Of a stretch of 64,000 bases of DNA, positions 1 through 64,000 are shown in pieces. Origin of the DNA: an uncultured SAR116 cluster alpha proteobacterium (lineage in GTDB: Bacteria > Pseudomonadota > Alphaproteobacteria > Puniceispirillales > Marisalimonadaceae); NCBI GenBank assembly GCA_902593735.1, contig CACJJL010000002.1, positions 62,001-126,000 on the forward strand, given 5' to 3'. Positions within the stretch are counted from its first letter, which is position 1, and every line of letters begins with the position of its first letter. The notes beneath the pieces were generated by a model. The model saw nothing but the letters and a program-made list of their open reading frames with translations. It was not told the DNA's origin and searched no databases. A program made the position numbers and the translations under genes.

Positions 1-122
1 AAGGACGTTTGCCAGTAGATAAATTGATTGATGGTAAAATTAAATTTGATAATTTAAATGAAGGTTTTGATAGATTATCAAAGGGTGAAGTTGTTAGACA
101 GATACTAGTGCCAAATGCATAG
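1..122 (+). CDS. Zinc-type alcohol dehydrogenase, C-terminal fragment (partial at left edge)
   Basis: An open frame enters from the left edge and stops with TAG at 120-122. The readable 39 residues, starting GRLPVDKLIDGKIKF and ending RQILVPNA, resemble the extreme C-terminus of medium-chain Zn-dependent alcohol dehydrogenases, including the S-(hydroxymethyl)glutathione dehydrogenase class. There the pattern 'LPVDKLI...L.EGFDRL..G..RQ' closes the catalytic domain. No catalytic residues are in view, so the substrate cannot be stated. The stop lies three bases from the stop of the convergent hydroxylase gene. The family call is from similarity by eye over a short tail. Confidence 0.55.
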   Translation, partial: GRLPVDKLIDGKIKFDNLNEGFDRLSKGEVVRQILVPNA

Positions 123-125
123 CTT

Positions 126-923
126 TTATATCATTTTCCAATTTTTATAAAAAATACTCCTAGTATTTTTTAATAAAAAACCGACTAATTTTAAAATTAC
201 TTTGATTATATTGTCAAAATGAGAAGGCCTAATAATATCAATAAAAGCACAAAATCTTAAATCATCTTCTTCATTAAAGCTTTGGTGTATTAAAGTGTCA
301 TCAAAAATAAACAATGGATTAGACTTCCATTTATGGATTCTTCCATCAGCTTCAATAAAAGAACCTTCCTTTTTAACTTTATTAAAATTATACAAAATTC
401 GATAAGTCATTCTTAGAGGACCAAAATGTCTAGACGTTGAAGTCTTCTCTCTAAAAAGTGAAACACCAATAGTTTTTATATATTTATATTCATTATTAAA
501 TTCTTCAATTGAATCATTCAGTTCATATCCATACCATTTATAAAATAACATTGTTCTATTATCATTTAGATTTTCTTTAAATCTCTTTGCGATTTCTTTA
601 GAGTTTTTATCAAATAGCGAAATAACGTCATTGATTTCATTTTGATGACCTTGGGGAAGATCTTCAATTTTATAAGTGTGAAGATTTCTGTGCGACAAAA
701 GATCAGATAAAAGATTTAATGGTGATAGTAAAAAAGTTAAAAAACCTTTACCTATGAAATATTCTTTAATTAATTTTAGATCCATTGTTTTGTGCCTAGA
801 CACATCAATTAATCCACATAAAATCCAGAATGGAAATATTGCCGATATTCCAATATTTATAAATAAAAAGATTGTACTTAGAAACAAAGGTATAAGTAAG
901 ATTAATTTAAAGATGATATCCAT
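126..923 (-). CDS. Aspartyl/asparaginyl beta-hydroxylase-like dioxygenase (LpxO-like), membrane-anchored
   Basis: The 265-residue protein has a hydrophobic N-terminus (about residues 4-39, one long or two short membrane segments). Its C-terminal domain carries the hallmarks of the Asp/Asn beta-hydroxylase fold: H166 in 'SRHFGP', then 'DGRIHKWK', 'FDDT' (D208/D209) and H213, then 'IDIIRPS'. In the family the two histidines and an acidic residue bind Fe(II), with 2-oxoglutarate as cosubstrate. A membrane anchor plus this domain is the architecture of LpxO, which hydroxylates lipid A acyl chains at the inner membrane. The lipid substrate is inference; a peptidyl or small-molecule substrate is possible. 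It stands alone, convergent with the dehydrogenase fragment and divergent from yajQ. Confidence 0.7.
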   Translation of the reverse strand: MDIIFKLILLIPLFLSTIFLFINIGISAIFPFWILCGLIDVSRHKTMDLKLIKEYFIGKGFLTFLLSPLNLLSDLLSHRNLHTYKIEDLPQGHQNEINDVISLFDKNSKEIAKRFKENLNDNRTMLFYKWYGYELNDSIEEFNNEYKYIKTIGVSLFREKTSTSRHFGPLRMTYRILYNFNKVKKEGSFIEADGRIHKWKSNPLFIFDDTLIHQSFNEEDDLRFCAFIDIIRPSHFDNIIKVILKLVGFLLKNTRSIFYKNWKMI

Positions 924-1001
924 TAAAAACTTTGTTTATAATTAATATTAATAAATACTTAATCTATAATTTTAAGGAATTTCTATCAACTTTTATTTAG
1001 A

Positions 1002-1030
1002 TTGTTTGAGAAATAAAAATTTAATATTAT
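1002..1030 (+). promoter_or_regulatory. Candidate sigma-70 promoter of yajQ
   Basis: TTGTTT at 1002-1007 and TATTAT at 1025-1030 are separated by exactly 17 bases, upstream of the yajQ start at 1063. In such AT-rich DNA near-matches are common, so support comes mainly from the spacing and the position in the divergent intergenic region. Confidence 0.4.
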
Positions 1031-1062
1031 GGTAGTTTATAAAACTATTAGGGAATTTAACG

Positions 1063-1548
1063 ATGCCTAGCTTTGATATAGTAAGTAAAATAGACATGCC
1101 TTCAGTTCAAAATGGTTTAGATGGTGTGAAAAAAGAAATTAGTACTAGATATGATTTTAAAGGAAGTATGTGTGAAGTAAAACAGCAAGAAGATAAAATT
1201 ATTATTAAAGCTGATGATGATTTGAAAAGAAAGCAAGTTGAGGATCTTATTATTACTCACCTTACTAGAAAAAAAGTTGATACAGGCGCATTGGTATTCG
1301 AAAAACCAGAAGCTGCATCAGGTAATTCCATTAGACAAATTGTATTAATCAAACAAGGTGTTGATAGAGAAGTAGCTCAAAAGATAGTAAAGGCAATTAA
1401 ATCCTCAAAAAGTAAAGTACAAACTTCTATTCAAGGTGATGAAGTAAGAGTATCTGGTAAAAAAAGAGATGATCTTCAAGCAGCAATTAAATTAATAAAA
1501 GAATTAAATATTAAGCACCCACTACAATATGAAAATTTTAGAGACTAG
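1063..1548 (+). CDS. yajQ: YajQ family cyclic di-GMP-binding protein
   Basis: The 161-residue protein is full length for the YajQ family. It begins MPSFDIVSKID, has 'STRYDFKG' at residues 27-34, the segment 'QGDEVRVSGKKRDDLQ' at 124-139 and ends PLQYENFRD, all typical. YajQ proteins are small cytosolic two-domain ferredoxin-like folds. Some homologues bind cyclic di-GMP and act with transcription factors, and others have been linked to nucleic acid binding. The specific role here is unknown. The start is preceded by a weak GGGAA. Its TAG stop shares a palindromic CTAG (1545-1548) with the stop of the convergent hydrolase gene. Confidence 0.93.
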   Translation: MPSFDIVSKIDMPSVQNGLDGVKKEISTRYDFKGSMCEVKQQEDKIIIKADDDLKRKQVEDLIITHLTRKKVDTGALVFEKPEAASGNSIRQIVLIKQGVDREVAQKIVKAIKSSKSKVQTSIQGDEVRVSGKKRDDLQAAIKLIKELNIKHPLQYENFRD

Positions 1549-2432
1549 AATTTTATAATTTTTGCTCTTTTATCTCTGCTTCCCCATGAAGATGAATTAA
1601 CTGCAGTAAAAAATTTAAGTAAATGATTATTAAATAAATCTGGTTCTTCTAAGTTGATTGTGTGTCCTGTTTTTGGAACTATTAACAAACCAGCTGTCTT
1701 TATAGTCCTCTTCAAATACAAACCTACTTCAAGACACATATCATCCTCATCACCGTTTATAATTAGTGTTGGACAAGTTATACCTCTTATTTCTTCTTCT
1801 AAAGAATATAAGTTAGGTCTTTTATTCTGAACGCCCAATAAAGTATTGGCTGAACCGACAGGATCATGTTTTATTAGTTGGTCATTAAATAGTTGCCAAC
1901 CTTTTGGATCTTTATTTTGAAATTGAACTCTAGTAGGACCTAGAGCATATTCTGATCCAAATTTATCCATTCCCTCATTTAAAATAATTTTTGCACTATC
2001 CAACGAAATATTAGAAAAGTCTGCTTCTTTATTGAAATTAGTTTTGTCAATTGGTATGGCACCATATCCACAACCAGCTATTACTAGACTTAACACTCTA
2101 TCTTGAGCATTTATACCTAAATGAAGAGTTGCAAATCCTCCCATGGATAAACCAACAATATGAGCTTTATCAATTTTCAGATTATCCATCACGCTTAAAA
2201 TGTCACGCCATGCTCTTTCTTGGCTAAAACTGCTTTTGTTTTTTGGAACTTCAGATGGTGGGTATCCTCTAGCACAGAATGATATGCATTGATAATATCT
2301 TGATAAATAATTAATTTGAGGTTCCCAACTTCTATAATCACCAGCAAATTCGTGAACAAATATTATCGGTTCCCCTTTACCAATAGACTCATAAAATAAT
2401 TTTACATTATCATCAGTTTTTATAAATGACAT
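1545..2432 (-). CDS. Alpha/beta-fold hydrolase
   Basis: A 295-residue alpha/beta hydrolase. 'VHEFAG' near residue 26 is the oxyanion-hole region, 'GLSMGG' (94-99) puts the nucleophile at S96, 'GDEDD' (227-231) holds the likely acid, and H257 in 'KTGHTINLEEP' completes the triad. 'FCARGYPPSEVP' is typical of ester, lactone or C-C bond hydrolases in the 3-oxoadipate enol-lactonase/proline iminopeptidase-like branch. Substrate cannot be assigned. A 3-oxoadipyl-CoA-type thiolase lies two genes away, but the intervening modBC genes and opposite orientation give little support for a shared pathway. A GGGGA precedes the ATG at 2432. Confidence 0.85.
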   Translation of the reverse strand: MSFIKTDDNVKLFYESIGKGEPIIFVHEFAGDYRSWEPQINYLSRYYQCISFCARGYPPSEVPKNKSSFSQERAWRDILSVMDNLKIDKAHIVGLSMGGFATLHLGINAQDRVLSLVIAGCGYGAIPIDKTNFNKEADFSNISLDSAKIILNEGMDKFGSEYALGPTRVQFQNKDPKGWQLFNDQLIKHDPVGSANTLLGVQNKRPNLYSLEEEIRGITCPTLIINGDEDDMCLEVGLYLKRTIKTAGLLIVPKTGHTINLEEPDLFNNHLLKFFTAVNSSSWGSRDKRAKIIKF

Positions 2433-2505
2433 TTATAATTCCCCATTATAATCTAGTTAGGATATAATACTCAAAATCAATTCCAAATTTTGTTGGTCTT
2501 TTAAT

Positions 2506-3198
2506 ATGGATATTTATCACTATTTAAGTTCAGATTTTACTTCAATTTTAATTACATTAAAGTTAGCTATTGTTACTTGTTTTTTTCTTGCCTTAATAGG
2601 TACCCCTTTAGCTTATTTTTTAGCATTTAAGTCAAAAAAGACCAAACCATTTATTGAAACAATAGTAACACTACCACTTGTGTTACCACCTACAGTTATT
2701 GGCTTTTATCTAATTATGTTTTTTAGTCCTGAAACATTATTAGGTAAAACTTTTATATTGCTTACTGGAGAACAATTGATCTTTTCTTTTTACGGTTTAG
2801 TTCTTGCTTCTATAATTTATTCTCTTCCTTTTTGGGTTCAGCCTCTTCAAGCTTCATTTGAAAAAATAGGAAGGGATACTATTAAAACATCTCACAGTCT
2901 AGGGGCTGGGCCATTAGATACTTTTTTAAATGTGATAATACCTTTATGTAAAAAAGGATTTTTTACTTCCTTCATAATTTCTTTTGCGCACACCTTAGGT
3001 GAATTTGGTATCGTTTTAATGGTTGGAGGTGGTATTCATGGTAAAACAAAAGTAATTGCTATTTCGATTTATGATCATGTAGAACAATTATCATTTGGAA
3101 AAGCACATATTTTAGCAGGTGGGATGTTAATTTTATCATTCATTATATTATTAACTCTATTTTATTTTAACAAAAGAACAGTTGTAAGAATTAAATAA
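2506..3198 (+). CDS. modB: Molybdate ABC transporter permease
   Basis: A 230-residue inner-membrane permease with five to six hydrophobic segments. The stretch 'LPLVLPPTVIGFY' (56-68), the ABC-coupling loop 'SLGAGPLDTF..IIPL' (131-146), 'HTLGEFG' (162-168) and 'GKTKVIAISIYD' (179-190) are the pattern of ModB rather than sulfate CysT/CysW. It passes molybdate (or tungstate, which cannot be separated by eye) across the inner membrane with ModC. A TATAAT lies at 2463-2468 without a convincing -35. The stop overlaps the modC start by one base (TAATG at 3196-3200), showing tight cotranslation. No modA is in the window. Confidence 0.85.
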   Translation: MDIYHYLSSDFTSILITLKLAIVTCFFLALIGTPLAYFLAFKSKKTKPFIETIVTLPLVLPPTVIGFYLIMFFSPETLLGKTFILLTGEQLIFSFYGLVLASIIYSLPFWVQPLQASFEKIGRDTIKTSHSLGAGPLDTFLNVIIPLCKKGFFTSFIISFAHTLGEFGIVLMVGGGIHGKTKVIAISIYDHVEQLSFGKAHILAGGMLILSFIILLTLFYFNKRTVVRIK

Positions 3199-4319
3199 TG
3201 TCAAACTTATCGGTTTTTTTAAAAGGTAAAATTGGGAATTTATTTTTAAATTTTGAGCATCATTTTAAAAGTGATGGGATAACTATCTTATGTGGCCCAA
3301 ATGGATCAGGAAAAACCACAATTATTTCTGCATTAGGTGGATTTATTAATAATTTAGAAACTAAAATTTTTTTTAATGGAATTGCACTTCACGAAATAGA
3401 TAAACATCCTCCTAATAAGAGTCCGTTTGGAATAATGTTTCAAAATCCAATTTTGTTTGAACACCTAAGTGTAGAAGAGAACCTTGATTTTGCTATTAAA
3501 AGGAATCAACTAAAAACTCAAGATAAAAGTTTAATAAGTAAAGAATATTTAATTAATCAGCTTGAATTGAATTCTCTTTTAAAGAGGTCGCCTGAGAATT
3601 TATCTGGAGGTGAAAAATTAAGAGTCGTACTAGCAAGGACAATTTTAAAACAACCTAATTATCTACTTTTAGACGAACCTATGTCAGATTTAGATATTAG
3701 ATATAAATCTAAGTTATTAGTGTTTTTAAAAGATTTTAATAAAAAATTTAAAATACCAATTTTATATATTACCCATTCGATTGATGAAATTTCACAAATT
3801 GGAGATCAAATCGTATTAATTAAAAATGGTAAGAAAATCGATAGCGGAAGTGTTTCAAATATTCTTAATAGAAGTTCATTTGTAGATCTGACAGGCAAAT
3901 TTGAGTCAAGTTCCATTTTAGAGGGGATAGTTTCTAGGCATGATCAGAACTTACATATGACAACTCTTGATTTGAATGGACAAAAACTTTTTGTGCCAGG
4001 TTTGCCAGGTAATTTAAATGATATAGTAAGAGTTAGAATCAGATCCAGAGATATACTTCTTTCATCTTCACGTATAAAGACACAAATCACTGAAAACGAA
4101 TTGCAAGGTATAATATCTTCAATTGAAATTGAAAATAACACAGCATTCTCTGAGTTAGTAATTGTGTTAAAAAATTTGAAAAATAATAGAAAAAAACAAA
4201 AACTTAGGGCAAGGATAACGACATATAATCTAAAAAATTGTAAATTATTAATAAATGATAATGTATTTATTTATATAAGTTCAGTATCCATAGATCGACA
4301 AGCATATCAATCGAAATAG
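3198..4319 (+). CDS. modC: Molybdate ABC transporter ATP-binding protein
   Basis: A 373-residue ABC ATPase plus C-terminal oxyanion-binding region. Walker A 'GPNGSGKTT' is at 33-41, the Q-loop Q82 in 'MFQNPILFEHLSV', the signature 'LSGGE' at 135-139, Walker B 'LLLDEP' at 156-161 and the switch H193. After about residue 235 the chain continues as a TOBE/Mop-like domain ('GIVSRHDQNLHMTTL', 'ELQGIISSIEIENN'), as in ModC and other anion importers. It powers ModB. The mod-type signature and partner support molybdate; tungstate is an alternative. It ends five bases before the stop of the convergent thiolase. Confidence 0.85.
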   Translation: MSNLSVFLKGKIGNLFLNFEHHFKSDGITILCGPNGSGKTTIISALGGFINNLETKIFFNGIALHEIDKHPPNKSPFGIMFQNPILFEHLSVEENLDFAIKRNQLKTQDKSLISKEYLINQLELNSLLKRSPENLSGGEKLRVVLARTILKQPNYLLLDEPMSDLDIRYKSKLLVFLKDFNKKFKIPILYITHSIDEISQIGDQIVLIKNGKKIDSGSVSNILNRSSFVDLTGKFESSSILEGIVSRHDQNLHMTTLDLNGQKLFVPGLPGNLNDIVRVRIRSRDILLSSSRIKTQITENELQGIISSIEIENNTAFSELVIVLKNLKNNRKKQKLRARITTYNLKNCKLLINDNVFIYISSVSIDRQAYQSK

Positions 4320-4324
4320 GTTAT

Positions 4325-5527
4325 TTAGACTCTTTCTATTATTATAGCACTTCCTTGACCAACACCAACGCACATTGTACATAATGCGTATTTTAATTTT
4401 TTTTCAATTAATTCTTGAGTTGCTGTAAGAACTAATCTTGTTCCAGACATCCCAAGAGGATGGCCGAGAGCTATTGCTCCACCATTAGGATTTACTCTTT
4501 CATCATCATCTTCAATGCCAAGAGACCTTAAACTAGCTAAACCTTGTGCAGCAAATGCTTCATTTATTTCAATAATATCAATATCTTTAATTTTAATCCC
4601 AGCTATTTTAAGCGCTTTTAAAGAAGCTGGCACAGGCCCAATACCCATAAAGGCTGGCTCAACTCCAGAACTAGCTGCCGAAATTATTCTTGCTCTTGGG
4701 GTCAAATGATTTCGTTTTACTCCTTCTTTACTTGCAATTATCATTGCTGCCGCACCATCGTTAACACCACTAGCATTTCCTGCTGTAACAGTACCTTTAT
4801 TTCTAAATGGTGTTGGGAGTGAAGAAAGTTTTTCAATTGATGTACTTCTAGGATGTTCGTCTTTTTCAAATATTAATACATCACCTTTTCTTTGTGGGAT
4901 TTCTACGGGAGTAATCTCTTTAGCCAATCTTCCATTTTGAATTGCAACCGAAGCCTTTATTTGGCTGGAAAGAGCCATTTTGTCTTGGTCATCTCTGCTA
5001 ACTTGATATTTTTCTGCAACGTTTTCTGCAGTTTCTGGCATTGAATCTATACCATAATTAGCTTGCATTTTAGGGTTTACAAATCGCCAACCTATAGTTG
5101 TATCATAAATTTCTGCATTCCTAGAGAATGCTGTATTGGCTTTAGGCATCACAAAAGGAGCTCGACTCATACTTTCTGCACCTCCAGCAATAGTCATATC
5201 TGCTTCATTAGACTTAATCATACGTGCTGCACTTGATATTGCTTCCATGCCTGAAGCACATAATCGGTTAAGTGTTATACCTGGAACTGTATTTGGAAGA
5301 TCTGCTAAAAGTAAAGCCATTCTTGCAATATTACGATTATCTTCGCCAGCTTGATTAGCATTACCATAGAAGACTTCTTCTAAGTTATCCCAGTCAGTTT
5401 TATCCAATTTTTTTTTCAGTGACATAAGTGGCAAAGCCGCAAGGTCGTCAGTTCTCACTGACGACAAACTGCCCCCAAACTTACCGATAGGTGTTCTTGT
5501 TCCTTCACAAATAAATGCATCTGACAT
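4325..5527 (-). CDS. Acetyl-CoA acyltransferase, 3-oxoadipyl-CoA thiolase type
   Basis: A 400-residue thiolase, normal length. The catalytic residues are C90 in 'LNRLCASGMEA', H356 in 'GGAIALGHPLG' and C386 in 'CVGVGQG'. The segments 'TTIGWRFVNPKM' and 'DSMPETAENVAE' are characteristic of PcaF/PaaJ 3-oxoadipyl-CoA thiolases; broader 3-ketoacyl-CoA thiolase use is equally possible because no other beta-ketoadipate gene is present. I place the start at the ATG at 5527. A TTG eighteen bases upstream also opens the frame, but AGGAG lies between the two and is correctly spaced for 5527. Soluble enzyme, transcribed alone or with the upstream GST gene (23-base gap). Confidence 0.85.
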   Translation of the reverse strand: MSDAFICEGTRTPIGKFGGSLSSVRTDDLAALPLMSLKKKLDKTDWDNLEEVFYGNANQAGEDNRNIARMALLLADLPNTVPGITLNRLCASGMEAISSAARMIKSNEADMTIAGGAESMSRAPFVMPKANTAFSRNAEIYDTTIGWRFVNPKMQANYGIDSMPETAENVAEKYQVSRDDQDKMALSSQIKASVAIQNGRLAKEITPVEIPQRKGDVLIFEKDEHPRSTSIEKLSSLPTPFRNKGTVTAGNASGVNDGAAAMIIASKEGVKRNHLTPRARIISAASSGVEPAFMGIGPVPASLKALKIAGIKIKDIDIIEINEAFAAQGLASLRSLGIEDDDERVNPNGGAIALGHPLGMSGTRLVLTATQELIEKKLKYALCTMCVGVGQGSAIIIERV

Positions 5528-5550
5528 AAAATTTCTCCTAGGCAAATAAA

Positions 5551-6213
5551 TTATTCAAAATGTGTAAAAATAGGTAAATCATTTGGCTCCCATTTTCTGA
5601 ATTTTTTCATTATAGATGAAAAGTCTTGACTATCAATGATTTGATTTATCCACTTGTTCAAAAAAATAAAATTTAATTTTTCAAACCACTCTTGATCAAC
5701 ATTTCTAAATTGTCTAACAAATGGAAATATAGCATAATCTAATAAAGTAAGATGTTCGCAATTGAGTGATTTGTTTTTTTCGAGATAAGAATTTAATTTT
5801 TCAAGAAAGCATAAATTTTTATTTCTATATAAAAATTGATCAACCCCAGAAAATCTATTAGTGTATTTATATTTATCTAAATTAGGCTTAAATTTATTTT
5901 CAAGATCTTCTAAAATTTTTGTAATCTCATGACTTTCTAGTTTTCCTTTAGCAAGCCATTTATCTGGATCATTTATATTTAAGGCCCAGTTAATTATATC
6001 CAAACTTTCCTCTAAGACTTCACCTGAGTTTGTTATTAAAACTGGCACAGTCCCTTTTGGGGATGATTTTAAAAATTCAGATGGTTTTTCTTGTAATTTA
6101 ATTTCTCTTACTTCAACTATTATCTGAGATGATCTAATGGCAAATCTTGCTCTCATTGCATAAGGACATCTCCTGAAAGTATATAAAATAGGATGTTTAA
6201 ATTTTTTTTCCAT
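5551..6213 (-). CDS. Glutathione S-transferase family protein
   Basis: A 220-residue GST-like protein. The thioredoxin-fold N-domain begins 'HPILYTFRRCPYAM', with a glutaredoxin-like C-P-Y-A at 16-19. It continues with the cis-proline motif 'GTVPVL' (54-59) and the glutathione gamma-glutamyl contact 'EES' (68-70). An all-helical C-domain follows from about residue 90. The CPYA tetrad resembles Omega/Xi-type or GrxB-like enzymes that use a cysteine in thiol transfer rather than Tyr/Ser GSTs. The substrate is unknown. It lies 23 bases upstream of the thiolase on the same strand, so the two may be cotranscribed. Confidence 0.8.
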   Translation of the reverse strand: MEKKFKHPILYTFRRCPYAMRARFAIRSSQIIVEVREIKLQEKPSEFLKSSPKGTVPVLITNSGEVLEESLDIINWALNINDPDKWLAKGKLESHEITKILEDLENKFKPNLDKYKYTNRFSGVDQFLYRNKNLCFLEKLNSYLEKNKSLNCEHLTLLDYAIFPFVRQFRNVDQEWFEKLNFIFLNKWINQIIDSQDFSSIMKKFRKWEPNDLPIFTHFE

Positions 6214-6287
6214 TCTGGGATAACTTTAAATAACTTTTATGTAATATGAAATCCTTTTATTTTTGAAATAAAATTTAATTAAAAAAC

Positions 6288-6497
6288 TTACTTTTGGGGT
6301 TTTACATCTTCAGAATTTAAGTATTTACCATTATCAATATGACCTTGTTTTGCAAGTTGATAAACTGTGTTCCAAAGTGATGGTGGATAATTTTGTCTAA
6401 TATTTTTAATCATATAAAGTATATGTTTTTCTTTAAAAATATTTTCATTTTTTGACTTTCTAACTTTATCAAGTGGAAAGGGAACAATCTGTGCCAT
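6288..6497 (-). CDS. Small conserved-looking hypothetical protein
   Basis: A 69-residue basic protein starting MAQIVPFPLDKVRK, with a predicted helical middle ('KHILYMIKNIRQNYP', 'LWNTVYQLAKQG') and no membrane segment or cysteine pair. A good ribosome-binding site (GGAG, read on the minus strand just upstream of the ATG at 6497) supports it as a real gene. I do not recognise the family; the 'MAQ(I/L)(V/I)PFPL' opening is seen in several small alphaproteobacterial proteins of unknown function. It is divergent from pyruvate kinase. Confidence 0.55.
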   Translation of the reverse strand: MAQIVPFPLDKVRKSKNENIFKEKHILYMIKNIRQNYPPSLWNTVYQLAKQGHIDNGKYLNSEDVKPQK

Positions 6498-6619
6498 CTT
6501 TATTTCTCCTCTAATATATTTGGAATTTGCAAATAGCTTGCCGATTTTAATTTTTAGAAAAATAAATTTAATCTTTTTTTGAAAATTAATGTATAAAGGT
6601 GAAAAGAAAAGGACAAATA

Positions 6620-8035
6620 ATGAAGGATGCTAAGTTACAACGATCTACTAAAATAGTTGCAACAATTGGTACAGCAACAAATGACCCAGACATTATTAAA
6701 AAATTAATAAAAACAGGTGTAAATGTTTTTCGTTTAAATTTTAGTCACGGTAACCAAGGAGACCACTTAAAAAGAATCACACACATAAGATCAGCAGAAA
6801 AAGAAATGAACTCTAATGTTGCAATTCTTGCTGATCTTCAAGGACCAAAATTTAGAATTGGAGAAGTAAAAAATGAATCAAAAGTGATCAAGGGAAGTAA
6901 TTATATTTTTGATAAAGACCCAGAAATTGGAAATTTTAAAAGGGTGAATTTACCACACGATGAAATTTTTAAAAGTTTGTCAATTGGCTCTAACATTCTC
7001 ATGGATGATGGAAAGTTAAAATTTAAAGTGAAAGATATATCAAAAGATGTAATAAAAACTGAAGTTGTAGTAGGAGGAGCTATTAAAAGCAATAAAGGTG
7101 TAAATCTTCCTGATGTTGTTTTAAATACAAGTCCTTTGACCACTAAAGATATAGACGATCTCAAATTTATATTAAACCAAGAAATTGATTGGATAGCACT
7201 TTCTTTTGTTCAGAAATTAAGGGACGTAGAAGAAGTAAAAAAACATATTGGTGATAAAGCGGGTGTAATTGCAAAAATTGAAAAACCATCTGCTTTAAAG
7301 GAATTAAATCAAATAATTGAAGCTTGCGATGGTATAATGGTAGCAAGGGGTGATTTAGGGGTTGAATTAGCACCTGAAGAAGTTCCAGGTATACAAAAGG
7401 AAATTATTCTTAAATGTAGACAAGCAGGAAAGCCAGTTATTGTTGCTACACAAATGCTTGAGTCTATGATTGAAACACCATCACCAACAAGGGCAGAAGC
7501 TTCTGATGTAGCAACTGCTGTTTTTGATGGTGCAGATGCAGTCATGCTATCTGCAGAGACTGCTGTAGGTTCCTATCCTCTTGAGACAGTTAACATTATG
7601 GATAGAATAATAATATCAGCTGAAAAGCACATAAAAAATCATCCAGGCGATGGTCCACAAAATCTTAAAAGGGAAAACTTTATATATAATGCTGTGTCAC
7701 GTTCTGCAGTAAGTTTAGCTGAGTCAGTAAATGCAAAAGCTGTTGTGGCATTTACAGCATCTGGAAATACTGCTTATAGAATGTCTAGAGAACGTTCAGA
7801 TTTATTGTTAGTAGTTATGACTCCTGAAATTAATGTAAAAAGAAAGCTGTCATTAGTTTGGGGAGCTTGTCCTTTTTTTAGCAAAGTACAGGGATATGAA
7901 GCAGCAATACAAGAGGCAAGAGAAATTATAAAAATTCAAAAATTTGCAAAAGAAGGTGATAACATAGTAGTAGTTGCGGGGATGCCTTTTGGTATATCTG
8001 GTTCAACAAATTCAATTAGAGTTGTTGAAATTTAA
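6620..8035 (+). CDS. pyk: Pyruvate kinase
   Basis: A 471-residue enzyme catalysing phosphoenolpyruvate plus ADP to pyruvate plus ATP in the cytosol. Visible hallmarks are 'KIVATIGTAT' (11-20), R38 in 'VFRLNFSHG', 'ADLQGPKFRIG' (71-81), the catalytic 'IAKIEKPSAL' with K219, 'MVARGDLGVEL' (240-250) and 'LSAETAVGSYP'. The domain order A-B-A-C is complete. I choose the ATG at 6620, preceded by AAAGGA at six bases. A GTG at 6599 is in frame, but its extension contains this ribosome-binding site. The stop is one base from the stop of the convergent cyclophilin gene. Confidence 0.95.
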   Translation: MKDAKLQRSTKIVATIGTATNDPDIIKKLIKTGVNVFRLNFSHGNQGDHLKRITHIRSAEKEMNSNVAILADLQGPKFRIGEVKNESKVIKGSNYIFDKDPEIGNFKRVNLPHDEIFKSLSIGSNILMDDGKLKFKVKDISKDVIKTEVVVGGAIKSNKGVNLPDVVLNTSPLTTKDIDDLKFILNQEIDWIALSFVQKLRDVEEVKKHIGDKAGVIAKIEKPSALKELNQIIEACDGIMVARGDLGVELAPEEVPGIQKEIILKCRQAGKPVIVATQMLESMIETPSPTRAEASDVATAVFDGADAVMLSAETAVGSYPLETVNIMDRIIISAEKHIKNHPGDGPQNLKRENFIYNAVSRSAVSLAESVNAKAVVAFTASGNTAYRMSRERSDLLLVVMTPEINVKRKLSLVWGACPFFSKVQGYEAAIQEAREIIKIQKFAKEGDNIVVVAGMPFGISGSTNSIRVVEI

Positions 8036-8036
8036 A

Positions 8037-8567
8037 TTATTTTTTACCAAGTTTTACCGAAATCATTTTATCTGGACTACTTGGAGGTTCTCCCACTGCT
8101 AAGCTTTCAACTGCTTCCATTCCAGAAACTACCTGGCCCCATACAGTATACTGGCCTGTTAAGTGACTGCACCCATTAAAACATATGAAAAACTGACTAT
8201 CTCCGCTATCAGGATTCATTGATCTTGCCATTCCAACAGTTCCATATTTGTATTGGTAATCTGAAAATTCGGCCTTCAAATTCTTTCCAGAACCACCTGT
8301 ACCATTACCATCAGGATCACCTGTTTGAGCCATAAAGCCTGCTATAACTCTATGGAAAATAATTCCATCGTAAAATTTTTGTTTAACTAACTCCTTAATT
8401 CTTTTAACGTGATTAGGTGCAATTTTATGTAAAGTCTCAATAACAACTTTACCTTTAGATGTTTCAATAGTTATAAATTTACTCGAATTTGCAGATGCTT
8501 TTTTTACTGGTTTAACCATGGCTATACATATTATCCCTAATATAACAATAAATAATTTTTTAAACAT
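8037..8567 (-). CDS. Peptidylprolyl isomerase, cyclophilin type, exported
   Basis: A 176-residue cyclophilin with an N-terminal signal peptide: lysine-rich start, hydrophobic core at about 5-18, likely cut after 'KKASA' near residue 26. The cyclophilin core starts 'FITIETSKGKVVIE' and carries 'FHRVIAGFMAQTGDP' (71-85), which includes the catalytic arginine H-R-V, and 'SGDSQFFICF'. It should catalyse prolyl cis-trans isomerisation in the periplasm, like PpiA. It is followed by the pyk stop one base away. A GAAGAGTGA stretch precedes the ATG. No accessory domain. Confidence 0.92.
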   Translation of the reverse strand: MFKKLFIVILGIICIAMVKPVKKASANSSKFITIETSKGKVVIETLHKIAPNHVKRIKELVKQKFYDGIIFHRVIAGFMAQTGDPDGNGTGGSGKNLKAEFSDYQYKYGTVGMARSMNPDSGDSQFFICFNGCSHLTGQYTVWGQVVSGMEAVESLAVGEPPSSPDKMISVKLGKK

Positions 8568-8628
8568 AAATCACTCTTCAATCTTTAATATACGTATAAA
8601 GTTAGTTTATTTAAAATCAACTATTATT

Positions 8629-9135
8629 TTAGACAAGTGCATCGATTTGTTCATCTGAAAGATTGCCAGGTACTATAGTAATGGGTACTCTACACTCAGT
8701 GCTACCCTTATTTATTACATAGTTAATCAAAGGACCTGGATTTCCATGTTCTGTTGAAACTCCTAAAACTAAGACTCTTATAGCTTTTTCTTTATCGATT
8801 AAATTAAAGAGTTCTTCATGAAGAATTCCTTTTCGAACAAATATTCTAGGTTTGGGAGCTCCCAGTTTTTCACAATATTCACTTAATTCTAGAAGTAATT
8901 TTTTACTAGCTTGTTCAGCCTCTGCTTCCATAATTTCAGTAACGCCACCCCAAAGCTGTCCTTCAATAGGTTCTATGCATCTAAATAATGCAACCTCTCC
9001 ATTAGCTGTTGCGGCTCTTCTTGAAGCATAATAAAGAGCTTGATGTAATTCCTTACTATCATCTGCTACAACTAAGAATAGTCTGTTTCTTGGTTTTGCA
9101 ATTTTTGGCTTATTACTTAAATTTTTATCAGTCAT
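8629..9135 (-). CDS. Universal stress protein, UspA family
   Basis: A 168-residue single Usp domain. It opens with 'RLFLVVADDSKELHQALYYASRRA' split over the first strand and helix, and has 'VALFRCIE' and a C-terminal 'VLVLGVS', 'GS' and 'VPITIVPG' corresponding to the nucleotide-binding beta4/beta5 region. The classic ATP motif G-2x-G-9x-G(S/T) is only partly visible, so nucleotide binding is uncertain. It is the last gene of a tight three-gene operon with a TIGR02186 protein (10-base gap) and a TauE/SafE exporter, suggesting it modulates that exporter or its stress. GAGGA precedes the ATG. Confidence 0.85.
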   Translation of the reverse strand: MTDKNLSNKPKIAKPRNRLFLVVADDSKELHQALYYASRRAATANGEVALFRCIEPIEGQLWGGVTEIMEAEAEQASKKLLLELSEYCEKLGAPKPRIFVRKGILHEELFNLIDKEKAIRVLVLGVSTEHGNPGPLINYVINKGSTECRVPITIVPGNLSDEQIDALV

Positions 9136-9145
9136 TAATTCCTCA

Positions 9146-9895
9146 TCAAACTTTTCTAAAAATTAGATTAGATCCCCAACCAACTAAAACTGCTAACAAA
9201 ACTGCAAAAAAACCATATAATGTAGAGTAATTTTGAGCTATGTCATAAATCTCAGCACTTATTCCCGATTTTGAAACATTAATTGAATTAATTTGTTGTG
9301 ACACAAGTTTACTATTTCGATAATGTAAAATCTTAACTTCAAATTGGCCTGTAATTACATTTGATGGTAATTCTAGATACGATCTAAAAAGAGAATCTTT
9401 ATTCAAAATTACAGAGTTTTCATTTATACTCCATAAATTTGATTTCAACATATTTCTAGTAAGTGCTTGTCTCCATTTTTTTTCATATTTAACTTTAATA
9501 CCTGGTTGAATTCTAATTTTTAAATTATTTAACCCAATTTCAGATATCTTTTGAGTTTTTTTATTAAGTATGTCATCAATTCTTCTATTAGATGAAATAC
9601 TTAAATATTTAGGCGTATTTATATAGTTTACTTTTCTTGTATTTACCCAGACACCAAGTATTTTTTCTTTTTTTTGAACTGTGACCAATCCTTTGGGTCC
9701 TTTAACAATTACAATTATATCATCGCCTTTTTTACCGTCATAGGCACCAAATAAAAGTATCTTAGCACCTTGAAAGTCTGTTGAAATTTTAACATTTTCT
9801 TGTGATAAATCTGCAACTATTTGGTTTTGTGCAAATGTATTAGATGTAATAATTGTTACTAAAAAAATTAGATTAATATGAAAAAAAAATTGCAT
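9146..9895 (-). CDS. TIGR02186 family envelope protein
   Basis: A 249-residue protein with a signal peptide (hydrophobic about 3-20, cut near 'NTFA'), a periplasmic beta-rich body and one C-terminal membrane helix at about 222-245 followed by 'FRKV', so most of it faces the periplasm. This layout, the opening 'IVADLSQENVKI' and 'GAKILLFGA', and the position next to a TauE/SafE gene match the alphaproteobacterial family TIGR02186, whose function is not established. Seven bases separate it from the exporter gene upstream, and its ribosome-binding site lies within that gene's end. A partner role in anion or sulfur-compound export is inference from synteny. Confidence 0.8.
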   Translation of the reverse strand: MQFFFHINLIFLVTIITSNTFAQNQIVADLSQENVKISTDFQGAKILLFGAYDGKKGDDIIVIVKGPKGLVTVQKKEKILGVWVNTRKVNYINTPKYLSISSNRRIDDILNKKTQKISEIGLNNLKIRIQPGIKVKYEKKWRQALTRNMLKSNLWSINENSVILNKDSLFRSYLELPSNVITGQFEVKILHYRNSKLVSQQINSINVSKSGISAEIYDIAQNYSTLYGFFAVLLAVLVGWGSNLIFRKV

Positions 9896-9901
9896 TTATG
9901 C

Positions 9902-10816
9902 TTACCTACTAATTATGACTGAAAAAAGATCAGAAGGAACAGAAACTAAATCAATTAAAAGTTTTAAGCTTACTAAAATAATAATTGAAGATAAAATTAA
10001 CCTTAAATATTCGCCTCTTAAAATATTTGTAAACCTTGAACCTATTTGTACACCTATTACAGAACCCAACAATAATATTGTCGCAAGTACTACATCAACA
10101 GTTTGATTTTGAGATGCTTGTAAAATAGTTGTGTTTGCAGCAACAAAAATAATTTGAAATAAAGATGTGCCCACTACAAGAGATGTTGGCATACCCAAGA
10201 GATATATCATTGCTGGTACTATAATAAAACCACCACCAATACCCATCAAAGCAGCAAGAATACCAACTATAACCCCGATTAAAATAGGTAATAAAATTGA
10301 AATATATAATTTTGATTTCCTGAATCTAATCTTAAAAGGTAAACCGTGAAGCCAATTATGTTGATGAAGCTTACCCCTTGTAACTTTACCTTTTCTTGTT
10401 CTTAAGATTAATCTAAGTGACTCTGAAAACATCAAGGTTCCAATAAGAGTTAAAAAAATTACGTAGGATGATTTGATCACAAAGTCTAATTGTCCAATTT
10501 TACCTAAAAAATTGAATAAGATGACACCTATTGAAGAACCTACAATACCTCCAAGCAGTAAAACTGTGCCCATTTTAAAATCAACATTACTTCTTTTCCA
10601 ATGAGACAAAACACCTGAAACCGAAGGCGCAACCAACTGGTTCGCAACAGAAGCTACCGCCACAGGAGGTGGTATACCTAAAAACATCATAAGTGGTGTT
10701 AAAAGAAATCCACCACCTACCCCAACGAGTCCCATTATAAGACCAAGAAAAGCTCCAATACCCAAAATTGCTAAAGAATGTATTGGTTGTTCTGCTATAG
10801 GTAAATATATATACAT
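9902..10816 (-). CDS. TauE/SafE (TSUP) family transporter
   Basis: A 304-residue polytopic membrane protein with about eight helices and the internal duplication typical of TSUP proteins. The two glycine-rich repeats are 'GLVGVGGGFLLTPLMM' near residue 30 and 'ALMGIGGGFIIVPAMI' near residue 190. The family exports sulfite, sulfoacetate or related organosulfonates. Which one is handled here cannot be read. It is the first gene of an operon with a TIGR02186 protein and a UspA protein. It diverges from the Nudix gene at 10893 with a 76-base AT-rich spacer. Confidence 0.88.
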   Translation of the reverse strand: MYIYLPIAEQPIHSLAILGIGAFLGLIMGLVGVGGGFLLTPLMMFLGIPPPVAVASVANQLVAPSVSGVLSHWKRSNVDFKMGTVLLLGGIVGSSIGVILFNFLGKIGQLDFVIKSSYVIFLTLIGTLMFSESLRLILRTRKGKVTRGKLHQHNWLHGLPFKIRFRKSKLYISILLPILIGVIVGILAALMGIGGGFIIVPAMIYLLGMPTSLVVGTSLFQIIFVAANTTILQASQNQTVDVVLATILLLGSVIGVQIGSRFTNILRGEYLRLILSSIIILVSLKLLIDLVSVPSDLFSVIISR

Positions 10817-10892
10817 AAAATTTTCAATATTGTTTCATAAATCATGATAATACATTATTAATATTTAAAAAATAATTATTTGAACTTAAAAT

Positions 10893-11516
10893 ATGATAAA
10901 AATTGTATCTAAGACTGATCTTGTAACATGTATTCATAAGGTAAGAAATGCAGGTGATAAAGAGCGATTAAATGATAAATATAAGCAGGCAAGTGTTTTA
11001 GTATTATTCATTAATGACGAAGTAAAAAAAACCAGTTCAATTTTAATGATTAAGAGAAGAGATAATTTAAGAAAACATGCAGGCCAAATAGCTTTTCCAG
11101 GTGGAAGAAAAGAAAAAGAAGATTTAAATTTAGAAGAGACAGTAAAAAGGGAAACTGAAGAAGAAATAAACGTTTCTAGTAAGGAATACAATATAGTTGG
11201 AAGTTTCCCAAAATTTTTTACTGGGACAGGTTATGTTGTTACACCATTTCTTGGTATTATTAAATCTAATTCAAATTGGAAAAAAGTGATAAAACCAAAT
11301 CTTAGTGAGGTGGAACAAATTTTTTCCCCACCTATTAATTATCTATTATCACCAAAATATCATTTAAGAGAAAAACCTCCAATTAACTCAAGCATGTCCA
11401 TGACATGGACAATTAACTATAATAATAAAAATATTTGGGGGTTAACAGCAAGGGTTTTAGTCACTATATCTGCAGGATTAGGTTTGAGGGAGTTTCCACC
11501 GTGCGACGATATTTAA
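10893..11516 (+). CDS. CoA pyrophosphatase, Nudix family (NudL/UPF0035 type)
   Basis: A 207-residue Nudix hydrolase. The UPF0035 element 'LMIKRRDNLRKHAG' followed by 'FPGG' (51-71) and the Nudix core 'RETEEE' (86-91; Mg-binding E87, E90, E91) identify the CoA pyrophosphatase branch, which cleaves CoA and acyl-CoA to phosphopantetheine and 3',5'-ADP. The loop between GG and RE is longer than in the canonical box, as usual for this branch. It overlaps the next small membrane gene and precedes the CCA-adding enzyme, a known alphaproteobacterial order. No clear ribosome-binding site. Confidence 0.85.
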   Translation: MIKIVSKTDLVTCIHKVRNAGDKERLNDKYKQASVLVLFINDEVKKTSSILMIKRRDNLRKHAGQIAFPGGRKEKEDLNLEETVKRETEEEINVSSKEYNIVGSFPKFFTGTGYVVTPFLGIIKSNSNWKKVIKPNLSEVEQIFSPPINYLLSPKYHLREKPPINSSMSMTWTINYNNKNIWGLTARVLVTISAGLGLREFPPCDDI

Positions 11517-11755
11517 TTATACTTACAGCAATAATATTTTCTATAGGTCTTTTTTTCTTAACAAGATACATTCTAAGTAAACTAACAAAAAATAATCAAA
11601 TTTTTTACTCAACATTAGTAAGTGTTGTTGGTTTTTGTGTTTTTGTTTTATCATGCTTTATGTATTTAGAATTAGATTCTTTTGATCCAAGTTACTCTTA
11701 TCAACCACCCTCGATAATTGACGGAATAGTTAAAGATGGTAATTTTTCGAAGTAA
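11501..11755 (+). CDS. Small membrane protein, DUF6111 family
   Basis: An 84-residue protein starting at GTG 11501, preceded by GAGGGAG at about eight bases. Longer in-frame readings reach further into the Nudix gene but lack this site. Two hydrophobic segments (about 5-25 and 33-57) are followed by a short tail with 'YQPPSIIDGIVKDGNF'. Small two-helix proteins ending in a 'PP..IDG.I..G.F' motif between a CoA pyrophosphatase and a CCA-adding enzyme match the DUF6111 family. The function is unknown. It overlaps nudL by 16 bases, and its stop overlaps a candidate ATG of the next gene (TAATG at 11753-11757). Confidence 0.7.
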   Translation: MRRYLIILTAIIFSIGLFFLTRYILSKLTKNNQIFYSTLVSVVGFCVFVLSCFMYLELDSFDPSYSYQPPSIIDGIVKDGNFSK

Positions 11756-13093
11756 TGAGGTATTTGAATAATAAAAAATAAATTTATAAATTTTTTTAAA
11801 ATAGATCATAATATTGAAGCTATTTTTAATCTTGCAGAGAATATTGGTGTTAAAATTTGGATTGTTGGTGGGGCTTTAAGAGATTACCTGACTGATGAAA
11901 TAGTAACCGATATTGATTTTGTTATAAATGAAGATATAAAAAAATTCGCAAAAAAAATAAGTAAAAATAATATTATTGTTAAAGACAATTACATAAAATA
12001 TAAAACCATATCACTTATAATTAATAAAAAAGAATATCATATAACTAGCCTCAGGAAGGATCTAATTTCTTATGGAAGATCTGCATTAGTTGATATCGCT
12101 ACTAATTTGAACGATGATGTCAAAAGAAGAGATTTTACTATTAATAGCTTATATTTAGACTCTAAAGGAAATTTAACTGATTTTCTTAATGGAGAAAATG
12201 ATATAATCAATAGAAAGCTTGTCTTCATAGGTAATCCTGTAGAAAGAATTGAAGAAGATTGTTTAAGAATTCTAAGATTTTGTCGTTTTTCTGGAAATTT
12301 TGATTACAAAATGCCAAAAATTCTTCAAGAAGAAATTACTTTAAGAGTTCCCAAAATCATTGATTTATCAAACAAGAGAATTAGGGATGAGATAGATAAA
12401 ATCTTATTAGTTAAAAATTGTTATAAATGTTTTTTAATGATGACAAAATTAACTTTAGATAAATATCTTTTAATTAATAAAAATAATTATAATAGATCTG
12501 AAAAAGCTTCTGGATTTGTCATAAACAACTTCGAAATAATTGATTTTATTAAATTAAATGCGATAACTACAGTGCATAATGAGAATTTAGACTTAATTTC
12601 TGTAATAATGATTCATTTATATGGGGATAATAATATTGACAAAATAATTAATAGGTTTGATTTAAATAAAAGAAAAATAAAATTTTTACATTTTGTTAAA
12701 CAAATAATTAATTTAAAAATTAATATTAAAAATGATTTTTTGAGGTCACAAGCTGTTAGGAAAAAACAGATCAATATCCTTCAATTAATTTGGCAACTTA
12801 GATGTATTATAAATTCAAAAAAAAAAGGATTATTTATTAAGGATCGGATTCCATTTAATTGGTATAGACTTGCATTGTTGCATATTTTGTCATTTGAAAA
12901 AATAAAAGATATTGATGTATTTGAAATAAAGTGGCCTATATTTCCATTAGATAGAGAAGAAATAGTGAAATTAAAGAAAACAGTTACACATGATCAAATT
13001 GAAAAATTATTTTTTCAAGCTGAAAGGTTTTGGGTAAACAATAATTTTAAAAGTTCACCAAAAGAAATTTCAAATTTTTTAGAAAAAATTTAA
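11755..13093 (+). CDS. cca: CCA tRNA nucleotidyltransferase, 5' end frameshifted as read
   Basis: A class II polymerase-beta-type enzyme that adds or repairs the tRNA 3' CCA. The active-site block 'VGGALRDYL' and the metal dyad D-I-D lie at about residues 37-54; then come 'RRDFTINSLYLD' and 'RIEEDCLRILRFCRF' and a helical C-domain. In the frame encoding all this, no ATG, GTG or TTG occurs between the in-frame TGA (11765-11767) and a TTG at 12107, which is after the catalytic block. The ATG at 11755 (GAAG upstream, coupled to the DUF6111 stop) reads nine codons to TAA. Removing one A from the A6 run at 11773-11778 joins it perfectly to the enzyme frame (445 residues). Sequencing error, slippage rescue, or AUA/AUU initiation are all possible. 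Confidence 0.8.
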
Positions 13094-13104
13094 GAAGTTA
13101 AAAT

Positions 13105-14016
13105 ATGTCTGTAAAAAATGAAATGATTAAAAATTTAAGTGAAAAAGAATGTTTGGACAATTTTCAAACACTACAAAACAAAAAAGAATTAACAAGTTCT
13201 TGGTTCAAAGAGCTTCGTGATAAAATTTGTAATTCTTTTGAAGAAGTTGAAAACAAAAAAATAAATAAAAAACAGAAAATAGCATTTGATCAAAATAAAT
13301 GGGAAAGAGATGGAGGAGGTGGAGGAACAATATCAATAATGCGTGGTAACGTTTTTGAAAAGGTTGGTGTTAATATCTCAACAGTACACGGTGAATTCTC
13401 TAATGAGTTTAGACAACAAATACCTGGAGCAGAAGAAAATGGTCTATTCTGGGCATCAGGTATTTCAGTTGTATCACACATGTGTAACCCATATGTACCA
13501 GCGGCGCACATGAACACAAGAATGTTAGTGACGGGTAAAGGTAATGAGAAAAAAATTTGGTTTGGTGGGGGAGGCGATCTTACGCCAACTTTCGATGACG
13601 TTAACTCGTCAAATATATTTCATCAAGAACTTAAAAATATATGTGATAAATATGATGAATCTTATTATCCTAAATTTAAGAGTTGGTGTGATGAGTATTT
13701 TTATTTACCTCACAGAGAAGAGCCTCGTGGAGTAGGAGGAATTTTTCTTGATTATCTATGTAATGAAGACTGGGAAAGAGATTTCTCTTTTATAAAAGAT
13801 ATTGGATCGACATTCTTAAGTTCTTATTTAAAGATAGTTAATAATAGATTGAATAAACAATTTGACAAAAAAGACAAAGAGTTACAATTAATTAAAAGAG
13901 GTCGTTATGTAGAGTTTAATTTGTTATATGACAGAGGCACAATTTTTGGATTGAAAACTGGTGGAAATACAGATGCTGTATTAATGAGTTTACCTCCAAA
14001 AGTTATTTGGAATTAA
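13105..14016 (+). CDS. hemF: Oxygen-dependent coproporphyrinogen III oxidase, C-terminally short
   Basis: A 303-residue HemF, which converts coproporphyrinogen III to protoporphyrinogen IX with O2. Conserved stretches are 'GGGGTISIMRG' (71-81), 'GVNISTVHGEF' (88-98), 'NPYVPAAHMNTRM' (128-140), 'WFGGGGDLTP' (152-161), 'RGVGGIF' and 'GLKTGGNTDAVLMSLPP'. After LPP only KVIWN remains, whereas family members usually carry about 25-30 more residues (WEYDYQP... tail). No other frame downstream restores that tail. The N-terminus is about 30 residues longer than minimal. It sits 12 bases after cca and upstream of the bc1 operon, where haem is needed. Confidence 0.9.
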   Translation: MSVKNEMIKNLSEKECLDNFQTLQNKKELTSSWFKELRDKICNSFEEVENKKINKKQKIAFDQNKWERDGGGGGTISIMRGNVFEKVGVNISTVHGEFSNEFRQQIPGAEENGLFWASGISVVSHMCNPYVPAAHMNTRMLVTGKGNEKKIWFGGGGDLTPTFDDVNSSNIFHQELKNICDKYDESYYPKFKSWCDEYFYLPHREEPRGVGGIFLDYLCNEDWERDFSFIKDIGSTFLSSYLKIVNNRLNKQFDKKDKELQLIKRGRYVEFNLLYDRGTIFGLKTGGNTDAVLMSLPPKVIWN

Positions 14017-14075
14017 ATATCAAAAATAATTATATTCTTTTTTAGAATCATTTTAAAAAACACTGGAATTTTTTT

Positions 14076-14104
14076 TTTACAATGTTATATAAATATTATA
14101 TTTA
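14076..14104 (+). promoter_or_regulatory. Weak candidate promoter of the petABC operon
   Basis: TTTACA at 14076-14081 and TATTTA at 14099-14104 are 17 bases apart, ahead of the petA start at 14118. The -10 is poor and the leader would be short. It is listed because a promoter is expected in this 101-base gap. Confidence 0.25.
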
Positions 14105-14117
14105 TAAAGTGAGATAA

Positions 14118-14660
14118 ATGTCTAACAAATCCAAGTCGAAAAATAAAAATGAAGGTAAAAGAGATTTCCTAATAGTGTCAACATACGCTATGGCAGGAAT
14201 AGGTGCTGCTGCAGTTGCATGGCCTTTAATTGATCAGATGAACCCTGCAGCTGACACTTTAGCTTTAGCATCGACAGAGGTGGATATATCATCTCTTGAA
14301 GAAGGTCAAGCCATAACAGTAACCTGGAGGGGTAAGCCTGTATTTGTTCGCCACAGAACACCTGAAGAAATAAAATTAGCTAAAGATGTCTCATTAGACG
14401 ACATGAGACACCCTGAAACAGACGAAGAAAGGGTGCCAAATGAAAAATTTATTGTTTTAGTAGGTGTTTGTACACATTTAGGTTGTGTCCCACTTGGTCA
14501 GAAATCTGGTGATGTAAAAGGTCAGTATGGGGGGTGGTTTTGTCCGTGTCATGGATCACATTACGACCATTCTGGAAGGATAAGAAAAGGTCCAGCACCA
14601 ACTAATCTTGAAGTTCCGTCTTACAAGTTTTTATCGAATAATGTTATTAAAATTGGTTAA
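14118..14660 (+). CDS. petA: Ubiquinol-cytochrome c reductase iron-sulfur subunit (Rieske)
   Basis: The 180-residue Rieske subunit of complex III. The [2Fe-2S] ligands are in the boxes 'CTHLGC' (118-123) and 'CPCHGS' (142-147): C118, H120, C142, H145, with the structural disulfide C123-C144. A membrane anchor at about 18-39 follows 'GKRDFLI', a Tat-type signal in which the first arginine is lysine. It transfers electrons from ubiquinol at the Qo site to cytochrome c1. First gene of petABC, with GTGAG before the ATG. Full length. Confidence 0.95.
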
Positions 14661-14683
14661 TTTCTTAGTTGTAGGAGTAATAA

Positions 14684-15934
14684 TTGTCAAAGTCTAAATT
14701 CAAAAATCCCGTGGTCAAATGGATTGATTACAGATTGCCGATATTTTCTTTCATGGATCATGAATTAAATCATTATCCAACCCCCAAAAATTTAAATTAT
14801 TTTTGGAATTTTGGTTCTTTAGCTGGTTTCGCCTTAGTAACTATGATAGTTAGCGGGATTGTTTTATCCATGAACTACACAGCTCATGTAGATTATGCAT
14901 TTGATTCTGTGGAAAGAATTATGAGAGATGTTAATCATGGATGGCTTATAAGATATATTCATATGAATGGAGCTAGTTTCTTCTTCATTGTAGTTTACAT
15001 ACATATTTTCAGAGGTTTATATTATGGATCTTACAAAGCTCCGAGGGAGCTCTTATGGATTTTAGGTGTTTTAATACTTTTACTAATGATGGCTACTGCT
15101 TTTATGGGATATGTTTTACCTTGGGGTCAAATGAGTTTTTGGGGCGCCACAGTTATTACAAATTTATTCTCAGCTATTCCATTTGTTGGAGAAAGTATAG
15201 TAACATGGTTATGGGGCGGTTTTTCAGTTGACAATTCTACTTTAAATAGATTCTTTTCTCTACACTTTGTCTTACCTTTCGTCATAGTGGGAGTTGTAAT
15301 ACTTCATTTAATTGCTTTACATCGCTTTGGTTCAAATAATCCAATCGGAATTGATGTAAGAGGTACACAAGATACCGTTCCTTTTAGCCCTTATTACACT
15401 ATCAAAGATTTGTTTGGGTTAAGTGTATTTCTATCATTTTTTGCAGCAGCAGTTTTTTTCTTTCCTAATTTTATGGGTCATCCAGATAACTATATTGAAG
15501 CTAATCCTATGGTCACACCTGCTCATATTGTGCCTGAATGGTATTTTCTACCTTTTTACGCAATTCTTAGAGCTATTCCAGATAAGCTTGGTGGGGTCCT
15601 TTTTATGTTTGGTGCAATCGCAGTTTTATTCGTCTTACCATGGTTGGATAGATCACCTGTAAGGTCTTCACAATTCAGGCCTATTTTTAAAATTTTCTTT
15701 TGGATACTTTTTCTTGACTGTATTTTACTAGGATATTTGGGAGCAATGCCAGCGGAAGGTATATATGTTATACTATCAAGAATAGCCACAGCTTACTACT
15801 TCTTCCACTTCTTAATTTTATTTCCATTATTACCATATATAGAAAAAACAAAACCACTTCCAATTTCTATATCTGAACCAATTTTAGGGGGGGGATCTAC
15901 TGCATCTGCTTTTGCAGTGAGGGAGAAAAAATAG
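14684..15934 (+). CDS. petB: Cytochrome b of the bc1 complex
   Basis: A 416-residue cytochrome b with eight transmembrane helices. The haem b ligands are visible as paired histidines H93/H107 ('RYIHMNG', 'VYIHIFRG') and H194/H208 ('SLHFVLP', 'ILHLIAL'). The Qo-site motif '[13 protein letters not shown]' is at 284-296. It oxidises ubiquinol and pumps protons through the Q cycle. The start is TTG at 14684 with AGGAG well placed; no ATG competes before the conserved '[16 protein letters not shown]'. A 23-base gap separates it from petA. Its stop abuts the petC ATG directly. Confidence 0.95.
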
Positions 15935-16726
15935 ATGAATAGGGTCTCATCATGTTTTTTTTCTCGCAATATTTTAAAACTTTTTTTTAGTTTGGTAATA
16001 ATTTGTTCATCAAATTCTTCATTTGCTGCAGGTGAAAAAATAAGTTACCCACAACTAAATTGGTCCTTCGCTGGAATTCTAGGTACTTTTGATAGAACAT
16101 CACAACAAAGAGGGCTTCAAGTTTATAAAGAAGTATGCTCAGGGTGTCACGGAATGAGACTTTTAGCGTATAGAAATTTAAAGTCTATTGGTTATAATGA
16201 TGATGAAATTAAAGCATTTGCGGCTGAAAATACTGTAAACACCATTAACGATGATGGTGAGATTGTCGAGAGACCAGCTAGGCCAAGCGATAAATTCGTA
16301 TCACCTTATCCAAATGATAAAGCTGCGAGAGCTGCAAATGGCGGTGCTTATCCTCCAGATTTATCCTTAATTGTGAAAGCAAGGCCTGATGGAGCAAACT
16401 ATCTACATGCACTTTTAACAGGCTATGTAGAAGCACCTGCTGAAAAAAATGTTCCCGACGGTATGTACTATAACAAATATTATTCAGGAAATTTGATTGG
16501 GATGCCTCAACCCCTTTATGATGATGGAGTTGAATATGCTGACGGCACAAAAGCTACACCTTATCAAATGGCAAAAGACGTAACAGCTTTTCTTGCTTGG
16601 GCATCTGAACCTGAAATGGAAGATAGGAAGCGATTGGGAATATCAGTTATGCTTTTCTTGTTGTTGCTTACGGCATTATCTTATTTTGCTATGAAGCAAA
16701 TTTGGGCTCCAATAAAAAAACAGTAA
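15935..16726 (+). CDS. petC: Cytochrome c1 of the bc1 complex
   Basis: A 263-residue cytochrome c1. A signal peptide (hydrophobic about 14-30, 'SSFAAGE') leads to a periplasmic domain with the covalent haem motif C68-S-G-C71-H72 and a likely methionine ligand in 'IGMPQPLYDDG' near residue 189. A C-terminal membrane anchor lies at about 232-254, ending 'APIKKQ'. It passes electrons from the Rieske centre to a soluble or membrane cytochrome c. It starts immediately after the petB stop. Its own stop is one base from the stop of the convergent dienelactone hydrolase. Confidence 0.95.
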   Translation: MNRVSSCFFSRNILKLFFSLVIICSSNSSFAAGEKISYPQLNWSFAGILGTFDRTSQQRGLQVYKEVCSGCHGMRLLAYRNLKSIGYNDDEIKAFAAENTVNTINDDGEIVERPARPSDKFVSPYPNDKAARAANGGAYPPDLSLIVKARPDGANYLHALLTGYVEAPAEKNVPDGMYYNKYYSGNLIGMPQPLYDDGVEYADGTKATPYQMAKDVTAFLAWASEPEMEDRKRLGISVMLFLLLLTALSYFAMKQIWAPIKKQ

Positions 16727-16727
16727 T

Positions 16728-17393
16728 CTATGTTAAATTTTTTTCTAGAAATTTCAAAGTTCTATCAAGAGCTACTTTTGAGCTTGTTTTGTCAAATTGA
16801 CTTCTATGATTGCAGTTAAATCCATGATCAGCGGGATATGTGTATGTAATAACTTCAGGTCTGTTTTCCGCAAAAGTTTTAACATCTTTTATTGGTATAC
16901 CTTCATCAAGTTCACCAAAATGAGTTAAAACATTGCATTTAGGTTTTAAATGTTTAAGTTTTGGAATATCTCCACCATAGTAGCAAACAGAAGCTAAAAG
17001 ATTTGTAGACTTACAACCAATTCTCCATGATAAAGATCCACCCCAACAATATCCTACTACACCCACTTTACCCGCTGAAGATACTATAGATATACTAGCC
17101 TCTATATCTTCTAGGGCATTCTTATCACACAATTCTTTTAAATATCTTCCCTTTGATACACCCTGTTCGTCATAATTTAAAGTTACATTTCTTTCAACTC
17201 TGTCAAATAATGATGGTGCAATGCTTAGATAACCTTTATTAGCATAAAAGTCTGTTACTTCTTTAATATGAGCATTTACACCAAAAATTTCTTGTATAAT
17301 TACAATTCCTGCTTTTGGTTTTTCTGAAGGTTGTGAAATATAAGCTAAAAATTTATGATTATCATTTGCTGTTATTTCTAGAATTTCATTCAT
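16728..17393 (-). CDS. Dienelactone hydrolase family protein
   Basis: A 221-residue alpha/beta hydrolase of the dienelactone hydrolase type. The nucleophile is a cysteine, C116 in 'GYCWGG'. The acid is probably D162 in 'FGELDEGIP' and the base H189 in 'ADHGF'. E35 in 'QEIFGV' matches the glutamate that activates the cysteine in the family. These enzymes open cyclic lactones such as carboxymethylenebutenolide; many chromosomal copies have unknown substrates. No chlorocatechol pathway is nearby. It lies 13 bases upstream of nothing obvious in function: ychF precedes it on the same strand. Confidence 0.85.
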   Translation of the reverse strand: MNEILEITANDNHKFLAYISQPSEKPKAGIVIIQEIFGVNAHIKEVTDFYANKGYLSIAPSLFDRVERNVTLNYDEQGVSKGRYLKELCDKNALEDIEASISIVSSAGKVGVVGYCWGGSLSWRIGCKSTNLLASVCYYGGDIPKLKHLKPKCNVLTHFGELDEGIPIKDVKTFAENRPEVITYTYPADHGFNCNHRSQFDKTSSKVALDRTLKFLEKNLT

Positions 17394-17406
17394 AATTTAA
17401 TCCAAA

Positions 17407-18504
17407 TTAAACATTAAATCTAAAATTAAAAATATCTCCGTCTTTAACAATATAATCTGCACCCTCAACCCTCATACGTCCAGCATCTTTTACAGCTTGT
17501 TCGCTTTTAAAATTTAGATAATCATCATAAGATATTGTTTCTGCTCGAATAAATCCCTTTTGAAAATCTGTATGAATTTTACCTGCGGCTGTTTGGGCTT
17601 TTGAATTATTTTTCAATGTCCATGCTCTAGTTTCCTTTGGACCAACTGTAAAAAAAGTTATTAGATCAAGTAACTTGAAACCAGTTCTGATTAATCTATT
17701 TAGACCAGACTCTGATAAATTTAAGTCTTTAAGAAACTCTTCTTTTTCAATTTTATCTAACATTGCGATTTCAGCCTCTATAGAACCTGATATTATTATT
17801 GCATCACAATTCTCAGTTTTAGCTTTATCAAATATATCTTTAGTAAATTCATTACCACACGAAGCATCATCTTCATTCACATTGCAAGCATAAAGAACTG
17901 GCTTAAATGTAAGTAAATTAAAATTTTTAATTCTAGCAATTTCACCTTCTTGTAAATTAGCTAGCCTTAAAGGTATTCCTTCAGACAGATATTTAGACAA
18001 TTTATTCATTAATGCTAAATCAATTTTGGCTTCTGCATTATTAGACTTTACTTTTTTTGACAAATTTTGAGATTGGCGGTCCAAACTTTCTAAATCAGCC
18101 AACATCAACTCTGTTTCAATAATTTCAGAATCTCTTAATGGATTGATACTACTCTCTACGTGAGTTATGTCAGTATCCTCAAAACATCTAACTACATGTA
18201 TTATTGCGTCAACTTCTCTTATATGAGACAAAAATTTATTTCCCAAACCTTCACCTTTGCTTGCACCACTAACAAGACCAGCAATATCTACAAATTGCAT
18301 TTGTGCTGGAACAATTTTCTGAGATTTAACTAAATTAGAAAGTATAATTAACCTTTCATCAGGAACAGAAACAATACCATCATTAGGTTCAATTGTACAA
18401 AAAGGGTAGTTGGCAGCTGCAGCTGATGAGGTTTCTGTAAGAGCATTGAATAGAGTAGATTTTCCAACATTAGGTAAGCCTACTATTCCACATTTAAAAC
18501 CCAT
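17407..18504 (-). CDS. ychF: Redox-regulated ATPase YchF (Obg family)
   Basis: A 365-residue YchF/OLA1 P-loop ATPase. The G1 loop 'GLPNVGKST' is at 9-17, G3 is 'DIAGLVSGASKGEG', and the region replacing the GTP-specific G4 is 'ACNVNED', which explains ATP preference in this family. A coiled-coil insertion lies at about 130-200 and a C-terminal TGS-like domain ends 'DGDIFNFRFNV'. It is associated with ribosomes and stress response. It lies four bases after pth, with which it is commonly paired. TAGGTAAG precedes the ATG. Confidence 0.95.
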   Translation of the reverse strand: MGFKCGIVGLPNVGKSTLFNALTETSSAAAANYPFCTIEPNDGIVSVPDERLIILSNLVKSQKIVPAQMQFVDIAGLVSGASKGEGLGNKFLSHIREVDAIIHVVRCFEDTDITHVESSINPLRDSEIIETELMLADLESLDRQSQNLSKKVKSNNAEAKIDLALMNKLSKYLSEGIPLRLANLQEGEIARIKNFNLLTFKPVLYACNVNEDDASCGNEFTKDIFDKAKTENCDAIIISGSIEAEIAMLDKIEKEEFLKDLNLSESGLNRLIRTGFKLLDLITFFTVGPKETRAWTLKNNSKAQTAAGKIHTDFQKGFIRAETISYDDYLNFKSEQAVKDAGRMRVEGADYIVKDGDIFNFRFNV

Positions 18505-18508
18505 TAAC

Positions 18509-19060
18509 TTACCTATTTTTTTTGATTGATGAAATAACTATTTCAGAAACATTAATTATAGTGGTATCAAGCCATTGTTTTTTTTCGTAAGAAGTAAAAT
18601 TTGACAGAACCCAATTTGATACATTTTCAGTGATTTTTTCTTCATACATTTTAGAAGGTCTTGAAATTCCAACTCTTACTCTGTTATAGTCCTTTCCAAT
18701 ATATTTATCTATACTTTTAATGCCATTATGTCCATTATGACCTCCACCATTTTTTAATTTGATTCTCCCTTGATCTAAATCAATTTCATCGTGAATTACA
18801 TAAATATTATCAATTATAATATTATAAAAGTCTTTAATTTCTTTTACTGCCTTTCCAGAATTGTTCATATAAGTTCTTGGTTTAACTAAAAGTACAATTT
18901 CTTCCCCTAAAATAGATTTAGAAAATTCAGAATTAAATTTTTTTATAAATTTAGGAAAATTACAATTTTCTCTAATATTGTCTATTATTCTATAACCAAT
19001 ATTATGTCTATTGTTGCTATAAGTTTTTCCAGGATTTCCTAAACCAACTATAAGAAACAT
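18509..19060 (-). CDS. pth: Peptidyl-tRNA hydrolase
   Basis: A 183-residue Pth, which releases peptides from tRNAs that drop off ribosomes. 'GLGNPGKTYSNNRHNIGY' spans residues 6-23 with N9 and the catalytic H19. The substrate-binding N66 is in 'TYMNNSG', the activating D91 in 'IHDEIDLDQG', and N112 in 'GGHNGHNG'. All key residues are present. It is in the pth-ychF block downstream of rplY, a usual arrangement. Soluble. Confidence 0.95.
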   Translation of the reverse strand: MFLIVGLGNPGKTYSNNRHNIGYRIIDNIRENCNFPKFIKKFNSEFSKSILGEEIVLLVKPRTYMNNSGKAVKEIKDFYNIIIDNIYVIHDEIDLDQGRIKLKNGGGHNGHNGIKSIDKYIGKDYNRVRVGISRPSKMYEEKITENVSNWVLSNFTSYEKKQWLDTTIINVSEIVISSIKKNR

Positions 19061-19095
19061 TTCAAAAGTTAAATCACTCTTTTTACACTAGGTTG

Positions 19096-19743
19096 CTAAT
19101 TATCATTTTTTTCATCTTTATTGTCTTCAGCAACTTCATCAGTTGTTTCTGTTTCTTCCTCTTCAGTTTCTCCTAATCCACCTCTTGGAGCAGCAATAGT
19201 TGCAACGGTAAAATCTCTGTCAGTAATGGTTGGCGTACATCCCTCAGGAAGTTTAATTGCACTGATATGTATTGTGTGACCAACATTAAGACCTTCTAAG
19301 TCAACTGATATTTTTTCTGGAATAGAAATCGCAGGACAATTAAGTTCAACTTGTGACCTTACCACGTTTAAAACTCCACCTAGTTTTAACCCAGTACATT
19401 TATCTTCATTTATAAATTCAACGCTTATACCAACAGCTACAGTTGCATTTTCAGTAACTCTTAAAAAATCAACATGTTCAGCTTCTTCAGATACTGGGTG
19501 TTGCTGAATATCTCGTGGTAATACAAAATGTCTTTCGTCAGCCACCTCTATGTTCATTAATTGACTGAATATTCCTGGTTTATGCATTAATTGACGCCAT
19601 TTATTAGCATCTAGCGTAATGGGAATTGCAGGTTGTTTATTTCCATATATAATAGCAGGAAGTAGACCTGCTCGTCTTGCAGCTCTGGCAGCCCCCTTAC
19701 CAACCTGACTTCGAGCTTCAGCTTTAATATCTATAGTATCCAT
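19096..19743 (-). CDS. rplY: 50S ribosomal protein L25/general stress protein Ctc
   Basis: A 215-residue two-domain L25/Ctc protein. The N-terminal L25 domain ('IDIKAEARSQVGKGAARAARR', 'GLLPAIIYG') binds 5S rRNA. A beta-rich TL5/Ctc domain follows from about residue 95, and an acidic low-complexity tail of Glu, Asp and Thr starts near 195. The start is ATG 19743: AAAGGAG ends nine bases upstream, whereas an in-frame ATG at 19752 directly abuts that site. Downstream of prs, as in many alphaproteobacteria. Confidence 0.93.
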   Translation of the reverse strand: MDTIDIKAEARSQVGKGAARAARRAGLLPAIIYGNKQPAIPITLDANKWRQLMHKPGIFSQLMNIEVADERHFVLPRDIQQHPVSEEAEHVDFLRVTENATVAVGISVEFINEDKCTGLKLGGVLNVVRSQVELNCPAISIPEKISVDLEGLNVGHTIHISAIKLPEGCTPTITDRDFTVATIAAPRGGLGETEEEETETTDEVAEDNKDEKNDN

Positions 19744-19842
19744 TAATATCATCTCCTTTTAAATATCTTTGCCTTTAGGGGTGCAAAAGAATACAAATTA
19801 AATACCCTTTAAATTAAAAAATTAAAAGTAAATAATATAAAT

Positions 19843-20775
19843 TTATACAAATAGACTCGATACAGACTGTTCTGTATGAACTCTTCGTATGGCTTCACCA
19901 ATTATAGGTGCAATAGAAATTTGCCTAATATTACTTGATATTTTAACAGCTTCAGTTGCTTTTATAGAATTAGTGGTAACTAGAGAATTTAGAGGAGAAT
20001 TATCTATATTACTTACTGCAGAACCTGATAGTACTCCGTGAGTAACATATGCATCAACACTTATCGCCCCAACATTAATTAGAGCTTCTGCCGCATTACA
20101 TATAGTACCGCCAGAATCTATTATATCATCAACTATAATACAGTGGTGTTTAGATACATCACCAATTATGTTCATTACTTCTGAAGAACCAGGTTTTTCT
20201 CTTCTTTTATCAATTATAGCTAAGTTTGCATTTATTCTTCTAGCAATTGCTCTTGCTCTAACTACACCACCAACATCAGGTGATACTATAACTATGGGTT
20301 TATTTTTATATTTTTCTTCTATATCTTTGACAAAAACTGGAGCTGCAAATAAATTATCTGTAGGAATGTCAAAAAAACCTTGTATTTGTCCTGCGTGTAG
20401 GTCCATAGTGAGTATTCTATCTGCACCCGCTTTAGTAATAAGATTTGCTACTAATTTTGCTGAAATAGGAGTTCTTGGACCAGACTTTCTATCTTGCCTT
20501 GCGTATCCATAATAAGGTATTACAGCAGTAATTCTTCTCGCACTAGCTCTTCTAAGTGCATCTAAGCTAACCAATAACTCCATTAAATTGTCATTTGCAG
20601 GGTAAGATGTTGATTGTATAACAAACATATCTTCACCTCTAACATTTTCTTGAACTTCAACAAAAACTTCCATATCAGAAAATTTTTTAATTTCTGCTTT
20701 AACAAGGCTTGAATTGAGATTTTTGGAAATACTCTCTGCTAAATTAATGTTTGAATTACACGATAGTATTTTCAT
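19843..20775 (-). CDS. prs: Ribose-phosphate pyrophosphokinase
   Basis: A 310-residue PRPP synthetase, which makes PRPP from ribose 5-phosphate and ATP for nucleotide, histidine and tryptophan synthesis. Seen are 'MKILSCNSN', '[18 protein letters not shown]' (catalytic flexible-loop region), '[13 protein letters not shown]' and the PRPP-binding loop '[10 protein letters not shown]'. The start is ATG 20775 with AGGA eight bases upstream; the preceding codon TTG is a less likely start. A 148-base upstream region holds two short perfect palindromes. Confidence 0.95.
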
Positions 20776-20799
20776 CAATAGATTCCTAAGATAATACTA

Positions 20800-20849
20800 G
20801 CTATTTAATAGCAGTCTGAGTAAAGCAATAGCAAGATAAATTTTATCTT
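20800..20849 (-). promoter_or_regulatory. Two short palindromes upstream of prs
   Basis: GCTATT-T-AATAGC at 20800-20812 and AAGATAAA-T-TTTATCTT at 20833-20849 are perfect inverted repeats with one-base centres. They lie 25-75 bases upstream of the prs start, between prs and pgeF. Operator-like symmetry is seen directly; a regulator or function is not known, and short A/T palindromes arise by chance in DNA of this composition. Confidence 0.25.
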
Positions 20850-20923
20850 TATTTATATTAAAATTAAAACAAATATACCTAAAAAAATAACCATAAAAAA
20901 AATTATTAAATGTGGCATAATTT

Positions 20924-21706
20924 CTACTTCAACATTCCTATAACTGAAATATGCCTACCAGTTTTGCCTTCTTTTGGAAAATTTTCATGTGTAGACTTTC
21001 TGTGGCTAAAAAACAAATCAGACTTTTCATAAGTATTCACATTAATGTCATTAACATTTTGAATTTTAGTTTTTTTTAAAATTTCTTTTATAAATAAAGG
21101 TAGATCTAATAAATAGCTGTCATCTTTAAGATAAGATAAAATTGAATTGTTTTTTTTATAAATAAAAGTTTCTTTAATTTTTTGGGCTAGATTATTTTTA
21201 ATTTCGTATGATTCTTTATGTATTGTAGGTCCAATAACCGCAGTAATATTTTGTCTTTCAGCACCTAAATTTTCCATACTTTTAATTGTTGCTTCAATAA
21301 CACCTTGCATGGTGCCTCGCCAGCCTGCGTGACAGGCCCCAATTATTTTTGAACCATGCTCATAAAATAAAATTGGTGCACAATCTGCCCCTAAAATTGA
21401 TAGTCCAATTCCTTTTAAATTAGTAACTAATCCATCTGCTTTAATAGGACCGGTTGTATTGTTTGTATTTTGAATTGTAAAAATTTTTGATGAGTGGATT
21501 TGGTTTAATCCAACTAATTTATCTAATTTAAGCTCATTGCAAACATATTTTAAATTTTTTTTTACGTTTAATTCTTTATCATCAACATTGAAACTACAAT
21601 TAAGTGAGTTGAAGGGATGTTTTGAGCATCCACCTTTTCTGGTAAAAAAACCGTGACTGATACCTTTTAAATCTAATTTTGGATGGATTATCTTTTTTAA
21701 TGTCAT
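20924..21706 (-). CDS. pgeF: Peptidoglycan editing factor/purine nucleoside phosphorylase (multicopper-oxidase-like YfiH/PgeF)
   Basis: A 260-residue protein of the YfiH family. The metal-site triad is visible as H71 in 'LNQIHS', C109 in 'GADCAPI' and H126 in 'CHAGWRG'. 'ISHGFFTRKGG' near the N-terminus and 'AVIGP' are typical. Family members have been described as adenosine deaminase/purine phosphorylases (FAMIN type) and, in Escherichia coli, as PgeF, which prevents misincorporation into peptidoglycan. Which role applies here is not decided by sequence. It lies 33 bases downstream of lgt on the same strand, a common alphaproteobacterial pairing. Confidence 0.9.
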   Translation of the reverse strand: MTLKKIIHPKLDLKGISHGFFTRKGGCSKHPFNSLNCSFNVDDKELNVKKNLKYVCNELKLDKLVGLNQIHSSKIFTIQNTNNTTGPIKADGLVTNLKGIGLSILGADCAPILFYEHGSKIIGACHAGWRGTMQGVIEATIKSMENLGAERQNITAVIGPTIHKESYEIKNNLAQKIKETFIYKKNNSILSYLKDDSYLLDLPLFIKEILKKTKIQNVNDINVNTYEKSDLFFSHRKSTHENFPKEGKTGRHISVIGMLK

Positions 21707-21739
21707 ATATGTGTCTTCAATTTAATAAGAATTATTTAT

Positions 21740-22528
21740 TTATGTATTTTTATTATATAAAATTATTATAGCACACAAACTAGCAAATATCATTGGTAGG
21801 GACAAAAGTTGGCCCATTGAAAAGTTAAGATAAATTAATCCAAGGTGAGTATCAGGTTCTCTAAGAAATTCTATCAAAAATCTAAAAGTGCCATAAAAAA
21901 ATATAAACAAAGATGTTATTAAACCTGTGTTATTAAAAATTTTATTAAAATTCATTAAAGAAAACATTATTAAAAACAATATAACTCCTTCAAAGAATGC
22001 CTCATATAGTTGGCTTGGGTGTCTAGGTAAATTTCCTCCATTGGGGAATATAATTCCAAATTTATGAGTAGTTATTCTTCCAAAAAGTTCTCCATTGATA
22101 AAATTTGCAATTCTTCCAAAAAATATACCAATAGGAGAAACAATTGAAATTAAGTCTGAAAATACAAAGATAGAAATTTTTGATGACCTACTTGAATAAA
22201 TAATAGCTAAAATAACTCCGATTAATCCTCCATGAAATGACATACCACCATTCCATATTTTAAAAACATCTATAAAATTATTAAAATAATATTCAGGGTT
22301 ATAGAAAAACACATATCCTAATCTACCACCTATAATTATACCAATCATACAATTACTAATTAAGTCACTGATTATTTTTCTACTAATGTTAATTTTTTTT
22401 ATTTTGATTATTTTAAGAATTAAAATCCAACTTAAGATAATTCCGATAACATAAGAAAGTGCATACCAACTAATTTTAATTAATCCTAAGTCAACAGCTA
22501 TTGGATTAATATTTGGAAATTGAAACAT
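21740..22528 (-). CDS. lgt: Prolipoprotein diacylglyceryl transferase
   Basis: A 262-residue inner-membrane enzyme with about seven helices. It transfers diacylglycerol from phosphatidylglycerol to the lipobox cysteine of prolipoproteins. Signature elements are 'SWYALSY' (20-26), 'GGMSFHGG' with H99, and 'GRIANFINGELFGR' (138-151) with the essential arginine R139, plus R151. 'PRHPSQLYEA' follows. All catalytic residues line up with E. coli Lgt. It diverges from the ubiK-like gene across a roughly 100-base AT-rich region. Confidence 0.95.
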   Translation of the reverse strand: MFQFPNINPIAVDLGLIKISWYALSYVIGIILSWILILKIIKIKKINISRKIISDLISNCMIGIIIGGRLGYVFFYNPEYYFNNFIDVFKIWNGGMSFHGGLIGVILAIIYSSRSSKISIFVFSDLISIVSPIGIFFGRIANFINGELFGRITTHKFGIIFPNGGNLPRHPSQLYEAFFEGVILFLIMFSLMNFNKIFNNTGLITSLFIFFYGTFRFLIEFLREPDTHLGLIYLNFSMGQLLSLPMIFASLCAIIILYNKNT

Positions 22529-22627
22529 AAAAATAACTTTAAGATAATTTTAACATTTTTGATATTATTACTATTATAATATAATATAATATTCCTAACT
22601 AACAAAATTATAAGTTTAGGAAAAATA

Positions 22628-22879
22628 ATGAAAAATAATTTTTTTTTAAAAGACACTACTTCCATAATTACTGGGGCAATCTCTACTTTTGCAGATTTAA
22701 AGATTGAAATTGACAACATAATAAAGAGTAGATTTGATAAATTTTTTAATTCCAGGGGTATTGTTAGTAGAGAAGACTTTGAGGCTTTAGTAGATCGATA
22801 CGAAAAATTAAATTCTGAATTTATTCTATTAAAAGCGAAAGTAGAGAAATTGACCCCCAAAAAAAATAAAAAAAATTAA
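22628..22879 (+). CDS. UbiK/BMFP-type accessory factor
   Basis: An 83-residue protein with an amphipathic N-terminal half and a C-terminal coiled coil ('SREDFEALVDRYEKLNSEF'), ending in lysines. This matches the BMFP/YqiC family, called UbiK in enterobacteria, where it forms trimers and helps ubiquinone-synthesis enzymes assemble with lipids under aerobic conditions. Conserved 'REDFE.L..R...L' is clear. AGGA precedes the ATG. It is the first gene of a plus-strand run with ybjN-like and proC, usual in alphaproteobacteria. The opposite-strand frame here is not considered real. Confidence 0.8.
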   Translation: MKNNFFLKDTTSIITGAISTFADLKIEIDNIIKSRFDKFFNSRGIVSREDFEALVDRYEKLNSEFILLKAKVEKLTPKKNKKN

Positions 22880-22962
22880 AAATAAATTTTAGTTTTTAGT
22901 TAGACTATATATGGTGTATAAATATCTATTATTTATAATTGTATACTATATGTAGTTTGATT

Positions 22963-23451
22963 ATGAGAAGTGAATTAAAAAATATAAATTTATATCCAAA
23001 TATCTATAATACTCTAAAAAAAAATAATTGGATTATAAATCGTAACTCAAAAAAAAATTATAACTTCTACTTCATTGGGGAAATATCACATTATTTTCTA
23101 AATATTTTTTATAATAAAAATAATTTGTATTTTGAATTTACTATAGATTTAGAAATCCCTAAAAATAAATTGTGCGACCTGCTATCATTAATAAATTATG
23201 TGAATCAAAATACAGATGATGGTTATTTTGTTTTTGACTTAAAATTAAGTAAAGTAAAATTCATAATAATGAAATTCCACGTTCATTTTATAGATCAACA
23301 CATTCTATCAAATAATATTGACAAAAATTTAACTTTTACTAATAAATTGTTTCATAACTTTGTATTTGGAATTCACCATTTAATCTATGCAGAAAAATTT
23401 CAAAAGGATCATTTAAAATTATTATTCCTGAATGCTAAAGGACATGCATAA
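22963..23451 (+). CDS. YbjN domain-containing protein
   Basis: A 162-residue protein recognised mainly by pattern and context: the type III secretion chaperone-like YbjN fold appears as 'YFEFTIDLEIPKNKL', 'LLSLINYVNQNTDDGYFVFD' (shown split), 'KFHVHF' and a C-terminal helix 'FHNFVFGIHHLIYAEKF'. In alphaproteobacteria such a gene typically sits directly upstream of proC. The function is unknown; E. coli YbjN affects stress and motility. The start is uncertain: ATG 22963 is favoured, with an in-frame TTG at 22939 as alternative; neither has a strong ribosome-binding site. It is rich in Asn, Lys and Phe. Confidence 0.65.
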   Translation: MRSELKNINLYPNIYNTLKKNNWIINRNSKKNYNFYFIGEISHYFLNIFYNKNNLYFEFTIDLEIPKNKLCDLLSLINYVNQNTDDGYFVFDLKLSKVKFIIMKFHVHFIDQHILSNNIDKNLTFTNKLFHNFVFGIHHLIYAEKFQKDHLKLLFLNAKGHA

Positions 23452-23479
23452 TAAAATGATCTATAATATTAGGTAAAAA

Positions 23480-24304
23480 ATGAAAGACGTAATTTTATTT
23501 GGATACGGGAAAATGGGTTCATCTATTGCTAAAGGCTGGATGCTCAGAAATTTAAATTTTAATTTTTTTATTATTGAAAAAAAAATATCACTCCGAAAAA
23601 CTGCAAATAAAGATGGTTTTAAAGCGTTCGAAAGTATCGAACACTTAAAAGAACACAATGAATTCAATAATTTTGACATAATATTTCTTGCAGTAAAACC
23701 ACAACAAATGGAAGACACAGTTAAAATTTTTTATAAATTAAATTTAACTAAATCACTTTTTATTTCTATTGCAGCTGGCTTATCTTTTTCATGGTTTAAA
23801 ACACAAATTGGTAGTGATGTAAAAATTGTCAGAGCGATGCCAAACCTGCCGGCTTCAATAGGGTTTGGTGTAACAGGTTATTGTAAAAGTTCTAATATTA
23901 GTGATGAAGATGAAAAAGAAACCATGTTACTTTTATCTGCTTTTAGTGAGACTATATTTCTTCGCGACGAAAGTTTAATTGATGTTGTTACTGCTATATC
24001 TGGTTCAGGACCTGCCTATATTTTTTATTTTGTAGAACTGCTTGCTCAAATAGGTGCAGAACTAGGATTGCCATCAAATAACGCAAAAGCATTAGCTTCT
24101 AAAACCTTAATAGGATCTGCAAGAATGCTTGAAGATTCAAAGAGTGATCCAAAAATTTTGAAAAAAAATGTTACAAGTCCTGGTGGAACCACTGAAGCAG
24201 GATTAAAAGAACTTGAAGCCAAAGTTACTGGTTTGTATCCTGTATTGAAATTAACAATTAACATGGCTAAAAAAAGAGCCATGGAATTAAATATTAACGG
24301 ATAA
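23480..24304 (+). CDS. proC: Pyrroline-5-carboxylate reductase
   Basis: A 274-residue ProC, which performs the last step of proline synthesis with NAD(P)H. It has an N-terminal Rossmann loop 'FGYGKMGSSIAKGW', 'FLAVKPQQM', 'RAMPNLPASIGFG' and the C-terminal dimer domain motif 'AISGSGPAYIFYFVE' plus 'VTSPGGTTEAGL'. Full length. TAGG lies upstream of the ATG. It is nine bases upstream of a TetR/COQ9-like gene. Confidence 0.95.
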   Translation: MKDVILFGYGKMGSSIAKGWMLRNLNFNFFIIEKKISLRKTANKDGFKAFESIEHLKEHNEFNNFDIIFLAVKPQQMEDTVKIFYKLNLTKSLFISIAAGLSFSWFKTQIGSDVKIVRAMPNLPASIGFGVTGYCKSSNISDEDEKETMLLLSAFSETIFLRDESLIDVVTAISGSGPAYIFYFVELLAQIGAELGLPSNNAKALASKTLIGSARMLEDSKSDPKILKKNVTSPGGTTEAGLKELEAKVTGLYPVLKLTINMAKKRAMELNING

Positions 24305-24313
24305 ATATATCTT

Positions 24314-24922
24314 ATGAAACAAGTTGATGAAAATCTTGAATGGATTTTGTGTAAGACATATTTTTTAATTGTAGAAACCACTAATTCATCAAAAATAAGA
24401 TTGGAAGAACTCTGTAAAGAATCTAAAATCTCCAAAGAAGTTGTAGAAAAAATAGTACCTCAAAATCCAAATATGTTTGGTATTTTTTTCCTTAAAATTT
24501 TAATGTCAATCATAGATAAAGAAGTATTAAAAACACTTGGATCTGATATTGCCGAAGATACTATCTCAAGCACTTATGATAAATTATTAGAAGGTTTATC
24601 ACTAAGGTTCGAAAAATTTATTAGATATAAACAAGCTTTCAAAGTTTTAAGTGAAAATTCTGAACAAAAAATAAAAATTTTTTTTAATATTCTTCAAGAA
24701 AATTATAATTTTTCAAACTCCTTATTGGATTTAATTGAAAAAGAACAAAATTGTGGTATTAAAATCTTAAAATCTATTGCTTTAAATATAGTATTTATCA
24801 GATGCTTAGAAATTTTCCTTGAAGATGAAAATAATAATCTCGACAGAGTCATCAGATATTTAGATAAATATTTAACTGATATGGAAGATTTAGGGGTTTT
24901 AATTGGAATTATTAAAAATTGA
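24314..24922 (+). CDS. All-helical TetR/COQ9-like protein
   Basis: A 202-residue protein that is predicted almost wholly helical. A weak helix-turn-helix-like N-terminus ('IRLEELCKESKISKEVVEKI') precedes a TetR-type ligand-binding-like domain with 'YDKLLEGLSLRFEKFIRYKQAF'. That arrangement resembles COQ9 family proteins, which bind isoprenoid quinone intermediates, and also TetR regulators. I cannot separate the two by eye, so the function stays open. The context (UbiK-like gene 1.4 kb upstream in the same run) leans slightly to a quinone link. It ends directly against the stop of the convergent histidine kinase gene. Confidence 0.5.
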   Translation: MKQVDENLEWILCKTYFLIVETTNSSKIRLEELCKESKISKEVVEKIVPQNPNMFGIFFLKILMSIIDKEVLKTLGSDIAEDTISSTYDKLLEGLSLRFEKFIRYKQAFKVLSENSEQKIKIFFNILQENYNFSNSLLDLIEKEQNCGIKILKSIALNIVFIRCLEIFLEDENNNLDRVIRYLDKYLTDMEDLGVLIGIIKN

Positions 24923-26233
24923 TTATAATGGTAATAATAATCTTACCCTTAATCCGCCAAGTGGACTATCTTCTAAAATTAGTTCGCCACCATGGTTTAA
25001 TGCAGAATTTTTTGCAATAGATAATCCTAAACCTGTACCACCTGTTTTTATGTTTCTTGAGTTTTCTAATCTTGTAAATGGTAAAACTACTTCATCTCTT
25101 TTGTCTCTTGGAATGCCAGGGCCGTTGTCATCAATAATTATTTCACTATGATCGTCATAAATTTGTATTTGAGCATTGGCTTTGCCAGCATACCTGATGG
25201 CATTAGCGAATAAATTCATAATAGCTCTTCGAATTGATTGCACTTGAATAGGAAAAACTGGAATTTTATCAGTTGGAACTGAAATAGTGATCTTATCACC
25301 AATTGGATCAGTTGTTTTTGCTGCTTGTTGTAATAATTTAAAAAGGCTTGCATCAACCATTTGCTCTTCTCTATCATTTCTAGCAAATTCTAAATACCCA
25401 TCAATCATTTGTTCTAGTTCAGCAAGTTCTTTTTCAAAGTCCTCTTTTATATTGTTTTGTCCATCCATAACAGCTAATTGGAGTCTCATTCTAGTTAAGG
25501 GAGTTTTTAAGTCATGACTAACTCCTGCTAAAAGTGACGTTCTTTCTGAGATTTGTTTTTTAATTCTATGCCTCATAGCTTGGAATGCTCTTCCAGCAAT
25601 TCTAACTTCTGTCGCACCCTCGATATTATAATTATCTACTTCTCTTCCAAAACCAATCTGACGTGCAGCATTTGCCAATCTTAAAATTGGTCTAACTTGA
25701 CCTCTTAAAAAAATGATTGCTATTGAAAATAAAATTACTGAAGAGCCTATAGACCACATTATAAATGTTATGCCAGTAGGTACAAATAGACGTTTATTGT
25801 CAATGTGCATTCTTACAATGCCGTTAGCTAACTGTATGTCAACATAAAATTGTCTTGAGTTTTCAATTGATGATAAATAAAAAGGTTCTTTAATTCTTGC
25901 TTGAAGTGAAATTCGAAAATTTTCAAATTTAGCATTAAATGACTGATTAGGTTTTAAAATACCTCCTTCTAACCAATAAAATATTATATTGAAGTATTGT
26001 CTAGCTCTGACTGCAGATAATGCTCTTTGATCTTTTGAAGGTTCATTTCCGAGTTCATCAATTAATAAACCAAGATCTTTTGCTAAATTTTTGGCCATAT
26101 GTCTTGAAACCCAATCCCAGTGTCTTTCATAAAAAATTGACACAGAAATAATTTGAACAAGTATTATTGGAACAAGAATTATTGCTAACATTCTGCCAAA
26201 GAGGCTTTTAGGTGTTACGTCACGTAATCTCAT
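24923..26233 (-). CDS. EnvZ-like sensor histidine kinase
   Basis: A 436-residue inner-membrane kinase. Membrane helix 1 is at about 15-35, a periplasmic domain of about 120 residues follows, and helix 2 is at about 154-176. Then come HAMP (about 178-230), the phospho-acceptor H240 in 'GVSHDLKTPLTRMR', and the ATPase domain with N344 in 'NLFANAIRYA', 'DNGPGIP' (369-375) and 'GGTGLGL' (398-404). The periplasmic region length and 'SVSIFYERHWDWVSRHM' fit the EnvZ/RstB-like group common in alphaproteobacteria. It pairs with the OmpR-type regulator 16 bases upstream. The signal is unknown. Confidence 0.9.
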   Translation of the reverse strand: MRLRDVTPKSLFGRMLAIILVPIILVQIISVSIFYERHWDWVSRHMAKNLAKDLGLLIDELGNEPSKDQRALSAVRARQYFNIIFYWLEGGILKPNQSFNAKFENFRISLQARIKEPFYLSSIENSRQFYVDIQLANGIVRMHIDNKRLFVPTGITFIMWSIGSSVILFSIAIIFLRGQVRPILRLANAARQIGFGREVDNYNIEGATEVRIAGRAFQAMRHRIKKQISERTSLLAGVSHDLKTPLTRMRLQLAVMDGQNNIKEDFEKELAELEQMIDGYLEFARNDREEQMVDASLFKLLQQAAKTTDPIGDKITISVPTDKIPVFPIQVQSIRRAIMNLFANAIRYAGKANAQIQIYDDHSEIIIDDNGPGIPRDKRDEVVLPFTRLENSRNIKTGGTGLGLSIAKNSALNHGGELILEDSPLGGLRVRLLLPL

Positions 26234-26249
26234 AATTTACTCATTATAT

Positions 26250-26975
26250 TTAGTCTTCAATTTTATCCTCATGTGTTTGTAACATCCAACCTATACCTCT
26301 TACGGTCTGTAAATAAATAGGATATCTCTGATCAATTTCAATTTTCCTTCTGATTCTTGCTATTGCGACATCAATTGATCTAATTTCCATTTTCCCACCT
26401 AATGAATTATTAATATCATCCCTAGAGAAAGGTTTATTTGGTGATTTACAAAAACAGTTTAACAATTTTTGTTCTGCAGTAGTTAAATGTACTGGTATGT
26501 CATTTTTGTATAGATTTTTTGATTTTTGGTTGAATGAATAAGGACCAAACTTAGTGACATCTTGACTTTCAAATTTTTTTTGATTTTTTGTAAATCTTTT
26601 AAGAATATTTTGAATTCTAAGTAATAATTCCCTTGGTTCAAAAGGTTTGGTCATATAATCATCAGCTCCATATTCTAATCCATCAAGTCTATCTTCGGGG
26701 CTTGACATAGCTGTAAGCATTAAAGTTGGAATTGAGCTTTTTTCTCTTATTTCTTTTAAAAACTCCAGACCATTTTGACCAGGCATCATAATATCAATTA
26801 CAAGCAAGTCAAAAATTAATGTATCCATAATTTTTTTTGCTTCTAATGTATTTTGAGCATCCGAAACTCTAAAATCATTATTTTCTAAAAATTGTTTTAG
26901 CAAAAGTCTAATTTTTTGATCATCGTCAATAATTAAAATATGAAAATTATATTTTTTTAAATCTTGATTATACAT
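26250..26975 (-). CDS. OmpR-family response regulator
   Basis: A 241-residue regulator: a receiver domain with acidic pocket D17-D18-D19, phospho-acceptor D61 in 'VIDIMMPGQNG', T88 and K110, and a C-terminal winged helix ('LTTAEQKLLNCF', 'RSIDVAIARIRRKIE', 'TVRGIGWML'). It is the partner of the EnvZ-like kinase downstream; both are cotranscribed. The target genes cannot be inferred. The 168-base spacer to the divergent ilvE could hold both promoters. Confidence 0.92.
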   Translation of the reverse strand: MYNQDLKKYNFHILIIDDDQKIRLLLKQFLENNDFRVSDAQNTLEAKKIMDTLIFDLLVIDIMMPGQNGLEFLKEIREKSSIPTLMLTAMSSPEDRLDGLEYGADDYMTKPFEPRELLLRIQNILKRFTKNQKKFESQDVTKFGPYSFNQKSKNLYKNDIPVHLTTAEQKLLNCFCKSPNKPFSRDDINNSLGGKMEIRSIDVAIARIRRKIEIDQRYPIYLQTVRGIGWMLQTHEDKIED

Positions 26976-27143
26976 CTTTAAATTAAGCTTAACTATAATT
27001 TAATAATAAATAATAATTTATTCAAACTATATTAAATCTAAAATGACTAAACAACCTAATTAATCACAAAACTTATTTCTTAACATTTGATTAATTAATA
27101 ATAATGTGGATTATATGTAATAACTAATTTAGGAGGTATTTTT

Positions 27144-28022
27144 TTGGACAACTTATCTTTTGATAAACGCGAAGGTTATATATGGTATAATGGTAGATTA
27201 ATTGAGTGGAAAAAAGCTAACGTTCATGTATTAAATCATGGCTTACATTACGCTAGTTGTGTTTTTGAAGGTGAAAGAGCTTATAATGGCAAAATATTCG
27301 AGACCAAAAAACATACTGAGAGATTATTTAATTCTGCCAAATCTCTCGATATGGAAATACCTTTTACTCAAAAAAAAATACTAGCTGCTAAAGATGATTT
27401 ATTAAAAAAAAACTCACTTTCTGATGCTTATGTTAGGCCAGTAGTATGGAGAGGTAGTGAAATGATGGCAGTTTCTGCACAAGCTACCAAAATAAATGTA
27501 GCCATTGCTGTATGGGAGTGGCCAAGCTATTTTGACCCAGAACAAAAAATGCAAGGAATAAAATTAGATATAGCAAGATGGAGACGTCCAAGTCCAGATT
27601 GTGGACCTGTTCTTGCAAAGGCAGCTGGATTATACATGATTTGTACTTTGTCAAAACATGAAGCTGAAGCTAAAGGTTATAGTGATGCTTTAATGCTAGA
27701 TTACAGAGGACAAATAGCTGAAGCTACTGGAGCAAATATATTTTTTAGAATGCCTGATGGTAAATTGCATACACCAACTGCCGATTGTTTTCTTGATGGA
27801 ATAACAAGAAGGACTGTCATGAAACTTGCCGAAGATAATGGAATTGAAATTATTGAGCGTAAAATTATGCCTGAAGAAATGTCTGATGCAGAAGAATGTT
27901 TTTTAACTGGTACAGCCGCTGAGGTTACGCCTGTTCAATCGATTGGTAATTTTAAATTTAAACCTGGTGAATATTGTCTTAAATTAACAAAAGCCTATTC
28001 AGACTTAGTAAACAGAATATAG
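27144..28022 (+). CDS. ilvE: Branched-chain amino acid aminotransferase
   Basis: A 292-residue fold-type IV PLP enzyme for Val/Ile/Leu transamination. The PLP lysine is K159 in 'PVLAKAAGLY'. 'HYASCVFEGERAY' (35-47), 'YVRPVVWRG' and 'IAEATGANIFF' are conserved. The start is TTG 27144 behind a perfect AGGAGG seven bases away; the protein then begins MDNLSFDKREGYIWYNGRL, right for the family. It stands alone between the ompR gene and convergent moaE (eight-base gap). Confidence 0.92.
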   Translation: MDNLSFDKREGYIWYNGRLIEWKKANVHVLNHGLHYASCVFEGERAYNGKIFETKKHTERLFNSAKSLDMEIPFTQKKILAAKDDLLKKNSLSDAYVRPVVWRGSEMMAVSAQATKINVAIAVWEWPSYFDPEQKMQGIKLDIARWRRPSPDCGPVLAKAAGLYMICTLSKHEAEAKGYSDALMLDYRGQIAEATGANIFFRMPDGKLHTPTADCFLDGITRRTVMKLAEDNGIEIIERKIMPEEMSDAEECFLTGTAAEVTPVQSIGNFKFKPGEYCLKLTKAYSDLVNRI

Positions 28023-28030
28023 AATAACAT

Positions 28031-28504
28031 TTATTTTTTCCATTTTTTTAATGCTTTCTTATCTGAGTCATTAAAACAGACCCAATTTTTTTTAAAATTA
28101 TTTTCTTCCACTTTCCAAAATGGGGCGTTGGTTTTCAACCAATCCATTATGAAATTACATCCATCAAAAGCGTTCTGCCTGTGTTTTGAAGATACACCAA
28201 CAAAAACTATTTGATCAGCGGGTTTTAAATTTCCGATTCTGTGAATTACAGTCACACCTGATATTTCCCACCTGTTATAACAATCTACAATTATTTTTTC
28301 TATTTCTGACTCTGTCATTCCAGGGTAATGTTCTAATGTCATCGAATTAATAATTTGACTATTTTTTTCGTCATAGCCTCGGACAACGCCAACAAAATTT
28401 ACTACTGCTCCAATATTATTTTGCTGAAGGACTTTTGTTTCTTCTGAGACATCAAAATTTTCTTTTTGTATTTTTATTTTAATTAAAGGAGTTTTTGGTG
28501 TCAT
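28031..28504 (-). CDS. moaE: Molybdopterin synthase catalytic subunit
   Basis: A 157-residue MoaE, the large subunit that transfers sulfur from MoaD thiocarboxylate to cyclic pyranopterin to make molybdopterin. Conserved 'GAVVNFVGVVRGYD', 'LEHYPGMTE', 'VIHRIGNL', 'SSKHRQNAFDGC' and 'KTNAPFWKVE' (active-site lysines) are present. Its ATG follows the moaD stop without a gap (28504/28505), and the ribosome-binding site GGAGGA is formed by the terminal Gly-Gly codons of moaD. It serves the molybdoenzyme MsrP encoded 6 kb away, among others. Confidence 0.93.
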   Translation of the reverse strand: MTPKTPLIKIKIQKENFDVSEETKVLQQNNIGAVVNFVGVVRGYDEKNSQIINSMTLEHYPGMTESEIEKIIVDCYNRWEISGVTVIHRIGNLKPADQIVFVGVSSKHRQNAFDGCNFIMDWLKTNAPFWKVEENNFKKNWVCFNDSDKKALKKWKK

Positions 28505-28756
28505 TTATCCTCCAGTAACTGGAGGGAAAAAAGCAATTTCATCACTATTATTGATATTTTTATCAAAAGATGAATATGTTTTATTTACGGCAATTTTAAT
28601 TAGTTCTTTTTTTTCAAATATTATATTATACTTTTTATCTAATTTATTTAAATAATTAATAAGTTGATCAACATTATTTATATGGTTTGGTAAAATAATT
28701 TCTTCTTCTGATTTGCCAACATGCTCTTTTATCCATGAAAAGTATTTAATAATCAT
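28505..28756 (-). CDS. moaD: Molybdopterin synthase sulfur carrier subunit
   Basis: An 83-residue beta-grasp protein ending in the essential Gly-Gly ('FFPPVTGG') that carries the thiocarboxylate. 'KYFSWIKEHVGKSEEEI' near the N-terminus and 'INVDQLINYL'-like helix fit MoaD. The two Gly codons double as the Shine-Dalgarno of moaE. It begins two bases after the pgsA stop. Usual order for the group: pgsA-moaD-moaE. Confidence 0.92.
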   Translation of the reverse strand: MIIKYFSWIKEHVGKSEEEIILPNHINNVDQLINYLNKLDKKYNIIFEKKELIKIAVNKTYSSFDKNINNSDEIAFFPPVTGG

Positions 28757-28758
28757 AA

Positions 28759-29358
28759 TTAGTTCTCTATTGATTTATGTTTAAAAAAATTTATTGTTTT
28801 AAAAATATATTCAAATCCTGTTATGAAAGTAATCAATCCAGCTACCCACAAAAGAACATACGAAACTAACCCTAAAATATCTAGATTATAAAAAAAAGGA
28901 TTCGATCTCCAGACTAAAAAACTACCACAGGCAATTAATTGGATAGTTGTTTTCCATTTTGCTAAAAGGGTTACCTCCAATGTAATTTTATGAGAAGATA
29001 TACTTTCTCTCAATCCTGAGATTAAAATCTCTCTTAAGACTATAAGAAGTGCAGGAAAAAAAGCATAATAATAATCAAACATGTTTTCTGAAGCTAGGGC
29101 AAAAATTACCCCAATTACCAATAATTTGTCTGCAACTGGATCTAAGATTTTCCCAAAATTAGATGTTACGTTATATTTTCTGGCATAAAATCCATCAAAA
29201 TAATCACTAATACCAGCTATAATTAATGTTGGCGTTGCCATTAAGGCTCCGATTTCACCTCCATATATGATTATTACAGGTAGTACAATAGCAACCAAAC
29301 TTCTAAATAAGGTTAATACATTAGGTATGATCCTTAATATAAAATTGTTTTCCTTCAT
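28759..29358 (-). CDS. pgsA: CDP-diacylglycerol-glycerol-3-phosphate 3-phosphatidyltransferase
   Basis: A 199-residue inner-membrane enzyme making phosphatidylglycerol phosphate. The CDP-alcohol phosphatidyltransferase motif D-x2-D-G-x2-A-R-x8-G-x3-D-x3-D is seen from D52 ('DYFDGFYAR') to D73 and D77 ('GKILDPVADK'). Four to six hydrophobic helices. 'IPNVLTLFRS' (11-20) is the usual N-terminal signature. AAGG precedes the ATG. Leads the pgsA-moaD-moaE run, downstream of uvrC. Confidence 0.93.
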   Translation of the reverse strand: MKENNFILRIIPNVLTLFRSLVAIVLPVIIIYGGEIGALMATPTLIIAGISDYFDGFYARKYNVTSNFGKILDPVADKLLVIGVIFALASENMFDYYYAFFPALLIVLREILISGLRESISSHKITLEVTLLAKWKTTIQLIACGSFLVWRSNPFFYNLDILGLVSYVLLWVAGLITFITGFEYIFKTINFFKHKSIEN

Positions 29359-29428
29359 AAATAAACCTTAACTAGATTTTTAACTTAAGACTATATTTAA
29401 AACAAAATAGATTTTTAAAAAATTTATT

Positions 29429-31306
29429 TCAGTTAAAAAAATTAAATATTTTTTGAGCTATTGACTTATTTATTCCTTCAACTTTTAATAAGTCATTAAT
29501 ACTTGCTGTTCCAACTGCTTTTGCAGATCCAAATTCTTCTAAAAGAGATTTTTTTCGGGTTGCTCCAATACCATTAATTTCATCAAGTGGATTTTTGAAA
29601 ATATTCTTTTTACTTTTTATTCTATGACCTGCAATTGCATATCTATGAACTTCATCTCTTAATTTTTGAAGAAAAAATAATGTAGGATCATCTTTATTAA
29701 ATCTTAAACTATCAGAATATTTAGTATAAAAATTTTCTCTTCCTGCATCTCTTTTAATACCTTTTGAAATTGCTAAAACTTCAACATTACTTATTTGTAA
29801 TTCCTTAAGTACCCTTAAAGCTATGTTTAAATGTCCTTTGCCACCGTCAATGATTATTAAATCAGGAAACCCAGATGAGTTTTTTCCAATGAATCTGCGT
29901 TTCATCACTTCCTGCATCATTAAATAATCATTATTATTTATAAATTCGTCACTAATTTTCGTTGATGAGTTATTATGCTTTGTCAAAATGTTATATCTCC
30001 TATATAGAGATTTTAAAAAACCATCTTCGTTAAAAGCTATCATTGCTCCTACAGGAGATTTTCCTTGATTATGTGAATTATCATAAACTTCTAATTTCTC
30101 AATGGAATTTTTAAATTTAAATGTTCGTTGCAAATTTTTCAGGTTTTTTTTATTTGAAGTTTTTTCATAAATTTTTCTATTTAAATTTTCTTCTGCATTC
30201 TTAAGTGTTGATTTGATAATTTCTAATTTTTTTCCTCTTTGAGGTAGTTGAATTTTTACTTTTATTTTATGTTTTTTAAATAAAAGTTCTTCAATTAGAC
30301 TTTTATCTTTAGGGTGTAAATTCACAAGAATATTTTCTGGAGGGATATTTTTATCATAAAACTGACATAAAAAGGCTTGCATAATCTCTTCTTCTAAAAC
30401 ATCAGTACCATTTTTACCTGGACTAGGAAAATACGATTTAGACCCGTAATTGCATCCACTTCTAATTATTGTCATCTGTATCACGACTTTATTATCAATT
30501 TTTCTTAGCACAAGGAAGTCAACATCATTGACGTTTGGTACATTAATATTTTGACTTGCATTTACATCAGTAAGAGCTTTTATTTTATTTCTAAAAATTG
30601 CAGCTGCTTCAAAATTTTGTTTATTAGATGCATCGTACATTTTTTTTATTAAATTTTGTTTTATCGACTTTGAGTTTCCTTGTAAGAATTTTTTTGCTTC
30701 GTTAATACTGTCTCGATAACTTTCTTTTGATATTAAATTTACACATGGAGCACTGCATCTTTTGATTTGAAATTGTAAGCAAGGGCGAGTTCTAGATTTA
30801 AAAATATTATCATTGCAAGTTCTTAAAAGAAAAATTTTCTGTAGTGTTTCTATTGTTTTTTGAACTGTATTTTTTGAAACGAAAGGTCCAAAATAATCGC
30901 CCTTAATATTTCTTTGTCCTCTATGTGCAGATAATTGAGGAAAAGAATGAGATAAATTGAATAAAATTGAACTAAAACTTTTATCGTCTTTAAGCAATAT
31001 ATTAAATATAGGTTCAAATTTTTTTATTAAATTAGATTCTAGGAGTAACGCTTCTATTTCTGAAGACGTAACAATTATCTCCAATTTAACAGTGTTTGAA
31101 ACCATATAACTTAATCTTGAGTTAAGTCTTTTTGGTTGAGTATAAAATTTAATTCTATTATTTAAATTTTTTGCTTTTCCTATGTACAAATATTCACTAT
31201 TTTCTCCAATCATTTGATAAATTCCAGATTTGTTTGGAATTGTCAAAAGCTCATTTTTAATTATTTCAATCCCTTTACTCAGAGACGCTTTATTATTTTT
31301 AATCAT
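29429..31306 (-). CDS. uvrC: Excinuclease ABC subunit C
   Basis: A 625-residue UvrC, which makes both incisions in nucleotide excision repair. The N-terminal GIY-YIG nuclease has 'GIY' at 28-30 and 'YIGKAKNL' at 41-48. A Cys cluster 'LLRTCNDNIF..RPCLQFQIKRCSAPC' follows near 175-195 (shown with a gap), then a UVR motif at about 220-255. The RNase H-like nuclease has 'VYDNSHNQGKSPVGAMI', and tandem helix-hairpin-helix repeats close the protein. It lies 45 bases after uvrB on the same strand. Normal length. Confidence 0.95.
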   Translation of the reverse strand: MIKNNKASLSKGIEIIKNELLTIPNKSGIYQMIGENSEYLYIGKAKNLNNRIKFYTQPKRLNSRLSYMVSNTVKLEIIVTSSEIEALLLESNLIKKFEPIFNILLKDDKSFSSILFNLSHSFPQLSAHRGQRNIKGDYFGPFVSKNTVQKTIETLQKIFLLRTCNDNIFKSRTRPCLQFQIKRCSAPCVNLISKESYRDSINEAKKFLQGNSKSIKQNLIKKMYDASNKQNFEAAAIFRNKIKALTDVNASQNINVPNVNDVDFLVLRKIDNKVVIQMTIIRSGCNYGSKSYFPSPGKNGTDVLEEEIMQAFLCQFYDKNIPPENILVNLHPKDKSLIEELLFKKHKIKVKIQLPQRGKKLEIIKSTLKNAEENLNRKIYEKTSNKKNLKNLQRTFKFKNSIEKLEVYDNSHNQGKSPVGAMIAFNEDGFLKSLYRRYNILTKHNNSSTKISDEFINNNDYLMMQEVMKRRFIGKNSSGFPDLIIIDGGKGHLNIALRVLKELQISNVEVLAISKGIKRDAGRENFYTKYSDSLRFNKDDPTLFFLQKLRDEVHRYAIAGHRIKSKKNIFKNPLDEINGIGATRKKSLLEEFGSAKAVGTASINDLLKVEGINKSIAQKIFNFFN

Positions 31307-31351
31307 TTAAAAATTTTCGTTTTTGATTAATTACATTTTAAATAATTTAAT

Positions 31352-33424
31352 TTATTTCTTTTTATAATATGAACCCGTTTTAAAATTTGTATTAGGAATT
31401 GCCATCAAACCTAATTCTTTTTGTTGTAATTTTTTTATCTCATCTCGTATTCTTGCTGCTTCTTCAAATTCAAGATTGCTAGCTGCTTTCTCCATTTCGT
31501 TTTGGAGATCTTGAATTGATTCTTTTAAATTTTTTCCATTATTTTTTTTGTTTTTATTATCTTTATCATCATCATTATCACTTAGGTCTGCTAATATGTC
31601 AGAAATTTTGCTAATAACTGTTTTAGGAGTGATATTATTTTTTAAATTGTAACTTATTTGTTTTTTTCTTCTTCTATCAGTTTCGTCTATTGCGTATTGC
31701 ATTGAACCTGTAATGTTATCAGCGTATAGAATTACTTTTCCTTCAACATGTCTTGCAGCACGACCAATAGTTTGTATCAATGAAGTTTTTGATCTTAAAT
31801 AACCTTCTTTATCAGCGTCCAAAATTGCTACTAATGCACACTCAGGGATATCTAACCCTTCTCTCAAAAGATTTATTCCAATCAAAACATCAAAAACACC
31901 TAGCCTTAAATCTCTTATTATTTCAATACGTTCTAAAGTGTCTACATCAGAGTGAATATATCTGACTTTTAAACCTGCCTCAAACATATACTCACTTAAA
32001 GCTTCAGCCATTTTTTTTGTTAAGGTAGTAACTAATACTCTATTTCCTTTTTTTGATTGTTCCTTTGTTTCGTAAATAAGATCATCAACTTGAGTTTTTG
32101 TTGGTCTAACTAAAATTTCGGGATCTACCAGGCCAGTTGGTCTCAGAGATTGTTCAACAAAAACACCGTTTGTTTTATTTAATTCCCATTCCCCAGGGGT
32201 GGCCGAAACATGAATAGTATTGGGTCTAAATGCTTCCCATTCCTCAAACTTTAAAGGTCTATTGTCCAAACAAGAAGGTAATCTAAAACCATATTCAGCT
32301 AAAGTTGATTTTCTTCTAAAGTCTCCTTTATACATAGCTCCTATCTGACTAACTGTGATATGACTTTCGTCAGTAAAAACAAGGGCGTCATCTGGTAAAT
32401 ATTCAAAAAGTGTAGGTGGAGGCTCCCCAGGATTTCTTCCTGAGAGGTATCTACTGTAGTTTTCTATTCCTGGACAAGTTCCAGCGGCCAACATCATTTC
32501 AAGATCAAAATTTGTTCTTTGTTCTAAGCGCTGTGCTTCCACCAATTTATTACTTTTATATAAAATTTCTAAATGACTTTTTAATTCTTCTTTAATAGAT
32601 TTAATAGCTTCGTTTAATGTTGGTCTAGGTGTGACATAGTGCGAATTAGCATAAATTTTTATCGACTTTAATGATGTAAGTTTTTCGCCTGTTAGAGCAT
32701 CTATTTCAAATAATTCTTCAATTTCATCTCCAAATAGAGTTATTCTCCAGGCTACAGTTTCTAAGTGTGCAGGAAAAATTTCAACTATGTCACCTCTAAC
32801 TCTAAAAGTGCCTCTTACAAATGACATATCATTTCTTGTATATTGAAGTTCAGTAAATTGTCTTAGCAATGTTTGTCTAGGAATTTGTTGACCTTTTTTT
32901 AATTCAATTGTCATTTTTGAATATGTTTCAACTGAACCGATACCATAAATACATGATACAGAAGCAACTATTATTACATCCTTTCTTTCAAGAAGAGCCC
33001 TTGTAGCAGAATGACGCATGCGATCAATTTGATCATTAATACTAGATTCTTTTTCAATGTATGTATCAGATCTAGGAACATAGGCTTCTGGCTGATAATA
33101 GTCATAATATGAAACAAAGTATTCAACTGCATTATTTGGAAAAAAATCTTTCATCTCTGCGTATAATTGTGCGGCCAATGTTTTATTAGGTGCCATTATC
33201 AATGAAGGTCTATTTAGTGAATTAATAATGTTTGCCATTGTAAATGTTTTACCAGAACCAGTTACCCCCAATAATACTTGATCTTTTTCATCATTTTGAA
33301 TTCCAGAAACCAATTCTTTTATAGCCTCTGGCTGATCTCCTGTAGGTGTAAAGCTCGAATTTAAACTAAAAATGGATTTAGAGGGTATAATTGTATTATT
33401 TTCAATTTTTTCAATATTGTTCAT
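31352..33424 (-). CDS. uvrB: Excinuclease ABC subunit B
   Basis: A 690-residue UvrB helicase-like damage verifier. Walker A is '[10 protein letters not shown]' (51-60), the damage-probing beta-hairpin has '[12 protein letters not shown]' (about 106-117), Walker B is 'VFTDESH', motif VI is 'QTIGRAARH', and a C-terminal UVR helix pair ('[21 protein letters not shown]') contacts UvrC. A charged linker precedes it. It is the upstream gene of the uvrB-uvrC pair and diverges from the aminotransferase gene over 136 bases. Confidence 0.96.
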
Positions 33425-33560
33425 ATTAATAAATTTTGTGATTAGATATTTGAAGTAATTATGTATATCAAATAATAACTAATTAATTAATAAAAAAGAT
33501 GTTAGTCTCAAATAAATTGTAGTAAAGCTATATGGTAATCATATATTTTGGAGTAGTTAA

Positions 33561-34763
33561 ATGACTTTTATTTCTGACAGTTTAAATAGGATTAAACCTT
33601 CTGCAACAATGGTTATAACTGCAAAAGCTACTCAACTTAAAAGAGAGGGGAAAAAAGTCATTGGTTTATCATCTGGAGAACCTGATTTTGATACACCTCA
33701 ACATGTTAAGCAAGCCGCCATTGATGCAATTAATACCGGATATACAAAGTATACTAATATAGAAGGTATCCCAGAATTAAGACAATCAATTGTAGAAAAA
33801 TTCAAAAAGGATAATGATTTAAATTATGATGTAAGTAACGTAATTGTTGGAACTGGTGGAAAACAAATTTTGTTTAATGCTTTGATGAGTTCTTTGAATA
33901 AAGATGACGAGGTAATAATTCCAGCCCCTTATTGGGTTTCCTATCCTGATATGACATTATTAGCGGGTGGTAAACCAATATTTGTAGATTGTTCTTCAGA
34001 AACTAACTTTAAACTTACTGGTGAAGCTCTAGATAAGGTAATAACCAAAAATAGTAAATGGCTAATACTGAATAGTCCGTCTAATCCAACCGGATCGTGT
34101 TACTCCATAAGTGAACTAGAAGAGATCGCAAATGTAGTTAGAAAACATGAAAATTTATACGTAATGACAGACGATATTTATGAATATATTGTATATGATA
34201 ACTTTAAATTTTATACTTTGGCGCAAGTTGCACCAGATTTAAAAGATAGAATTTTAACTGTAAATGGTGTTTCTAAAAGTTACTGTATGACTGGTTGGAG
34301 AATTGGTTATGCAGCAGGACCATCATTACTTATCAAAGCAATGATTAAGATCCAAGGTCAATCTACATCTAATCCATCATCAATCTCACAGTATGCAGCA
34401 TTAGCTGGTATAAGTGGAAGTAAAGAATTTTTAGAACCTTGTTTAAATGCCTTTGATGAAAGGAGACATCACGTAGTTGATAAACTTAATAGTATAGATG
34501 GTATTTCTTGCATTTTACCTGAAGGAGCGTTTTATGCTTACCCTAACGTGTCAGGTTTAATAGGTAAGAAAACACAAAATGGAAAAATCCTCAACAATGA
34601 TGGTGAAATTGTAGAATGGCTTTTAGAGTCCGCCGAAGTTGCTGCAGTACCTGGGGTAGCTTTTGGTCTAGAACCATATTTTAGAGTGTCTTACGCAACC
34701 AGTTTAGAAGTTTTAAAAGAAGCAATGAACAGAATCGAAAAAGCTGTTTTAACTCTTTCTTAA
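33561..34763 (+). CDS. aspC: Aspartate/aromatic aminotransferase (fold type I)
   Basis: A 400-residue class I aminotransferase of the alphaproteobacterial aspartate aminotransferase type (Igamma). PLP contacts are 'GTGGKQ' (97-102), N171 in 'NSPSNPTG', D204, and K239 in 'NGVSKSYCMTGWRIGY'; R370-region 'YFRVSYAT' binds the substrate carboxylate. 'LSSGEPDFDTPQH' (36-48) is typical. It interconverts aspartate and oxaloacetate; prephenate activity is possible in this clade. GGAG is well placed before the ATG. It leads a run with msrP and selO. Confidence 0.9.
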   Translation: MTFISDSLNRIKPSATMVITAKATQLKREGKKVIGLSSGEPDFDTPQHVKQAAIDAINTGYTKYTNIEGIPELRQSIVEKFKKDNDLNYDVSNVIVGTGGKQILFNALMSSLNKDDEVIIPAPYWVSYPDMTLLAGGKPIFVDCSSETNFKLTGEALDKVITKNSKWLILNSPSNPTGSCYSISELEEIANVVRKHENLYVMTDDIYEYIVYDNFKFYTLAQVAPDLKDRILTVNGVSKSYCMTGWRIGYAAGPSLLIKAMIKIQGQSTSNPSSISQYAALAGISGSKEFLEPCLNAFDERRHHVVDKLNSIDGISCILPEGAFYAYPNVSGLIGKKTQNGKILNNDGEIVEWLLESAEVAAVPGVAFGLEPYFRVSYATSLEVLKEAMNRIEKAVLTLS

Positions 34764-34779
34764 ATATTGAAGGTTTAAA

Positions 34780-35742
34780 ATGGCATTTTATAAAATAAAG
34801 AAAGTTTGGAAATTAAAAGATAATAAAGTTACTCCAGAAAACTTTTATAATACTAGAAGAGATTTTTTAAAAAAATTGGGTGCAGGCTCATTATTTTTAC
34901 CAAGTGTATCATTAATAACTCTTCCTGCCTATAGTTCGCTTTATCCTCCGGAAGTGAATAAGTCTTATACAATCAGCAAACCCCTAACTCCTGAAAGTTT
35001 AGCGACAACTTATACAAATTTTTATGAGTTTGGATCAAGTAAAAATATTTGGAGAAGAGCCTCTAAGCTAAAGACTGAACCCTGGTCAATAACTATCGAC
35101 GGGTTGGTAGATAATCCAATGGTTATTGACGTAAATGATTTAATAGAAAAACTTGGTGGTATTGAAGAGAGGGTTTATCGATTTAGATGTGTTGAAGCTT
35201 GGTCTATGATAGTGCCATGGGCGGGGTTCCCTTTAAATAAAATTTTATCACTAGTTGAGCCAAAAAAAGACGCAAAATTTTTAAAATTTGAAACTTTTTA
35301 TGATCCTGAAATTGCGCCAGGTCAAAAACAAAAATGGTATCCATGGCCATATCAAGAAGGTATTACAATCGAGGAAGCTAAAAATGAATTAAGTTTTTTA
35401 GCTACTGGGATATATGGGAAAAAGTTGCCAAATCAAAATGGTGCTCCTTTACGTCTTGTCTTGCCATGGAAATATGGTTTTAAGTCAATAAAATCAATTG
35501 TAAAGATAAGTTTCTTGGCTGAAAGGCCTATTGGGTTATGGGAAAAACTTGCTCCAAATGAGTATGGTTTTTGGGCAAATGTTAATCCTAAAGTTTCTCA
35601 TCCTAGATGGTCTCAAGAAACAGAACAGCAGTTGGGCATTGATGGGAGGATACCTACTGTTAAATATAATGGTTATGAAGAGCAAGTTTCTTACTTGTAC
35701 AAAGGATTAGAAAAAACTTTGCAGGATAAACTCTTTAGATAA
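34780..35742 (+). CDS. msrP: Protein-methionine-sulfoxide reductase catalytic subunit MsrP
   Basis: A 320-residue molybdoenzyme of the sulfite oxidase fold (YedY/MsrP), which repairs oxidised methionines in the periplasm. A Tat signal 'NTRRDFLKKLGAGSLFLP' spans residues 24-41 with the twin arginines at 26-27. The molybdenum-ligating cysteine is C137 in 'RFRCVEAWSM'. The remaining body ('LPWKYGFKSIKSIV') is typical. The membrane haem partner MsrQ normally follows but here the next gene is selO, so the electron donor is encoded elsewhere or differs. AAGG precedes the ATG. Confidence 0.93.
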   Translation: MAFYKIKKVWKLKDNKVTPENFYNTRRDFLKKLGAGSLFLPSVSLITLPAYSSLYPPEVNKSYTISKPLTPESLATTYTNFYEFGSSKNIWRRASKLKTEPWSITIDGLVDNPMVIDVNDLIEKLGGIEERVYRFRCVEAWSMIVPWAGFPLNKILSLVEPKKDAKFLKFETFYDPEIAPGQKQKWYPWPYQEGITIEEAKNELSFLATGIYGKKLPNQNGAPLRLVLPWKYGFKSIKSIVKISFLAERPIGLWEKLAPNEYGFWANVNPKVSHPRWSQETEQQLGIDGRIPTVKYNGYEEQVSYLYKGLEKTLQDKLFR

Positions 35743-35760
35743 ACATGGTTTGGTTTATGA

Positions 35761-37188
35761 ATGATAAATAAAGCCAAAGTTGCAAACAATCATTTTAATT
35801 TAGGTGACTCCTTTTATCATATTGCCACACCAGCAAAGTTTCCTCGTCACATTTTAAGATTTAGAAATGATAGAGCTGCTAAATTACTTGACTTAGACCA
35901 ATTAAACGATAATGAGTGGATTAAATATTTTGGTAAATTTGAAAAACTTCCCGGGTGTCTTCATAAGCCATTAGCATTAAAATATCATGGCCATCAATTT
36001 GGTTATTATAATCCTGACTTAGGTGATGGAAGAGGGTTTCTGCTAGCACAAATTTTAGATACAAATAATATTTTATGGGATTTAGGTACAAAAGGATCTG
36101 GACAAACAAATTATAGTAGAGGAGGGGATGGTAGACTTACTTTAAAAGGGGCAGTCAGAGAATTATTAGCAACTGAATTTTTGACTGCTTTAGGTGTGTC
36201 CACGAGTCAAACTTTTTCCATTATTGAAACTGCAGAAGAATTGCAAAGAAATGATGAACCCTCTCCCACAAGATCAGCTGTTCTTGTAAGAAGAAGCAAT
36301 AGTCATATAAGAATAGGTACATTTCAAAGATTAAAATATCTAAATGATTATGAAAACATTGAACTATTATTAAAGTACCTTAGTAAAAATTATTTTACTA
36401 ATATCAAACCTAATAAATGTATTAAAACTTTAGCTGAAGATATATTTTTAGAAAGTGTTAAAAGAATAGCAGAATCAATTGGCAGAATTATTGCTTCAGG
36501 TTTTGTCCATGGAGTTTTAAATACAGATAATTTCAATGTTACTGGAGAAGTGTTTGATTACGGCCCTTGGAGATTTATAGAATTTGCAAATACTTCTTTT
36601 ACAGCTGCTTATTTTGATAATGATGGAAGATATTCTTTTGGGAGACAACCTGAGGCGGCTTTATGGGCTTTATCTCAGTTAGGAAAAAGTTTAGATGAAT
36701 TTATTGATGAAAAAATAATTATTGAAACTTTGAATCAGTTTTCTAAAAACTTTCACCGGTCATTGCAAAAACATTTTTGTTGGCGAATGGGAATTGAAGA
36801 CATTGATAGTAAAAATCTAAATGAAATAATGGTAATAATATTAAATGAAAGCGAAAAGAATAAAATTGATTTTGCTAACATGTTTTACGATTTCTATGGA
36901 GGAAAAAATTCGATTTTAGACTGTATTAAAACTAATTATGGGAAAAAATATAAAATTAATGAATTTTCAAAAGTTGTTGAAATTTTGAAAGAAAGTTTCC
37001 CATCTAAAGGTGCTTTAGAAAAGAAACATGAATTAGATAATATCAGACAAAATATGTTAATAAATGAAGTAGAGCAGATTTGGAGTGAAATTGATAAAAA
37101 TGATAATTGGGAGTTGTTAAATAAAAAAGTTTATAAGATTAGAAAACTTGGCTACTTACTCGAATCTGAAAAACTTGTTAATCTGTAA
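35761..37188 (+). CDS. selO: Protein adenylyltransferase SelO (YdiU family)
   Basis: A 475-residue pseudokinase-fold AMP transferase. Conserved elements are 'YHGHQFGYYNPDLGDGRG' (75-92), the lysine K111 in 'GTKGSGQT', R178-region 'SAVLVRRSNSHIRIGTF' (172-188), D256 in 'NTDN' and D266 in 'DYGP'. SelO AMPylates proteins in redox response. The C-terminus ends 'LESEKLVNL' without the Cys/Sec found in eukaryotic forms. The 3' end overlaps the convergent ELM1-family gene by 33 bases. It is 18 bases after msrP, giving an oxidative-damage theme. Confidence 0.9.
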   Translation: MINKAKVANNHFNLGDSFYHIATPAKFPRHILRFRNDRAAKLLDLDQLNDNEWIKYFGKFEKLPGCLHKPLALKYHGHQFGYYNPDLGDGRGFLLAQILDTNNILWDLGTKGSGQTNYSRGGDGRLTLKGAVRELLATEFLTALGVSTSQTFSIIETAEELQRNDEPSPTRSAVLVRRSNSHIRIGTFQRLKYLNDYENIELLLKYLSKNYFTNIKPNKCIKTLAEDIFLESVKRIAESIGRIIASGFVHGVLNTDNFNVTGEVFDYGPWRFIEFANTSFTAAYFDNDGRYSFGRQPEAALWALSQLGKSLDEFIDEKIIIETLNQFSKNFHRSLQKHFCWRMGIEDIDSKNLNEIMVIILNESEKNKIDFANMFYDFYGGKNSILDCIKTNYGKKYKINEFSKVVEILKESFPSKGALEKKHELDNIRQNMLINEVEQIWSEIDKNDNWELLNKKVYKIRKLGYLLESEKLVNL

Positions 37189-38139
37189 AAGCGTATTTTT
37201 ATTTGTTTGAAGTTTATTTTTTGAATATTCATATAAATCACCTTCAAAGGTTTTAACAATCTTTAATTTTCTTAGATTTTTAATAAATAACGAAATTTTT
37301 TTATTTTCCTTTGAAAAATGCGAAATAAATAAGGGTCTCGAAAGGGTGGCCATCTCTGATATCATGTTAACGCTGTCACTAGTAACTATAATATAATCAA
37401 TGATTTGTAGAATTTGTGGATAAAGCTTGTTTTCATTTGGAGAGAAGATTTGAAAATTACTTAAATGTTTTGAAAAGATCGATTTAAATATTTTTATAGC
37501 TTTTGTTGGAGTTCTTCTGGAAATAATAACTATCAGTTGTCCATCAATGGACTTAATAGCTTTTATTACATTAATGCATAAATCGTAATATTCGCTACTT
37601 TGAGGCTTAAAACTTTTACTATTACCTCCAACCATTAATAAAACAAGATTGTTTTTAACTTTTATTTTATTCAGTTTTGATTTTTCAAATTTTTTTATAT
37701 CATTTTTATTTAAAAACGAAAGAGCACCTTTAGTTTGAATTACATTTTTACCTTTAACGTTGTCATGTTCAGGAATTAATAATAAATCAAAATTATTTAA
37801 AGATAATTTTGGGTTTTGAATATGTATAGTCTTAACATTACTTTTTAAAATTGACTTTAGAGCAATTGATGTGCCTGCCATTCTTCTACCTGTTGTAATT
37901 ACAAAGTCTGGTAGCGAATTTGTTCTTAATGCTTCTTGTAAAAATTTAGGGGTATAAATTTTTCCTAATATAGGGAATTTTTTTAAAAAATATGGGGGAG
38001 TATAATGAATTAACTTAAAATTGTTATTCAATATACTTGCTAGAGCAATTGATTGGTTCTCCATTCCCTTGGTTTTGTCAGATAATACCCAAGTTGTATT
38101 TCCTTTTAATATCTTTATTTTTTTTCCTTTAACTTTCAA
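37156..38139 (-). CDS. ELM1/DUF1022 family protein, glycosyltransferase-like
   Basis: A 327-residue protein of the ELM1 family (named after the plant mitochondrial fission factor, common in alphaproteobacteria). Elements are 'WVLSDKTKGMENQSIAL' (17-33), 'TTGRRMAGTSIALK', 'HIQNPKLSLNNFDLLLIPEHD' (split) and the C-terminal donor-site-like 'VTSDSVNMISEMATLSRPLF'. The fold resembles GT-B glycosyltransferases, and the bacterial function is unknown. The only start ahead of the conserved region is TTG 38139, without a clear ribosome-binding site. The end overlaps selO antisense. Confidence 0.8.
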   Translation of the reverse strand: MKVKGKKIKILKGNTTWVLSDKTKGMENQSIALASILNNNFKLIHYTPPYFLKKFPILGKIYTPKFLQEALRTNSLPDFVITTGRRMAGTSIALKSILKSNVKTIHIQNPKLSLNNFDLLLIPEHDNVKGKNVIQTKGALSFLNKNDIKKFEKSKLNKIKVKNNLVLLMVGGNSKSFKPQSSEYYDLCINVIKAIKSIDGQLIVIISRRTPTKAIKIFKSIFSKHLSNFQIFSPNENKLYPQILQIIDYIIVTSDSVNMISEMATLSRPLFISHFSKENKKISLFIKNLRKLKIVKTFEGDLYEYSKNKLQTNKNTLLQINKFFRFE

Positions 38140-38250
38140 TTAAATTTTAAATTTTAAAATGTTTTGTGAAATAAAATTGTGAATTTTAAGTCTATATATT
38201 AATATTATTACAAAGATTTGATTTACTTAGTATAAAGAAATGTTAATTAA

Positions 38251-38736
38251 ATGAAAAATAAAAAAAACAAATTAGATAACATTGATATAAAAATTTTAAG
38301 CGCATTACAATCAAATGGAGATATTAGTAACGTTAAACTTGCTAAGATAGTAAATATCTCTCCACCTTCTTGCTTGAGGCGAGTGAAATCGTTAGAAGAA
38401 AGAAATTTAATTCTTGGTTATAATGCTATTGTAAATTCTGAATTTTTAGGTTTTAAGGTGACTGTGTTTGCGTATGTTGGCCTAGAAAGTCAAGCTGAAA
38501 ATGATCTACAAACATTCGAGAATTATATATCTAAATTTCCAGAAGTAAGAGAATGTCATATGTTAGTAGGGGAAATAGATTTTCTGTTAAAAATTATTGC
38601 TAAAGATTGGGATGATTTCCAGTTTTTTTTAACCAAAAATCTTACCCAAGCTCCTAAGGTAAGTAATGTTAAAACTTCATTAAATATAAGAAGTATCAAA
38701 AATTTACCTGGAATACCTTTTGAAATTATACTTTAG
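38251..38736 (+). CDS. Lrp/AsnC family transcriptional regulator
   Basis: A 161-residue regulator: an N-terminal helix-turn-helix ('[16 protein letters not shown]', '[23 protein letters not shown]', shown in pieces) and a C-terminal RAM ligand domain ('VFAYVGLES', '[20 protein letters not shown]'). It probably senses an amino acid and forms octamers or dimers. The target is unknown; it is flanked by unrelated genes and convergent with greA, overlapping it by 11 bases. Confidence 0.92.
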
Positions 38737-39205
38737 GTAAGTCAATTGATAAAATTTCGTAATTCTTAGCTCCACTTGGAGTTATTACTTGTACTGATGC
38801 GCCTTTTGCTTTTCCTATCAATGCTCTAGCAATTGGAGAAGCAATAGATATTTGACCTTCTTCAAGATTAGCTTCGTAAGGACCAACAATTTGATAATTT
38901 GTTTCTTGATCACTTTCTTCATCTACTATTTTAACTTTAGTGCCAAAAGTAACAGTTTCACCTGAAAGTCTTGATAGATCAATTACTTCTGCTCTGCTAG
39001 TTACATCTTCAAGCTCAGTAATACGACCTTCTATAAATGCTTGTTTTTCCTTTGCTGCATGATATTCAGCATTCTCTTTTAAATCACCATGTTCTCTTGC
39101 AACAGAGATTGCCTGTATTATCTGAGGCCTCTCAATTTTCTTTAAATTATCTAATTCTAGCTTAATTTTTTCTAATCCAGGAAATGTAAAAGGTACTTTG
39201 TCCAT
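38726..39205 (-). CDS. greA: Transcription elongation factor GreA
   Basis: A 159-residue GreA, which enters the RNA polymerase secondary channel to rescue backtracked complexes. The antiparallel coiled coil has '[21 protein letters not shown]' across its tip (acidic D and E residues near 40-46), and the C-terminal FKBP-like domain ends '[15 protein letters not shown]'. Full length. It is downstream of carA-carB in the usual alphaproteobacterial order. Confidence 0.95.
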
Positions 39206-39257
39206 AAATATGATTCCATTAATTATAATAATCTAAATCATAATACAGAAAAATATT

Positions 39258-42200
39258 TTATTCAAAATATGATTGAAGTGACTTTATATTTAATTCAGAA
39301 CTCTTCAATGCCTTTATGGCAAGAGTTGCAGCATTTGCACCTTGAATAGTAGTATAATAAGGTATTTTATTTGAAAGTGCAGTTTGTCTTAAAGAAAAAC
39401 TATCTTTAATTGAATTTCTTCCTTCTGCTGTATTTATCACAAGTTGTATCTCTTTAGATAGCATTGCATCCACTGCGTTTGGTCTACCTTCAATCACTTT
39501 TTTTATATATTGAGTTTCTATTTTATTATCATTTAAATATTTTGCGGTTCCTGAGGTTGCGCATATTGTAAAACCTAAATTTTTAAGATTTTTAGCAATA
39601 GGTGCTACACTATTTTTATCGTCATCTTTTATTGAGATGAAGACTTTACCGTCTAAAGGTAAAGTTATACCTGCCCCAAGTTGGCTTTTAGCAAAAGCTT
39701 CTCCAAAAGTTAAACCTATACCCATTACTTCACCAGTAGATTTCATTTCAGGACCCAGTATCACATCAGTACCAGGAAATCTTGCGAAAGGAAAAACTGC
39801 TTCTTTAACTGAAATATGCTTAATTTTTCTATTTGATAATTTAAAATCAGATAATTTTTTACCAATCATTATTTGGGATGCAATTTTGACAAGTGGAACT
39901 CCAGTTGATTTAGCAACAAAGGGTATTGTTCTACTTCCACGAGGATTAACTTCTAATATAAATACTTTTTTATTTTGAATTGCAAATTGTATATTAATGA
40001 AGCCAATAACATTTAAAGATTTTGCAAGTTTCTTAGTTTGTAATGTTATTTCATCAACTGTTGTTTTATCAATTGTTTGAGGGGGGAGAGCACATGCGGA
40101 ATCTCCAGAATGAATCCCTGCCTCTTCTATATGTTCCATAATACCTGCAATGAAAGTCTCATTACCGTCAGAAATAGCATCAACATCAACTTCTATCGCA
40201 TTTTTTAAAAAACTGTCAATCAAGACTGGATTATAACCAGAAACCTTTACAGCTTCATTTATATATGTTTGTAATTGTTCTTGGTTATGTATTATTTCCA
40301 TAGCACGACCACCAAGAACGTAACTAGGTCTAATTACTACTGGGAAACCAATTTTTTTTGTGATCTCGATGGCTTCATCTTTGCTACTTGCTACGTCGTT
40401 TCGGGGTTGATTTAATTTTAAGCTCTGTAGTAATTCTTTAAAACTTTTTCTATCTTCTGCCAAATCTATTGCTTTAACCGATGTTCCTAAAATTTTAACA
40501 CCAGATTTTTCTAAACTTGTAGCAATCTTAAGTGGAGTTTGTCCTCCTAATTGAACAATCACGCCAATTACTTTACCATTTTGGTTTTCCTTTCTAATTA
40601 CAGACAGAACATCTTCGTGGTTAAGAGGTTCAAAGTATAATTTTTCTGAAGTATCATAGTCTGTTGAAACAGTCTCAGGATTGCAATTAATCATTATTGT
40701 TTCAAACCCTATTTCAGATAAACTATAAGCTGCATGAACACAACAATAGTCAAACTCTATACCTTGCCCAATTCTATTTGGCCCACCCCCAAGAATAATA
40801 ACTTTATTTTTATTTGATGGGTAAACCTCACACTCATTATCATTATTCTGTTCATAGGTACTGTAAAGATAAGCAGTTTCTGAAAAAAATTCAGCTGCAC
40901 ATGTATCAACTCTTTTATAAGATGGAAAAACACCAAATTTTGATCTAAGTTCATAAATTTTTTGAACACTAATTTGAGTTAAATCAGAAATACGTTTATC
41001 AGAAAAACCCATAGATTTGATGCTTCTTAAAAACATCTCATTCATAATATAATCAGTAGTTTTTAGATATTCTTCAACTTGAACTATACCTAAAATCTGT
41101 TCTAAAAACCATTTGTCCCAGCCAGTAATGTTAAAAATTTCTTCAATCGAAATTTTATGTCTAAACGCAGTTGCTATTCTCAATATTCTTTCTGGAACTT
41201 GTTCAGCTAACCAGCCAAAAATATTATCTTTGTTGTTTAAATTTTCATTTTGAACTGGAAAATAAACATCATCGAGGCCAGACAAACCTGTTTCAAGAGA
41301 TCTTAACGCTTTTTGAAGAGACTCCTGGAAAGATCTTCCAATAGCCATTGCCTCTCCGACTGATTTCATAGAAGTAGATAAAAGATTATTTGATCCAGGA
41401 AATTTTTCAAAAGTAAAGCGAGGAATTTTTGTAACAACGTAGTCTATTGTAGGTTCAAAACTGGCAGGTGTGGATTTAGTAATATCGTTTTGTAATTCGT
41501 CTAATGTATATCCAATTGCAAGTTTTGCTGCAACTTTTGCTATTGGGAAACCAGTCGCTTTTGAAGCTAACGCAGAAGATCTACTTACTCTTGGATTCAT
41601 TTCAATTACAATTAATCTTCCATTTTTTGGATTAAGGGCAAATTGTACATTTGAACCTCCAGTATCAACCCCAATTTCTCTCAAAACAGAAATACTTGCA
41701 TTACGCATTTTCTGATATTCTTTATCTGTTAGTGTTAATGCTGGTGCTACCGTAATAGAATCACCCGTATGAACTCCCATTGGATCAACATTCTCAATAG
41801 AACATATTATTATACAGTTATCTGCATTATCTCTTACCACTTCCATTTCATATTCTTTCCACCCTAAAAGTGATTCTTCAATAAGCACTTCTGTAGTTGG
41901 AGATAATTTTAATCCGTTAGTTACAATTTCAAGAAATTCTTCTTTGTTATAAGCTATGCCACCGCCTTCACCTCCAAGAGTAAAGGATGGCCTTATTATT
42001 GCTGGTAAACCAACAAAATCTAACGCAGAAATTGCTTGATCAATATTTTTTGCAATTAGAGCCTTTGCAGACTCTAAACCAATTTTATTCATACTTTCTT
42101 TAAATAATTCTCGGTCTTCTGCTTTATTTATTGAATCAGGTTTTGCACCAATGATTTCAATATCGTATTTTTTTAAGATACCAGAATTGTATAGATCTAA

Positions 42201-42497
42201 CGTTGCGTTAAGAGCTGTTTGACCTCCCATGGTAGGTAGAATTGCATCTGGTCTTTCAATTTCTATGATTTTTTCAATTGTATTTTTTTCAATTGGTTCA
42301 ATATATGTCGAATCTGCCATAATTGGATCTGTCATAATGGTGGCAGGATTAGAGTTTATCAGTACTACTCTAATCCCTTCTTCTTTAAGTGCCTTACAAG
42401 CTTGCGCTCCGGAGTAATCAAATTCACACGCTTGTCCAATCACTATAGGACCAGCACCAATTATTAAAACTGATTCAATATCTTTACGTTTTGGCAT
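39258..42497 (-). CDS. carB: Carbamoyl-phosphate synthase large subunit
   Basis: A 1079-residue CarB that makes carbamoyl phosphate from ammonia, bicarbonate and two ATP for arginine and pyrimidine synthesis. Two homologous ATP-grasp halves are seen: '[15 protein letters not shown]' near 170 in the first and '[13 protein letters not shown]' in the second. The oligomerisation domain lies between, and a C-terminal MGS-like allosteric domain carries '[10 protein letters not shown]' and 'GRNSIKDSF'. It overlaps the end of carA by 14 bases, implying translational coupling. Confidence 0.96.
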
Positions 42498-43707
42498 TTT
42501 TTGATTCTTTAATTAAGTTTAAAAATTCATTGAACAAATAAGATGACTCGGTTGGTCCAGGAGAAGCTTCTGGATGGTACTGAACTGAAAAAATCGGTAA
42601 TGATGTATGTCTTATACCTTCTATTGAGTTGTCAAATAGAGAAATATGTGTCACTTCTAAACAATTTGGTAAAGTATCTAAGTCTATTTGATATCCATGG
42701 TTTTGACTGGTAATTTCAACTTTATTTTTAAATATATTTTTGACAGGATGATTAGCTCCCCTATGACCTTGGGGCATTTTATTTGTTTTCGCTCCAAACG
42801 ATAGCCCAATTAATTGGTGACCAATACATATTCCAAAAATAGGAATTTTAAGTTGAAATAAAGCACTTAATAGTTTTCTACTTTTTATTTCAGTTGCTGA
42901 TGGATCTCCAGGACCGTTAGATAAAAAAATACCATCTGGCTTGAAATTATTTATGTCCTTAATAGACGCATTTTCTGAAAAAACATTAACTTCTGCACTT
43001 AAGTTAACAAGGTGTCTCAATATGTTTTGTTTTACACCAAAATCTATAACGGCAATTTTGGGTTTGAAATTTTTTAAATTATACACCTCTGGTGATATTA
43101 AATCATGTACACATTCAGTATACTTGTATTGTTTTTTTGTAGTTATAGATGATGAAAGATTTAATCCATCCATTTTTGGATGCTCTTTTAGTTTATTTTT
43201 CAACTGTTCAATTTTAAAATTTCCAGTTTTATCGTAACTTATCATTGCATTACAGCTTTTATGTTTTCGAATTATCTTTGTTAGCAATCTAGTATCAATA
43301 CCAGAAATACCTGGTATATCATTTTTCGTTAACCACTCATTAAAACTGATTTCTGATCGCCAATTAGAGTCGTTTGTTGGGTGTTGCCTAACTACAATAC
43401 CTGCAATAGAATTTGTATGTCCTTCATCGTCAAATTTGTTTGACCCTATGTTACCGATATGGGGGAAAGTAAAAGTAATGATTTGTCCAGTATATGATGG
43501 ATCAGTAATTATTTCTTGATAGCCAGATATAGAAGTATTGAAGCATATTTCACCTAAGCATTCTTTTTTTGAACCAAAAGATCTTCCCAAAAAAAATGAA
43601 CCATTATCTAAAATTAATATACTATCTAATGTATCATTTCTATTAATTGAATTAAGATTAAATGGTACATAACCACTATCTTTAAACTGATTATTGACAC
43701 TATTCAT
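42484..43707 (-). CDS. carA: Carbamoyl-phosphate synthase small subunit
   Basis: A 407-residue glutaminase subunit that feeds ammonia to CarB. The N-terminal small domain ('[21 protein letters not shown]' across its signature) is followed by a class I glutamine amidotransferase: 'LSNGPGDPS', the nucleophile near residue 292 in '[15 protein letters not shown]', and the catalytic His-Glu in '[10 protein letters not shown]'. An N-terminal extension of about 25 residues is unlike E. coli. It starts the carA-carB-greA run and diverges from the yqeY gene. Confidence 0.95.
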
Positions 43708-43840
43708 TGCTCACCTGTAGGTTTCTAAAAAACTGGTTTTTAAAATAAATGTTTATTGAATTTTTGGGATTTAAAAAGAAGCAATTTTCAAACAAAATTT
43801 TCATCAAGATTTAATTAGATTGTATTGATATCTTCGTCAA

Positions 43841-43870
43841 TAAAATTTAAAATTATTTAATTAAATTTTA
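43841..43870. repeat. Ten-base perfect inverted repeat in the carA/yqeY divergent region
   Basis: TAAAATTTAA (43841-43850) and TTAAATTTTA (43861-43870) are perfect inverted copies around a ten-base A/T spacer, in the middle of the 234-base gap between divergent carA and the yqeY-dnaG-rpoD run. It could be an operator or a weak structure, but pure A/T symmetry may be chance. Nothing else is recognisable in the gap. Confidence 0.3.
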
Positions 43871-43941
43871 AAGATTATGCTATCAATTTTCTTAAAATTA
43901 GACTTGGTGAACTTATTTCAACAAATGTTATTAGGAAAAAA

Positions 43942-44406
43942 ATGAATATTAGAGAAAAAGTTTCAAAAAATTTAAAAGAAGCAATGATTAAAAAAGATAC
44001 TAATTTAATCAGTACTCTTCGATTGATACTGGCAGCTATAAAAGAAAAAGACATATTATCTAAAGGAAAAGGACATGATTCAGAAATTAATGATAAAGAA
44101 ATTATTTCCTTACTTCAGACTATGATAAAACAAAGAAAAGGATCAATTGAGTTGTATCTTAAAGGCGATAGAGTAGATTTAGCAAATAAAGAAGAACATG
44201 AAATTGAAATAATATCGAATTTTCTGCCAACCCAACTCTCGAAACAAGAGATTGATGAGGTGATAAATAAAACTATTAAATCATCTGAATTTAATTCTAT
44301 GAAAGATATGGGAAAAGTAATAAAGATTATAAAAGACCAATATGATGGAATGATGGATTTTGGTTATGTTAGTAAAGTTGTCAAAGAAAAACTGTCTAAC
44401 TCATAA
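43942..44406 (+). CDS. GatB/YqeY domain-containing protein
   Basis: A 154-residue YqeY-like protein with 'REKVSKNLKEAMIKKD', 'STLRLILAAIKEKDI', 'MIKQRKGSIELY' and 'EHEIEIISNFLPTQLS', the typical helical domain also found at the tail of GatB. Stand-alone versions may assist tRNA-dependent amidotransfer, but the role is not firmly known. It commonly precedes dnaG-rpoD in alphaproteobacteria, as here (31-base gap). AGGA precedes the ATG. Confidence 0.9.
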   Translation: MNIREKVSKNLKEAMIKKDTNLISTLRLILAAIKEKDILSKGKGHDSEINDKEIISLLQTMIKQRKGSIELYLKGDRVDLANKEEHEIEIISNFLPTQLSKQEIDEVINKTIKSSEFNSMKDMGKVIKIIKDQYDGMMDFGYVSKVVKEKLSNS

Positions 44407-44437
44407 TGTTTAATTTATTAAGTTAATAAGAAAAATT

Positions 44438-46105
44438 ATGGATTTAAGAGAAGAAATTAAAAATTCAATTAAACTTTCTGAAGTTATAGGGAAAAGTTTA
44501 TCTCTGAAAAAACGTAATAATAATAATTTTTTAGCTCTTTGTCCATTTCACAAGGAAAAGACACCTTCTTTTAACATTTCAGATGATAAAGGTTTTTATC
44601 ATTGTTTTGGTTGTGGAAAAAATGGAGATATATTTAATTACATAATGGAGACAGAAAATTTATCTTTTGTGGAGGCATTAAAAAAATTAGCAGATCAGGC
44701 AGGAATAAATACTAGCAGACAAAATTATTTTGTAGACCCTAAAATTACAAATAATTATAACCTTCTAAAGAGAGTTTCTGAATCTTTTATCAATAACTTA
44801 AATGCGCCATTGGGTGAAAAAGCTAGAAATTATTTACAAAAAAGAGGTTTTAATGAAGTTATTATAAAAAATTTTAATTTGGGATATGCTGGTAATTCAA
44901 AATCTAACCAATTCTTAGTATCTACTTTGCTAAAAGAAGGATTTTCTATAAATGACTTTATAGAAGTGGGTTTAGTGAAAAAAAATGACGCTAATAATTT
45001 AGTTTTTTTCTTTCAACAAAGGATCATATTTCCTATTTTAAACAACTCTGGAAAAGTAATTGCATTTGGAGGTAGAATTTTAGGTGAAGGACACCCAAAA
45101 TATTTAAACTCTCCTGAAACCACCCTATTTCTAAAAAGTAGACAACTATTTGGATTTTTTAATGCTAAAAAACTTTTGCATAAAAAACGCTTCATAATTT
45201 GCGAGGGTTATACAGATGTTATTTCCCTTCATTCACAAGGTTACCCTGCTGTTGCTTCTTTAGGAACAGCATTGACATATGATCAAATAGAAACAATTTT
45301 TAATGTAGTTGATGAAGCTTTTCTTGTTTTTGATGGTGATATTGCTGGTAAAAATGCAACTTTAAGAGTTTTTGAAAAATATTTGCCTAAACTAAAGTTG
45401 AACAAAAGATTAAAATTTATTTTTTTACCTAAAAATCTTGATCCAGAAGAGTTTATAAACAAATACGGTTTAAATGAATTTGAAAATATTTTAGACAAAT
45501 CTTTTGGAGCGATTGACATTTTATGGTTACAGGGTTCAAAATTGATAAATAGAAATGAACCAGAAAGCCATGCCCAATTTTGGAATTATTTAAGAACAAA
45601 TGTGAACGCAATTGAAAATAATAATCTACGTGTCGCTTATCGTGATGAAATAGAAAAAAGAATAAAAATATTTAGGACAAAAAACAAATTACCCCAAAAA
45701 CAAGCATATTATTCCAATAAAAATCACTCAAAAATGTTATTATCAAATGCAAAAATACCTGAGACTGGAATTGAAATTAAAATTGGCGCAATTATATATA
45801 TTATGCTAATTTACCCTAAAATTTGTGAAATACACGATGAAAAAATCTCTTTACTGAATTTTAGTAATAAAGCTTATAATGATTTAAAAAATACAATTTT
45901 AGAATTTGTTTATAATAATAGAGAAATTACTTCAAAAGAAATACAAAATGATATCAAACTTAAAGGTTTTGCTGTTCAAATAAATAAAATTATGCAATGT
46001 AATTATCCTTCAAGGTTAAACTTAGATCTTGACCATTTGAATAAAGAAAATATAAGTATTGTTTTTGAAGAATTGTTAAATTTATTAGATTATAAGAAAA
46101 TTTAG
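44438..46105 (+). CDS. dnaG: DNA primase
   Basis: A 555-residue primase making RNA primers for replication. The zinc finger is C35-x2-H38...C56-x2-C59 ('LCPFHKEKTPSF', 'HCFGCGKNGD'). The RNA polymerase core carries 'FGGRILGEGHPKYLNSPET' and the TOPRIM acidic motifs 'CEGYTDVISL' (about 250) and 'FDGDIAGKNA' (about 297). The C-terminal helicase-interaction region is present but short, making the protein slightly smaller than most homologues. It lies 28 bases upstream of rpoD. Confidence 0.95.
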   Translation: MDLREEIKNSIKLSEVIGKSLSLKKRNNNNFLALCPFHKEKTPSFNISDDKGFYHCFGCGKNGDIFNYIMETENLSFVEALKKLADQAGINTSRQNYFVDPKITNNYNLLKRVSESFINNLNAPLGEKARNYLQKRGFNEVIIKNFNLGYAGNSKSNQFLVSTLLKEGFSINDFIEVGLVKKNDANNLVFFFQQRIIFPILNNSGKVIAFGGRILGEGHPKYLNSPETTLFLKSRQLFGFFNAKKLLHKKRFIICEGYTDVISLHSQGYPAVASLGTALTYDQIETIFNVVDEAFLVFDGDIAGKNATLRVFEKYLPKLKLNKRLKFIFLPKNLDPEEFINKYGLNEFENILDKSFGAIDILWLQGSKLINRNEPESHAQFWNYLRTNVNAIENNNLRVAYRDEIEKRIKIFRTKNKLPQKQAYYSNKNHSKMLLSNAKIPETGIEIKIGAIIYIMLIYPKICEIHDEKISLLNFSNKAYNDLKNTILEFVYNNREITSKEIQNDIKLKGFAVQINKIMQCNYPSRLNLDLDHLNKENISIVFEELLNLLDYKKI

Positions 46106-46133
46106 TTCTTCATAAGTATTAAGATTGAGAATA

Positions 46134-48152
46134 ATGATGTTAGCTAAAAATGAGAACAAAAATAATAGTCCTAAATTAGGTAACGATAGCCCGATATTAG
46201 ATCTTAATAATTCTGGTATAAAATCTCTTATAAAAAAGGGAAAACTTAATGGCTTTGTTACACTTGATGAATTAAATCAAGCTTTACCACCTGGAGAATA
46301 TAGTTCAGAGCAGATTGAAGATATTCACTCAGCTATAAATGACATGGGCTTTAATATTATTGATCAACAAGAAGAAACTTCTTTGGAGGAAAATGAAGAA
46401 AAAAATCCTGGCAATTTATCTGAAGAAGAAGGGGCACGTTCTGATGATCCAGTTAGAATGTATCTCAAGGAAATGGGTTCAGTAGAGCTTTTGTCGAGAG
46501 AGGGTGAAATTTCTATAGCTAAAAGAATAGAAGCTGGAAGAGAGTTGATGGTAGGAGGTATATATGAATCACCACTTGCAATGAGAGCATTTCTGAAATG
46601 GAGAGACGAGGTTGATGATGGAACGATGTTATTAAGAGATATAATTGATCTTGAAACAACTTATTCTAGAATTAATGGTGGAGCAAATGAACCTAGTATT
46701 ATCAATGATAATATTAATGGTTTTAAATTAGATAACAACGATCATCAAAAAGTAGATAAAAAACTAGATGAAAACAAAAATTTCAAGATTATCTACAAAA
46801 AAAACATTAAAAATGAAAATGAAAGTGCAGCTGGTGTCAATGAAGATGATCAAGAGCAAGATGAAGATGATGATAATGATGATGATATAAATCTTTCATT
46901 AGTTGCTATGGAAGCTGAAATTAAAGATCAAATTTTAGCAATGATAGATAATGTTGCAAAGACTTTTAAAGAAATATTAACACTTAGTGAAAGAAGAATA
47001 GCAAGGCTGAGAAAAGGTGAAATTTTAGTTTCAAGATCTGAAAAAAGGTTATCAGACTTGAGAATTATTCTAATTGAGCAGATGGAAAAAATATACCTCA
47101 ATCATAATAGGCAGGAAGAGTTAATTGATCAGATGTATGGTTTAAATAAACAAATTACTAATATTGAAGGATCATTATTGAGATTGGCTGAGGGATCAGG
47201 TGTAAAAAGAAAAGACTTTATAAATAGTTGGGTTGGTAATGAAATTGATCATAACTGGGCAGTTAAGCCTAGAAAATCAAAATCCTGGGAAAAGTTTACT
47301 GAAAATCATAATGATGAGATTATCAGTATATGTGATCAAGTGTTTGATTTCGTAAATAAAGTTAGTATGCCAGTACAAGAATATAAGAAACTCATTCAAA
47401 TAATACAAAGAGGAGAAAGAGAGGCTGCTCGAGCTAAAAAAGAAATGGTCGAAGCAAATTTAAGGCTAGTTATATCCATAGCTAAAAAATATACAAACAG
47501 GGGATTGCAATTCTTAGATTTGATACAAGAAGGAAATATTGGATTAATGAAAGCAGTTGATAAATTTGAATATAGACGTGGTTATAAATTTTCAACATAT
47601 GCTACTTGGTGGATTAGGCAAGCAATTACTCGATCTATTGCTGACCAAGCACGAACAATAAGAATTCCTGTGCATATGATTGAAACCATTAATAAACTTG
47701 TAAGAACATCAAGGCAAATGCTTCATGAAATTGGAAGAGAACCTACACCAGAAGAATTATCTGATAAAATCTCCATGCCTTTAGATAAAGTAAGGAAAGT
47801 TTTAAAAATTGCGAAAGAACCAATTTCTCTTGAAACACCAGTTGGTGACGAGGATGATAGTCATCTCGGTGACTTTATTGAAGATAAAATGGCCGTTCAA
47901 CCCTTGGAAGCGGCAATTCATGCTAATTTAAGAGAGACAACAACAAGGATATTAGCAAGTTTGACCCCAAGAGAAGAAAGAGTTTTGAGAATGCGTTTTG
48001 GAATTGGCATGAATACTGATCATACTCTTGAAGAAGTTGGACAACAATTTAGTGTAACAAGAGAGCGTATAAGGCAGATAGAAGCTAAAGCGCTACGAAA
48101 ATTAAAGCATCCAACCCGATCAAGGAAATTAAGGTCATTTCTTGAAAATTAG
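46134..48152 (+). CDS. rpoD: RNA polymerase primary sigma factor RpoD
   Basis: A 672-residue sigma-70. Region 1.1 ('[19 protein letters not shown]') is near residues 30-50, and 1.2 ('[21 protein letters not shown]') near 105-125. A long non-conserved insert carries an Asp/Glu tract ('[15 protein letters not shown]'). Region 2 follows ('[20 protein letters not shown]', '[12 protein letters not shown]'), then region 3 and region 4 ('[15 protein letters not shown]', '[18 protein letters not shown]'). The start is ATG 46134; an in-frame TTG at 46125 has no better site, and a second ATG follows directly. Last protein gene of the yqeY-dnaG-rpoD run. Confidence 0.95.
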
Positions 48153-48174
48153 TACAAAGTCTAAATACTTATAC

Positions 48175-48203
48175 TTTACATACTCAATTTGTACTAGTAT
48201 AAG
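48175..48203 (+). promoter_or_regulatory. Promoter of the tRNA gene
   Basis: TTTACA at 48175-48180 and TATAAG at 48198-48203 are 17 bases apart, with the mature tRNA beginning at 48220, about 17 bases after the -10. It sits between the rpoD stop and the tRNA and is the cleanest sigma-70-like site I see in the window. Confidence 0.6.
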
Positions 48204-48219
48204 TTCTTAAAATTAAATT

Positions 48220-48296
48220 AGGCCTGTAGCTCAACTGGTTAGAGCCCTCCGCTCATAACGGAGTGGTTGGGGGTTCAAGTCCCTCCAGGCCTACCA
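48220..48296 (+). tRNA. tRNA with anticodon CAT, probably tRNA-Ile2 (lysidine-modified, reads AUA)
   Basis: A 77-base cloverleaf with encoded CCA. The acceptor stem AGGCCTG/CAGGCCT has seven pairs, the D-arm begins GCTC, the anticodon stem is CTCCG/CGGAG with loop CTCATAA, and the T-arm has GGTTCAAGTCC-type sequence. Anticodon CAT could be Met, fMet or Ile2. The initiator is excluded by the A1-T72 pair. The consecutive C4-G69 and C5-G68 pairs are known determinants of the lysidine enzyme TilS, and the acceptor stem closely resembles tRNA-Ile(GAU), so Ile2 is favoured over elongator Met. Confidence 0.9.
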
Positions 48297-48322
48297 AAAT
48301 TTAATTTAATTCAAATTTTTTT
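48296..48322 (+). terminator. Possible weak terminator after the tRNA
   Basis: AAAATTT (48296-48302) can pair with AAATTTT (48313-48319) around a ten-base loop, running into seven T's (48316-48322). The stem is all A/T, so termination would be weak and some transcription may continue into the sugar-acid genes. Confidence 0.25.
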
Positions 48323-48396
48323 GTTAATTTTATTTTCTGTGATATTTTGTTAAAAAAAATTACGGTTTTTTAATTAATCATAAAATAGGGTCAGTT

Positions 48397-50127
48397 TTGA
48401 AAAAAAAATATGAAGATTTAAGAAGTTACAGATGGTTTGCTCCAAATGATGTTAGATCGTTTGGTCATAGATCCAGAGCTATGCAAATGGGATTAAGTAA
48501 AGATGATTGGGAAAATAAACCAATTGTAGGTATTATAAACACGTGGTCTGATATTCAACCATGTCATATGCACTTTAAACAAAGAGTTGAAGATGTAAAA
48601 AAAGGAATTTATCAATCAGGTGGTTTACCTATTGAACTTCCAGCAATATCTCTTGCCGAAATGTATGTTAAACCCACAACTATGTTGTATAGAAATATGT
48701 TGTCTATGGAAGTAGAGGAACTAATTAGATCGCATCCAATCGATGGTGTTGTTTTAATGGGAGGTTGTGATAAAACCACACCTGCTTTGACCATGGGGGC
48801 AATATCTTTAAACCTACCGACAATATTTTTACCAGCAGGACCTATGCTGAGAGGAAATTATAAAGGTAAATTTTTAGGTAGTGGTTCAGATGGTTGGAAA
48901 TATTGGGACGAACTTAGAGCAGGAAATATTTCAAATCAAGACTGGGAAGAAGTAGAGACAGGTATTGCTCGATCGTATGGACACTGTATGACAATGGGAA
49001 CTGCAAGTACAATGACAGCTATTGCGGAGGCTATTGGTTTATGTATGCCTGGTGCAAGTTCTATTCCAGCAGCAGATTCTAACCATATTAGAATGTCTAA
49101 AAGTGTAGGAAAAAGAATTGTTGAAATGATTTGGGAAGATTTAACACCAAAGAAAATTATTACTGAAAGGTCTATCGATAATGCTGTTACGGTAGCGATG
49201 GCAATGGGTTGTTCAACAAATGCTATAATTCATCTTATAGCAATGGCAAGAAGGGCTGGGATAAAATTAACGATGGATGATTTAGACAAAAAAGGTAAAA
49301 TTATTCCTTTAATAGCAAATATAAGGCCTTCAGGAAAAAACTATTTGATGGAAGATTTTTTCTATGCAGGTGGAATTTTGTCCCTGATGTATTCTTTGTC
49401 TGATAAACTTAACTTAAACGAAATAACTGTATCTGGCCATAAAATTAAAGAACTCATAGATGGAAAAGAGACACTCAATAAAGATATAATTCGTTCTATC
49501 GATAATCCAATTTATGAGGAAGGTTCTTTAGCAGTTTTAAAAGGTAATTTGGCTCCAGATGGTTGTGTTATCAAACCAGCTGCTTGTGAAAAGAAATTTT
49601 TAAAACATAAAGGTCCAGCCATAGTTTTTAATAGCTATCTAGAAATGAAAACTATTATTGACTGTGATGAATTAGATGTAACTGAAAATCATGTTTTGGT
49701 ATTAAGAAATGTTGGCCCTGTGGGAGGCCCAGGAATGCCAGAGTGGGGTATGATGCCAATACCAAAAAAACTTTTAAACAAAGGTGTACGTGACATGGTA
49801 AGAATTTCTGATGCTAGAATGAGTGGTACTAGTTATGGAGCGTGCATTCTTCACGTTGCTCCTGAGAGTTTTGTGGGTGGTCCATTGTCATTATTAGAAA
49901 CAGGTGACATAGTTGAAATAGATGTAAAATTAAGATCAATCAATATGCTTGTTGATGAAAAGACTTTGCTACAAAGACAAAAGAAAGTTAAAAAAAATAT
50001 CCCTAAAGCTGGTAGAGGATGGCTTTGGATGTATAGTAATCATGTAAAACAAGCAAATGAAGGTTGTGATTTCGATTTTTTAGAAACTGATTTTGGTATG
50101 TCTGCAAAAGAGCCTGATATTTTTTAG
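48397..50127 (+). CDS. IlvD/Edd family dehydratase, aldonate (L-arabinonate-like) type
   Basis: A 576-residue Fe-S dehydratase. Cluster cysteines are C56 ('QPCHMHF'), C124 ('GGCDKTTPA') and C197 ('YGHCMTMGTAS'). The N-terminus 'RWFAPNDVRSFGHRSR' and 'GGLPIELPAISLAEMY' are typical of sugar-acid dehydratases rather than of dihydroxy-acid dehydratase in valine synthesis. The cysteine spacing matches that of [2Fe-2S] L-arabinonate dehydratase. It would turn an aldonate into a 2-keto-3-deoxy acid. The exact sugar is not decidable. Start TTG 48397. First of a three-gene cassette with an RraA-like and a UxaA-like gene. Confidence 0.85.
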   Translation: MKKKYEDLRSYRWFAPNDVRSFGHRSRAMQMGLSKDDWENKPIVGIINTWSDIQPCHMHFKQRVEDVKKGIYQSGGLPIELPAISLAEMYVKPTTMLYRNMLSMEVEELIRSHPIDGVVLMGGCDKTTPALTMGAISLNLPTIFLPAGPMLRGNYKGKFLGSGSDGWKYWDELRAGNISNQDWEEVETGIARSYGHCMTMGTASTMTAIAEAIGLCMPGASSIPAADSNHIRMSKSVGKRIVEMIWEDLTPKKIITERSIDNAVTVAMAMGCSTNAIIHLIAMARRAGIKLTMDDLDKKGKIIPLIANIRPSGKNYLMEDFFYAGGILSLMYSLSDKLNLNEITVSGHKIKELIDGKETLNKDIIRSIDNPIYEEGSLAVLKGNLAPDGCVIKPAACEKKFLKHKGPAIVFNSYLEMKTIIDCDELDVTENHVLVLRNVGPVGGPGMPEWGMMPIPKKLLNKGVRDMVRISDARMSGTSYGACILHVAPESFVGGPLSLLETGDIVEIDVKLRSINMLVDEKTLLQRQKKVKKNIPKAGRGWLWMYSNHVKQANEGCDFDFLETDFGMSAKEPDIF

Positions 50128-50136
50128 AGATTAATT

Positions 50137-50859
50137 ATGCTGTCCAAAGAGTTAAAGAAAATATTTTTAAATTCAAGTGTAGCTACAATATGTACAGCAT
50201 TATTCAAAAAAGGATTAAGAAATCAATTTATTCAAGGAGTCTTTCCACTTAATCCAAAATTACCTAATATGGTTGGATTTGCCTATACTGTTAGATACAT
50301 ACCAGCAAGGGAAGATCTTAACAATATAGATGTTTTCAAAAACCCTAAGCATCCACAGCGTCTAGCTATTGAGAAATGCCCTAAGGATTACGTTTTAATT
50401 TTTGACAGTAGAAAGGATCCTAGAGCAGCGTCAGCTGGATCCATCTTGATTACAAGATTAATGGTAAGAGGTTGTGCTGGAGTGGTGACTGACGGTGGAT
50501 TTAGAGATACTAATGAAATAAAGAATTTAAATATACCTTCCTATCATAATAGACCTTCTTCACCCACTAACCTTACTTTACATCAAGCTATAGATTTAAA
50601 TAAACCTATAGCGTGTGGTGACGTTGCAGTCTGGCCAAATGATTTGATTGTTGGAGATAAAGAAGGTGTTGTTGTTATACCAAATGATATTATAAAAGAA
50701 ATTTCTAATGATGTGAAATTTATGACAATGTATGAGGACTATGTAATGGATAAGATACAAAATGGAGTATCCATTACAGGTTTATATCCACTAACTGATG
50801 AGAATAAAAAAAAATCATTTGAAAAATGGTTAAAAATAAAAAAACTTAATTTTAAATGA
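50137..50859 (+). CDS. RraA family protein (HMG/CHA-aldolase-like)
   Basis: A 240-residue protein of the RraA/class II 4-hydroxy-4-methyl-2-oxoglutarate aldolase fold. The metal and pyruvate site appears as 'GVVTDGGFRD' (115-124) with R123 and D124; 'AASAGSILITRLMVRGCAG' and 'VGDKEGVVVIP' are also conserved. In this fold, aldolases cleave 2-keto acids to pyruvate, while E. coli RraA itself inhibits RNase E. Retention of R123/D124 and the neighbours, two sugar-acid dehydratases, favour an aldolase or decarboxylase acting on their keto-deoxy product; that is inference. AGAG precedes the ATG, nine bases after the dehydratase. Confidence 0.8.
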   Translation: MLSKELKKIFLNSSVATICTALFKKGLRNQFIQGVFPLNPKLPNMVGFAYTVRYIPAREDLNNIDVFKNPKHPQRLAIEKCPKDYVLIFDSRKDPRAASAGSILITRLMVRGCAGVVTDGGFRDTNEIKNLNIPSYHNRPSSPTNLTLHQAIDLNKPIACGDVAVWPNDLIVGDKEGVVVIPNDIIKEISNDVKFMTMYEDYVMDKIQNGVSITGLYPLTDENKKKSFEKWLKIKKLNFK

Positions 50860-50869
50860 GGTTTAGCCA

Positions 50870-52420
50870 ATGGATGATACTATAGAAATTAATGTAAAAG
50901 GATCAAATGCATTACTTTTGAATAATGAAGACAATATAATCATTGCTATAGATAATATGAAGGCTGATCAATATCTAAAAAATTTTGATATTACATTAGA
51001 CGCTCCAATACTTTCAGGACAAAAAATTGCAAAAGTAGATATTCTTAAAGATAGTCCTATTTACAAATATGGTACAATTATAGGTTTTGCAGATACTGAT
51101 TTAGCTAAAGGTAAAGTTTTAACTAATTCAAATGTTGTATTTAAGGAATATGGACGAGAACATGAGTATTGCTCAAAATATCTACCAACACAATTTGTCG
51201 ATTCATCAGGTAGAAGAACGTTTACCGGTTTCAAAAGAATGGGAGGAAAAGTTGGTACTAGAAATTTTATTGCAATATTATCAACAGTAAATTGCTCTGC
51301 AACTGTAGTACATGAAATTGCTTCATATTTCACTCCGGACAAACTGATTAATTATCCTAATATAGATGGTGTGGCTGCCTTTAGCCATTCAACTGGATGT
51401 GGAATGGAATTGTCAGGTGAACCTATGAATTTGTTAAATAGAACATTAGGGGGGTATATAAGTCACCCGAATGTTGCTTCATCTTTAGTTGTAGGCCTTG
51501 GTTGCGAAAGATGTCAAGTTGGAGGTTTGTTTTCTCACCAAGGGCTTAAAGAAAATGAAAATTTAAAAACTTTAGTGATGCAGAATAATGGAGGTACTAC
51601 TGCAACAATAAAAAAAGGTATTGAAATTGTAGAGAGCATGTTAGAGAAAGCAAATTTAAATTTTAGAGAAGAAGTCCCTGTTTCTAATCTAATGGTTGGT
51701 CTTCAGTGTGGAGGATCAGATGCTTTTTCATCTATTTCTGCTAATCCTTCTTTGGGGAAAGCTGTTGATATACTTGTAAGTCATGGAGGTACTGCAATTC
51801 TATCAGAAACACCTGAAATATATGGTGTTGAGGATACATTAACCGCAAGAGCAGTAAATTTTTCAGTTGCAGAAAAATTATTGGAACGTGTAAACTGGTG
51901 GAAAAATATTTACGCAGTAGGTAGAGACGTACAAATAAATGGAATAGTAAGCCCAGGAAATCAAACAGGTGGCCTTGCGAATATTTTAGAAAAATCTTTA
52001 GGATCAGCTATGAAAGGTGGCACAACTGGTTTAATGGAGGTATACAATTATGCAGACAGAGTTAATAAAAAAGGATTTGTGTTTATGGATACACCAGGAT
52101 TTGATCCAGTTTCAGCGACTGGACAAATAGCAGGCGGGGCAAATTTAATTGCATTTACAACAGGCAGGGGGTCATGTTTTGGTTCTAAGCCAACTCCTTC
52201 AATAAAATTGGCAACTAATTCTGCTCTTTATAAAAAGATGCATGAGGACATGGATATAAATTGTGGTTTAGTGATTGATGGAGATAAAGACATTGAAGAA
52301 ATGGGTAAAATTATTTTTGAAGAATTTATTTCTTTTGCATCTGGAAAGAAAACAAAAAGTGAAATTTTAAATCTTGGTCGCCATGAATTTGCTCCTTGGC
52401 AAATAGGTATAACAGGCTAA
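50870..52420 (+). CDS. UxaA/GarD family dehydratase (altronate/galactarate type)
   Basis: A 516-residue hydrolyase with an N-terminal SAF domain (about 1-90) and the UxaA/GarD body: 'GFKRMGGKVGTRNFIAIL', 'NCSATV', 'HSTGCGME', 'GLGCERCQV' and 'GLQCGGSDAFSSISANPSLG'. Full length, so both halves that are split in some homologues are fused here. Family enzymes use iron to dehydrate D-altronate or galactarate to a keto-deoxy acid. With the IlvD/Edd and RraA genes it suggests uronate or aldarate use. GAGG precedes the ATG, ten bases after rraA. Its stop interlocks with that of a ribbon-helix-helix gene. Confidence 0.88.
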   Translation: MDDTIEINVKGSNALLLNNEDNIIIAIDNMKADQYLKNFDITLDAPILSGQKIAKVDILKDSPIYKYGTIIGFADTDLAKGKVLTNSNVVFKEYGREHEYCSKYLPTQFVDSSGRRTFTGFKRMGGKVGTRNFIAILSTVNCSATVVHEIASYFTPDKLINYPNIDGVAAFSHSTGCGMELSGEPMNLLNRTLGGYISHPNVASSLVVGLGCERCQVGGLFSHQGLKENENLKTLVMQNNGGTTATIKKGIEIVESMLEKANLNFREEVPVSNLMVGLQCGGSDAFSSISANPSLGKAVDILVSHGGTAILSETPEIYGVEDTLTARAVNFSVAEKLLERVNWWKNIYAVGRDVQINGIVSPGNQTGGLANILEKSLGSAMKGGTTGLMEVYNYADRVNKKGFVFMDTPGFDPVSATGQIAGGANLIAFTTGRGSCFGSKPTPSIKLATNSALYKKMHEDMDINCGLVIDGDKDIEEMGKIIFEEFISFASGKKTKSEILNLGRHEFAPWQIGITG

Positions 52421-52620
52421 TCTTTCATATAAAATTTTAAAAGATAGACTCTTATTGAAGATGCAAGTGAAGCTTTCCTGCTAGTATCAATTTGAGCAAC
52501 TAAATTTTCCATGGAACATTTTTGTTCTTTGGCAATTATTTTTAAGGCATCCCAAAACTCTTTTTCCAAAGATAAAGATGTTCTATGTTTTTTAATAGTT
52601 AATGATTTTTTAATTAACAT
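52417..52620 (-). CDS. Ribbon-helix-helix domain protein
   Basis: A 67-residue protein matching the alphaproteobacterial ribbon-helix-helix (RHH_4-like) type: 'KKSLTIKKHRTSLSLEKEFWDALKII' is the strand plus first helix (read in two parts), followed by 'CSMENLVAQID' and 'ASLASSIRVYLLKFY'. Such proteins dimerise and may bind DNA; targets are unknown. It lies three bases upstream of the RNA methyltransferase gene in the reading direction's downstream neighbourhood and ends inside the uxaA stop (shared CTAA). Confidence 0.75.
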   Translation of the reverse strand: MLIKKSLTIKKHRTSLSLEKEFWDALKIIAKEQKCSMENLVAQIDTSRKASLASSIRVYLLKFYMKD

Positions 52621-52623
52621 TAT

Positions 52624-53958
52624 TTATTTTAGCTGAAATAGTGCAACTAACTCAACATGTGCAGAAAATAAAAATTGATCAATTGGTTGCACCCATTTTA
52701 ATTTATAATTATTTCCAATTAATATTTTAGAATCTCTTACAAAGGTATTAACATTACAGGAAATACTAATTATTGTTGGCACATTTGATTTTGCAATGTT
52801 TGAAAATTGCAATTTTGCACCTGAACGAGGAGGATCAACAATAATTATGTCATATTTAGTAAGCTCATCTGAAGTTAAAGGGAAATTTTTCAAATCTCTT
52901 AATTTTGTTGTAACTTTATTTCCAACGCCTTCTTTTCTACTAGCCATTTCTATAGCTTTTAAAGCTTCATTATCTAATTCAAAAGCATGTATGTGAAATT
53001 TTTTTTTTAACAATGGTAAAGTTATTGTTCCACTACCACAAAAGAGTTCACAAACTAGTTTTGTTTTTTTATTTTCATTTAGTCCTTTCATGACACTCTC
53101 AATAATTGCAATTTCACCTTCAGCTGTTGCTTGTAGAAATCCTCCTGGAGGTGGAAAAATATAAGTTGAAAAAAACTTGTTAGACAAAATTGAAAGATCT
53201 TTTGTAAATAGTAATTCATTCGTATTATCCTTTAATCTTCTATGGAATCTAATAACCGAACTGGTCGAAATAGCCTCAATAAAGATGTTTAATCTTTGGT
53301 ATTTTATTTTCTCTATGCCATTTATGAGAAGATCTATTCCGCTGTCTAGCAGATTCATATGAATATTAATCTCATCACCTATATCAAGAAGTTGATGTAA
53401 TGGGTTTTCTAAAACATGAATAAATTTTTCGAGTTCTAAGTCGATAATTATACATTCTTTAATTTTTGTAATATATTTGCTTCTATACTCATTAAATCCA
53501 ATTATTGTGTTAGACTTATTTTTTTTTGCTTTTAATTTTATATGTCTCCTACTTCTTGTCGAAGAAGTTTTTATTGGCTTAATGTTTGTTGTTGGAGAAA
53601 TTTTTAATATTGGTAGTGAGATTTTTTCAAATTTCCAACATGAATAATCTTCAAAATTCCAATGCTGAAGTAAACATCCACCACATTTAAAAAAATGTGA
53701 ACATTTTGGGTCAATTCTTTTAGGTGACGATATTTTAATTTCAAGTAAATCAGCTCTTATACCATCAGAAGTAGAAAGAATTGGTTTAACAACAACTCTT
53801 TCATAAGGTAAAGCAAAAGGTGTAAAAAAAGTGTAATCACTTTTTTTATAATTGATTTCAGTTGTCAATGAAGATATACCTTCGCCTCTAGATCCAATAT
53901 ATTTGATCGTTAAAATTTTGTTATCAACATTTTTTTTTAATTTTTTAAGCTTATTCAT
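52624..53958 (-). CDS. 23S rRNA/tRNA uracil-5 methyltransferase, RumA/TrmA family
   Basis: A 444-residue class I SAM methyltransferase. An N-terminal TRAM-like domain ('IKYIGSRGEGISSL') precedes an Fe-S cysteine cluster C86, C92, C95 ('CSHFFKCGGC'). The SAM loop is 'ELFCGSGTITLPL', and 'IIVDPPRSG' and the catalytic cysteine near residue 400 in 'IISISCNVNTF' complete the 5-methyluridine active site. It modifies uridine in 23S rRNA most likely. The ATG overlaps the stop of the upstream regulator gene as ATGA, indicating coupling. Confidence 0.9.
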   Translation of the reverse strand: MNKLKKLKKNVDNKILTIKYIGSRGEGISSLTTEINYKKSDYTFFTPFALPYERVVVKPILSTSDGIRADLLEIKISSPKRIDPKCSHFFKCGGCLLQHWNFEDYSCWKFEKISLPILKISPTTNIKPIKTSSTRSRRHIKLKAKKNKSNTIIGFNEYRSKYITKIKECIIIDLELEKFIHVLENPLHQLLDIGDEINIHMNLLDSGIDLLINGIEKIKYQRLNIFIEAISTSSVIRFHRRLKDNTNELLFTKDLSILSNKFFSTYIFPPPGGFLQATAEGEIAIIESVMKGLNENKKTKLVCELFCGSGTITLPLLKKKFHIHAFELDNEALKAIEMASRKEGVGNKVTTKLRDLKNFPLTSDELTKYDIIIVDPPRSGAKLQFSNIAKSNVPTIISISCNVNTFVRDSKILIGNNYKLKWVQPIDQFLFSAHVELVALFQLK

Positions 53959-54596
53959 TTTGAGAATACTTTAGAACATTGCCATAAAATTTTACCAGTT
54001 ATATTCAAAAGATTTGAATTGATTTGGAAAGGAGAAAAACTATTAAAATATGGCTTTACACTTAATTTATTCTGATTAAACTTACTTAATTCAATGAAAG
54101 CTAGAAAATAATTTTTATTATCTTTAAGCAAGTAAACATTAGGTTGCTTAAATTTTTTAATACTTACGTCTATAATGGTTGTCAAATAGCCATTAGTTGT
54201 AGGGGTTTGAAAATAATATAAATTTTTTTCGTCAAAAAAATCTAATCCATTTAAGAATTCTTTTGAAATGTATATTTCGCTTGTATTGTTAAAGTTATTT
54301 TCAATATTTTTTAATGTAAAAAGTTTTTCATTTGGAAAAAGATTTTTTAACCAGCTTGGTACTAATTCTTTTTCATTTATAGCTAATATTTTTGCTAACT
54401 TTAATCTATATTCCTCAGGTAGAACTTTAGGAGTGCCCCTATAAAGATACTGTTGCAAATACGCATCATTTTTTTTTATATTTCTTGATAAATCACGAAG
54501 ATTATAATTCTTTTTTTTTATTAATTTTTTAATTTTCTCCCTGATTTCATTGTTATCAACCATTATTTCTTTCTTAATTTCATCTATATCAGTCAT
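53955..54596 (-). CDS. XRE-type regulator with degenerate S24-like C-terminal domain
   Basis: About 213 residues: an N-terminal helix-turn-helix with the alphaproteobacterial pattern 'NLRDLSRNIKKNDAYLQQYLYRGTP', then a C-terminal half whose end 'ITGKILWQCSKVFSK' resembles the last strands of S24/LexA-type domains. The S24 nucleophile motif (G-D-S-M) is not visible, so self-cleavage is unlikely. The start is uncertain: TTG 54617, ATG 54596 (AGGAGG immediately adjacent) or ATG 54563, which best fits homologous N-termini. Cotranscribed with the methyltransferase and ispB. Targets unknown. Confidence 0.65.
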   Translation of the reverse strand: MTDIDEIKKEIMVDNNEIREKIKKLIKKKNYNLRDLSRNIKKNDAYLQQYLYRGTPKVLPEEYRLKLAKILAINEKELVPSWLKNLFPNEKLFTLKNIENNFNNTSEIYISKEFLNGLDFFDEKNLYYFQTPTTNGYLTTIIDVSIKKFKQPNVYLLKDNKNYFLAFIELSKFNQNKLSVKPYFNSFSPFQINSNLLNITGKILWQCSKVFSK

Positions 54597-54600
54597 CCTC

Positions 54601-55605
54601 CTATCTTGATCTTTCAATACTCTCTTTAGCTAAGCCAATTAAATAATCTTTGATCTCTGTATTAGGAAATTTTTCAAGAGATTTTATAGATTCAAATATA
54701 AACTCTTGAGATTTTTTTTTACATTCTTCGAAAATTTTGTATTTTTTAAATATTTCAATTGCATTTGTCAAATCTTTAGACCCTTGTTTTAATTCCTTTA
54801 TAGTCTTAATCCAAAATCTTTTTTCGATGTTATTGCTTTTTTGCCATGCTAAAATAATAGGTAAAGTTGTTTTTCCTAATTTAAAATCGTCACCAAGATT
54901 TTTACCCATTTTGTTAGGTAAATTATTAAAATCCATGAGGTCATCTATGATTTGAAATGCTAAACCTAAATTAAAACCATAATTATAAGCTGCATCTTGA
55001 TCTTCAACATTCCCTCCAGCAATTATAACGCCACTTTTACATGAGGCTCCAAATAACTCAGCTGTTTTTTTGCCAATAACATCAAAATAATCTTTTTGAC
55101 TTGTTTCTGGTCTGTTTGCAATTTGCATTTGTTGGAACTCTCCTTGAGTTATTTTGCATGATGCACTCGCTAAACTAGATAATGCTTCAATTGATTTAGT
55201 TTCCACCATTAGTTCAAAAGATTGTGCAAATAAAAAATCTCCAGCTAAAACACTAAATTCATTACCCCAAATAATATTTGCAGTTTTTTTGCCTCTTCTT
55301 AAATTTGACTCATCTACCACATCATCATGTAATAAAGTTGCTGTGTGAATAAATTCTACTGCTGCCGCTAATATAATTGAATTTTTTGAGTAATTGTTGT
55401 ACTGTGCAGCCATAGCTAAGGTTAAAAGAGGGCGCAACCTCTTACCAGAAGCATTTATAAGGTGTTTGCCAATATCATTGATAAGAGGAATTGACTTATT
55501 TAGCCTACTTATAATAACCTGATCCACGGCTTCTAGACTTTTTCCTAGTGCTCTTCCTAACTTAAAAACGCTATTTTCTGAATTTTCAGCATTTAGTTCA
55601 TTCAT
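54601..55605 (-). CDS. ispB: Polyprenyl diphosphate synthase (octa/decaprenyl)
   Basis: A 334-residue trans-prenyltransferase making the ubiquinone side chain. The first aspartate-rich motif is 'LLHDDVVDES' (92-101, D94-D98) followed by 'RRGKKTANIIWGN'; the second is 'FQIIDDLMDF' near 217-226; 'GKRLRP' (54-59) binds isopentenyl diphosphate. Chain length (eight to ten units) cannot be read. The start ATG 55605 has GGAA seven bases upstream; an ATG at 55611 abuts that site. Divergent from the TrmN6-like gene, a common alphaproteobacterial arrangement. Confidence 0.92.
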   Translation of the reverse strand: MNELNAENSENSVFKLGRALGKSLEAVDQVIISRLNKSIPLINDIGKHLINASGKRLRPLLTLAMAAQYNNYSKNSIILAAAVEFIHTATLLHDDVVDESNLRRGKKTANIIWGNEFSVLAGDFLFAQSFELMVETKSIEALSSLASASCKITQGEFQQMQIANRPETSQKDYFDVIGKKTAELFGASCKSGVIIAGGNVEDQDAAYNYGFNLGLAFQIIDDLMDFNNLPNKMGKNLGDDFKLGKTTLPIILAWQKSNNIEKRFWIKTIKELKQGSKDLTNAIEIFKKYKIFEECKKKSQEFIFESIKSLEKFPNTEIKDYLIGLAKESIERSR

Positions 55606-55690
55606 AAGCATTTTCCAATGTTAATTTTTATATTATAACTTGCTTATTGTATATACTAAACATTTATATAATTTTTAATAAGTAGAATTT

Positions 55691-56440
55691 ATGTTTTCCC
55701 AAAATATAACTGTCGACAAAATTTTAAAAGGCAAGATTTCAATAATACAGTTGAAAAATGGCTTTAGATATGGACTTGAAGCAGTTTTTCTAGCTGCTTT
55801 TGTGAATGGTTATTTAAAAAAATATAAGAAAAAAAATTTTTTATTAGCAGATGTTGGGTCCGGTGTGGGTACAATTAGTCTTATTATAGCACATAAAAAT
55901 AATGGGGCCAAAATCAGTGCAATCGAAAATAATACTCATTATTTAAAAATTGCAAATGAAAATATTATAAAAAATAATTTTCAAAAAAAAATTAATGCAA
56001 TTAAATGCGATATACTTGATGTTAACAGCCACTTAACAAATAGTTTTGATATTGTTGTAACAAATCCCCCATTCAATGAGCAACAACAAAAAAAATCGGA
56101 AAATGAACTTGATAATTATGCCAAGATAATTGCTAACTATGAAAGTTGGATAGATAATTCACTAAAATTACTAAATGATAGAGGTACGATTTTCTTAATT
56201 ATTCCAACTGGACTTCTTGAAAAAACGTTAATTAGCCTTAAAAAGAAAACAGGATCATTTAAAATTTTTCCAATTTGGCCTAATCAAAAAAAATCCTCTA
56301 AACGATTAATACTTTTTGCTAAAAAAGGTGGTGCTAGTCCAACTGAATTAATGTCTGGAGTGAGGTTGTATAACAACCAAGGAAAAATGATTAAAAAAGC
56401 TAAGAATTGTAGTGATAAAGGTATTTTAAACTTTTTATAA
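55691..56440 (+). CDS. TrmN6-like methyltransferase (tRNA1(Val) adenine-37 N6 type)
   Basis: A 249-residue SAM methyltransferase with motif I 'ADVGSGVGTISL' (53-64) and the N6-adenine signature 'NPPFNE' (125-130). The opening 'LKNGFRYGLEAVFLAAF' (21-37) corresponds to the 'Q...GYRFG.DA.LLA' start of TrmN6 homologues, and the position between ispB and the S49 peptidase is typical. It probably methylates A37 of a tRNA; the target is inference. Confidence 0.85.
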   Translation: MFSQNITVDKILKGKISIIQLKNGFRYGLEAVFLAAFVNGYLKKYKKKNFLLADVGSGVGTISLIIAHKNNGAKISAIENNTHYLKIANENIIKNNFQKKINAIKCDILDVNSHLTNSFDIVVTNPPFNEQQQKKSENELDNYAKIIANYESWIDNSLKLLNDRGTIFLIIPTGLLEKTLISLKKKTGSFKIFPIWPNQKKSSKRLILFAKKGGASPTELMSGVRLYNNQGKMIKKAKNCSDKGILNFL

Positions 56441-56529
56441 ACAATTTATTTAAGTAATTAAATAAATGTTGTATTAAAAGAGATATTATTAAATTTATAA
56501 GAATTATAATCTAAAGTAGAGGAGTTTAA

Positions 56530-57339
56530 ATGAGTTTTCTTTCTTATTTTAGAAAGTCACAATATGTATCCTGTATCCCATTAAGTGGAATCATTGCGCC
56601 AAATATGGGAAGAAGAAAAGGTTTAAATTTATATGAACTTGACAAATGTATTGAACAAGCCTTTTCTTTAAGAAATATTAAAGCTGTTGTTTTACAGATT
56701 AATTCACCAGGTGGTTCCCCTGTTCAATCTGAAATGATATCTAAGCGCATAAGAGATTTGTCTGAGAAAAAGAATGTCCCAGTATTAGCTTTTGTTGAAG
56801 ATGTAGCTGCTTCTGGTGGTTATTGGCTTGCTTGTGCGGCAGACGAGATCTTTGCAAGTAAAGCTTCAATAATTGGTTCTATTGGTGTTGTCTCGTCTGG
56901 ATTTGGTTTTGATAAAGCAATTGATAAAATCGGGATTGATCGCCGTCTCTACACATCTGGTGACAACAAAGCAATTTTGGATCCATTTTTACCTGAAAAT
57001 AAAGATGATGTTAAAAGGCTAAAAGGCATCCAGAAAGAATTACATAATCAATTTATTTCATTCGTTAAGTCTAGGCGCGGAAGCAAATTAATAAACAAAG
57101 ATAAAGATTTATTTACAGGAGCTTTCTGGTCAGGTGAAAAAAGCTTAGATCTAGGTTTAATAGATGCTTTTGGTGAAATGAAGTTAACATTAAAGGAAAG
57201 ATTTGGAGAAGATGTTAAAATTAAAGAGTTTGCTCCTAAGAAAAAGCTTTTTGGTTTTGGGAATATTTTTTCTGGGGCTTTAGACATTTTAATATATAAA
57301 ATTGAAGAACGAATTAGTTTAAGAAGATTCGGGTTATAA
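56530..57339 (+). CDS. S49 family peptidase, SppA/SohB-like, without membrane anchor
   Basis: A 269-residue serine peptidase. The nucleophile is S95 in 'DVAASGGYWLA' and the general-base lysine K147 in 'SGDNKAILDPF', the Ser-Lys dyad of family S49. 'QINSPGGSPVQS' (57-68) is typical. Unlike SppA or SohB, no N-terminal signal or membrane helix is apparent, so it may be cytosolic or peripheral. GAGGAG precedes the ATG. It is followed after four bases by a small membrane Cys protein and then glyQS. Confidence 0.88.
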   Translation: MSFLSYFRKSQYVSCIPLSGIIAPNMGRRKGLNLYELDKCIEQAFSLRNIKAVVLQINSPGGSPVQSEMISKRIRDLSEKKNVPVLAFVEDVAASGGYWLACAADEIFASKASIIGSIGVVSSGFGFDKAIDKIGIDRRLYTSGDNKAILDPFLPENKDDVKRLKGIQKELHNQFISFVKSRRGSKLINKDKDLFTGAFWSGEKSLDLGLIDAFGEMKLTLKERFGEDVKIKEFAPKKKLFGFGNIFSGALDILIYKIEERISLRRFGL

Positions 57340-57343
57340 TTTA

Positions 57344-57562
57344 ATGCTTTCAGTGGGCAAAATTTTTTGGCTTATCATAATTTTATCAATTGTTTGGTAT
57401 CTTTTTAAAATTATTGAGAAAAGAAAACTTAACTTGAATAATAGTAAACAAAAAAATGAAAATATTAACAAAAAAGGAATAGATGCTTTTAAATGCAATG
57501 TTTGTGGTTTGTGGAGTACTGGACATAAGTGCAACAATAAAGAATGTTCTAGTTCAAAATAG
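57344..57562 (+). CDS. Small membrane protein with C-terminal Cys4 zinc-ribbon-like motif
   Basis: A 72-residue protein: one N-terminal membrane helix (about 5-22), a charged linker, and a C-terminal 'CNVCGLWSTGHKCNNKEC', i.e. C-x2-C...C-x4-C, likely binding Zn. The layout resembles PP0621-type proteins, but the family match is uncertain. It follows the S49 peptidase gene after four bases and is probably cotranscribed with it, suggesting a membrane partner for that anchorless peptidase. That is inference. Confidence 0.6.
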   Translation: MLSVGKIFWLIIILSIVWYLFKIIEKRKLNLNNSKQKNENINKKGIDAFKCNVCGLWSTGHKCNNKECSSSK

Positions 57563-57628
57563 ATAAAAAATTCTTTCGAAAAGTTAAGCTTTAAAATTAA
57601 TTAAATGAGCAAAGAATAGTTAAATTAA

Positions 57629-58516
57629 ATGAATAAAAATAATTCGTTCCAGGCCATCATTACTAAACTTCAATCCTTTTGGATAAGTCAAGGTTGTATT
57701 TTGCTACAACCATATGACCTAGAGGTAGGAGCTGGTACTTTCCATCCTGCAACAGTTCTCAGAGTTTTAGGTCCTGATCCTATTTGGAAAGCTGCTTATG
57801 TTCAACCATGTCGAAGACCAACTGATGGGAGATATGGTGAAAACCCAAATAGACTTCAGCACTATTACCAGTTTCAAGTTATTATTCAGCCTTCGCCTGA
57901 CAATGTTCAAAACTTATATCTAAAAAGTTTAAAATTTATTGGTCTTAATCCTAAAAACCATGACATAAGGTTTGTTGAAGATGACTGGGAAAGCCCAACT
58001 CTTGGTGCTTCAGGCTTAGGATGGGAAATTTGGTGTGATGGAATGGAAGTAAGTCAATTTACATATTTCCAACAAGTTGGGGGAATTGATGTAAGGCCAG
58101 TAGCAAGTGAAATTACTTATGGGTTAGAAAGACTAGCAATGTTCATTCAAAAAATTGAAAATGTATACGATTTAGACTGGAATGGTATAACCAAAACCAA
58201 GGGTGGTAAAACTTATGGAGATATTTTTTTAAAGCAAGAAAAAGAATTTTCTATATATAATTTTGAAAAATCAAATACATCTAAGCTTTTTCAACAGTTT
58301 GGTGATGCTGAAGATGAGTGCAAAAATTTGTTGAAATATAAGAAATCTTCTCTTGCTTTGCCTGCGTATCATCAATGTATCAAGGCTAGTCATATTTTTA
58401 ATCTACTTGATGCAAGAGGTGTTATTTCTGTATCAGAAAGACAATCATACATTTTAAGAGTAAGAAACTTGGCTAGGTCATCTTGTCTTGCTTGGATGGG
58501 TAAATTAAATGAATAA
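57629..58516 (+). CDS. glyQ: Glycine-tRNA ligase alpha subunit
   Basis: A 295-residue catalytic subunit of the tetrameric bacterial glycyl-tRNA synthetase. Near-perfect family stretches are '[17 protein letters not shown]', '[18 protein letters not shown]', '[19 protein letters not shown]' and '[18 protein letters not shown]' (each under 20). It acylates tRNA-Gly together with GlyS. It overlaps glyS by eight bases. Confidence 0.97.
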
Positions 58517-60602
58517 AGTCATTAATAAAAAAGGGGATTTACTGTTAGAGTTTTTTTCTGAGGAAATTCCTTCACGAATGCAACTAAACGCTGAAAAACA
58601 ATTAGAAAATTTATTCATAAAATCTCTAACTAATAGAGATTTACACTTTGATAGCTTCAAAACCTTCAGTGGGCCAAGACATTTGTCAATTATTATTAAA
58701 AATATTGATTTAATACAGAAGGACCAAAAAATAGAAAAAAGGGGACCACGATATGATGCTGACCAAAAAGCAATTATTGGTTTTTTAAATTCCAATAATC
58801 TAGATCTGACCGACACATATATAAAAGAAACAAAAAATGGAAGGTTTTATTTCTATTCTCAAATTATTAAAGGGCAAAAAACTGTTAAAATACTGCCTGA
58901 TATGATTAATGAAATAATTAACAGTTTTATTTGGCCTAAAAGCCAAAGGTGGGCAAACACTGACTTAAAGTGGGCACGGCCTCTTAGAAATATCATCCTG
59001 TTACTAAATGACAAAGTTGTAAAAGGAAAGATTATTTTAGGTAAAGATATTATTTTAAATTTTACTAATTTTACCTTTTCTCATAGGTACAACGACAAAA
59101 AGATTATTATAAATAAAGTACAAAGTTATGAAAAATTATTAAAAAATAATAATATAATTGTAGATAGAAGGAAAAGATTAAATAAGATTATTAACGATAC
59201 ATTACAATTGCTTGATAATAAAAATCTTAAATTAGTAGATGATAAAGTCTTACTTGAAGAAGTAGTAGGACTTGTGGAATTCCCAAATGTTTTAATTGGT
59301 TCTATAAATAATCAATTTATGAAACTTCCACGAGAAGTTTTATCCACTGTAATGCGAGTGCATCAGAAATACTTTTCAATTACTGATAGAAAAAACAATC
59401 TCGTCTCAAAGTTTTTATTTGTTGCTAATAGTATTAAGGATAAAGAACGGGATCTTAGGGTCATCGAAGGAAATGAAAGAGTTTTAAAAGCACGCTTATC
59501 CGACGCTATTTATTTTATGGAAACCGATACTTCGAGTACATTTGAAAATTGGGATCAAAAACTTAAAAATGTTTTATTTTATGAAGGTTTAGGATCAGTT
59601 CACGATAAAACTAGAAGAATGTCTAGTATATCAACCACTTTTGCTAGAACCTTTGGTGTAAAATCAAATTTAGCTAAACAAGCAGCAATTTTATCTAAAG
59701 CGGATCTTGTTTCTGAGATGGTTATTGAATTTCCTGAACTTCAGGGGATTATGGGAGGATATTATGCTAAAATTAAAAATAAATCTGATGAAATTTCAAA
59801 AGCTATTTTTGAACATTATAGACCACAGGGTGTTTCTGATGATTTACCAGAAACAAAACTCGGTTCTTTGTTGTCAATAGTTGACAAGATAGACACTTTA
59901 GTAGGTTTTTTTACTATTGATAAGAAACCATCTGGTTCTAAAGACCCATTTGCTCTAAGACGAAATGGATTTTCAATTGTACAAATCTTGACTCATCTTA
60001 AGATTTGTATCTCAATAAATGAACTCCTCAAACCTCCTTTAAAAGAGTATGGTTGTAATTCCAAATCAATTAAATTAAGTCTAGTTGATTTCATGATTGA
60101 TAAGTTAAGATTTATACTTTCTAATCAAAATAACAGAAAAGACATAGTTAATTCAGTCTTATATTCGAAAATTTTAGACGATTTACCAATAAATGTCATT
60201 ATGAATAGAATTGAGCAAATAAGTAATTATGCTGAAGATAAAGGTTTTAAATTGTTATTAAATAATTTCAAACGTATTAATAATATTCTCAAAAGTGTAA
60301 AATTTTCAAATAATAAAGAAGTTCAAGTGAATATTAACTTATTTCAAACAATTGAAGAAAAAAAAATCTACGATTTAATGAATTCTTTCTCAAAGGAAAT
60401 TAAGGAAAAAGGTATTAGTGACAAATATCAAGGTAGTTTGATTAAAAGTTTGGTAAAAATGAACCAGTCTATTTCATTTTTCTTTGATAATGTTATTGTT
60501 AATCACAATAAAGAAGATATTAAAATTAACAGATTATGTCTTTTAAAAAGATTACACAATTTAATATTAGAATTTTCAAATCTTGAAATGATCGAAATTT
60601 AA
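58509..60602 (+). CDS. glyS: Glycine-tRNA ligase beta subunit
   Basis: A 697-residue beta subunit with tRNA-binding domains. '[15 protein letters not shown]' opens the protein, 'GPRHLSI', '[18 protein letters not shown]', 'HQKYFSI' and '[12 protein letters not shown]' follow, and an HD-like segment '[18 protein letters not shown]' leads to '[16 protein letters not shown]'. The start overlaps glyQ by eight bases, so translation is coupled. The TAA stop shares TTAA with the stop of convergent rpmE. Confidence 0.96.
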
Positions 60603-60826
60603 TCTAATTTCACACCTAAACCTGAAAATCTTTTATTAAATCTTGCAACTTGTCCTCCAGAATCTAAAATTCTATGTTGACCTGTCCAAGCAGGATGTGA
60701 TTTTGGGTCAATATCTAATTTAAGACTATCACCGACTTTACCCATTGTAGATCGTGTTTTATATTTCGTGCCATCCGTCATAATTACTGTTATTTCGTGA
60801 TAATCTGGGTGAATTTCTTTTTTCAT
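60599..60826 (-). CDS. rpmE: 50S ribosomal protein L31
   Basis: A 75-residue L31, beginning [12 protein letters not shown] and containing '[13 protein letters not shown]' and 'VARFNKRF'. It lacks the four zinc-binding cysteines of the C+ type, as many alphaproteobacterial L31 proteins do. GAGAG precedes the ATG. Its last codon overlaps the glyS stop on the other strand. Confidence 0.96.
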
Positions 60827-60886
60827 CTTACTCTCTTGTTTAAAAAAATCTAAACATAATTACAATTAAAATTATATTAATTCAAG

Positions 60887-61183
60887 TTATTTAATTATTT
60901 TTAAACGTTTTAAAAGTTTTTTTTCAAATTTCCAAAAATATTCAAATTCGCCAAATATTATGGCAGTAATTATTAAAATTATTTGATAAATAGGAATGAC
61001 AATCAAAAATCTAAAAAAAATGTAAAGCATATAATTATCCAATATATTTTTCAAATTTAATACCAATAATATCGGTGATGAAACCCAAAGCGAAAAAGAA
61101 CCGCTTAGACCAAATATTAAAAAAATAATTAAAAGATGAACTTTAGATTTAGCATTAAATTTTTTTATTAATTTATCTAACAA
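60887..61183 (-). CDS. Small membrane protein, DUF6787-like
   Basis: A 98-residue protein with hydrophobic segments at about 16-34 and 55-80 and a basic tail. Stretches 'HLLIIFLIFGLSGSFS', 'VIPIYQIILI' and 'EYFWKFEKKLLKRL' resemble DUF6787 proteins, best known from Bacteroidota, of unknown function. The start is TTG 61183; no ATG is available and the ribosome-binding site is weak. It is the last gene of a minus-strand run after the MotA/MotB-like pair (eight-base gap), suggesting a shared envelope function. Confidence 0.6.
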   Translation of the reverse strand: MLDKLIKKFNAKSKVHLLIIFLIFGLSGSFSLWVSSPILLVLNLKNILDNYMLYIFFRFLIVIPIYQIILIITAIIFGEFEYFWKFEKKLLKRLKIIK

Positions 61184-61191
61184 TTTGCTTT

Positions 61192-62337
61192 TTATTTTAA
61201 TTTTGTGCTTTGTGTAATCTTCATTTCTATTCGCCTGTTTTTTATTCTTGCTGATTTTGTATCATTACTATCAATAGGTTGAAAACTTCCATATCCTAAG
61301 GCAGATAATCTATTTGGTTTAATACCCTGTTTTATTAAAAATCTTAATACAGATAATGCACGTTTAGTTGATAATTCCCAATTATCTTTAAAAGTTTGAC
61401 CTTTTTTTACTGGTAAACTATCAGTATGACCTTCGATTTGCAATATCCAATCAATGTCTGTGGGCAATGATTTTTCAATTTCCATTAAAGTTGTAGCAAG
61501 TTTTTTAAGTTCTAATTGTCCTTTAACACCTAATTCATCTGAACCAATAGAAAAAAGAACTTCAGATTGAAACACAAATCTATCTCCTACAACTCTTATT
61601 TCCTTTCGACCTTTTATTAGTTCTCTTACTCTTCCAAAAAAATCTGATTTAAATTTTTCAAGTTCTTCAACTCTTCTAGCTAAAGCTGAGTTAACGTCTT
61701 TACCGATGGTTAAAGTTTTTACATTTTCCTTTTTATCTTTAGCTTTGTATGCTGATAGTAGAGTCTGTAATTGCCTTAATTTTTTTTGTAATTTGAGAGA
61801 GGTTGCAATTAATTGATTTATTTCATCTCTATTTGAATTTATTATTTTATCCTTATTTATCATTTCTTTATTTTGTATATCGATTTTTTTATTTAAATCT
61901 GAGACGTTATTTTTTAAAGCTAAACTTTTTTGTATTTTATCATCCAAAATTGCTCTAAGCTCAAGAATTTCACTTTCATTTAAGCTTATAATATTATTTT
62001 TACCTCTAAGTTCTTCTGTAACTTGTTTGGTAATTTCTTTTTCTTTAAATAATTCATTTTTAATTTCAACAATTCTTGTTTCTAGAATAGATAACTGTGA
62101 AGTTAGTTCGGTCGTTGTATCCCTTTCTAGAGAAAGTAACTCTCCCAATTCAATCAAATTATTTCTTAACTGTATAAGAGCTTCGTCTTGACCGCTCATT
62201 TTTTTTGAAAGGAAAAATTGCGATATAACGAATATCATTAAAACAAATATAATTACCATAAGTAGGCTAGATAAAGCATCTACAAAACCTGGCCATGTAT
62301 AGTCTAGTTGTTTTTTTCTTGTCTTATGAAGCAACAT
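61192..62337 (-). CDS. MotB-like OmpA-domain protein (non-flagellar)
   Basis: A 381-residue stator-like protein. One membrane helix (about 18-43) carries D20 in 'GFVDALSSLLMV', matching the proton-binding aspartate of MotB/ExbD. A long coiled coil runs from about 55 to 205. An OmpA-like peptidoglycan-binding domain fills about 250-378 ('QIEGHTDSLPVKKG', 'ALGYGSFQPI', 'KNRRIEMKI'). It pairs with the MotA/TolQ-like channel upstream. No flagellar gene is in the window, and this pair next to an inositol monophosphatase is seen in non-motile alphaproteobacteria. The process it powers is not known. Confidence 0.85.
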   Translation of the reverse strand: MLLHKTRKKQLDYTWPGFVDALSSLLMVIIFVLMIFVISQFFLSKKMSGQDEALIQLRNNLIELGELLSLERDTTTELTSQLSILETRIVEIKNELFKEKEITKQVTEELRGKNNIISLNESEILELRAILDDKIQKSLALKNNVSDLNKKIDIQNKEMINKDKIINSNRDEINQLIATSLKLQKKLRQLQTLLSAYKAKDKKENVKTLTIGKDVNSALARRVEELEKFKSDFFGRVRELIKGRKEIRVVGDRFVFQSEVLFSIGSDELGVKGQLELKKLATTLMEIEKSLPTDIDWILQIEGHTDSLPVKKGQTFKDNWELSTKRALSVLRFLIKQGIKPNRLSALGYGSFQPIDSNDTKSARIKNRRIEMKITQSTKLK

Positions 62338-62368
62338 TGAATTTCTCTAAAAAAACTTTCAACAACTT

Positions 62369-63421
62369 TTATTTATTATTCAGTTTAGTTATAGTTTTAT
62401 CAAGATTTGATATTTGTTTTAAAATAGCTCTTAACTCAATTGTTAGATTAGATTGAAGCTCTGAAGTTTTTATGGTATTTTCCTCGCTTGAATTTTTTAA
62501 AATTGAAGAAATTGTGATTAATTGATCTTTTACATTTTTATCCTCATCGAGTTTTTCAACCAGCCTATTAAGAACAATAGTTAACTCATTAATATTTTCT
62601 GTAACTCTTATTCTTTCATTTTCATTTTGATTTACTCTTTTTGCAACAATTGCTAAACTTTCTACTGTGGCATCACTTAAAGCTGAATTTCCAGTTTCAT
62701 TAGCAGTAAAAATTGCCATTTGGGAAAGCCAATCTTCTAATTCGTTAAAAAAACGATTGCTTGCTTGACCAACTTGTAGGTCTAAAAAACCAAGGACAAG
62801 AGATCCAGCTAATCCGAATAAAGAGGATGAAAAAGCAGTTGACATTCCATCTAATGGAGCACTCAATCCTTTTTGAATTTCTGAAAACAAATTAGTTCCT
62901 TTGTTGCTTACATCTCCAACATTAAAGTCTATTGTATTTATAACGCCAGATACGGAGGATATCGTTTGCAACAACCCCCAAAAAGTACCTAATAAACCTA
63001 AAAAAACAAGAAGACCGATCATATATCTTAATATTTCTCTACTTTCATCTAACCTAGATGAAACTCCATCTAAAATTGTCCCGAGTGAATTAGCGGATAA
63101 TGAAGGGTTATTTTGTCTATCCTCTGAAAGAACAGCTGCAACTGGAGCAAGTAGAACAGGTTTAATTTTCAAAACTACATTTGCTGGCATTAAACTATCT
63201 TTTCTTTTAATATATTTGAGCCATTTAGATTCTTGACTAAGACGAAAAGTTTGGCGAAAAGAAAAAATAGCTCCTAAAATAAATGTGCTAATTATTACAC
63301 TATTTAAAGCTATGTTACCCTCAAAAGCAACTTTCAAAGGTTCAAATAAGAGAGCAATTAGAATTATTACAACTATTAATAAAAATAACATTCGAAAAGC
63401 GTATTTATTAGGATCAGTCAT
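62369..63421 (-). CDS. MotA/TolQ/ExbB-type proton channel protein
   Basis: A 350-residue membrane protein with helices at about 10-27, 38-55, 134-156 and 196-216. The channel signatures are 'GLLVFLGLLGTFWGLL' and 'GMSTAFSSSLFGLAGSLVLG', followed by a C-terminal coiled coil (about 255-348). These features are shared by MotA, TolQ and ExbB; the large C-terminal coiled coil and the MotB-like partner distinguish it from plain TolQ. It should form a proton-driven stator with the downstream protein, spacing 31 bases. Confidence 0.85.
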   Translation of the reverse strand: MTDPNKYAFRMLFLLIVVIILIALLFEPLKVAFEGNIALNSVIISTFILGAIFSFRQTFRLSQESKWLKYIKRKDSLMPANVVLKIKPVLLAPVAAVLSEDRQNNPSLSANSLGTILDGVSSRLDESREILRYMIGLLVFLGLLGTFWGLLQTISSVSGVINTIDFNVGDVSNKGTNLFSEIQKGLSAPLDGMSTAFSSSLFGLAGSLVLGFLDLQVGQASNRFFNELEDWLSQMAIFTANETGNSALSDATVESLAIVAKRVNQNENERIRVTENINELTIVLNRLVEKLDEDKNVKDQLITISSILKNSSEENTIKTSELQSNLTIELRAILKQISNLDKTITKLNNK

Positions 63422-63502
63422 TATTAAACCTTTAGTTGATAAAATTAAAATATATCTTATAACATCTAAAAATTAAAAAATGACTTTTTAATGTCAATTA
63501 AT

Positions 63503-64000
63503 CTATTTTTTTATAAATTTTAAATTATTAATTTTTTTTAAAATTTCCTTATGGATCACTGGATTTGCACCTATCAATAATCTATCTGAACTGCTATAGG
63601 CATTTATATACTTTAAATCTGTCAAGTAACCACCTGCCTCTTTTATTATGAGTTCTCCACAGGCAACTTGAAGTTTATTTAAATTATTTGCAAATAAACA
63701 ATCAACTTTTCCGGAAGCAAGCCAAGCAAAACCAAGTGCAGATGAACCAAATTTGCGTATAACTGATGAAGAACTGTAAGCTATAGCATGAATTTGATCT
63801 AAATAATTTTGAAAATTTTCTTTTTCTTTATCAGTTGTTTCGTTAAATATTGAAAACACACAAGAATTTAAAATTTTTCTGTTAGAAACTCTAATTCTTC
63901 TATCATTTTGGTAAGAACCTTTACCTTTTTCTGCAAAAAACATTTCATCTCTAATAGGATCAAGAATAACAGTTGAAACTATTTCTTTATTATACTCAAC
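63503..64000 (-). CDS. Inositol monophosphatase family protein (partial at right edge)
   Basis: The frame is open to the right edge, so the N-terminal part is missing. Read from the edge it gives 'VSTVILDPIRDEMFFAEKGKG', then 'RRIRVS', 'FGSSALGFAWLASGKVDCLF' (split) and 'ELIIKEAGGYLTDL', the middle and C-terminal signatures of the IMPase/SuhB family; the 'A.GKVD' and 'EAGG' motifs are clear. The substrate may be inositol phosphate, histidinol phosphate or PAP. The metal-binding N-terminal motifs lie outside the window. An internal ATG at 63943 is not the true start. Confidence 0.88.
   Translation of the reverse strand, partial: VEYNKEIVSTVILDPIRDEMFFAEKGKGSYQNDRRIRVSNRKILNSCVFSIFNETTDKEKENFQNYLDQIHAIAYSSSSVIRKFGSSALGFAWLASGKVDCLFANNLNKLQVACGELIIKEAGGYLTDLKYINAYSSSDRLLIGANPVIHKEILKKINNLKFIKK

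Follow-up and report, generated by a model that had tools for sequence, protein, structure and literature searches.

To our knowledge, few bacterial genes that start at AUU or AUA have been established, and IF3 discriminates against both codons. Escherichia coli has two AUU-start genes, infC and pcnB (PMC9410913). The AUU start of pcnB, the gene for poly(A) polymerase I, is credited in PMC9764084 and PMC9410913 to Binns and Masters 2002, and it helps to keep the level of the polymerase low (PMC9764084); in the MG1655 record, this ATT can be read directly after a GAGG motif. In Staphylococcus aureus, infC starts at AUA, while the conserved starts of ccpN (AUA) and cvfC1 (AUU) have been demonstrated by ribosome profiling and reporters, with AUA/AUU yields of about 10% of AUG in poor medium and, for ccpN, of up to 30% in rich medium (PMC13009471).

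The putative CCA-adding enzyme gene (cca) of the SAR116 bacterium described here can be compared with each of these systems. By profile match, pcnB is its homologue among the class II nucleotidyltransferases, and its AUU follows GAGG; however, pcnB encodes a poly(A) polymerase of a gammaproteobacterium, whereas the gene studied here is alphaproteobacterial. The starts of infC (AUU in E. coli, AUA in S. aureus and in the order of the present organism) are likewise conserved AUA/AUU codons placed after a Shine–Dalgarno (SD) motif, but infC is a different gene, and autoregulation by its own product is impossible for cca. Conserved AUA/AUU starts are also the common point with ccpN and cvfC1, those of SAR116 cca being predicted; these are other genes, however, and an extended SD is stressed for them, whereas the SD of SAR116 cca is short.

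The enzyme frame and its product

The window, that is, the whole stretch of 64,000 nucleotides that was analysed, contains the following features around the gene:

11501..11755, + strand: upstream small gene, 84 aa, predicted GTG start, in frame with the CCA gene
11755..11781, + strand: ATG, eight codons and TAA, outside the gene, not conserved
11757..11760, + strand: GAGG, Shine–Dalgarno motif, kept as AGG/AAGG in relatives
11768..11770, + strand: ATA, candidate alternative start codon, position occupied by ATA/ATT in 24 of the 28 genomes of the genus
11771..11773, + strand: ATA, best candidate for the start codon, position occupied by ATA or ATT in each of the 28 genomes of the genus
11771..13093, + strand: putative class II CCA tRNA nucleotidyltransferase, 440 aa, from profile and PDB matches
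13105..14016, + strand: hemF (oxygen-dependent coproporphyrinogen oxidase), ATG start, downstream of the CCA gene

The enzyme frame, which reads IIKNKFINFFKIDHNIEAIFNLAENIGVKIWIVGGALRDYL..., extends from an in-frame TGA (11765-11767) to the stop codon at 13091-13093, and its first ATG, GTG or TTG is the TTG at 12107, beyond the GGALRD and DxD motifs. The ATG at 11755, which forms part of TAATG (11753-11757), opens only eight codons before the TAA at 11779-11781, and a tract of six A (A6) occupies 11773-11778. All of these coordinates bear out the initial annotation, which had described an enzyme frame devoid of ATG, GTG and TTG before 12107, a TGA just upstream of it and a short frame opened by ATG 11755 and closed by TAA, and which was also correct in the geometry that deletion of one A from 11773-11778 fuses this ATG with the enzyme frame. 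Among 62 conserved genes of the window, judged against five relatives in a list that was looked over at its top rather than gene by gene, the CCA gene is a clear outlier, with its first canonical codon at position 113 and those of the next genes at 44, 27 and 26. Moreover, the position of the first canonical codon of the CCA gene differs among relatives (25, 51, 94, 113 and 200) and, thus, the missing start is not due to chance. The upstream small gene, whose TAA lies 15 nt before ATA 11771, has no match in Pfam or NCBIfam. In those sister genera that were inspected, hemF is also located downstream of the CCA gene.

The encoded protein matches PF01743 (PolyA_pol head domain) with 85 bits against a cut-off of 23; the GGxxRD, DxD, RRDFTxN and EDxLRxxR motifs are conserved, and the catalytic residues are invariant in relatives. 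The CCA model NF009814 gives 140.6 bits (cut-off 290) and the pcnB model TIGR01942 gives 95.3 bits, both below their own NCBIfam cut-offs, and the best PDB matches of the protein are CCA enzymes. By profile scores and PDB matches, the protein resembles CCA-adding enzymes more closely than poly(A) polymerases, and no other PolyA_pol match occurs in the genome, the assembly of which is 84% complete.

CCA is encoded by each of the 27 distinct tRNA genes that were read in the window's genome and by 33 of the 33 tRNA genes sampled in four relatives (L242-L300, together with those of the window's genome). Thus, the CCA gene need not be essential, and its earlier description as an essential gene is unsupported. 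Since the tRNA genes encode CCA, the enzyme would be needed for the repair of tRNA ends, for which a low rate of synthesis may suffice. Loss of the gene might therefore be bearable, and a pseudogene could be imagined; however, open frames of about 440-460 aa in 28 same-genus genomes, invariant catalytic residues and a dN/dS of 0.13-0.19 in the head domain, which denotes purifying selection, leave this explanation a practically negligible probability, and the selection data rule it out. A connection of the weak start with the encoded CCA was also considered, but it has no diagnostic value, because CCA is likewise encoded in relatives whose starts are canonical.

The start region in same-genus genomes

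A search of 40 same-genus genomes provided 29 matches, one of which is the window's own, and the 5' end is complete in 28 of the 29. The proteins of these 28 are about 45-84% identical and the enzyme frame is open in all of them, while a canonical start is absent from the beginning of the gene in every one; in 20 of these genomes, no canonical codon occurs anywhere from the upstream stop to the catalytic motif. In the alignment on WIVGG, the column located 29 codons before this motif (11771-11773 in the window) is ATA in 10 genomes and ATT in 18, and it is a better candidate for the start than the preceding column (11768-11770), where ATA/ATT is found in 24 of the 28 and AAA, AAT or GTT in the rest. 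In the 28 genomes, the ATA/ATT column is preceded at 9-11 nt by the GG of an AGG/AAGG motif, and the 16S rRNA of the window's genome ends GGATCACCTCCTTTCT, so the anti-SD is present. In the gene sequences of these relatives, a missing canonical start is accompanied by a conserved, SD-spaced ATA/ATT column.

The initial annotation had explained the missing start by one extra A in the A6 tract, which would make ATG 11755 the true start, and had offered slippage as a further option. Dropping one A does join this ATG to the enzyme frame; however, independent genomes, most of them devoid of A6 and ATG, have the same open frame without a canonical start. The absence is shared by 28 same-genus and two sister-genus genomes and, therefore, the reading is wrong, a sequencing or assembly error being vanishingly improbable. 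Programmed slippage of the polymerase or the ribosome at the A-run, which the window shares with its nearest relatives, would also fuse ATG 11755 with the enzyme frame, but most relatives lack both the run and the upstream ATG and yet require a start just as much, which renders this option unsupported and extremely improbable. The conservation of A6 in related genomes, proposed at the time as a check, turned out negative: neither the tract nor ATG 11755 is conserved in the genus (for instance, ATAATTAAAAATGAA in L008, L010 and L013) and, thus, neither sequence error nor slippage can explain the missing start.

The upstream gene and the enzyme share one frame in the relatives inspected, and readthrough of stop codons could produce a fusion of both. 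Nevertheless, three stops (TAA, TGA and TGA) separate them in the window, and the number, kind and place of the stops vary in relatives while the SD-like motif stays, so that such a fusion is highly improbable. The start might also be another near-cognate codon further downstream, before the catalytic motif, the ATA/ATT column being kept for other reasons, and Ile codons are also common at columns 12 and 15 before WIVGG. However, those codons belong to the conserved fold and no suitably spaced SD precedes them, whereas the SD-spaced column is invariant and its neighbours vary, which makes a downstream start very improbable.

In clades A and B, the codons from the inferred start to the catalytic motif evolve under purifying selection (dN/dS 0.13-0.47), while clade C has hardly any synonymous change immediately after the start and, consequently, no ratio can be given there. 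Lowered synonymous change is common near initiation sites. As an observation in its own right, codons 28 to 14 before WIVGG in L017-L024 display a pS of 0.003 as compared with 0.24-0.42 in later codons, which would suit a constraint on the mRNA sequence itself. The region of the start has no RNA structure beyond that of shuffled sequences (z 0.75).

Phylogenetic range of the probable weak start

The two genomes of the sister genus g3 also lack a canonical start, and their ATT stands one codon earlier, after AAGAGGG or AAAAGGA. In the tree of the catalytic domain, the window's genus (g1) and g3 are placed together and apart from g2 and g4, with moderate support (87/72). The genes of g4 have an in-frame ATG, which in most of them follows the upstream stop immediately; the gene of g2 has a GTG in frame. 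Canonical codons are found in the 15 members of the order that were read, and the translations of two more members, L045 and L046, show an in-frame Met. Another 18 alphaproteobacteria, a large part of which are A+T-rich, have canonical codons as well; three order loci (L055, L059 and L064) and two class loci (L202 and L211) were left out of this reading. Moreover, 79 of 80 CCA-family genes in a scan of named genomes have a canonical start, and the sole exception belongs to the same genus and is labelled SAR116 cluster. Given the canonical codons in the other genera of the family, in the order, in the class and in the scanned genes, the comparison indicates that one lineage of the SAR116 cluster (order Puniceispirillales) has the weak start as a derived trait. 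The relatives between this lineage and E. coli have canonical starts and, thus, the trait arose separately in pcnB and in SAR116 cca.

Apart from the start codon, the CCA enzymes of g4 (L033-L039, L041 and L042) comprise only about 241-263 aa, head and neck, in all nine genomes, with the catalytic motifs retained and hemF next to the gene, and the g2 gene (L040) encodes 276 aa; these are possibly minimal or altered enzymes.

Probable initiation at AUA or AUU and its possible significance

The CCA gene is not broken; it is very probably translated directly from a non-canonical AUA or AUU conserved in the genus and its sister genus. This was the third option of the initial annotation, and it is the one favoured by the ATA/ATT column in 28 of 28 genomes and its SD spacing. 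Initiation would take place at AUA 11771, or possibly at AUA 11768, chosen by the GAGG at 11757-11760 and read by the initiator tRNA, and the start would have become fixed as AUA or AUU in both genera. Because of the discrimination exerted by IF3, synthesis would be low and IF3-sensitive, and small amounts of this repair enzyme may be enough, since CCA is already present in the tRNA genes. Control of the CCA gene by IF3 and an IF3-limited yield are suggested by the cases of E. coli and S. aureus, and ribosomes finishing the upstream gene 15 nt before may help initiation. Against AUA 11771, two neighbouring columns are each a possible start and the sister genus uses the other one; against an AUA/AUU start, the SD comprises few bases, and in six genomes belonging to one subclade an in-frame ATG follows eight codons after the inferred start, although this ATG has no SD and is missing from two close relatives of the subclade.

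All 25 same-genus infC genes read keep ATA, in the context GGAGATTTTCAT-ATA-GTTGG or near it, and no canonical codon occurs at their start position. The readable infC genes of other families of the order have ATA at the same place (ATA GCA CGT, ATA GTA CGT), and infC was not found in the window's own genome, an incomplete assembly. In the readable SAR116 genomes (L145-L171 and L212-L235), the ATA of infC follows an SD motif.

A search of the open-access literature found no description of an AUA/AUU start in a CCA-enzyme gene, which is weak evidence of novelty because open-access papers alone were covered. An annotation that allows only ATG, GTG or TTG would trim the enzyme to a fragment without catalytic motifs, or miss the gene, and the lack of a start codon in one assembly is not necessarily an error. 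A second, separate case in the superfamily of E. coli pcnB suggests that selection may keep 3'-end nucleotidyltransferases scarce. It is conceivable, albeit rather doubtful, that IF3 and the CCA enzyme constitute a small start-strength regulon in the SAR116 lineage, in which an AUA-started IF3 would set the level of the repair enzyme, the pairing of infC with a class II nucleotidyltransferase having evolved independently in E. coli. In this case, the repair of tRNA 3' ends would be tied to initiation capacity.
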